Below, piece by piece: positions 1-37,715 of a stretch of 37,715 nucleotides of DNA; the stretch's first letter is position 1, and the number at the start of each line of letters is the position of its first letter. Origin of the DNA: an uncultured Saprospiraceae bacterium (GTDB lineage: Bacteria > Bacteroidota > Bacteroidia > Chitinophagales > Saprospiraceae); NCBI GenBank assembly GCA_937924145.1, contig CALDTJ010000633.1:1-37715 (forward strand), given 5' to 3'. The translations under genes and the position numbers were made by a program. The notes below the pieces were generated by a model, which worked only from the letters and a program-made list of their open reading frames with translations, searched no databases and was not told the origin of the DNA.

Positions 1-1
1 T

Positions 2-253
2 AATCTATCCACCTTAAAAATCAGACCCGGTTACATCAGAATCAAAGGCCAAACCAAATGGAACCTAAAACTAGGTAAGCACAACAAACCAATTCGCTTT
101 AAAGGCATCATCTCCACTCGTTTGAAAAGCTTTGGAAAACCTGATTTGTTGGTCAATTTTCCTGGGGATAAGTTTTTGTTTTTTCGGAAGTATCAGAAAT
201 TGAGTGAGTTGGTGGATTTGAAGGGGATTTTGAAGAAGAAAAGCGATTTGTAG
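2..253 (+). CDS. C-terminal fragment of a hypothetical protein, truncated by the window start
   Basis: Frame 2 is open from base 2 to TAG at 251-253: NLSTLKIRPGYIRIKGQTKWNLKLGKHNKPIRFKGIISTRLKSFGKPDLLVNFPGDKFLFFRKYQKLSELVDLKGILKKKSDL*. Confidence 0.55.
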   Translation, partial: NLSTLKIRPGYIRIKGQTKWNLKLGKHNKPIRFKGIISTRLKSFGKPDLLVNFPGDKFLFFRKYQKLSELVDLKGILKKKSDL

Positions 254-277
254 AGTTACCTCATATTTGTATCTTTG
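247..277 (+). promoter_or_regulatory. Bacteroidota-type promoter (TTTG-N19-TATCTTTG) for the PorP/SprF gene
   Basis: TTTG at 247-250 and TATCTTTG at 270-277; ATG at 298. Confidence 0.6.
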
Positions 278-297
278 GCATGATATAAAATCCTAAC

Positions 298-1257
298 ATG
301 CAAATAAGCAAACTACTTCTGTGTTGTTTTTTATTTTGTTCTACAACAATACTAGCACAGCAATTACCTATTTTCACTCAATATCGTCAGCATTACGGAA
401 TAATCAATCCTGCTGCTATCAATAGTGATTATTTCCTTTACGAATATAATCTTTCTTTTTCAACTTCCTATAGAAAACAATGGAACTCATTGGAAGGAGC
501 ACCTATCACTCAAAGCATACAAGTAGAATATATTCAAGAAACGGGTGGGTCTGTAGGACTTATCCTAGGAGGCTACGCACTAAATGACCAGACAGGACCG
601 ATTGGCACTACGGGTGTATATGGTAGATTAGGAGGAATTTTATCTAATGACCCTGCTTATAGTGGAATATCTTTTGGTTTGACAGCAGGGGCAGTACAAC
701 ATAGAATAGGATTACAAAATGAAATATTAAAAGATTCGGGTGATTTTTTGGCTAGTATTAACGATACTAAAATTTTTCCTGATGTGGGCGCAGGTATTTT
801 CTACTATCAACGCATCGGTGATTATGACAATTTTTATACTGGGGTTTCTATCCCACAAGTTTTTGGTTTGACGCTTAATATTAATAATGAATTTGGAGAA
901 TATCAGGTTCAGCGACTACAACACTTTTATGGCTTATTAGGGTTTTATAAATTTTTGAATGAGGAGGCTTTTTTAGAACCATCTATATGGGTCAAATATG
1001 TGGCTAATGCACCGATTGGTATTGATTTTAATTTGCGATATCAGCTTTCTAAAGCATTTTGGCTAGGAGCAGGTATTAGCACCAGTAAAAATCTTCATTT
1101 GGAAACAGGTATAGTAATTGGGGAAAATCTTAGTTGGAATAATAATGTGAAAATTGGCTACGGTTACGATAGTGGGTTCAACGAATTTGGTGCAAGATTT
1201 GGCAGTACGCATGAATTTAATGTAACGATAGTATTAGATACTTATAACCGATATTAG
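298..1257 (+). CDS. PorP/SprF family type IX secretion-associated outer membrane protein
   Basis: Signal peptide, then QQLPIFTQYRQHYGIINPAAINSDYFLYEYNLSFSTSYRKQW...GAPITQ, the typical N-terminus of PorP/SprF proteins. Confidence 0.88.
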   Translation: MQISKLLLCCFLFCSTTILAQQLPIFTQYRQHYGIINPAAINSDYFLYEYNLSFSTSYRKQWNSLEGAPITQSIQVEYIQETGGSVGLILGGYALNDQTGPIGTTGVYGRLGGILSNDPAYSGISFGLTAGAVQHRIGLQNEILKDSGDFLASINDTKIFPDVGAGIFYYQRIGDYDNFYTGVSIPQVFGLTLNINNEFGEYQVQRLQHFYGLLGFYKFLNEEAFLEPSIWVKYVANAPIGIDFNLRYQLSKAFWLGAGISTSKNLHLETGIVIGENLSWNNNVKIGYGYDSGFNEFGARFGSTHEFNVTIVLDTYNRY

Positions 1258-2927
1258 CGAATAATCGTTATATATCCTTGCTTAATTTCACCTTCTCCTA
1301 TATCTAGTTTGAGCACGTAATAATAGGTCGCTACGGGAAGTTCCTTTCCATCTATATTTGTTCCATTCCAGTCATTCCTATATGGTTTTGCTTGATATAC
1401 AACATCCCCCCAACGGTTTACAATAATCAGTTCATTGTTTAGATAATCTTGTGGGTTGTCGTTCAATTCATCAAACTCAAAAGTCTCATTAAGTCCATCG
1501 CCATTGGGAGTAATTACTTGTGGGGCTATCCCTTTTTCCTTGCATCCTTCAGTTTTATCACCAATTGTAACATCAACAGCAGTAGTATTAGACAAATCAT
1601 CAGAAATGGTGACAGTATATAATCCAGTAGCAAGACTTTCAACAAGTAGATTTTCGCCTTCTCCTATTATTGCCTCACCAATCTGAGCGTTATCTACGGA
1701 TGACCATAATAATAAGTAGGGGGGAACTCCTCCGTTTAAAGTTAACTCAAAACTACCGTCCCGCTCCTCAGGACAAGTCGTATTTACGGTTACATTGTGA
1801 GATAAGTCCTCGACTAGCGGCTCTATTCCTTTACATTTACAATCTTCTTGAATAATGTCATTCGTTGTACCAACATCTCCATCATCACAACTGACGCCTA
1901 TTTGATTTTCGCCATTGCACAAGCGAGAAAAGTTTCCTTGCCAAGAGAGTTGGACATTGCCTGAAAAATTATAACCTGTTTCCCAAGGATTTTCACTAAA
2001 ACCAAGAGCACAAAATCTTGTTATTTCTTCGGGAAAGCAACCTTCTAACTGATTATTATGCAAATATAATCTCTCTAAATTAGTCAAATTACCTAGTTGG
2101 GGAGGTATCTCTCCACTTAGTTCATTATCGTATAAATAAATATCTTGAAGATTATCTAAGTTTCCAACTTCTGCTGGGATTTCTCCTACCAATTTACTTT
2201 CCGAAAGGCGTAAAGATTTAAGGTTAGCCAAATTACCTATTTCATTTGGAATAGTGCCACTAATAGAACTTCTACTCAGCCATAGAAATAGTAAATCTAG
2301 ACTGAACAATTCCGTCGGTAAAGACCCTGTTAAGTTATTACCTTCTCCAAAAATGCGACGAAGATTGGATGCTGATGAAATCGTGGAAGGTATTGTACCA
2401 TTAATACTATTTTCACCAAATCTAAAATCTTCCAAACTAGCCATTCCTCCTATTTCTAAAGGTATTTGACCGCTTATATTATTTGCCTCCATGAATAAGG
2501 AACGTAATTTTTTTAATTGACCAATAGTATTAGGTATGCTACCCGTCAGATTTGGATTATTAGCAATAGCCAAATATTCTAACTCTACTAGCTCTCCTAT
2601 TTCATCAGGCAAAGCACCAACTAGGTTATTTCCATCGCAAGGAAAACATACACAATCCACACACAACCGTAAATCTTTTACACAGCCTTCTTCATTCAAA
2701 GTAATTCCATACCAATTATCCATAGGCTGACTCAAATCCCAAGTATTAGTCCAATTTGCCCCATCTGTAGAATTGTAAAGCGCAACCAAAGCAAGAGAAT
2801 CACGCTCTCTACAAGTTTGATATTCAACATTTTCTGTCAAATAGGGACTATTTGATTTCCCAATACCAGTTAATAAATAAAAAAGTCCAAGAAACAGAAT
2901 TGATAAAAAAGGTTGAATGCTACCCAT
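1254..2927 (-). CDS. Exported leucine-rich-repeat protein with a SprB-like repeat and a gliding-motility/CHU_C (T9SS type B) C-terminal domain
   Basis: Signal peptide; plant-type LRRs (LxxLxxLxLxxNxLxGxIPxxIGxL); SprB-like segment (GSFELTLNGGVPPYLLLWSS...GLYTVTISD); C-terminus APQVITPNGDGLNETFEF...IIVNRWGDVVYQAKPYRNDWNGTN...GYITIIR. Confidence 0.9.
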   Translation of the reverse strand: MGSIQPFLSILFLGLFYLLTGIGKSNSPYLTENVEYQTCRERDSLALVALYNSTDGANWTNTWDLSQPMDNWYGITLNEEGCVKDLRLCVDCVCFPCDGNNLVGALPDEIGELVELEYLAIANNPNLTGSIPNTIGQLKKLRSLFMEANNISGQIPLEIGGMASLEDFRFGENSINGTIPSTISSASNLRRIFGEGNNLTGSLPTELFSLDLLFLWLSRSSISGTIPNEIGNLANLKSLRLSESKLVGEIPAEVGNLDNLQDIYLYDNELSGEIPPQLGNLTNLERLYLHNNQLEGCFPEEITRFCALGFSENPWETGYNFSGNVQLSWQGNFSRLCNGENQIGVSCDDGDVGTTNDIIQEDCKCKGIEPLVEDLSHNVTVNTTCPEERDGSFELTLNGGVPPYLLLWSSVDNAQIGEAIIGEGENLLVESLATGLYTVTISDDLSNTTAVDVTIGDKTEGCKEKGIAPQVITPNGDGLNETFEFDELNDNPQDYLNNELIIVNRWGDVVYQAKPYRNDWNGTNIDGKELPVATYYYVLKLDIGEGEIKQGYITIIR

Positions 2928-2948
2928 AAAATTTGCTAACTAAAATAA

Positions 2949-5900
2949 TTAATTGGATAAAAATAAGATTGGCAGATGTTCCATTCTTTGCTGATTTGGC
3001 ATAAAAGGATGCTGACTTTTACCCTTCACTGTTTTTACCAAAAATGGAACACGTTGTTGAAGAAAGCTATATAATTCGGTCAGGGTCAATGTATGGTCAT
3101 TGTCCATATCAGGAATTAATTGCTTATCTTCTTGTGGAGTCGTCTGATTATTAAATGCCTCTAAAATTGATTTTGTAAAAGCGCCATTCTGCCAAGTAGG
3201 GTCTTCATAGGATAATTCCCCTGCACTACAAGATACAATCGTTCTCAAACCAGGTTTTGCATTCGTTAAATTGACTACTGCTGTTGCTAAATCCGCTGTA
3301 GGATTAGCAGATTTAACGCCATTTGTCATAAACGCAATACTTCCACTATGACAAGCATCAATAAAGAGTAGCTTTTTACAATTTATCCTGTTGAGCACAC
3401 TTAGAATATCCGTTTCATAATCTAACGAATATTGCCTTGGGTATAAAGACCTAAAGTCCGAGGCGTGAATTCTGAAAGAGGTAGCTTGTTGGTCTTCATA
3501 CGCTTGTCCATGAGAGGAAATGAAAAGCATCACTACATCTTTTTCTTGTATTTGATTGACCAGATACTGATTTTCTAAATCTTGAATACTGTTTCTTAAT
3601 GTTTGAATGGTAGTTTCCTCAGGCTCATTTAGCACTTTTAAAAAAACTTTATTAAATAATATATCTGCTTGATTTTTAAAAGTGTTTGCAAAGTCTATTG
3701 CATCTTTTTGAGTAAATTGTAGTCGATTATCAGGGACCCCAACTGCCAAAAGGTGTAAGTTTGGTTTGACAGGATTATGATTGATTATTAATGGAGTTGT
3801 AGCTGATTCACCAGAAGCATTTTTCACACTTACTTGTATTTTATTTTCCCCTTTCCCTAATTGAATTTGATGAATAAAAGTATAAGTAAAACGATTAGAC
3901 GAATCTTTCTTAACAGAGCTTAGTTTTACAATATCAGATTTTGCCCCATTGTCAATGGACGCTCCATTATTATAGATTGAGAAATTATTTACAGTTAGCA
4001 TTTTGTCTGAAATGGCCTTTACTTTGGTAATCACCCTTTCTTTTTCCCAATTCAGTTCGGTTGAGCCTATTTCATCAGGATTAGGAGACAACCATACTAT
4101 TTCTAGAAATTCCTTTTGCTCAGACTTGGTATTAGTTGGTTTAGATGCTTGTCGAAGTACTTCAATAGAAAGCGTTTTTTCTGTACCATATTTTCGGTCT
4201 TGTTCTAATATTTGGCAACCTATTGAAATACTATCCTCAAGAAACTCTTTTTCAGGCAAAAAAGAGTAAGTTATTTCTTTGGTTTCTCCAGATGCTATAT
4301 TTCCTAACGCTTTCATAAGGTCATTCTTGGTGGTGACTTTATAAGGAAAAGAAAACCGAGCTTTGACCACCTCTGCCATTTTATTTCCAGTATTTGTTAC
4401 AGCTAAAACTAATTTCATTTCTTGCTGCGGTATAGCCATCTCTGATGAAAAAGCGGCTTTGGATATAATCAAATTTGGTTTGGGTTTTTCTTGCGTTTGT
4501 ATTTTAAAAGAATACGATTCAGCAGCTTTATCATTCGCTCCTGCTAATTGTATTTGTAATTTATGAACACCTTGCTTTAAAGCAACACCACCTTCGATAG
4601 GAATCATGACGTTAGTAGTCGTATTAGCGGGTAGTTGGTTGACAATATATTTATTTGGAAAATCTATATTTTCCTTTTCAGCGGTCAGTAATAATTTAAT
4701 CCCATTTATTAGTTTATTAGTTTTATTAGCTATTGATACATTTAAAAAACCTTTTTCTAGCGGTGCCAATATTTTATTTTCATCAGTATCTACAAAAGTT
4801 ATCTCTCCTAGTTCTAAGTTATTAAAATCAATAGATTCAATACGCTTTTTTTCCATTTTGTAACTCAACAACCACCCTTCTTCTGTTCCTGCCGTTTTAG
4901 AATTAGTTACACCTCCCACTAATATATTTCCTTCTGGCGTAGCGGCTAAAGTCAATGCTACATCCTCTCCCTTACCTCCAAAATATTGCGTTTCCTGCCA
5001 AATCTCCTTTCCTTCTTTGTCCATTTTTCTAAGCCAACCCTTATTTCGCCTAGCACCTCTAGTATGAGAAGTACTACTACCTGTTAAAAAGTAAGTCGTA
5101 TCTGGAAGAGCAATAATGGCATTGGCTTCGTCCATACCTGCTCCACCATATTCTTTTTTCCAAAGTTCTTGTCCTTGTTGATTATAGCAAACCAAAAGCA
5201 CATTTGTTCTTTTGCGCTTATCAAAACTAATCCCTGTTGCTAGAATTTGCCCATTGGGACTAATACATAAATCCGTTCCTTTGGCCTCCGATATAGTTTT
5301 TTGCCATACCAGTTCTCCATCTTGGTTGATATGCAAAAGAAGGAGTTGATGGTCATTATTAAGTACTTCAAAGCCATTGATTATATATCCTTCTTTTGGA
5401 TGAACTTTAATAGAGGTACCTGTTGCTTTTCCTGCAAAAGGAAATGCTTTTTCCCATATCAATTGACCATCCAAGGACAATTTAACTAAAAAAAGTTCGC
5501 CATTTTTTTCTCCTGTTACTAGAATGTTACCTTGATTATCTATAACAATATCATGGAAGACATCTATCCCATTCCCTCCATAAATTTTATCCCATTCGGC
5601 TCTACCTCTATTTGAAACTTTTATTAACCAACCGTCTTTACTGTCATTTGAAACCGTGGTACCTGCTAATAGATAACCTCCGTCCGTTGATTGTATAATA
5701 GCATTTGGTACATCATCCTGTTTATTCCCCAAAAGGACACCATCTAATAAGTTTCCGTTTGTATCTGCAATTGCCCAAATAATTTCCTTATTAAGCGCTC
5801 TATTAGATTCTAATATTCCTACAAAAACTGGCTCACCTGCAGTATTGACAATCACATCATGTATCGTCTTGATGCGACTATCTCCATAGCTCTTTTCCCA

Positions 5901-5987
5901 TTGTTTGGTAAAACGTTGTTGAGCAGTAAGTCCAAAGACAACTAGAGAAAATAAAACAGTAATTAAATATTGGATGTATTTTTTCAA
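2949..5987 (-). CDS. Exported caspase-like (peptidase C14) protein with an N-terminal beta-propeller-like region and CARDB/Ig-like middle
   Basis: Signal peptide MKKYIQYLITVLFSLVVFGLTAQ; repeated GGYLLAGTTVS..DGWLIKVS..G..EWDKIYGG blades; C-terminal His motif VVMLFISSHGQAYED and Cys motif KKLLFIDACHSGS. Confidence 0.88.
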   Translation of the reverse strand: MKKYIQYLITVLFSLVVFGLTAQQRFTKQWEKSYGDSRIKTIHDVIVNTAGEPVFVGILESNRALNKEIIWAIADTNGNLLDGVLLGNKQDDVPNAIIQSTDGGYLLAGTTVSNDSKDGWLIKVSNRGRAEWDKIYGGNGIDVFHDIVIDNQGNILVTGEKNGELFLVKLSLDGQLIWEKAFPFAGKATGTSIKVHPKEGYIINGFEVLNNDHQLLLLHINQDGELVWQKTISEAKGTDLCISPNGQILATGISFDKRKRTNVLLVCYNQQGQELWKKEYGGAGMDEANAIIALPDTTYFLTGSSTSHTRGARRNKGWLRKMDKEGKEIWQETQYFGGKGEDVALTLAATPEGNILVGGVTNSKTAGTEEGWLLSYKMEKKRIESIDFNNLELGEITFVDTDENKILAPLEKGFLNVSIANKTNKLINGIKLLLTAEKENIDFPNKYIVNQLPANTTTNVMIPIEGGVALKQGVHKLQIQLAGANDKAAESYSFKIQTQEKPKPNLIISKAAFSSEMAIPQQEMKLVLAVTNTGNKMAEVVKARFSFPYKVTTKNDLMKALGNIASGETKEITYSFLPEKEFLEDSISIGCQILEQDRKYGTEKTLSIEVLRQASKPTNTKSEQKEFLEIVWLSPNPDEIGSTELNWEKERVITKVKAISDKMLTVNNFSIYNNGASIDNGAKSDIVKLSSVKKDSSNRFTYTFIHQIQLGKGENKIQVSVKNASGESATTPLIINHNPVKPNLHLLAVGVPDNRLQFTQKDAIDFANTFKNQADILFNKVFLKVLNEPEETTIQTLRNSIQDLENQYLVNQIQEKDVVMLFISSHGQAYEDQQATSFRIHASDFRSLYPRQYSLDYETDILSVLNRINCKKLLFIDACHSGSIAFMTNGVKSANPTADLATAVVNLTNAKPGLRTIVSCSAGELSYEDPTWQNGAFTKSILEAFNNQTTPQEDKQLIPDMDNDHTLTLTELYSFLQQRVPFLVKTVKGKSQHPFMPNQQRMEHLPILFLSN

Positions 5988-7480
5988 TGAACTGATATGT
6001 TTATGATTGTTGGCACAATAACACCTGAATTCAAAGGTGCTATGGCTTGAAAACCAATTTCGTTAGTATTGTATTTGATATATTTTTCGTTAATTATTAA
6101 CCCATTAAAACATTTTTCAAGTCTTTCTTTCACGCCTCCACTCTTTGTTCTAATTTGCTGAATTCTCTGAAATATATCTTTGATTGGTTGCTCACTACAT
6201 AAGATAATTAATTTTTCTAAGCCTTCTACGGTCAATTGTAAAGCACGTTCTCTATCTGGTAGCACAAATTCATCTTCTTCAGTTGACACTAATCCTGATA
6301 TGATGTTATCATTAATTAATGTTTGGTCATTTATCGGAGGATAATGCAATTCAATCTTATCTGCGGCGTCCCAGCTAAAAACATATAAGTACTGACCTCT
6401 TATGGCATTTTTAAGAACAACTTGATAAAGGTCATTTTTATTTTTATCAAGTTTATAGCTATTATGAATTGTATCAAAAGTTATTTTTTCTGTTGAAAAA
6501 ACCAGATGTCCATTTTCTAAAAATTTAGGTACTCTGAGTGAAAACAAACCTTGTAAAATAGAATGATTATCCACTCTTCCTTCTCCAAAAGTTAGTAGTT
6601 CTTTCCACGATTCTTTTAATGATGAAATGGTTTTTGATATACTTCCTTCTAATACCATTTTGTACCCATACTTTACTCGACGCCCATATACCTCATAAGG
6701 AATACTTACAAAACCTTCATCTGCCCACTCTGTACCGTAACTATTTAATAATTCAAATTCTTTGGCAATATCATCATATCCAACAACGACCATAGCATGC
6801 CCTCCAATGATTGATTCTTTATTATCTGGATTCCACAGATTTTGTCCTAAAGGTATATTCTGGAAACTATTGGTGATTTCTATGCCAATAACTACGGGGT
6901 TATTCATAGCAAGTGCCAATTTGGTTTGCTCTATTTTCTGTTCTGAACTTTCACGAAGATTAAATAATGCGACATAATCTTTAATACGTGATTCCTCTGC
7001 AGCTTGGAAAGCTTTATCTGATGGTTTTTTGTTGCATGAATTATTATCATTTGGAAAAAAGGAAACCTTACAATCACCTCTATTTTTTAATAATTCAAGA
7101 GCATCATGCAATTTAGCTCCCGTATAACAATTTTCACTTTGATTAATTTGATTAAATATGAAGGAAGAGGAATATGCCTCTCTAGTAATCTGTTGAGTGA
7201 CGGTTAACTCTTTTTTTATGGCATGCAATATACTCAAACAACCATAACCTGTTGCCCAAGCTACACAAGAACCTAAATTAGCTTGGTCTTTAGGTTTTGG
7301 ACAGTATTTTCGCAGACTAACCGAAATAGGAATTTCTTTAAATTTCTCTCCACTATAAGGGGGTAATTGTGGAATAGTATCATAAGCTGCATCATCCCAA
7401 ATTAATCCAGTTGCGTTTTGCCCTAGCATTTGACTAGCACAGCAAAAACTAAGCAACAGTATAAAAAGTAATTGTTTCAT
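5984..7480 (-). CDS. Exported papain-like C1 family cysteine protease with a C-terminal DUF4384-like region
   Basis: Signal peptide; DQANLGSCVAWATGYG (Cys), GGHAMVVVGYDD (His) and LLNSYGTEWADEGF (Asn) motifs; overlaps the caspase ORF by 4 bp. Confidence 0.88.
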   Translation of the reverse strand: MKQLLFILLLSFCCASQMLGQNATGLIWDDAAYDTIPQLPPYSGEKFKEIPISVSLRKYCPKPKDQANLGSCVAWATGYGCLSILHAIKKELTVTQQITREAYSSSFIFNQINQSENCYTGAKLHDALELLKNRGDCKVSFFPNDNNSCNKKPSDKAFQAAEESRIKDYVALFNLRESSEQKIEQTKLALAMNNPVVIGIEITNSFQNIPLGQNLWNPDNKESIIGGHAMVVVGYDDIAKEFELLNSYGTEWADEGFVSIPYEVYGRRVKYGYKMVLEGSISKTISSLKESWKELLTFGEGRVDNHSILQGLFSLRVPKFLENGHLVFSTEKITFDTIHNSYKLDKNKNDLYQVVLKNAIRGQYLYVFSWDAADKIELHYPPINDQTLINDNIISGLVSTEEDEFVLPDRERALQLTVEGLEKLIILCSEQPIKDIFQRIQQIRTKSGGVKERLEKCFNGLIINEKYIKYNTNEIGFQAIAPLNSGVIVPTIINISVH

Positions 7481-7497
7481 TAATTGGGCTATCGTAG

Positions 7498-8280
7498 TTA
7501 ATTAGATTCGATAATTTTTTCTAGTGCTTTATTCGAATTGGCTTTAAGCTGTTGTTTTTCCTCATTGATTTGAATTGAGTAGTAATTATCATCGACACTT
7601 AAGTAAAATCCATCTGAATTCATTCCTTTTATTTCCCAAACTTGAAATTGCTCGTTTCCTGATAATTCAATAGTACCGTCGAAAATCAACAATTCTTTTC
7701 CAGAAAAAGAATAAGTATTCGAATAGTCTTTTTCCCTATAAATTTTCAAGGCTATTTCTTCTTTCTCAGTTATATTGTTAGGAGCATTGTTCGTTCCTAT
7801 CACAATCCTCGAATGTTTGATACTTTTAGTCGCTTTTAAATTTCTAGGTGTCGCTAATAAATCTTCGTCTATTCTATCTGTATTATTATTATTATCTGCT
7901 ACTGCTCGCTCTTTAGTCAAATAATCCAATGAAAAAAAGCCAATTGTAATTAAGAGCAGAAAAGATGCTGCAAGAGCTAACCACTTTCTATATCCAGATG
8001 GTTTCATTTCAACTATTTTACCTGACGTTGCCGAATCTTCAGATGCAGATACATCTAATGCCAAACGCTCATGTATCCCGTTCAATTTTTTTTTAAGCGC
8101 AGCCTCTGCAGATTGCTCAATACCGACCTTTATTAATCGTTGCTCCCCTACTAACTTTTGTAGCTCCTTATTCTTTGCTAACTGCACCTTAAAATCATCA
8201 TGCTCTTCCCTACTAAGCTCTCCGTTGAGATACTGGTCTATTAATTCTAACATTTCGGTTGATAATTCCATATTTGTCAC
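7498..8280 (-). CDS. Anti-sigma factor-like single-pass membrane protein
   Basis: N-terminal acidic/helical region (ELIDQYLNGELSREEHDDFKVQLAKNKELQ), one TM (WLALAASFLLLITIGFFSLDYL), periplasmic tail; 3 bp downstream of the ECF sigma gene. Confidence 0.75.
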   Translation of the reverse strand: MTNMELSTEMLELIDQYLNGELSREEHDDFKVQLAKNKELQKLVGEQRLIKVGIEQSAEAALKKKLNGIHERLALDVSASEDSATSGKIVEMKPSGYRKWLALAASFLLLITIGFFSLDYLTKERAVADNNNNTDRIDEDLLATPRNLKATKSIKHSRIVIGTNNAPNNITEKEEIALKIYREKDYSNTYSFSGKELLIFDGTIELSGNEQFQVWEIKGMNSDGFYLSVDDNYYSIQINEEKQQLKANSNKALEKIIESN

Positions 8281-8283
8281 TTT

Positions 8284-8841
8284 TTAAAGATTCAACATTT
8301 TTCTTAAACGAGTCATGCACTTATATTTCTGTTGTTTAGCTGTTTTGGAACTATTATAACTCAATTGTTTTGCTATTTCTTCCATGGACAGCTTGTTGAA
8401 ATAAAATAAGTACAGCAAAGACTGGCAAGGGTCTCCTATTTTGTCAACCGCTAATTTAACCTCATTTATCTTATCCTCAATGATTTTACCTTCACTAATA
8501 CTAAACTCTTCGGAAAGTAGGCTTTCGTAATTAGATATATCCACATTGGCGATACGCTTTTTCTTATTTAGTCTTTTATACCAAAGATTTTTCGCTACAC
8601 CAAAAATATAAGTGCTAAGTGCGCTAGTTAATGTAAAATTGCCCCCTAAAGTTTTTTTGTAAAGCACAATAAGTGCATCTTGATATATATCTTTTGCATC
8701 TGCCTCTTTTCCACTATTATTTAATACATAATTTTTTACAGCTTGATAATTACCTTTCTTGTAAAGCAGCACCCATGCCTCTTCCTCTTTTTGCCTCAAT
8801 CGCTCTAGTAAAATATTATCTGATTGTATTTGATTACTCAT
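8284..8841 (-). CDS. ECF-type RNA polymerase sigma factor (sigma-70 family)
   Basis: Region 2-like (EADAKDIYQDALIVLYKKTLGGNFTLTSALSTYIFGVAKNLWYKRLNKKKR) and region 4-like (LSMEEIAKQLSYNSSKTAKQQKYKCMTRLRKML) segments. Confidence 0.88.
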   Translation of the reverse strand: MSNQIQSDNILLERLRQKEEEAWVLLYKKGNYQAVKNYVLNNSGKEADAKDIYQDALIVLYKKTLGGNFTLTSALSTYIFGVAKNLWYKRLNKKKRIANVDISNYESLLSEEFSISEGKIIEDKINEVKLAVDKIGDPCQSLLYLFYFNKLSMEEIAKQLSYNSSKTAKQQKYKCMTRLRKMLNL

Positions 8842-8994
8842 ATATCCTCTATTTTGTAAAAAGTCACCTCTTCTTCTTTCAATTCATTTTATGCCCTCAG
8901 ACAAAGGTACGTACAAAGGCTCGCTTTTTAAATAAATAGCTAGCTAGTAGGTAATACATCAAAATTTTTATTTTTAAAAAAAGTGAAATGATAG

Positions 8995-9025
8995 AGGTGA
9001 CTTATTTAAAATAGAAAGATAAAGG
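8995..9025 (+). promoter_or_regulatory. Candidate ECF-sigma promoter AGGTGACTTATT-N11-GATAAAGG
   Basis: Same boxes and spacing as at 9621-9651; related copy on the minus strand overlapping the sigma gene start. Confidence 0.55.
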
Positions 9026-9061
9026 GTGTTCATTTAATTTTTAATTAAAAAAATATCCATC

Positions 9062-9442
9062 ATGAAAAAGTTATTATTTCTTACCATCACTTTATTAAGT
9101 CTTTTCACTTCTACCATTGATGCACAAACTGTTTACGTTACAAAGACAGGAACAAAATACCACGAAGACTACTGCTCCTATCTGGAATATAGTAAATATT
9201 TCATCAGTCTCTCGAAAGCATTAGAATATGGTTATACTAGCTGTTCTAGATGTAAACCTCCTAAAAAAACCAAAAGCGCAGTAAACGTCGTAAACACTCA
9301 GCCGACCTACCTCTACCAAAACACATCTCAACAACCAACATCTCGAACCACTTACTCAGTTAGATGTAATGGTATTACTCAAAAAGGTTATCAATGTAAG
9401 CGAAAAACGAAAAATGCCAATGGTTACTGCTGGCAACATTGA
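9062..9442 (+). CDS. Small exported Cys-rich protein with a DUF5763-like C-terminal motif
   Basis: Signal peptide; HEDYCSYLEYSKYFISLSKALEYGYTSCSRCKPP; C-terminal RCNGITQKGYQCKRKTKNANGYCWQH. Confidence 0.7.
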   Translation: MKKLLFLTITLLSLFTSTIDAQTVYVTKTGTKYHEDYCSYLEYSKYFISLSKALEYGYTSCSRCKPPKKTKSAVNVVNTQPTYLYQNTSQQPTSRTTYSVRCNGITQKGYQCKRKTKNANGYCWQH

Positions 9443-9620
9443 TTCAATTCTTTATGCTTATCAGTAAATCTCAAATCCATTTATAGTATAGTTATGAATT
9501 CAAGGTGAATAATTGGAAACCAAAAGGGAAAATAGTGCGAGGTTTTTATATAGAAAAAAGAGGTTGATGCAGGGAAATTACTCAACCTTTAAAGAAAAAT
9601 TAAAAAAAGTTTTACAAGCA

Positions 9621-9651
9621 AGGTGACTTATTAAACTTCTAGGGATAAAGG
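9621..9651 (+). promoter_or_regulatory. Candidate ECF-sigma promoter AGGTGACTTATT-N11-GATAAAGG
   Basis: Identical box sequences and spacing to 8995-9025; 71 nt from box start to the ATG at 9692. Confidence 0.55.
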
Positions 9652-9691
9652 ACAAGTTTAATATTTTCAAACTAATTAAAAAAACACAATT

Positions 9692-10267
9692 ATGAAAAAG
9701 TTAGCGTTTGCTATTTTTGTTTTAACAGCAACAATTACAGTAGAATCTTTTGGTCAGTTTTCTCTCGGTTCAGGAGTATCTTTACCATTAGGTGAATACG
9801 CCGATGATGACGGTGGTTCAGCAGGCATAGGTTTTATAGTAAAAGGTGGTTGGGAAAAGTTATTAAATGAGAACATAGGAATTACCACAGGTATTGTGAT
9901 TGGCAGTAACCCACTAAAAGAGGATGTCTCAGGAATAGATGCAGGTTCTTGGACTTATTTTCTATTAGAAATAGGGGTATTGATACAAGCCACAGAAACA
10001 CTTAAAATACGAGGAATGCTTGTTCGAGCTGGTTCATCTAGCCCTGAAATTAAACAAGGTTCACAAGTAGTTTTAACATCAGCAAGTGCTGGTTCTTTTG
10101 GTTTTGATATAGGCACGTCTTACGAAGTAGGTCAATTCTATATTGGCGCCAACTACACTTCCTTCAATCCAGAATTTAAGTTTAATTTAAATAGTCTTGG
10201 GGCTGGAATAGTTGAAGAAAAGCAATCAATCGGCATGATAACTTTGACTGGAGGATATATATTTTAA
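9692..10267 (+). CDS. Outer-membrane beta-barrel-like protein
   Basis: Signal peptide; Gly/aromatic alternating beta strands (GSGVSLPLGEYADDDGGSAGIGFIVKGGWEKLL...GMITLTGGYIF). Confidence 0.65.
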   Translation: MKKLAFAIFVLTATITVESFGQFSLGSGVSLPLGEYADDDGGSAGIGFIVKGGWEKLLNENIGITTGIVIGSNPLKEDVSGIDAGSWTYFLLEIGVLIQATETLKIRGMLVRAGSSSPEIKQGSQVVLTSASAGSFGFDIGTSYEVGQFYIGANYTSFNPEFKFNLNSLGAGIVEEKQSIGMITLTGGYIF

Positions 10268-10937
10268 TGTTGTTATCAGAAAAATCAAAATAACCTTGAC
10301 CTAGAATTACTTACCAATTTCGCTGATTTCTAACTATCATTTTGATTAGGGATAAGTCATAAATAAGCTATCGAATTCTTACACATTCGTACTCGATAGC
10401 TCCTATAAGCTAATACTTACACCAGACTACAAATGCTAAAGTGATAGCAGAAATATGCGAGATTGGTATAATTGAAAACGATTAAAACTAATACCATTTT
10501 TAACAAAAAAATCAATTTTCAATGTCTCTATCTGATGCTGGTTACCATAACGGAGTATACATAAGTCGAATTGATATTATTCAATCATGGATAATGAATA
10601 CAGATTCGTCTTGCACCTCAAAACCCAAAAAAATTGAAAACAAGAAAAATTCTAAAAATTATTAGGCAAGCTTACAGTACAAAATTGAGAATCAGTATCA
10701 TCGTAAGACGGTACTGAATTTCAATTCAAGAAATTGAATTAACAAGTATGAATATAATATCCAACAAAGATTAAAAACTCAAATAGCTGTACAGCCTATA
10801 ATAACTTTTCCATTGTCTTAATAAGATAATATTATTCCACCCTTGTATAATATCAATCTAACTTCTGGTATTTAACTGTTATGACAAATCCCTTACAAGA
10901 ACCGAGTAATTTATGTATAGCTACGCCCTATAAACCA

Positions 10938-10971
10938 CAAAAGCCCCGCAGATTTCTCTACGAGGCTTTTT
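10938..10971 (-). terminator. Intrinsic terminator downstream of tRNA-Asp
   Basis: Minus-strand hairpin AAAAGCCTCGTAGAGAAATCTGCGGGGCTTTT ending in a T run. Confidence 0.7.
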
Positions 10972-10974
10972 ATG

Positions 10975-11048
10975 CGGTCCGGACGGGACTCGAACCCGCG
11001 ACCCCCTGCGTGACAGGCAGGTATTCTAACCAGCTGAACTACCGGACC
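10975..11048 (-). tRNA. tRNA-Asp (anticodon GTC)
   Basis: Minus strand GGTCCGGTAGTTCAGCTGGTTAGAATACCTGCCTGTCACGCAGGGGGTCGCGGGTTCGAGTCCCGTCCGGACCG; acceptor GGTCCGG/CCGGACC; anticodon loop CTGTCAC. Confidence 0.95.
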
Positions 11049-11165
11049 TTACTCTTTATAATAGAGGCAATTTACATGCCATTATTTTAACCTAATAGTT
11101 CAATTAAAAGTTTCAACAAACTGAAATAAAGTAAACTATATATTGCTTTTCTTGTAAAGCGAATG

Positions 11166-11196
11166 CAAATGTAAGTTACTTTTAAAAAACATGCAA
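11166..11196 (-). promoter_or_regulatory. Bacteroidota-type promoter for tRNA-Asp (TTG-N20-TACATTTG)
   Basis: Reverse complements CAAATGTA at 11166-11173 and CAA at 11194-11196. Confidence 0.45.
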
Positions 11197-11256
11197 CAAA
11201 GATGTCAAAAAAAATAAAAAAAAATCAGATATTCTTTTCAACCCGCCACTTATTAG

Positions 11257-11264
11257 TAGCTTTG
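11257..11264 (+). promoter_or_regulatory. -7 element TAGCTTTG upstream of accA
   Basis: Matches TAnnTTTG; followed at the predicted 5' end by a 10-bp hairpin (11271-11296). Confidence 0.45.
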
Positions 11265-11374
11265 TAGTCTATTCCTTTATGTAGAGATAAAGGAATAATT
11301 TTAATTTGTTTAAAATCTCAATTACATTTTCAGAATTTCAATTTTATATCATTAAGCCGCAAGCAACTTAGTTT

Positions 11375-12349
11375 ATGCAATTTTTAGATTTTGAAGAACC
11401 TCTAGAGGCCTTATATGACCAGCTTGAAAAAATTAAACAAGTTGGTGAAAAAGGAGAAGTAGATTTATCAGCAACGGTAAAGGAGCTGGAAAATAAAATA
11501 AAAAATAAACGGAAAGAAATATATGCGAACTTGACAGGTTGGCAAAAAGTTCAGTTGTCTCGTCATCCAGAAAGACCTTATACTTTATATTATATCAATC
11601 AAATGTGTAAGAAGTTTGTCGAGTTGCATGGGGACAGGTATTTTGGCGATGACAAAGCAATCGTAGGTGGTTTAGGCAGCTTAGATGGGCAGACGGTCAT
11701 GATACTAGGGCATCAGAAAGGAGTTAATACCAAAATGCGACAATACCGTAATTTTGGAATGGCTAATCCAGAAGGATACCGAAAGGCATTGCGATTAATG
11801 AAAATGGCTGAAAAATTTAAGTATCCAGTCGTATGTTTGATAGATACACCTGGAGCATTTCCTGGTATCGAAGCGGAAGAAAGAGGACAAGCAGAAGCCA
11901 TTGCTAAAAATCTATTGGAAATGGCTCAACTAAAAGTGCCGATTGTATGTGTCGTAATTGGAGAAGGTGCTTCGGGCGGAGCGATTGGCATTGGTCTAGG
12001 AGATAGAGTATCTATGCTTGAAAATACTTGGTATTCTGTCATATCGCCTGAGTCTTGTTCTTCTATTCTTTGGAGAAGCTGGGATTATAAAGAACAGGCG
12101 GCAGAGGCATTAAAATTAACAGCTGAGCACATGCACAGTTTCGGCATAGTAGATGATATCATTAAAGAACCTCTAGGCGGTGCACATGGCGCCCCTGAGG
12201 AAATGGCAAAAATATTAAAACGGCACATTAAAAAAGCAATTGCAGAATTAAAAGAATTGAGTCCAGAAGAGCGGATTGAACAACGAATAGAAAAATATAG
12301 TAAAATGGGACAATACGATACAATAGACTTAGAACCAGAGGCTAAATAA
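11375..12349 (+). CDS. accA: Acetyl-CoA carboxylase carboxyltransferase subunit alpha
   Basis: [19 protein letters not shown]...[12 protein letters not shown]...[17 protein letters not shown]...[20 protein letters not shown]. Confidence 0.97.
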
Positions 12350-12406
12350 AAAAACTCGTAAACCGTCACGGTTAATCCTATTACTCGATCACCAAAGACA
12401 AAATAT

Positions 12407-12925
12407 ATGAGCATACTGACTCAATATAGAGAAAAGTTGCACTTAAAAAATGTCGAAAAAGACATACACAATCAAAAAAAATCGACTGGGACTTTTACAG
12501 GCTTAAAAACAGTTGGTATTCTGTTAGATGGTACAGACATCAACATTCAGCAGAAGGCACTAGCTTACGCTAAACAAATAGGCAAGAAAGCAGGAACAGT
12601 AGATCTTTTAAGTTATGTGAATGTCAAAGAGTTGAAGGAAGAATTACCTTTCGAAAGTTTTTGTAAAAAGGATTTAGATTGGTTATGGCGACCAAAAGCT
12701 AATGTAGCGACTAAATTCAAACAAAAAAAATTCGACCTATTAATAAATCTCTGCCAAACAGATTGTTTCCCCCTCGAATATTTAGCAGTTTCTCTGAATG
12801 CTAATTACAAAATTGGTGCATTAACCGATTACCCCAACAACTACAACCTGATGCTTGAATCAAAAACTTTAGATAAGTATTTGGAACAAGTCAGTTTTTT
12901 TATAAATAAATTTAGCAACACTTAA
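12407..12925 (+). CDS. Conserved hypothetical protein (DUF6913-like)
   Basis: 172-aa ORF between accA and dapA; FDLLINLCQTDCFPLEYLAVSLNANYKIG segment. Confidence 0.65.
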   Translation: MSILTQYREKLHLKNVEKDIHNQKKSTGTFTGLKTVGILLDGTDINIQQKALAYAKQIGKKAGTVDLLSYVNVKELKEELPFESFCKKDLDWLWRPKANVATKFKQKKFDLLINLCQTDCFPLEYLAVSLNANYKIGALTDYPNNYNLMLESKTLDKYLEQVSFFINKFSNT

Positions 12926-12976
12926 AATTAGTCCATAGATCTATTTCTCGACTAATGAATTATAACCAATAATAAA

Positions 12977-13876
12977 ATGAATCAATTTCGTGGAACAGGA
13001 GTCGCATTAGTCACTCCTTTTAGAGGTGGAAAAATTGATTTCGCAGATTTAGAGCGAATCATTAATTATAATATTGATGGGGGAGTCGATTATCTGGTAT
13101 CTCTAGGTACCACTGGCGAGGCTGTTAATTTGAATGAAAGAGAATGCCAGGAAATTCTAAAATTTACTGCAAAAGTTGCTGATAATCGAGTGCCTTTAGT
13201 AGCAGGACTTTTTGGTGACAATAATACTTACAGATTAGTAAATAGATTGAATAAGTATAATTTAGAAGGCTATTCAGCTGTAATGTCTGCGAGCCCGCAT
13301 TATGTAAAACCAAATCAAGAAGGTATTTTTAGGCATTTTATGGAAATAGAAAAAGTCGCTCCTTTACCTATTATTCTATACAATGTTCCTGGTCGAACTT
13401 CTTCTAATATGAGTGCATCAACTACCTTAAGGTTGGCTAATGCTAGTGAAAAATTTATCGCTATCAAAGAAGCATCTGGGGATATTGTACAAGCTACCAA
13501 AATCATCAAGGACCGACCAGATAACTTCCTAGTTATTTCAGGAGACGACCCGACAGCTTTAGGTTTGATTGCTTGTGGTGGCGATGGTGTCATTTCTGTA
13601 ATTGGCAATGCTTTCCCTAGTCAATTTTCAGATATGATTAGAGCTGCCTTAAATGGTGACTTTGCCACTGCAGCTAAATTAAATGCAAATTTGATCAATG
13701 TACACGATTGGTTATACGTAGATGGAAATCCTGTTGGGATCAAGGCAGCTTTAGAAATTTTAGGATTCTGCAAGCAAGATGTTCGATTACCACTTGGGCC
13801 AATGTCGCAAGGGAATTTCGCTCAATTAAAAAAAGAAATAGAGAAAGCTTTAGCTATTTCAGCAGTTAAAGCTTAG
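12977..13876 (+). CDS. dapA: 4-hydroxy-tetrahydrodipicolinate synthase
   Basis: GTGVALVTPF...SLGTTGEAVNL...PIILYNVPGRT...AIKEASGD. Confidence 0.97.
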   Translation: MNQFRGTGVALVTPFRGGKIDFADLERIINYNIDGGVDYLVSLGTTGEAVNLNERECQEILKFTAKVADNRVPLVAGLFGDNNTYRLVNRLNKYNLEGYSAVMSASPHYVKPNQEGIFRHFMEIEKVAPLPIILYNVPGRTSSNMSASTTLRLANASEKFIAIKEASGDIVQATKIIKDRPDNFLVISGDDPTALGLIACGGDGVISVIGNAFPSQFSDMIRAALNGDFATAAKLNANLINVHDWLYVDGNPVGIKAALEILGFCKQDVRLPLGPMSQGNFAQLKKEIEKALAISAVKA

Positions 13877-13899
13877 TAACGAGTAAACAATATTTTACG

Positions 13900-13932
13900 A
13901 CACTCTAGAAATTCTAGGGTGTTTCTTATTTT
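13900..13932 (+). terminator. Intrinsic terminator after dapA
   Basis: ACACTCTAGAA-A-TTCTAGGGTGT followed by TTCTTATTTT. Confidence 0.65.
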
Positions 13933-13983
13933 AAATAAAAAGGTTAAATACCAACTTATGGTTGGGTTATAAACAAATTTAGT

Positions 13984-15234
13984 ATGGATTTATTTGAAAA
14001 AATTAAAGGTAATTTAGGACCTCTTGGTAAATGGGCAGACGTAGCAGAAGGTTACTGGATTTTCCCTAAATTAGAAGGAGAATTATCTAGTAGAATGCAA
14101 TTCAACGGCAAAGAAGTTATTTGCTGGAGTGTAAATAATTACTTAGGTCTTGGTAATCATCCTGACATTAGAGCAATTGATGCAAAAGCAGCAGCAGATT
14201 ATGGCTTAGCCTACCCAATGGGTTCTAGAATGATGTCTGGTGACTCTGATGAGCATTATAAGCTAGAAGCAGAATTAGCTACTTTTGTAAATAAAGAGGC
14301 GGCTGTACTAGTTAACTTTGGGTATCAAGGGATCATGTCAGCTATTGATTCCATGCTTGATCGTAAAGACGTAGTAGTGTATGATTCTGAATGTCATGCT
14401 TGTATCTTAGATGGTATGAGAATGAGTTTAGCTCGACGAATTGTCTTTGATCATAATGATATCGCAGGACTTGAAAAAGGCCTAAAACGAGCGACTAAAT
14501 TAACAGAGAAATCAGGTGGAGGTATCTTAGTAATTTCAGAAGGAGTATTTGGAATGAGAGGAGACCAAGGGAAATTACGAGAAATCGTTGCCTTAAAAGA
14601 ATACTACAATTTCCGATTTTTAGTAGATGATGCTCATGGATTTGGAACCTTAGGTGCTACTGGTGCTGGTGCTGGTGAAGAGCAAGGCATTCAAGACGAA
14701 ATTGATGTTTATTTCTCTACGTTTGCAAAATCTATGGCAAGTATCGGCGCATTCTTGGCAGGAGATAAGGACATTATCCGTCACTTGAAATACAATATGC
14801 GTTCTCAAGTATTTGCAAAAACGTTAATGATGCCACTAGTAAAAGGGGCGATGTTGCGTTTAGAAATGCTAAAAGATACAACTCATAAAGATAAACTATG
14901 GTCTATAGTTAATGCTTTACAATCAGGTTTAAAAAAGCGAGGTTTGGATATCGGGAACACCAACAGTTGTGTTACACCTGTGTATATGCATGGTAGTATG
15001 GATGAGGCAATGGAATTAGTACGAGACATGAGAGAAAACTACGGTGTTTTCTGTTCTATGGTAATCTACCCAGTAATACCAAAAGGCATGGTTATTCTTC
15101 GGTTGATTCCTACAGCATCTCATACGATGAAAGATGTAGAAGAAACTTTAGATGCTTTCGAGGCAATTGCTAATAAGCTAAAGAGTGGATATTACAAAGC
15201 TGTTGAAGGAAAGTATACAAGTAAGCTAGCCTAA
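13984..15234 (+). CDS. PLP-dependent alpha-oxoamine synthase family acyltransferase (KBL/AONS/SPT-like)
   Basis: SVNNYLGLGNHPDIR, VLVNFGYQGIMSAIDSMLDRKDVVVYDSECHACILDGMRMS, FLVDDAHGFGTLGATGAGAGEEQGI, TFAKSMASIGAFLAGDKDII. Confidence 0.9.
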   Translation: MDLFEKIKGNLGPLGKWADVAEGYWIFPKLEGELSSRMQFNGKEVICWSVNNYLGLGNHPDIRAIDAKAAADYGLAYPMGSRMMSGDSDEHYKLEAELATFVNKEAAVLVNFGYQGIMSAIDSMLDRKDVVVYDSECHACILDGMRMSLARRIVFDHNDIAGLEKGLKRATKLTEKSGGGILVISEGVFGMRGDQGKLREIVALKEYYNFRFLVDDAHGFGTLGATGAGAGEEQGIQDEIDVYFSTFAKSMASIGAFLAGDKDIIRHLKYNMRSQVFAKTLMMPLVKGAMLRLEMLKDTTHKDKLWSIVNALQSGLKKRGLDIGNTNSCVTPVYMHGSMDEAMELVRDMRENYGVFCSMVIYPVIPKGMVILRLIPTASHTMKDVEETLDAFEAIANKLKSGYYKAVEGKYTSKLA

Positions 15235-15269
15235 TTAATAAGCTAGACATTATAATAAAGAATACAAGG

Positions 15270-15310
15270 GACTTCTGAGGTTTTGAAAACTTCAGGAGTC
15301 TTTTTATTTT
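15270..15310 (+). terminator. Intrinsic terminator after the alpha-oxoamine synthase gene
   Basis: GACTTCTGAGGTTTTGAAAACTTCAGGAGTC then TTTTTATTTT. Confidence 0.75.
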
Positions 15311-15395
15311 GTAGTAATATTTCAAGTTCTTTAATAAATTCTGCACGTCGATTTATCACAGAACGATACTTCTAACCAAAACGCCCTACTCTACT

Positions 15396-15713
15396 ATGGT
15401 ATTCTTTAGAGCAATTATGAACTTTTTGGCAGATAAACAATATCGGGATTTACTAATTACCAGTATAATTATTCTGATTATTGGCACTTTATCCTATCAT
15501 TATTTAGAAGGTTGGAATTATGTCGATTCTCTTTATTTTTCGGTCATTACTTTAACTACAGTGGGATATGGGGATTTTTCTCCACAAACAACAGGAGGTA
15601 AACTCTTTACTATTTTTTATATTTTTATTGGATTAGGAATGATCTTAAGTTTCTTACAAACACTTTTTGATCATTTTAATGAAGAACGAAAACAGTACAA
15701 TAAGCCTAAATAG
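15396..15713 (+). CDS. Two-TM potassium channel family protein
   Basis: Pore/selectivity-filter motif SVITLTTVGYGDFSPQT flanked by two hydrophobic helices. Confidence 0.9.
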   Translation: MVFFRAIMNFLADKQYRDLLITSIIILIIGTLSYHYLEGWNYVDSLYFSVITLTTVGYGDFSPQTTGGKLFTIFYIFIGLGMILSFLQTLFDHFNEERKQYNKPK

Positions 15714-15732
15714 TAAGAAATGAGGTAAAACG

Positions 15733-15772
15733 AAAAAAGGCTTAACAGAAATAAATCCATTAAGCCTTTTTT
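15733..15772. terminator. Bidirectional intrinsic terminator
   Basis: AAAAAAGGCTTAA...TTAAGCCTTTTTT between convergent genes. Confidence 0.75.
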
Positions 15773-15792
15773 ATTATAACTTAAATTAGGTT

Positions 15793-16482
15793 CTAATCTC
15801 TAGAACCTAAGAACATTACTAACAAATATAGTAGTTGAGCAACTGCCGCCAAAGCACCTACCACATAAGTTCTTGCAGCCCATTTGAGTGCATCTTTTGC
15901 ACCTTCATGTTCTGCTCCTCGAGTGATATTGGTATCCTCTAACCAAGCCAAGGCCCGATTACTAGCATCAAATTCAACAGGTAAAGTAACCACACTAAAT
16001 AATGCAGTCACAGCGAAAGCTGCTACAGCAACCAATAACATTAAACTATTACCTGTAGAACCAGCCAAAGCAAATCCGAACATAAAAATGAAGGATTGTA
16101 CTTTTGAAGAAAGTTGTACGATTGGTACGATAGCTGATCTAAACTGTAACATAGCATACGACTCTGCATGCTGTACAGCGTGACCGACCTCGTGCGCAGC
16201 TACCGCAGCAGCAGCAACACTCCTTCCCCCAAATACCTCTGGACTCAAATTAACAATTTTTGTCTTTGGGTTATAATGATCTGTCAATCGCCCTTTTCCC
16301 TGGGTAATCTGGACATCATAAATATTATAATATTGTAGCATTCTTTCAGCTACTTCTCTTCCAGACAAACCTGAACTAGTAGGCATCTGTGCATATTTTG
16401 AAAATTTAGATTTCAGTTTGTTGCTCACAAAACTACCAATCATTCCAAAAACCGCACTAATAATAATTAATCCTAAAATCAC
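15793..16482 (-). CDS. Membrane zinc metallopeptidase (YugP-like)
   Basis: AAHEVGHAVQHAESY HExxH motif; several TMs; PVEFDASNRALAWLE. Confidence 0.88.
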   Translation of the reverse strand: MILGLIIISAVFGMIGSFVSNKLKSKFSKYAQMPTSSGLSGREVAERMLQYYNIYDVQITQGKGRLTDHYNPKTKIVNLSPEVFGGRSVAAAAVAAHEVGHAVQHAESYAMLQFRSAIVPIVQLSSKVQSFIFMFGFALAGSTGNSLMLLVAVAAFAVTALFSVVTLPVEFDASNRALAWLEDTNITRGAEHEGAKDALKWAARTYVVGALAAVAQLLYLLVMFLGSRD

Positions 16483-16656
16483 AGCGTTTATTTTTTAGTT
16501 ATTGAAATTAAACAATGAATCTTCAATTAAAATTTTTCATTCTTTAGCAAATCTCTAATGAATCGGAATTCACCATATCTGTCAAAGAATCAAACTCTTT
16601 AATGCGTCCCTAAGTTCTAAAAAATCGACGAATTGACCATTAATTTTGATAAAAAT

Positions 16657-17937
16657 TTAACAAATAACCTCCATTCCTACATAACTATGCAATGCTTTCG
16701 GCAATTTGATACCTTCTTCCGTCTGATTATTCTCTAGTAATGCCGCTACAATTCTTGCCAAAGCTAAGGCACTTCCATTTAAGGTATGAGCCAAATGCGT
16801 TTTTTTGTCCGCACCTTTATAACGAACTTTCAAACGATTACTTTGATAAGTTTCAAAATTAGAAACAGAACTCACCTCTAACCATCTTTTTTGCGCAGCA
16901 GAATAAACTTCAAAATCGTAAGTCAAAGCAGACGTAAATCCTAAGTCTCCACCACAAAGCGTTAATATTCGATAAGGTAATTCTAATTTTTGCAATAATC
17001 CTTCCACGTGATTAAGCATTTCTTGCAAAACGTCATAAGATTTTTCTGGATGTACAATTTGTACAATTTCCACCTTATCAAATTGGTGTACTCTATTCAA
17101 TCCCTTAGTATCTTTTCCATAAGACCCTGCCTCTCTTCTGAAACAAGGCGTATGTCCCGTCATTTTAATTGGAAAATCCTTTTCGTTTATTATGACGTCA
17201 CGATACACATTAGTCACAGGTACTTCTGCTGTTGGTATCAAATAAAGGTTATCTTTTGTCGCATGATACATCTGTCCTTCCTTATCAGGTAATTGTCCTG
17301 TAGCTCTTGCAGAATCTTCGTTCACCAACAAAGGCGGTATAATCTCCTCATAACCAGCCTTATGCGCTTCATCTAAAAAGAAATTGATTAAGCCTCTTTG
17401 CAAACGAGCCCCTTTTCCTCTAAAAAGAGGGAAACCAGCACCAGTAATTTTTGCACCTAGACCAAAATCAAATAAATTATATTTTTCGCCTAATTCCCAG
17501 TGTGGTTGAGCTTTATCTCCCATATCTGGTAAATCGCCAGCCCAATCTTGAAGCACCTCATTATCTTCATCTGTATTACCAGCAGGAACTTTCGGGTTTG
17601 GTACATTCGGAATTTCCAAAAGTCCATTGGTCAAGTCTTCTTTGATTTGACGCATTGCACTTTCTAATTCCTTGACTTTTCCTTTTTGGCTCTCTACTTG
17701 CGCTTTCAAACCTTCTGCCTCGGTTCTTTTTCCAGCCTTATACAATCCACCAATTTCTTTTGACAATTTATTATTGGCAGCTAAAATGGTATCTAATTCT
17801 GTTTGGGTACTTTTTCGGCGATCATCTAATGCCAATACTTGATCTACTATTTCTAACCTTGCACCAGCATAATTTCGAGTTTTCAATCCTGCTAAAACTC
17901 GCTCTTTATTTTCTCGAATAAAATTAACTTGTAACAT
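16657..17937 (-). CDS. serS: Seryl-tRNA synthetase
   Basis: MLQVNFIRENKERVLAGLKTRNY...; LYLIPTAEVPVTNVYRDVI; CFRREAGSYGKDTKGLNRVHQFDKVE; LNGSALALARIVAALLEN. Confidence 0.98.
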   Translation of the reverse strand: MLQVNFIRENKERVLAGLKTRNYAGARLEIVDQVLALDDRRKSTQTELDTILAANNKLSKEIGGLYKAGKRTEAEGLKAQVESQKGKVKELESAMRQIKEDLTNGLLEIPNVPNPKVPAGNTDEDNEVLQDWAGDLPDMGDKAQPHWELGEKYNLFDFGLGAKITGAGFPLFRGKGARLQRGLINFFLDEAHKAGYEEIIPPLLVNEDSARATGQLPDKEGQMYHATKDNLYLIPTAEVPVTNVYRDVIINEKDFPIKMTGHTPCFRREAGSYGKDTKGLNRVHQFDKVEIVQIVHPEKSYDVLQEMLNHVEGLLQKLELPYRILTLCGGDLGFTSALTYDFEVYSAAQKRWLEVSSVSNFETYQSNRLKVRYKGADKKTHLAHTLNGSALALARIVAALLENNQTEEGIKLPKALHSYVGMEVIC

Positions 17938-17956
17938 AAATTTCGCTATTGGTAAT

Positions 17957-18127
17957 TTGTAAGTAATATGGATTGATTAATCGGGTAAAATTTAGAGCTA
18001 AGATTTTTTTGATAGTTTTTGCCAAAAAATCAATGAATAGCACCGCTATTGATTTATTTTTTGGTGAAAAATAGCGGAAAAAGATAGCTATAAATTATCC
18101 GATTAATTGAGCCGCATTACTTGTAAT
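17957..18127. repeat. Long imperfect inverted repeat (~170 bp) immediately upstream of serS
   Basis: Arms TTGTAAGTAAT..GATTAATCGGGTAA..CCAAAAAATCAATGAATAGC and GCTATTGATTTATTTTTTGG..TTATCCGATTAATTG..ATTACTTGTAAT; loop ACC at 18042-18044. Confidence 0.75.
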
Positions 18128-18592
18128 GTTATAAATGGGACTGCCCTATTATCAGACGTATGTAAAAGAACAAAGGATTCTTTATTTTAGAAAATCCTAA
18201 GATGATAAACACTTAATTTTTTAATTCTCTAACAAAATCTTTAAAACGAGAAAAAATTTATTTTGCAATCATTGATTTCGCCCTATTATATGAACGCAAA
18301 AACACTACAATTCTTTACAAAAAAGAGCGTTTATAATATAAATGAGGTGAAAGCACTTCTTTTTTTTGAATAATTTCAGCATAAATAACTAATTATTTGA
18401 TAATTTAGTTTCCTATACTTTTTTTTAAAAAGAGTCAATTTGTTCGCAAAAACGAACAAAAATCGCTCAAATGAGATAAAAAGAGTCAATTTCTACTTAA
18501 ATATTACGAAAAAATGCCATTTTTTGTACCTACCTTAAAAATGGTATTCTTTTTGCAATATTGATTTTGTCTAAATTTTTGCAAAGATACTA

Positions 18593-18622
18593 TTTGAAAT
18601 TAGAAATATAAATGTATTTTTG
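18593..18622 (+). promoter_or_regulatory. Candidate promoter for rho (TTTG-N18-TATTTTTG)
   Basis: TTTG 18593-18596 and TATTTTTG 18615-18622; implies a leader of ~640 nt before the rho ATG. Confidence 0.4.
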
Positions 18623-19265
18623 CATCAACAATAATTCATACCTCTGAATTAATTTCCTTTTCGATACCATTTTCAGAGAGTCTCTGAAACTAAATTCCTT
18701 CTCTTTCTTCCCAATCCAATGATTTTTCAAAAGATTTAAAAGATTGCTCATTAGGAGTTTAGTAACAACCAAAAGCTAAATACCCAGTCTCTTATTCCAG
18801 TTTCCATAGATTTCGATTTAGAAAACTAGAGCGTTTGACAATTCTTTTCTTTTGAAAAAAAATCTAACTTTTAGATTGGCCCAAGTGGGCGGAACTTTCA
18901 TCAGCAGAAAAAATTCCCCACTAAGAAAATGACGGAAATTAAATCCCGTGTTTTTCAAATATGAGTTTTTTTCCAAAGCAAACCACCTTTTGAAGTTAAG
19001 CTTTATAATAGATTAAAATCTATTAGAAAAATATTCTATTAAGAAACCAATTACGGAAATTACTTTTCAGTCAATATCAAAGAATAATTCCATTTAAAAA
19101 ATAATGAAGAGATAATCTTAAGATTACTAATAGTTCTAAAAGCTAGGACTAGTATTCGTCTTAAAATTTCCTTTACTAATAGATCTTGATAAATACTTTT
19201 CCACTATACATACTAGTTTTTATCTGAAACACACAAATTTTTAACAGTAACATTATATTACCATA

Positions 19266-20963
19266 ATGATATACGATATTCTACAGTTGAATGACATGTT
19301 AGTCCCTGAATTAAGGGAGCTAGCAGAGAAATTAGAACTAAAATCGTATAAGCGATTAAACAAACAAGAGCTTATATACAAAATTTTAGATGCCCAAGCT
19401 TTAGGTAGCAACGGCGAAGAAGAAACTGCGCCTAAAGCAAAAGCTAAGAAAGTTGCTAAAAGTGTAGCAGTAGTTGAAGCAGAAGCGGAGACACCTACCG
19501 AGGAAGACGACAACGACGAAGAAGATGACGACGAGGAGGAAAAAGAAAAGGAAGAAGAAGAGGAAGAGGAAGAACGTCCAAGAAAAAAGATAATCCTCAG
19601 GAAAAAATCCGAAAGATCGGAGGAGGAAAGTGGGGATGACCGAGATAGAGATCGGGACCGTCGCTCAGATCGAGGAGACCGAGACAATAGAGATCGAGAC
19701 CGAGGTAGAGGTAGGGATCGAGATCGTGGTGGTAGAGATCGAGACCGTGACCGTGACCGAGATCGTGGCAGAGGGCGAAGAAAATATGAAGATCAAAATG
19801 TTGAGGAAGAAGATCCAAACAACCCTAAGTTTAATATCGAGTTAGATGGTATTATAGAAGGAGAAGGTATTTTAGAAATGATGCCTGATGGTTACGGATT
19901 TTTACGTTCTTCTGATTATAACTATTTGACTTCTCCTGATGATATTTATGTATCACCATCTCAAATAAAATTATTTGGTCTAAGAACGGGAGATACTGTT
20001 AGAGGAGCTATTCGTCCTCCAAAGGAAGGTGAAAAATATTTTGCCTTACTAAGAGTATCTCGAATCAATGGGCTTTTACCACAAGATATTAGAGATAGAG
20101 TACCTTTCGATTATTTAACGCCTCTTTTCCCAACGGAGAAATTCAAATTAGGTACTTCTCCAACCGGTAGAGATATTGGTGTTAGAATGATTGATTTGTT
20201 CACACCGATTGGAAAAGGTCAACGTGGACTAATCGTAGCACAGCCTAAAACGGGTAAAACATTCTTATTAAAGGATATTGCTAACGCAATTACTAAAAAT
20301 CACCCTGAAACTTATATGATTGTACTTCTAGTGGACGAACGTCCTGAAGAGGTAACAGATATGAGGAGAAATACGAATGCAGAAGTTGTAGCATCAACGT
20401 TCGATGAGCCAGCTGAAAACCATGTAAGAGTAGCAGGTATTGTCTTAGAAAAAGCAAAACGATTAGTAGAGTGTGGTCACGATGTCATCATTCTTTTAGA
20501 TTCAATCACTCGTTTGGCTAGAGCATACAACACGGTTGCCCCAGCAAGTGGTAAGGTATTATCTGGTGGTGTAGAGGCTAATGCTTTACACAAACCTAAG
20601 AAGTTCTTTGGTGCAGCTAGAAATATTGAACATGGAGGTTCTTTGACGATCTTAGCAACTGCCTTAATTGATACAGGATCTAAGATGGATCAAGTTATCT
20701 TTGAAGAATTCAAAGGTACAGGTAACATGGAACTTCAATTAGATAGACAATTGGCCAATAAGCGGATGTATCCTGCGATTGACTTGAATAAATCAAGTAC
20801 TCGTCGAGATGACTTATTAGTAGATAAAGATTCTTTACAACGAATGATTATCTTACGTAATCACTTGTCTGATATGAAACCAGAAGAAGCTTTCTCATTC
20901 TTGAGAAAACAAATGGTGAATTCTTCTAATAATGATGAGTTATTGACTTCAATGAATCGTTAA
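19266..20963 (+). CDS. rho: Transcription termination factor Rho with a large acidic and RD/RG-rich N-terminal insertion
   Basis: N-terminal [84 protein letters not shown]. Confidence 0.98.
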
Positions 20964-20981
20964 AAACGATAAAAAATAAAG

Positions 20982-21017
20982 AAAAGGGGAGACAGTTGCT
21001 ACTGTTTCCCCTTTTTT
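20982..21017. terminator. Bidirectional intrinsic terminator after rho
   Basis: AAAAGGGGAGACAGT-TGCT-ACTGTTTCCCCTTTTTT. Confidence 0.8.
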
Positions 21018-21037
21018 GTTAGCCCGTTCAATGACTA

Positions 21038-21982
21038 TTATTTATAATCGTATAATTTTTTCAATCGCTTTTCAACTTCTTTTACCACGTTTTCTTGCGT
21101 TTCAATTTCTCTAACTTTCTTTTTTTGATCTTTCTCGTTGGTAATAATTTTTTCCTTAGACTCCTTGATTGTCTTTTTAGCATTTTCAATCGTCTTCTTT
21201 AATTTCTTTTCTTCTTTTTCTGCTTTTTTCTGAACACCTTTAGCACTTTTCACTTTCTTCTCTTCTCCTCTAATAGATTTTTTAATCGTCTTCTTTTCGC
21301 CTTTTGATGTAGCATTTTCTAATAAGACCTCAAGACTATCTTTTTCAATTTCAAAAAGATCCTCCGCTAATCTTACATTTTTCACTGCCTCTTTTTGATC
21401 GTCATCATTGGTAATCAACGCCTTCTCGGAGCTTTCAATATCTTTTTCTGCGTTTTTGATATCTTTATGATAATCTTCATTATCTTTCTTCAACTTCTTC
21501 AAATCCTTTTCAAATTTAGCAAGATTTTTTTCTTCTCCATTTAATTCTTGCTTTACAGTCTCAATTCGAACCTCTAAAGCATAATCATTTAATAGTTTTT
21601 CAGCCTCCTTGAATTCATCATTATGGTCAGCAGAAGATAAATATCCGTCACTCATAGATATCCACATGGACAATTCAACATCATCACTTTCACTTTGGAT
21701 TTGAGCATACACTTTTAAGTTACCTTCGCCAATTCCTGAAATATTTCCACCAGTAGTTCTCCATTCTTCTGCTTTTCGATTCTTTTTTGTTTTTCCTTTA
21801 AATTGCTTAGCATAGTCTTTCCAAACTTTCTCTGCAATTTTAGTAGTAGTGTTAGGAATATTAACCACAACGGCATTATTAACACCTTGGCTCATTGCTT
21901 TCTCTTCTTCAGAGACTTGTGCCAATGTAATAGTAATCGTAGAAATTAATAATAGTATAATTAATTGAATTTGCTTTTTCAT
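21038..21982 (-). CDS. Exported coiled-coil protein, Lys/Glu-rich
   Basis: Signal peptide MKKQIQLIILLLISTITITLAQ; long heptad-like K/E segments. Confidence 0.65.
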   Translation of the reverse strand: MKKQIQLIILLLISTITITLAQVSEEEKAMSQGVNNAVVVNIPNTTTKIAEKVWKDYAKQFKGKTKKNRKAEEWRTTGGNISGIGEGNLKVYAQIQSESDDVELSMWISMSDGYLSSADHNDEFKEAEKLLNDYALEVRIETVKQELNGEEKNLAKFEKDLKKLKKDNEDYHKDIKNAEKDIESSEKALITNDDDQKEAVKNVRLAEDLFEIEKDSLEVLLENATSKGEKKTIKKSIRGEEKKVKSAKGVQKKAEKEEKKLKKTIENAKKTIKESKEKIITNEKDQKKKVREIETQENVVKEVEKRLKKLYDYK

Positions 21983-22110
21983 TTTTTTATTTTTTGTAAA
22001 TAAAGATTAGCAGTACAAGATAATAAATGTCTCCAATTATTAATTTGTTTGCTAGTAAAAAACACTATTAAGACGATACTATACAGTAATAGACACTATT
22101 TATAGTTTTT

Positions 22111-23109
22111 TTAACTAAAATCAATCTCTGTATTATCCCCAATATTTAGACTTTGACGCATTCCCGTAATACCAGCATCATTCCCTACTACAGAATTCTG
22201 TAGTACCACTTCCTTAATAGCAGCGTAGTTACCTATAATGGAATTTTTCACGATAGAATAGTTTATCGTCGTATTTTCACCTATGGTCACATGAGGCCCA
22301 ATAATAGAATTTTTGATAATGCAATCTTTACCAATACTCACAGGATTAATTATAATCGTATTATCATATAGTGGTAAATTAGCCGAAGCATATCCCTTTT
22401 TATCTAGCAGAATAGCATTGGTTTCGAGTAAAATAGAAATTTTACCACAGTCATACCAGTTATTTACGCCCATCGTATCAAAAGAGACTCCCTTCTCCAA
22501 CATCCGCATTAAACCATCCGTTAAAGGAAATTCATCACCAGTTCTGCGATTATTTTTTATATTATGACTCAATGATTTTAATAATAATGGAAGGTCTTTT
22601 ACTTTATAAAGTCCAACCATTGCCATATTAGACTTAGGTATTTTAGGCTTTTCAACTAATCTGGTAACCCGTCCATCATCATCAAATTCTACAATACCAA
22701 AATCTCTAGGATCATCTACTTTTCTCACAGCCAAACAAGAATGTTTAGTTGCCATAAAGGCTTTTAGGTCTATGTCTAAAATAGAATCTCCAAAAACGAT
22801 AATCGCCTCATCTACTCCCTTCAGGGCTTTTCTAGCAGTCCAAATGGCATGCCCAGACCCTTCTCTTTCTTTCTGAGAAACAAATTCCTTCTTAAGGTTC
22901 GGATATTGTTCTTCCACATACAGCTTTATCTTCTCTCCTAAATAACCGATAATAAAAACAAACTCCTCTACCCCAACTTCCAGTAATTGGTCGATGATAA
23001 AGGAAATAATTGGTTTCCCTGCAATTGGAATCAGCGGTTTAGGCTGAGTATAAGTAAGCGGTCGAAGACGTGTTCCTGCTCCAGCCACTGGAATTATCGC
23101 TTTCATCAT
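22111..23109 (-). CDS. Sugar-phosphate nucleotidyltransferase with left-handed beta-helix C-terminus
   Basis: MKAIIPVAGAGTRLRPLTYTQPKPLIPIAGKPII; C-terminal hexapeptide repeats (IGENTTINYSIVKNSIIGNYAAIKE). Confidence 0.93.
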   Translation of the reverse strand: MMKAIIPVAGAGTRLRPLTYTQPKPLIPIAGKPIISFIIDQLLEVGVEEFVFIIGYLGEKIKLYVEEQYPNLKKEFVSQKEREGSGHAIWTARKALKGVDEAIIVFGDSILDIDLKAFMATKHSCLAVRKVDDPRDFGIVEFDDDGRVTRLVEKPKIPKSNMAMVGLYKVKDLPLLLKSLSHNIKNNRRTGDEFPLTDGLMRMLEKGVSFDTMGVNNWYDCGKISILLETNAILLDKKGYASANLPLYDNTIIINPVSIGKDCIIKNSIIGPHVTIGENTTINYSIVKNSIIGNYAAIKEVVLQNSVVGNDAGITGMRQSLNIGDNTEIDFS

Positions 23110-23212
23110 ATTTTATACTTAAAGAAGTAGGAAATTAGTCATTAATTTTGAAAAGTTAAGCAGTAATAGACTATTTAATGGACAAACTGCATACTGTCAA
23201 CTGCCTACTACA

Positions 23213-24343
23213 CTATAGTCTTCTTTGTACACGTTCTGCCATATCGGTTTTCCAAGACTTAAATGTACCTAATTCAATGTGCTTTCTAGCCTCTCCTACT
23301 AACCATAAATAGAACGTAAGGTTATGCAAAGTAGCAATTTGAGCACCTAATAATTCTTTAGTGGTAATTAAATGTCTTAAATAGGATTTTGAATAAAATT
23401 GGCTAGTCGAACAAGTACTATTTGCGTCAATTGGAGAGAAGTCTTCTTTCCATTTTGCATTCTTAAAATTAATCACTCCCTCCGAGGTATAGACCAAACC
23501 ATGTCGACCATTTCTAGAAGGTAGTACACAATCGAACATATCTATCCCCAAATCAATACACTCCAACAGGTTAGCAGGCGTTCCAACACCCATTAAATAT
23601 CGAGGTTTTTCTTTGGGTAAAATACCACAAACTATCTCTGTCATTTCGTACATTTCTTCAGCAGGTTCGCCTACTGATAAACCACCAATTGCATTCGCTT
23701 GTTGATCAGATTCTGCAATAACTTCCGCAGATATTTTTCGAAGATCTTTATAGGTACTGCCTTGTACTATCGGGAAAAAAGTTTGCTCATATCCATAATG
23801 TCCTTCCCCTGCATCAAAATGTTTAATACATCTTTTTAGCCAACGATGTGTCATCTGCATCGACCGCTTAGCATAGCGATAATCACAAGGATAAGGAGTG
23901 CATTCATCGAACGCCATAATAATATCCCCTCCAATTACTCGCTGAATATCTATCGCTCTTTCGGGGCTAAAAAAATGTTTAGAACCATCTATATGAGAGG
24001 CGAAGGTTACGCCTTCTTCTTTTATCTTTCGTCGGCCACTCAATGAGTATACTTGGTAGCCTCCACTATCTGTCAATATAGGTTTATTCCAACCATTAAA
24101 CTTATGCAAACCACCAGCTTTGCCTAAAATATCTAGACCAGGTCTCATGTACAAATGATAGGTATTTCCTAGTATAATTTGAGCTTTTATTTCGTCAGTC
24201 AATTCGCGGTGATGAATACCTTTTACCGTTCCTGCTGTACCTACAGGCATAAAAATAGGCGTTTGAATTTTGCCATGGGCTGTTTCAATCACACCAGTGC
24301 GCGCAGCCGAATCTTTAGCAGTATGTTCTATCGTAAACTTCAT
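23213..24343 (-). CDS. tgt: Queuine tRNA-ribosyltransferase
   Basis: ARTGVIETAHGKIQTPIFMPVGTAGTVK; GNTYHLYMRPG; LTDSGGYQVYSLS; FDCVLPSRNGRHG; CxCxxC-like zinc site partly diverged (STCSTS). Confidence 0.96.
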   Translation of the reverse strand: MKFTIEHTAKDSAARTGVIETAHGKIQTPIFMPVGTAGTVKGIHHRELTDEIKAQIILGNTYHLYMRPGLDILGKAGGLHKFNGWNKPILTDSGGYQVYSLSGRRKIKEEGVTFASHIDGSKHFFSPERAIDIQRVIGGDIIMAFDECTPYPCDYRYAKRSMQMTHRWLKRCIKHFDAGEGHYGYEQTFFPIVQGSTYKDLRKISAEVIAESDQQANAIGGLSVGEPAEEMYEMTEIVCGILPKEKPRYLMGVGTPANLLECIDLGIDMFDCVLPSRNGRHGLVYTSEGVINFKNAKWKEDFSPIDANSTCSTSQFYSKSYLRHLITTKELLGAQIATLHNLTFYLWLVGEARKHIELGTFKSWKTDMAERVQRRL

Positions 24344-24409
24344 TTGGCAAAAATAGGGAAAAGTTGGTAAGAAATGACGAAAAAACAGACTAGTGATCTA
24401 GCAATCTTT

Positions 24410-25816
24410 TTATATCCTAAATCTATTACTATCTAACTTTAATACTAAACCAATCATAATGGAAAAAATAAGCAGAGAAGACCCTCCTTTGCTAATAAAA
24501 GGCAGTGGAATACCAATAATAGGCATAATGCCCATGGTCATTCCAATATTGATAAAGAAATGAATAAAAATAATACCTGCTATACCATAGCAATAAAAAC
24601 GAGAAAAATTGGAGCGTTGCCGTTCAGCAACCATAACTAATCGAAAGAGTAATAAAAAAAATAAAATCATCAAAGAAAAACTACCAGCAAAACCCTGCTC
24701 CTCTCCTACTGTACAGAAAATAAAATCAGTAAATTGTTCTGGCACATATTCTAACTTAGTCATAACTCCTTTCAAGAAACCTTTGCCCTGAGGTCCACCA
24801 GAACCAATTGCCATCTTGGATTGATTGACATTGTACAATGCACCTCGAGGATCACTTTTACTTGGGTTCAACCAAACATTAATTCTTTCCTGTTGATGTT
24901 TTTCTAAGGCATTATTAAAGGCATAGCTTGCGGTAAATACTAAAGCACTTCCTGCCAAAAGACCACTTGCAAGTACCATGACCAATCGTTCTTTTCTATT
25001 TTGCCACTCTATCCAGCCATAGCCTAAAAAAGCAGCCATAGCCAATGGTAAAGCATAGATAACAAAATCTAAATAGACTAAATAAATAGTACCGACGATT
25101 ACAGTCAACGCTATTAATAATGGGTTTCTCTTCTTTTTAAAACCTACAGCTAATGCTACAATAGCAACTAAGGTAAGGCCTAGAATAATATTTAAGGCAG
25201 GATACATTAAAGCTAAAATAAAGACTGTACCAACGAAAGCTCCAATGATATAAATATTTGCACTTAACCCCGCACGGTATAAAACAATCATAAAGGAAGT
25301 AAAGACCAATGCAGATCCTGCATCTGATTGTAACAGAATCAAAAACATCGGAGCAATAAATAAGCCTACAGCAATTACTTGATGCTTTAATTCTCGCATA
25401 GAGGTACTAAAAGAACTAAGATAAGTACTGAGAGCGAGACAAGTACCAAATTTGGCAAACTCAGAGGGTTGAAAAGAAAAACCACCGAATATAAACCAAG
25501 AACGAGCACCATTTATTTTAGGCCCTAAAAAGAGCACTAAAACAAGTAAGACAAGTCCAACAATATAAAAAAGGTAAGAAAAGGTCTGAAAGAACTTCCA
25601 GTCGATAAAATACAATAAAAACATACCAACAAAGGATATACCGATCCAAATCGTCTGACGTCCTACTGGTCTAATCAAAAAATCGCTGATTCCATTATAC
25701 CCATCCTCGTAGCCAACAGTAAAAATCATCAACCAGCCCACTAATACCAAACATAGGTATATGGAAAAAGTCGTCCAATCTAAGCCTCTATAGATGCCTG
25801 TTGATGTAAATTTCAT
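24410..25816 (-). CDS. rodA: Rod shape-determining protein RodA (SEDS family)
   Basis: FQPSEFAKFGTCLALSTYLS; GSGGPQGKGFLKG; EQFTDFIFCTVGEEQGF; MGIMPIIGIPLPFISKGGSSLL. Confidence 0.95.
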   Translation of the reverse strand: MKFTSTGIYRGLDWTTFSIYLCLVLVGWLMIFTVGYEDGYNGISDFLIRPVGRQTIWIGISFVGMFLLYFIDWKFFQTFSYLFYIVGLVLLVLVLFLGPKINGARSWFIFGGFSFQPSEFAKFGTCLALSTYLSSFSTSMRELKHQVIAVGLFIAPMFLILLQSDAGSALVFTSFMIVLYRAGLSANIYIIGAFVGTVFILALMYPALNIILGLTLVAIVALAVGFKKKRNPLLIALTVIVGTIYLVYLDFVIYALPLAMAAFLGYGWIEWQNRKERLVMVLASGLLAGSALVFTASYAFNNALEKHQQERINVWLNPSKSDPRGALYNVNQSKMAIGSGGPQGKGFLKGVMTKLEYVPEQFTDFIFCTVGEEQGFAGSFSLMILFFLLLFRLVMVAERQRSNFSRFYCYGIAGIIFIHFFINIGMTMGIMPIIGIPLPFISKGGSSLLIFSIMIGLVLKLDSNRFRI

Positions 25817-25837
25817 TTTATCGGTTATCGAAAGTTA

Positions 25838-26239
25838 CTAAATTCTAGAATTCAATAATTCATTTGTTTTAATCTTATCCTTTGCCAAATAGGCATCAGG
25901 GTAATAAATTTTTAGACTATTCAACATTCTTGTTGCGTCTAATTTGGTAGCAAACGCACCTGCTCGTAAACGATACCAAGGACTAGCATGCACCCAATCA
26001 ATAGGAATATTAGGATAACGGTTGATAAAAGTGCCTCTTGCTCCTTCTAATTTAGCTCTGTCCGTTGTAGCGAATAACTGAATACGCCAGCCGTCAATTG
26101 ATTGAGTCGCACGATTCAATTCAATATGTTTCTCTACCAATTGAGTGATACCTGGTGTTTCATTAACTATAACATTTTGTCCAATGACAAAAGAGGTAAT
26201 AGTCAACATAGCAACTAAAGTGAAAACTATTTTTTTCAT
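25838..26239 (-). CDS. SPOR domain-containing exported protein
   Basis: Signal peptide; IDGWRIQLFATTDRAKLEGARGTFINRYPNIPIDWVHASPWYRLRAGAFATKLDATRMLNSLKIYYPDAYL. Confidence 0.85.
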   Translation of the reverse strand: MKKIVFTLVAMLTITSFVIGQNVIVNETPGITQLVEKHIELNRATQSIDGWRIQLFATTDRAKLEGARGTFINRYPNIPIDWVHASPWYRLRAGAFATKLDATRMLNSLKIYYPDAYLAKDKIKTNELLNSRI

Positions 26240-26389
26240 TTATTATATATTCTTGTTCTTTTCTGAAATACGTGAATTACTCCCAAAGTTAAGCACAAAG
26301 GGATTAGGGAGAAATAAAATCGAGTTTTTATTTTCGCAAGGAAGGTTACAAGTCAGTAATTAGAGGAAAAAACGGGTATTTACTAGACC

Positions 26390-26464
26390 TTATTCTAAAT
26401 AAGCAATAGCTGACAGTCCTTCGAGGGGCTGTCAGCTATTGCCTTACGAAAAATTTTAGAATAA
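26390..26464. repeat. Nested inverted repeat / strong hairpin downstream of deoC
   Basis: GCAATAGCTGACAG (26403-26416) / CTGTCAGCTATTGC (26429-26442), plus outer TTATTCTAAA (26390-26399) / TTTAGAATAA (26455-26464). Confidence 0.8.
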
Positions 26465-26520
26465 ACACTACTGGATTTTGGAAACTGTTTAAAAAATCGA
26501 AAAAAAATTGTTCCTACTTT

Positions 26521-27237
26521 TTAACTCATAGAAACGATTCTAACACCAGATGAAGTACCTATTCGGTCAGCACCTGCTTTAATCATCGCTAAGGCATCAG
26601 CTTTAGTACGAATACCACCTGAGGCTTTTACTTTTATTGAAGGCGGCAATATTGATTTTAAATGACTTATATCTTCTGGAGTTGTAATAGTATTATTAAA
26701 ACCTGTAGATGTTTTCACAAAATCTACTCCTGATTTGATAGCTAATTCACATACTTTCAAAATCTCATCTTCTTCTAAAAGGCCCATTTCAATAATCAAT
26801 TTCACCTTTTTACCTCTCAAATGGCTAATCATTGTTGTGCTTTCAATATCATTACTCACTGCATTCCAATCATTATTCTTAATCGCTGCTACATTAACCA
26901 CTACATCTAACTCATCTGCACCATCATTACAAGCTCGCTTAATTTCTTCAACCTTTGCCCCTGTTGTACTATATCCCAAAGGAAACCCAACAACAGAACA
27001 AATCTTCACACTAGAATCTCCCAGTATTTTTTTTGCTTGAAAAATATAATAAGGAGGAATACAGACAGACTTAAATCCATGTTGCAATGCCTCTGAACAG
27101 AGTACCTTAACATCAGCCGTAGAGCAATCTGCTTTAAGGTAGGTATGATCTATGATTGTAGCAATATCAACTTGAGTAGAGGTTGGAGATATCATGTACT
27201 GATTCGTTTTAGTGAAAATAGTTTCTTGAATCAGCAA
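26521..27237 (-). CDS. deoC: Deoxyribose-phosphate aldolase (start likely at the internal Met, MISPTSTQ)
   Basis: IDHTYLKADCSTADVKVLCSEA; VVGFPLGYSTTGAKVEE; DELDVVVNVAAIKN; VDFVKTSTGF; KASGGIRT. Confidence 0.95.
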   Translation of the reverse strand: MLIQETIFTKTNQYMISPTSTQVDIATIIDHTYLKADCSTADVKVLCSEALQHGFKSVCIPPYYIFQAKKILGDSSVKICSVVGFPLGYSTTGAKVEEIKRACNDGADELDVVVNVAAIKNNDWNAVSNDIESTTMISHLRGKKVKLIIEMGLLEEDEILKVCELAIKSGVDFVKTSTGFNNTITTPEDISHLKSILPPSIKVKASGGIRTKADALAMIKAGADRIGTSSGVRIVSMS

Positions 27238-27450
27238 GATATTAAAGATTACATTTATTTAGAAACAAATTGATATAAATTTTTTAAATATATAAGAGTG
27301 TATGTCTACAATAAGCACAATATCACTAATTTTCTACCTAAACACCAAGTTTTTCACCGTCTGAGCTATCAGCCTGTCAGCAATAAATACCTTTAGAGTT
27401 AATGCTAATAGACTCAGTAAATTATTTTTATAAAATCGTTTTGTAACAAA

Positions 27451-28296
27451 TTAGGCGTCAGTTTCTACGTACTCTTCTACATGTTGCTTAAATAAATCCA
27501 TTAACTGTTTAGTCGTTTCGCCTATAATTCCTTGATTGATTCGCCAAAAATCTACTTGACGGACAGGCATTACTCCCTTAGTAGAACTAGTCATAAATGC
27601 TTCTTTAGCTGCCATCGTTTCCTTGATTGATAAAGGGCGAATCTCTACATTAAAATGTTTTTGTGCTACTTCTAAAACATGTTTCCGAGTAATTCCCTCT
27701 AAAGCATCTTTATCTGGAGTTATAATCGTTCCTTCATCATTGACAATAAAAAAATTAGAGCGGGCAGATTCAGAAATAAATTCACCATCATGATATAACA
27801 CATCAAAAGCCTCTGCCTCTTCTATTTCTTTTCGAATAGTAATAGGTACTAAATAATTGGTCGTCTTAGTATAAGGTGTTTCTCTGGTGTACTGATAAGC
27901 CATCAATTTCACCCCTTTTGTAAAAACACTTTCTGGATAGGTTGTTAATTTACTAGCAATCATCACAAAATTTGGTTCAACAGGATACCAGCCATCCAAA
28001 GAATAACCTCCTGTCAACACAATTTTAATACCTCCAAACTCCATTTTATTGACTTTCGCCAATTCAACTATTTTGTTGACCATTTCCTCATTTGAATAAG
28101 GAACCTCTAAGCCTAAAATACTAGCAGATTTTTGTAATCGAGTTAAATGGTCTTCAATAAAAACAGGTTTACCTTTATAAATTCTAAAAAAATCGAATAC
28201 ACTATACCCTCTCAAAAATCCCAAATCTCTGACATTAATAACCGCTTTTTCAATCGGCACAATTTCACCGTTAACATTATAATATTTAATCTCCAT
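27451..28296 (-). CDS. Class IV aminotransferase (BCAT/DAAT-like); start trimmed from the ORF track to MEIKYYN
   Basis: YNVNGEIVPIEKAVINVRDLGFLRGYSVFDFFRIYKGKPVFIEDHLTRLQKSA; SARSNFFIVNDEGTIITP. Confidence 0.9.
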   Translation of the reverse strand: MEIKYYNVNGEIVPIEKAVINVRDLGFLRGYSVFDFFRIYKGKPVFIEDHLTRLQKSASILGLEVPYSNEEMVNKIVELAKVNKMEFGGIKIVLTGGYSLDGWYPVEPNFVMIASKLTTYPESVFTKGVKLMAYQYTRETPYTKTTNYLVPITIRKEIEEAEAFDVLYHDGEFISESARSNFFIVNDEGTIITPDKDALEGITRKHVLEVAQKHFNVEIRPLSIKETMAAKEAFMTSSTKGVMPVRQVDFWRINQGIIGETTKQLMDLFKQHVEEYVETDA

Positions 28297-28558
28297 TGTT
28301 TTAAGCTTACTGTTTTTATAGTCATTTTTAAAACAAAACAAAGGTAAGTAAATTCATTCTTTTATAGCTTTTTGGAAACAAAATAATTCAGTTGGTAAAC
28401 TAGAAGATAACCGACCATTTCTAGCAAAACCTTTTGAAATCTTATCTTTTGGAAGTTTTTACCTTTTTAGCAACCTATTTAAAGCGTAACTTTGCGGCTT
28501 AATTAGAAAATTAACAGAGTATAAGCAACTCTAATAATTTTCAACAATCTAAATTTCA

Positions 28559-30136
28559 ATGGGATTCAAAGAAGAACTAGGCCGTAGAAAGACCTTTGGT
28601 ATTATTTCTCACCCCGATGCGGGAAAGACAACTTTGACAGAGAAGTTGCTTTTATTCGGTGGTGCGATACAGACAGCGGGAGCCGTCAAATCTAATAAGA
28701 TAAAGAAAAGTGCGACTTCGGATTTTATGGATATTGAGCGGCAAAGAGGTATCTCTGTCGCTACTTCTGTAATGGCGTTTGATTATCGTGGTAAAAAAAT
28801 CAATATTTTAGATACGCCAGGTCACCAAGATTTCCAAGAGGATACTTTTAGAACTCTGACTGCGGTGGATAGTGTAATTGTGGTAATTGACGTGGCAAAG
28901 GGTGTGGAGACACAAACGGAGAAATTGGTTAAGGTTTGTCGAATGAGAGATACGCCCATCATCGTCTTTATCAACAAAATGGATAGAGAAGGAAAAGATG
29001 GCTTTGATTTATTAGATGAATTGGAAACGAAGTTAGGTTTATTGGTTCGTCCATTGAGTTGGCCTGTGGGAATGGGACGAGATTTTCAAGGTGTTTATAA
29101 TCTGTATGAGCGAAAATTAGTCCTCTTTAATCCTCACGGCAAACAAACAGGTGACGTTTTCGAGATCAATGATTTAGATAGCACTGAATTGGATGAACGA
29201 GTTGGGGAAAAAGCAGCAAATACGTTGAGAGAGGAAATCACAATGATTGATGAAATTTATCCTGACTTTGAAAAAGAAGATTACTTAGAAGGCCTATTAT
29301 CTCCAGTATTTTTTGGTAGTGCTATCAACAATTTTGGTGTAAAAGAATTGCTGGATTGTTTTGTGGATATTGCACCAACTCCTTTACCACGTATTACCGA
29401 AGAACGAAAAGTGTTACCAAACGAAGATAAATTCTCTGGTTTTGTCTTTAAGATTCATGCAAATATGGATCCTAAACACCGTGATAGAATTGCCTTTTTG
29501 AGAATCTGCTCAGGAACTTTTGAAAGAAACACGAACTACTTCCACGTGCGACAGGAACGAAAAATGAAATTTTCGAACCCAACTAGTTTCATGGCTGCGA
29601 AAAAATCTATTGTAGAACAAGCTTATCCTGGTGATGTAATTGGTTTGTATGATTCGGGTAATTTTAAGATTGGAGATTCTTTGACCGAGGGGGAAGAGTT
29701 AAATTTCAAAGGAATTCCGAGTTTTTCCCCTGAGCAATTCCGTTATGTGGTCAACAAAGACCCACTAAAATCTAAACAGTTAGCTAAAGGATTGACCCAA
29801 TTAATGGATGAAGGAGTGGCTCAATTATTCTATCGAGAATTTAATAATCGAAAAATCATTGGTACTGTTGGAGCACTACAATTCGATGTCATTCAATATC
29901 GTCTAAAACACGAATACGGAGCATCTTGTGCTTACGAACCCGTCAATTTACACAAAGCCTGCTGGATAGAATGTAAGGATGAAGTAAAACTAAAAGAATT
30001 TTTGAGTCGTCGAAAACGAGATATGGCAACTGATAAAGATGGCAATCACGTCTTTTTAGCGGAATCCGCTTGGACTTTAAATATGGCGCAGGAGAATTTT
30101 CCTGATGTGAAATTTCACTTTACTAGTGAGTTTTAG
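28559..30136 (+). CDS. prfC: Peptide chain release factor 3
   Basis: [74 protein letters not shown]. Confidence 0.97.
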
Positions 30137-30141
30137 GAATA

Positions 30142-30723
30142 CTACTCAGTAATTTCATCAATGAGGTAATAAATATCTTTTAAAGCTATTTCTACATCTA
30201 GTGAATATAATTTTATAGAAGAATCTAGTCCTCTAGCATTTGAAATTCGCCAAATGTTATCCGCCTCTTTATACCAAGATTCTACCTTCGCCTCATATTG
30301 GTCAATCAAGACATATTCTTTGAACGAAGGTAAAGAACGATATTCTGTAAATTTACTTCCTTTATCATAATCTTTAGTTGATTTAGATAAAACTTCGACT
30401 ATCAATAATGGATTCGTAATTACATCTTTTCTTTTTTTATAAAAATCTGCTTTGTCACATATAACTGCAATGTCAGGATAGACACCTTTATTATATTCTT
30501 CAATTCTAATCTTTATTTCGCTATTATTGACTCTACATTTTTTATCTTTTTTTCTTAACTCATTTGATATAGCATTACCCGCATTTTGAGAAATGGTACT
30601 ATGATCTAAGGTACCACCAGCCATGGCATAAATTTTACCATTTTCATATTCACTTTTAAAGTCTGCCTTGTCTTCCAAGGCTAGATACTCTTCAAAAGTG
30701 TAATATTTTTCCTTCTTGTTCAT
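30142..30723 (-). CDS. Uma2 family endonuclease-like protein (start trimmed to MNKKEKYYTFEEY)
   Basis: YYTFEEYLALEDKADFKSEYENGKIYAMAGGTLDHSTISQNAG...VYPDIAVICDK...LLIVEVLSKSTKDYDKGSKFTEYRSLPSFKEYVLIDQYEAKVE. Confidence 0.9.
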   Translation of the reverse strand: MNKKEKYYTFEEYLALEDKADFKSEYENGKIYAMAGGTLDHSTISQNAGNAISNELRKKDKKCRVNNSEIKIRIEEYNKGVYPDIAVICDKADFYKKRKDVITNPLLIVEVLSKSTKDYDKGSKFTEYRSLPSFKEYVLIDQYEAKVESWYKEADNIWRISNARGLDSSIKLYSLDVEIALKDIYYLIDEITE

Positions 30724-30798
30724 TCCAAGATACTTTTGTTTTTCAAAAGATTCGAGTGTGTCAATTGGGGTAAAACATATTATACTCATTACCCTTAT

Positions 30799-30896
30799 TT
30801 TAAACCACAAAGAGACAAAGCACACAAAGGAAATTCACAAAGTGAATTTTATCTTTGTGGAAAGCTTTTGTGGCCTTTGTTTCTTTGTGGTTTAAA
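30799..30896. repeat. Palindromic intergenic repeat built from CACAAAG/CTTTGTG units
   Basis: TTTAAACCACAAAGAGACAAAGCACACAAAGG... / ...GGCCTTTGTTTCTTTGTGGTTTAAA. Confidence 0.85.
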
Positions 30897-30943
30897 GAAA
30901 AATCATAACAGGAAATAATTAGACTAGTTCATTTTGAAATTCC

Positions 30944-32461
30944 TTATAGTCTCTCCGTCAACACTGCAATATAAGTCTTCACCCCATCCACATAATTACC
31001 CAAACGAATATTTTCGTTAGGACTATGCTGATTATTATCTCGGTTTACGATTGGAACAGTAACCGCAGGAATGCCTAAAGTTGTAACAAAAGGCGCAATA
31101 GGAATCGACCCACCACTATTTCTAATTTTAATCGGCGTTTGACCAAAAGCCCTTGTCAGTGCTTTGTCCAACCAAATACCAACTGTAGAATCAAAATCCG
31201 TTCGGTAAGCCAAATAGGAGGTTTCTGTTCGCATAAAAGCGATGCGGTTGTACTTCATTCGTTCTTCCTCAGTCGGTTCTTTATCAACTACATAATAACC
31301 TTGGGCTTGAATGTGACTACGAATTAATCCTAACAACCAATCAGGGTCACTTTCCATCACTAAACGGACATCTATTTCAGCAGTCGCCGTAGCGGGCACA
31401 ATCGTTCGAGAACGAATACCTACCCAGCCAGATCGCATTCCTCTTACATTCAAAGACGGGTATTGAATCGCCTCTTGGTAGTTATTTCCTACTTTATCGG
31501 GGGCAGCGATACCAATACTTTTTTGGATGACCTTTTCATCATCGGGAACTTTAGCCAAAATAGCTTTCGTTTCTTCATCCAAATGAATACCGTCATAAAA
31601 ACCAGGAATCGTTACTCGTCCATCCCCATCTTTCATAGAGGCAATTAACTGTGCTAAACGAATCGCTGGATTAGGGGCATAATTCCCATAATGTCCACTG
31701 TGCTGTGGGACTCTAGGGCCGAATACTGTCAAAGTAATTTCTGCAATACCTCTTGCCCCAAAAGTCAAAGTAGGTTGATTAGAAATATGCCGAGGTCCAT
31801 CAAAAATAATCAACATATCTGCCGCTAATTCTCCACTATATTTATCAACTGCTTTTGGCAATTCTGGTGAACCTAACTCCTCCTCAAAATCCATGATGAC
31901 TTTGATATTAAAATTGGGTTGTGCAATCCCTTTAGTAGCGTCTAAGGCTGCCAAAAATCCATTCGCAGCACCTTTAGAGTCAGCAGTAGAACGAGCAAAT
32001 ATTCTTAATTCTTTGTCATAATTGGTGTGGATATTTTTCCAATCAATCTCTTCCCAATCACCATTAGCTTTCTTTTGTTTTAAGGCAGGTTTCCAAGGGC
32101 TTTCTTGATCCCATTTAGTCTTATCTACTGGTTGTCCATCAATTTGTAAATAGATTAAAACCGTTTTGGTAGCACCTGCTTTTTTACGTTCTGCTAAAAG
32201 TAACGGAACTGTTGGCGTTTCTAATCGGTTAGTCGAAAAACCTCTTTGCTGAAATTCTTTTTCGCACCATTGAATATTTCTTTCAATCTCTTTGGGATAA
32301 TGCGCATCGTTTGGAATGGATAATAATTCGTAGAGGCGGTCGAAGGATTCGGTGGCGTATTTATGGGCTAAGTCGTCTAGGGCTTTGCCTTTTATTTGAG
32401 CGGAGGTCGTTGAATTGAAAAGGAAAAGGAAACTTAGGAGGGCAACTAATTTGAAATTCAT
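30944..32461 (-). CDS. Exported M20-family peptidase/dipeptidase
   Basis: FARSTADSKGAANGFLAALD; MDFEEELGSPELPKAV; PQHSGHYGNYAPNPAIRLAQLIASMKD; NRDNNQHSPNENIRLGNYVDG. Confidence 0.9.
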   Translation of the reverse strand: MNFKLVALLSFLFLFNSTTSAQIKGKALDDLAHKYATESFDRLYELLSIPNDAHYPKEIERNIQWCEKEFQQRGFSTNRLETPTVPLLLAERKKAGATKTVLIYLQIDGQPVDKTKWDQESPWKPALKQKKANGDWEEIDWKNIHTNYDKELRIFARSTADSKGAANGFLAALDATKGIAQPNFNIKVIMDFEEELGSPELPKAVDKYSGELAADMLIIFDGPRHISNQPTLTFGARGIAEITLTVFGPRVPQHSGHYGNYAPNPAIRLAQLIASMKDGDGRVTIPGFYDGIHLDEETKAILAKVPDDEKVIQKSIGIAAPDKVGNNYQEAIQYPSLNVRGMRSGWVGIRSRTIVPATATAEIDVRLVMESDPDWLLGLIRSHIQAQGYYVVDKEPTEEERMKYNRIAFMRTETSYLAYRTDFDSTVGIWLDKALTRAFGQTPIKIRNSGGSIPIAPFVTTLGIPAVTVPIVNRDNNQHSPNENIRLGNYVDGVKTYIAVLTERL

Positions 32462-32501
32462 AGTATCGTTCTTTTTTTCAAAAAAATAATATTACAAAGA
32501 A

Positions 32502-32858
32502 ATGTTGACACCACAAATTAATTTATTGGTCATTCGGACAAACCAACTTAAAGCACTAGCTGAATTTTATGAATTGTTAGATATGAAATTTGATTATCAT
32601 CGACATGGTAATGGTCCCTATCATTATGCTGCTGAAATGAATGGTTTTACTTTTGAAATTTATCCTTTATTAAAAAGTCAGATGGAGGTTGATAAATCAA
32701 TACGGCTAGGATTTATAGTTGATAATCTAGAAAAAGTAATAGCGAAGTTAGAAAAGCATAATATTAAAATAATAAAAGCTCCATCCAAAACTGAGTGGGG
32801 CTTTCAAGCTATTATTAAAGATATAGATGGTCGGAAAATTGAATTAACTCAGCGTTAG
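32502..32858 (+). CDS. VOC/glyoxalase family protein
   Basis: INLLVIRTNQLKALAEFYELLDMKFDYHRHGNGPYHYAAEMNGFTFEIYPL...GFQAIIKDIDGRKIELTQR. Confidence 0.88.
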   Translation: MLTPQINLLVIRTNQLKALAEFYELLDMKFDYHRHGNGPYHYAAEMNGFTFEIYPLLKSQMEVDKSIRLGFIVDNLEKVIAKLEKHNIKIIKAPSKTEWGFQAIIKDIDGRKIELTQR

Positions 32859-33007
32859 TGTAGAGTCGAAAATATAATGGGTTACCGATATTCCTAGTCT
32901 CCAGACTAGGAATCCATATTAAAGTCGTCTCCTGACGACATACAACGTACGCTGGTCTGGAGACCAGCAGATATTGATTTCAAGTCTGGAGACTTGAAAT
33001 ATCGGGG
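32679..33007 (+). repeat. 329-bp direct repeat, copy 1 (VOC 3' end plus multi-hairpin element)
   Basis: Aligns without gaps to 33371-33699 (offset 692) with 8 substitutions counted by eye. Confidence 0.95.
32885..33005. repeat. 121-bp multi-hairpin palindromic element, copy 1
   Basis: CCGATATTCCTAGTCTCCAGAC at the left end versus CCGATATTTCAAGTCTCCAGAC (reverse complement) at the right; four internal hairpins at 32893-32910, 32924-32939, 32951-32968, 32981-32996. Confidence 0.9.
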
Positions 33008-33036
33008 ATCAATAAGAAATTTCAACATAAAGCAAA

Positions 33037-33282
33037 TTAACTAGCTAAAGGTAAGACAGTTTGCGCATTTGCAATCCTAGCAGCATACCAAAGACATGCC
33101 CAAATATCCTCTTTTTCAATATATGGATAATCTTCTAAAATTTCCTTTATATTCATTCCACCAGCCATTAATTCCAACATTTGAGCAACGGTGAAACGCA
33201 TATTCCGAATGGTGGGTTTGCCTTTACAAACCTTTGAATTAAGAGTTATTCGAGACAATAATTTTTCATTCATAAATGGCAA
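33037..33282 (-). CDS. DUF433 domain-containing protein (putative antitoxin-like)
   Basis: SRITLNSKVCKGKPTIRNMRFTVAQMLELMAGGMNIKEILEDYPYIEKEDIWACLWYAARIA. Confidence 0.9.
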   Translation of the reverse strand: MPFMNEKLLSRITLNSKVCKGKPTIRNMRFTVAQMLELMAGGMNIKEILEDYPYIEKEDIWACLWYAARIANAQTVLPLAS

Positions 33283-33370
33283 TTTTTTCTATTCAACAAT
33301 AAGAAATCTTTTCCAGTTTCATAAAAATAATTAAAAATAACCAAAGAGTTTGTACTAAGCTAAAAAAGCT

Positions 33371-33550
33371 CAGATGGAGGTCGATAAATCAATACGGCTA
33401 GGATTTATAGTTGATAATCTAGAAAAAGTAATAGCTAAGTTAGAAAAGCAAAATATTAAAATAGTAAAAGCTCCATCCAAAACTGAATGGGGCTTTCAAG
33501 CCATTATTAAAGATATAGATGGTCGGAAAATCGAATTAACTCAGCGTTAG
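33371..33550 (+). pseudogene. Truncated VOC/glyoxalase C-terminal duplicate
   Basis: QMEVDKSIRLGFIVDNLEKVIAKLEKQNIKIVKAPSKTEWGFQAIIKDIDGRKIELTQR*, lacking the N-terminal half present in 32502-32858. Confidence 0.85.
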
Positions 33551-33576
33551 TGTAGAGTCGAAAATATAATAGGTTA

Positions 33577-33697
33577 CCGATATTCCTAGTCTCCAGACTA
33601 GGAATCCATATTAAAGTCGTCTCCTGACGACATACAACGTACGCTGGTCTGGAGACCAGCAGATATTGATTTCAAGTCTGGAGACTTGAAATATCGG
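33577..33697. repeat. 121-bp multi-hairpin palindromic element, copy 2
   Basis: Identical by eye to 32885-33005. Confidence 0.9.
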
Positions 33698-33857
33698 GGG
33701 TTCCATAAGAATAAAAAAAAAAAAACAAACAGTAAGTTTATATTAAAACAAAATAAAAAATATTGTTGTAGGAAAATATTAGAGTTATACATTGTAAAAG
33801 CTCACCCAAACCAAAAGATTCAAATGAGCTTTTAAAGTATTTTTAGGTATATGATTA

Positions 33858-35900
<2,043 letters not shown>

Positions 35901-35973
35901 TTAATGTTGAATATTAAATGAAAGAAGATTGAATGCACATAAAATACAATCATTCAATTTTACAATCACACAA

Positions 35974-36558
35974 TCATTTTTTACTTAAAAGTTTAAAATT
36001 TATTTCTAGGAAGTCTTCTAACGGTTTAGCAGACTGTTGATATTTCATGGTAACCATTGCTCCATGAAAATTGGTATATAAAAAATCCGCGATTTGTGTC
36101 GGAGTATAAACTTCAATTAATATATTTTGTTCTTGCGCTTCTGTTAGCCACAGAACAAATCTTTCTTTAATAATGGTCATCTGATTTTGAATAGCAGTGG
36201 AAACTTTTTCATTTTGTCCAGCTACTTCGGTCGATAGATTGCCCCAAAAACAAGAGTACTTAAAATTTTGTGCTTTATTTTTTTGGACTAAATGACTAAA
36301 GTAAGCTTTCACTTTTTCTAATGAATTTAGATGCTCCATTTGCTCTATTCGATCTGCCAATCTCAAATTTGCTGCACCATATAGTTCTATTGCCTCAATG
36401 ATATAAGCCTCTTTACTATTAAAAAAATTATAAAAAGACCCTTTTGGAATATTCATACTTTTTAGAATTTCCATAACACCAATATTATGATAGCCCGATT
36501 GGCTCATCAAATCTATCCCTTGCTTTAGTATGTCTTTTCTATTGTATTTATAGCCCAT
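35974..36558 (-). CDS. TetR family transcriptional regulator
   Basis: DILKQGIDLMSQSGYHNIGVMEILKSMNIPKGSFYNFFNSKEAYIIEAIELY HTH. Confidence 0.92.
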   Translation of the reverse strand: MGYKYNRKDILKQGIDLMSQSGYHNIGVMEILKSMNIPKGSFYNFFNSKEAYIIEAIELYGAANLRLADRIEQMEHLNSLEKVKAYFSHLVQKNKAQNFKYSCFWGNLSTEVAGQNEKVSTAIQNQMTIIKERFVLWLTEAQEQNILIEVYTPTQIADFLYTNFHGAMVTMKYQQSAKPLEDFLEINFKLLSKK

Positions 36559-36611
36559 GAGTCATTTAAAATATAAAGGCCTTTCAGAATTAGACCGTTC
36601 TACTTATTTCA

Positions 36612-36642
36612 CAAATGTAGGGTTTAGTTTAAATTTTTCAAA
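36612..36642 (-). promoter_or_regulatory. Bacteroidota-type promoter for the tetR gene (TTTG-N19-TACATTTG)
   Basis: CAAATGTA at 36612-36619 and CAAA at 36639-36642 on the plus strand. Confidence 0.6.
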
Positions 36643-37008
36643 ATCTATTTTAAGATAGTTTCATAAACTTGAGGAGTCATCTCATTTATGGGATAGGAAA
36701 AGCGATGCAATAAGATGAGGTGTTTTCTCAACTTTTGGAAGATTAATCAGAAAACACTTATTTTTTTAACCTTCCCTCATTCCTAGCTCCCAAAATAAAT
36801 GTCTCCTGATTAAAGGAAAGAAAGCCTAAAATCAAATAATCAGCCATCAATAACGAATAATCGCTTAATCCTTACGAATAATAATACGGCCAGTTTTAAG
36901 GTCAAAAAGCCCTCACCTTTGTATTGTCAGTTGTCGAAAACAAGATTAAAACAGCTGAGTTAATCCACAAAATCAACTTTATTTTTAAAACATCTTAAAA
37001 CCATTATT

Positions 37009-37715
37009 ATGAAAAGGATGCAAATTATTTTAGTAGTAACTATCAGTTTTTTATTTACTCAATTTGGTTTTTCTACCACTATGTATCAACCGGGAGACTC
37101 CATGTATGTATGGGCAAAATCTGGTTTGAAATTAAGAGTCGAACCTAGTTTGAAAGGCGATAAAATATTGACTATTCCTTATGGAACAAAGGTAAAAGTT
37201 GATTCTTACCAAGAAGAATTGCCAGAAGTGAAAGTCAGAGTCGTCAAAGCACAAAAAATCGACGGCATGGAATACAAGAGTTTTTATTTGAAAGGGCATT
37301 GGTGCAGAGTCAGTTATTTAGGAACAGAAGGGTATATTTTTGATGGCTATTTATCTAAGTTACCAACCTTTAATTTAGAACCTTATTTAAATAATACGGA
37401 AGTAAAACAAACGGTCAATCAATCTTTTGAGGAATATGCCAACCAACATTTTGGGTTATTGCAACAGTTAGATTTCGAAAGTCAACCTCAATTAATCAGT
37501 CCAGTTTCTTTGAGAAAAATCTATGGCAATGGGATGATTATCGAAGAAGGTGTTTCTAGAGGTGGTTGGAAACAAAGAATCATTTTGCCAGGCATGTCTT
37601 TCGAAGAAGGGTTCTTATTATTCAGTACCAAGTATAATTTTGAAGAATACGCTACGAACAAAGGAGAAGAAATATACCCCGTGTATAGCGTCACTAAAAA
37701 AAGTACGGACTTTAT
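37009..37715 (+). CDS. Exported SH3-domain-containing protein, truncated by the window end
   Basis: ATG at 37009; MKRMQIILVVTISFLFTQFGFSTTMYQPGDSMYVWAKSGLKLRVEPSLKGDKILTIPYGTKVKVDSYQ...HWCRVSYLGTEGYIFDGYLSKLP. Confidence 0.8.
   Translation, partial: MKRMQIILVVTISFLFTQFGFSTTMYQPGDSMYVWAKSGLKLRVEPSLKGDKILTIPYGTKVKVDSYQEELPEVKVRVVKAQKIDGMEYKSFYLKGHWCRVSYLGTEGYIFDGYLSKLPTFNLEPYLNNTEVKQTVNQSFEEYANQHFGLLQQLDFESQPQLISPVSLRKIYGNGMIIEEGVSRGGWKQRIILPGMSFEEGFLLFSTKYNFEEYATNKGEEIYPVYSVTKKSTDF

What the first reader, a model, noticed from the sequence alone, without database searches (positions are those of the whole stretch)
1254..8841. Candidate new system: ECF sigma / anti-sigma / papain / caspase / LRR-CHU_C operon
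Five minus-strand genes are packed with gaps of 3, 17, -4 and 21 bp: ECF sigma, one-TM anti-sigma-like protein, exported C1 protease, exported C14 caspase-like protein, and an LRR+SprB-repeat+CHU_C surface protein. Both proteases retain their catalytic motifs (C1: GSC, GGHA, NSYG; C14: SSHG, DACHSG). All three downstream products have signal peptides, so this does not resemble an intracellular suicide module. One inferred model is an envelope circuit: an LRR surface sensor or adhesin, a two-step cysteine-protease cascade, and anti-sigma release that induces the same operon. Sigma/anti-sigma pairs and T9SS export are established. The coupling of a papain, a caspase and an LRR protein in one operon is, to my knowledge, not a named system.
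Basis: partly seen in the sequence, partly recalled or inferred. Interest (0 to 1): 0.75.

Follow-up and report, generated by a model that had tools for sequence, protein, structure and literature searches.

The report
Sigma-factor-controlled exported double-protease surface operon
In an uncultured Saprospiraceae bacterium, a small transcription switch (a sigma factor with its membrane-bound inhibitor) appears to turn on two exported protein-cutting enzymes, one papain-like and one caspase-like, together with a surface protein, as part of a conserved and apparently undescribed gene set whose own promoter sequence could be recognised.

Summary
In detail: five tight minus-strand genes (1254-8841) encode an ECF sigma factor, a one-TM anti-sigma-like protein, exported papain-like C1 and propeller-CARDB-caspase-like C14 peptidases, and an LRR-SprB-CHU_C surface protein. 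It is not unique. C14 follows C1 in 47 of 66 related loci, and in Saprospiraceae the set is typically C1 > C14 > CHU_C > PorP/SprF. The window has the sixth member, PorP/SprF, convergent at 298-1257.

The sigma pair is optional overall but present in all 8 members of the window's own C1 clade. New here: a sharp promoter, GTRAC-N16-NATA, upstream of the sigma gene and neighbouring exported-protein genes (21 sites in nine sigma loci; 0 in 835 kb of sigma-less loci). The host genome has six exact matches to the window form, three of them here. A second motif in two congeners lies before sigma, C1 and C14 genes, so sigma control of the operon is well supported by sequence.

Most likely this is an autoregulated ECF envelope regulon that makes a T9SS type-B surface protein plus two periplasmic cysteine peptidases of unknown substrate. 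It combines known parts in a combination I found no report of.

The parts
8284..8841 (-). ECF sigma factor
   Evidence: TIGR02937 71.3 bits over cut-off 42.9, Sigma70_r2 over cut-off
7498..8280 (-). Anti-sigma-like protein: N-terminal cytoplasmic part, one TM helix (~99-117), ~140-aa ectodomain; in most relatives the ectodomain is TPR-like, here it is different
   Evidence: position after sigma, topology, NF052375 weak
5984..7480 (-). Sec-exported papain-like C1 peptidase with C-terminal DUF4384-like domain
   Evidence: Pfam PF00112; invariant Q66 C72 H228 N246; AF2 pLDDT 87.8, best PDB match xylellain 3ois TM 0.75
2949..5987 (-). Sec-exported beta-propeller + CARDB/Ig-like + caspase-like C14 peptidase (TTG start)
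   Evidence: Pfam PF00656; H826/C879 and D877 invariant in 27 sequences; AF2 pLDDT 82.8
1254..2927 (-). LRR + SprB-like repeat + CHU_C (T9SS type B sorting domain) surface protein
   Evidence: PF13585 83 bits, TIGR04131 51.9 bits, LRR families
298..1257 (+). PorP/SprF-family T9SS outer-membrane shuttle/anchor, convergent and overlapping the CHU_C gene by 4 bp; in relatives it lies co-directionally after the CHU_C or C14 gene
   Evidence: TIGR03519 144.6 bits over cut-off 90.55; synteny
8843..8868 (-). Candidate cognate ECF promoter of the sigma operon: GGTGACTT-N14-GATA, 2 nt before the sigma ATG
8996..9021 (+). Same promoter motif, 41 bp before ORF 9062-9442
9062..9442 (+). 126-aa exported Cys-rich protein, predicted regulon member
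   Evidence: signal peptide by sequence; motif upstream
9622..9647 (+). Same promoter motif, 45 bp before ORF 9692-10267
9692..10267 (+). 191-aa exported protein, probably an outer-membrane beta-barrel (by eye), predicted regulon member

Best explanation
This is an autoregulated ECF envelope regulon of Saprospiraceae. The one-TM anti-sigma protein holds the sigma factor at the inner membrane; an unknown envelope cue acting on its ectodomain releases it; the sigma then transcribes its own operon and a few nearby genes from a dedicated promoter (GTRAC-N16-NATA). The products are envelope proteins: a CHU_C (type B) surface protein that needs a PorP/SprF partner to be secreted and anchored, and two Sec-exported cysteine peptidases (papain-like C1, propeller-caspase-like C14) that lack a T9SS sorting domain and so probably act in the periplasm as a pair, most plausibly on envelope or T9SS cargo proteins. 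Supported by sequence: gene content, catalytic motifs, conserved linkage, promoter and its targets. Inferred from family knowledge: anti-sigma function, type B secretion. Guess: signal, protease substrates, order of action.
For: Conserved linkage: C14 lies in the same-strand run within three genes after C1 in 47 of 66 loci with room; of 45 with at least 9 kb downstream, 17 also have PorP/SprF and 13 CHU_C. C1 tree: the window's 8-member clade (SH-aLRT 96) is sigma-linked in all members. Promoter: 21 upstream-of-gene GTRAC-N16-NATA sites in nine loci of that clade (131 kb) vs 0 in 55 sigma-less loci (835 kb) and 0 in 18 other sigma loci; spacings 13-15, 17 and 19 give 0 and spacing 18 gives 5. 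Motif in 6 of 9 sigma upstream regions vs 0.04 expected. Own genome: 6 exact window-type sites in 7.0 Mb, 3 here. G026: 6 of 9 genome-wide sites within 27 kb of its locus. In G006 and G004 a different motif, GGGTAC-N14-AAACAC, lies upstream of sigma and the C1 operon in both, of C14 in G006, and of other exported-protein genes: 13 of 16 distinct targets have a signal-peptide-like start, two others are the sigma genes. CHU_C/PorP pairing is established for F. johnsoniae type B substrates (PMC12618676, PMC9143113).
Against: No expression data. In two congeners (G001, G008) the C14-LRR genes lie elsewhere and genome-wide the motif occurs only at the sigma-C1 locus, so sigma control of C14 and LRR is not universal. 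Many C1-C14-CHU_C-PorP loci have no sigma nearby. The window's PorP gene has no motif. The sigma site sits 2 nt before the ATG, implying a leaderless or later-starting message (7 nt in G004/G006). The motif was found by looking at these upstream regions; the genome-wide, spacing and second-genome counts are the checks. The anti-sigma is identified by position and topology, not by a family model over cut-off.
Confidence: 0.65

Rival explanations
1. One reading: LRR surface sensor, C1 activates C14 (or the reverse), and one of them cleaves the anti-sigma as site-1 protease, releasing sigma.
For: Conserved C1-C14 pair; exported proteases and a one-TM anti-sigma with a periplasmic part; site-1 cleavage of anti-sigma factors is an established mechanism elsewhere (PMC8844934, listed).
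Against: C1-C14-CHU_C-PorP loci without sigma are common; Flavobacteriaceae keep C1-C14 alone, in one of 11 with a different sigma gene nearby; no conserved processing site in the C14 loop; the LRR part is variable; in G006 C1 and C14 lie on separate motif-bearing units.
Confidence: 0.1
2. The two peptidases are dedicated processing enzymes for the type B (CHU_C) surface protein and its PorP/SprF anchor, as PorU is for type A cargo; the sigma merely co-expresses them.
For: C1 > C14 > CHU_C > PorP order recurs with and without sigma; proteases lack a sorting domain so should stay in the periplasm where cargo passes; C14 and the PorU sortase both belong to peptidase clan CD (family knowledge).
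Against: Flavobacteriaceae C1-C14 pairs have no CHU_C/PorP neighbours; no cleavage site known; F. johnsoniae type B cargo is secreted with its shuttle without any such protease being reported in the passages read.
Confidence: 0.2
3. An intracellular conflict or cell-death module of the EACC/caspase type.
For: Caspase plus ECF sigma plus TPR genes are described for EACC2 systems (PMC8195603); TPR-CHAT genes recur near these loci.
Against: All effectors have signal peptides; EACC1-caspase model 33 vs cut-off 140; no PADLOC hit.
Confidence: 0.03
4. Chance neighbours: protease-adhesin operon next to an unrelated sigma pair.
For: Sigma is absent from many loci.
Against: Sigma-linked in 8 of 8 of the window's clade; motif evidence in several genomes.
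Confidence: 0.02

Closest known systems
Sigma-70/metacaspase operons of Myxococcus, Anaeromyxobacter, Haliangium, Sorangium, Ralstonia, Fibrobacter (Asplund-Samuelsson 2012, PMC3501461)
   Same: sigma factor gene in an operon with a C14 gene
   Different: that report names no papain, CHU_C or PorP/SprF partner in the passages read; no promoter
Type B CTD adhesin + PorP/SprF shuttle pairs (SprB/SprF and others; PMC9143113, PMC12618676)
   Same: CHU_C surface protein adjacent to a PorP/SprF gene
   Different: there no linked C1/C14 proteases or ECF pair reported in the passages read
ECF sigma / one-TM anti-sigma pairs (general)
   Same: gene order, topology, autoregulated promoter logic
   Different: protease-rich exported regulon; TPR-like ectodomains in relatives, signal unknown
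EACC2-caspase systems with ECF sigma and TPR genes (PMC8195603)
   Same: caspase and ECF sigma neighbours
   Different: no EACC domain match over cut-off; products exported
SigP/PorX control of T9SS genes in P. gingivalis (Kadowaki 2016, title seen)
   Same: ECF sigma tied to T9SS
   Different: there driven by a two-component system acting on T9SS component genes

Membership tests
ECF sigma factor | sigma-70 region 2 and 4 profile | tested here: met
   TIGR02937 71.3 vs 42.9; Sigma70_r2 28.5 vs 24; region 4 only below cut-off
ECF sigma factor | directs its own promoter | tested here: inconclusive
   conserved motif upstream by sequence only
Membrane anti-sigma factor | gene right after sigma, one TM helix | tested here: met
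Membrane anti-sigma factor | anti-sigma domain profile | tested here: inconclusive
   NF052375 21.2 vs cut-off 100; zf-HC2 and DUF3379 weak
Membrane anti-sigma factor | binds and inhibits sigma | not testable with these tools
   needs two-hybrid or pull-down
Papain (C1) peptidase | profile and Gln-Cys-His-Asn residues | tested here: met
   37.6 vs 20.7; all four invariant in 28 sequences; fold matches xylellain
Caspase-like (C14) peptidase | profile and His-Cys dyad | tested here: met
   42.8 vs 21.4; H826 and C879 invariant
T9SS type B substrate | CHU_C / type B sorting domain | tested here: met
   PF13585 83 vs 27; TIGR04131 51.9 vs 35
Type B substrate / PorP-SprF pair | linked PorP/SprF gene | tested here: met
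   TIGR03519 144.6 vs 90.55 at 298-1257; co-directional in relatives
Type B substrate / PorP-SprF pair | physical pairing and secretion | not testable with these tools
   needs co-expression assay
EACC1-associated caspase system | EACC1-caspase profile over cut-off | tested here: not met
   33 vs 140
Known anti-phage defence system | PADLOC profile match | tested here: not met
   no match for any of the five proteins
Sigma-metacaspase operon (PMC3501461) | sigma-70 and C14 in one operon | tested here: met
   window and L136, L138, L163, L171-L182

The most novel reading that the evidence does not exclude
A new envelope-remodelling system in which an ECF sigma with its own locus-centred promoter set makes a type B surface protein, its shuttle and a dedicated papain/caspase-like pair that processes that protein or its anchor in the periplasm, i.e. 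a processing pathway for type B cargo parallel to PorU for type A.
Probability: 0.18. Interest if true: 0.8.

Novelty: new variant of a known kind. Interest (0 to 1): 0.58.

Why it matters
Bacterial caspase homologues are usually discussed as cell-death or intracellular defence proteins. Here a conserved, exported caspase-like/papain pair is tied by synteny and by a recognisable promoter to an ECF sigma factor and to T9SS surface proteins. That gives a concrete, testable envelope role for part of the large metacaspase set of Saprospiraceae (28 in Haliscomenobacter, PMC3501461) and a predicted promoter for an uncharacterised ECF group.

Tried and rejected
Defence or suicide module: rejected (signal peptides; PADLOC empty; EACC1 below cut-off). 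Metacaspase-type auto-processing site: the loop after the catalytic Cys has no conserved basic residue. Promoter patterns that forced the AAAATAGA core to a fixed register found no match or one site, because the core is shifted by one base between sites. The generic sigma-70 promoter and terminator scan was no better than shuffles. A common dyad motif for the Haliscomenobacter-type and other sigma groups: not found with the simple search, except L154. Full-length C14 model against PDB: matches dominated by propellers and Ig-like proteins, uninformative for the protease domain; phmmer of the C14 domain against PDB found nothing. The first A1 profile was too diverse for the contig scan.
Full report
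What is there. The five ORFs, gaps and motifs are as reported. Sigma: TIGR02937 over cut-off. Anti-sigma-like: one TM helix near residue 99, no model over cut-off. C1: Pfam Peptidase_C1 with the papain tetrad; signal peptide; weak DUF4384 at the C-terminus. C14: signal peptide, propeller-like repeats, CARDB, C14. LRR-CHU_C: type B sorting domain. A PorP/SprF gene (298-1257, +) abuts it convergently. The rest of the window is mostly housekeeping. A same-genus contig of the genome search has the same length and match position as a named uncultured Saprospiraceae contig, so the host is very probably Saprospiraceae.

Is the arrangement conserved? I searched 101 genomes for C1, fetched neighbourhoods, then collected 80 named loci. 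In Saprospiraceae the order C1 > propeller-C14 > CHU_C > PorP recurs in many loci (L142, L145, L147, L149, L153, L155, L158-L160, and others), and sigma > anti-sigma precede C1 in L134-L136, L138, L152, L163, L190 and, with two intervening genes, L171, L175-L177, L182. L136, L138, L152 and L163 have sigma > anti-sigma > C1 > C14 > PorP. Counting by script: 73 DUF4384-type C1 genes; of 66 with at least 1.5 kb downstream, 47 have C14 within three same-strand genes (expected 0.3-1.4% per locus); of 57 with 3 kb upstream, 12 have sigma in the same upstream run and 20 have one within six genes (expected about 2.6% for the former). The loci are related, so the binomial figures overstate independence; on the C1 tree the label changes at least 5 times for sigma-in-run and 12 for C14. 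The window's clade of eight (SH-aLRT 96; quick tree, long branches) is sigma-linked throughout. Eleven Flavobacteriaceae loci (Lutibacter, Polaribacter and others) keep only C1 > C14, embedded among housekeeping genes, one of them with a sigma gene after C14. So the oldest part appears to be the C1-C14 pair; CHU_C/PorP and the sigma pair are lineage-specific additions.

The surface protein is the variable part: LRR in the window, L116 and L117/L118; SprB-repeat, Ig or PKD proteins in L042, L119, L136, L138. In L136, L138 and L040 a CHU_C gene lies in an operon divergent from sigma. PorP/SprF partners for type B substrates are established experimentally elsewhere (PMC9143113, PMC12618676).

Promoter. 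Upstream of sigma genes of the window's clade I noticed GTAAC with ATA at a fixed spacing. The window has three GGTGACTT-N14-GATA sites: before the sigma gene (2 nt), ORF 9062 (41 nt) and ORF 9692 (45 nt). The whole 7.0-Mb genome has six exact matches, control pattern none; the other three matches looked unremarkable. Across nine clade loci (131 kb), GTRAC-N16-NATA occurs upstream of genes 21 times; spacings 13-15, 17 and 19 give zero, spacing 18 gives five; 55 sigma-less loci (835 kb) and 18 other sigma loci give zero. In G026, nine genome-wide sites, six within 27 kb around the locus. In L154 (G006) a different motif, GGGTAC-N14-AAACAC, precedes sigma, the C1 operon, C14 and a 450-aa exported protein; genome-wide G006 and G004 have 9 and 8 sites (controls 1 and 0), and 13 of 16 distinct downstream ORFs start like signal peptides, two others being the sigma genes; a 418/408-aa pair of similar proteins carries the site in both. 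My signal-peptide rule is crude (50% background), so this is supporting only. In G001 and G008 the motif occurs only at the sigma-C1 locus and not at their C14-LRR loci.

Enzymes. C1 catalytic Gln/Cys/His/Asn are invariant in 28 relatives; AF2 (pLDDT 87.8, pTM 0.84) matches xylellain and papain-fold proteases. C14 His826/Cys879 and Asp877 are invariant in 27; the AF2 model gives a propeller, Ig-like domains and C14, with a disordered loop after the Cys. The conserved acid at Asp877 resembles metacaspases, suggesting Arg/Lys preference (family knowledge, untested). Neither protease matched a T9SS sorting domain in the family scans, so a periplasmic location is inferred. That loop has no conserved basic site.

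Interpretation. Sigma control of the operon is well supported at sequence level. What the peptidases cut, and what the anti-sigma senses, are not shown. I favour an envelope/surface-remodelling regulon; the cascade model has no direct support.

Prior art. Sigma-metacaspase operons (PMC3501461), ECF sigma/TPR/caspase EACC2 systems (PMC8195603) and type B/PorP pairs are known. My searches of the open-access library for the combination found nothing, which does not exclude papers outside it.

Noticed in passing
L070 9082-12159 (host genome C654): Second sigma > TPR anti-sigma > exported MORN-C14 locus in the host genome, without C1.
   Followed up: partly
L154 / G006:C613 and G004:C343: A second ECF motif, GGGTAC-N14-AAACAC, with about 8-9 genome-wide sites before mostly exported-protein genes, including repeated 230-aa paralogues and a 408/418-aa pair present in both genomes.
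   Followed up: partly
L176 8425-9999; L154 2276-3463; L046 1607-2710: A recurrent family of exported proteins of about 200-395 aa sits between the anti-sigma and C1 in several lineages.
   Followed up: no
L136 5796-8396 and 15521-18252; L040; L163; L138: Some loci have glycerate kinase, an anion symporter, an ABC exporter and a DUF1611-like gene close by, several directly behind the same promoter motif.
   Followed up: partly
L115, L117, L123, L126, L055, L171, L175-L177: Large exported TPR-CHAT proteins recur next to these protease loci, sometimes divergent from C14 or sigma.
   Followed up: partly
L191-L208 (Flavobacteriaceae): C1 > C14 pair conserved among housekeeping genes; no CHU_C or PorP neighbours.
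   Followed up: partly
L128 1472-16684: Four tandem C14 genes of about 1200-1375 aa each.
   Followed up: no
window 8841-8868: Promoter motif ends 2 nt before the sigma ATG (7 nt in G004/G006), suggesting leaderless or very short-leader sigma messages.
   Followed up: no
L194 (record titled Sulfurovum sp. bin170): C1 followed by a C14-like gene in a record labelled outside Bacteroidota; transfer or mis-binning.
   Followed up: no
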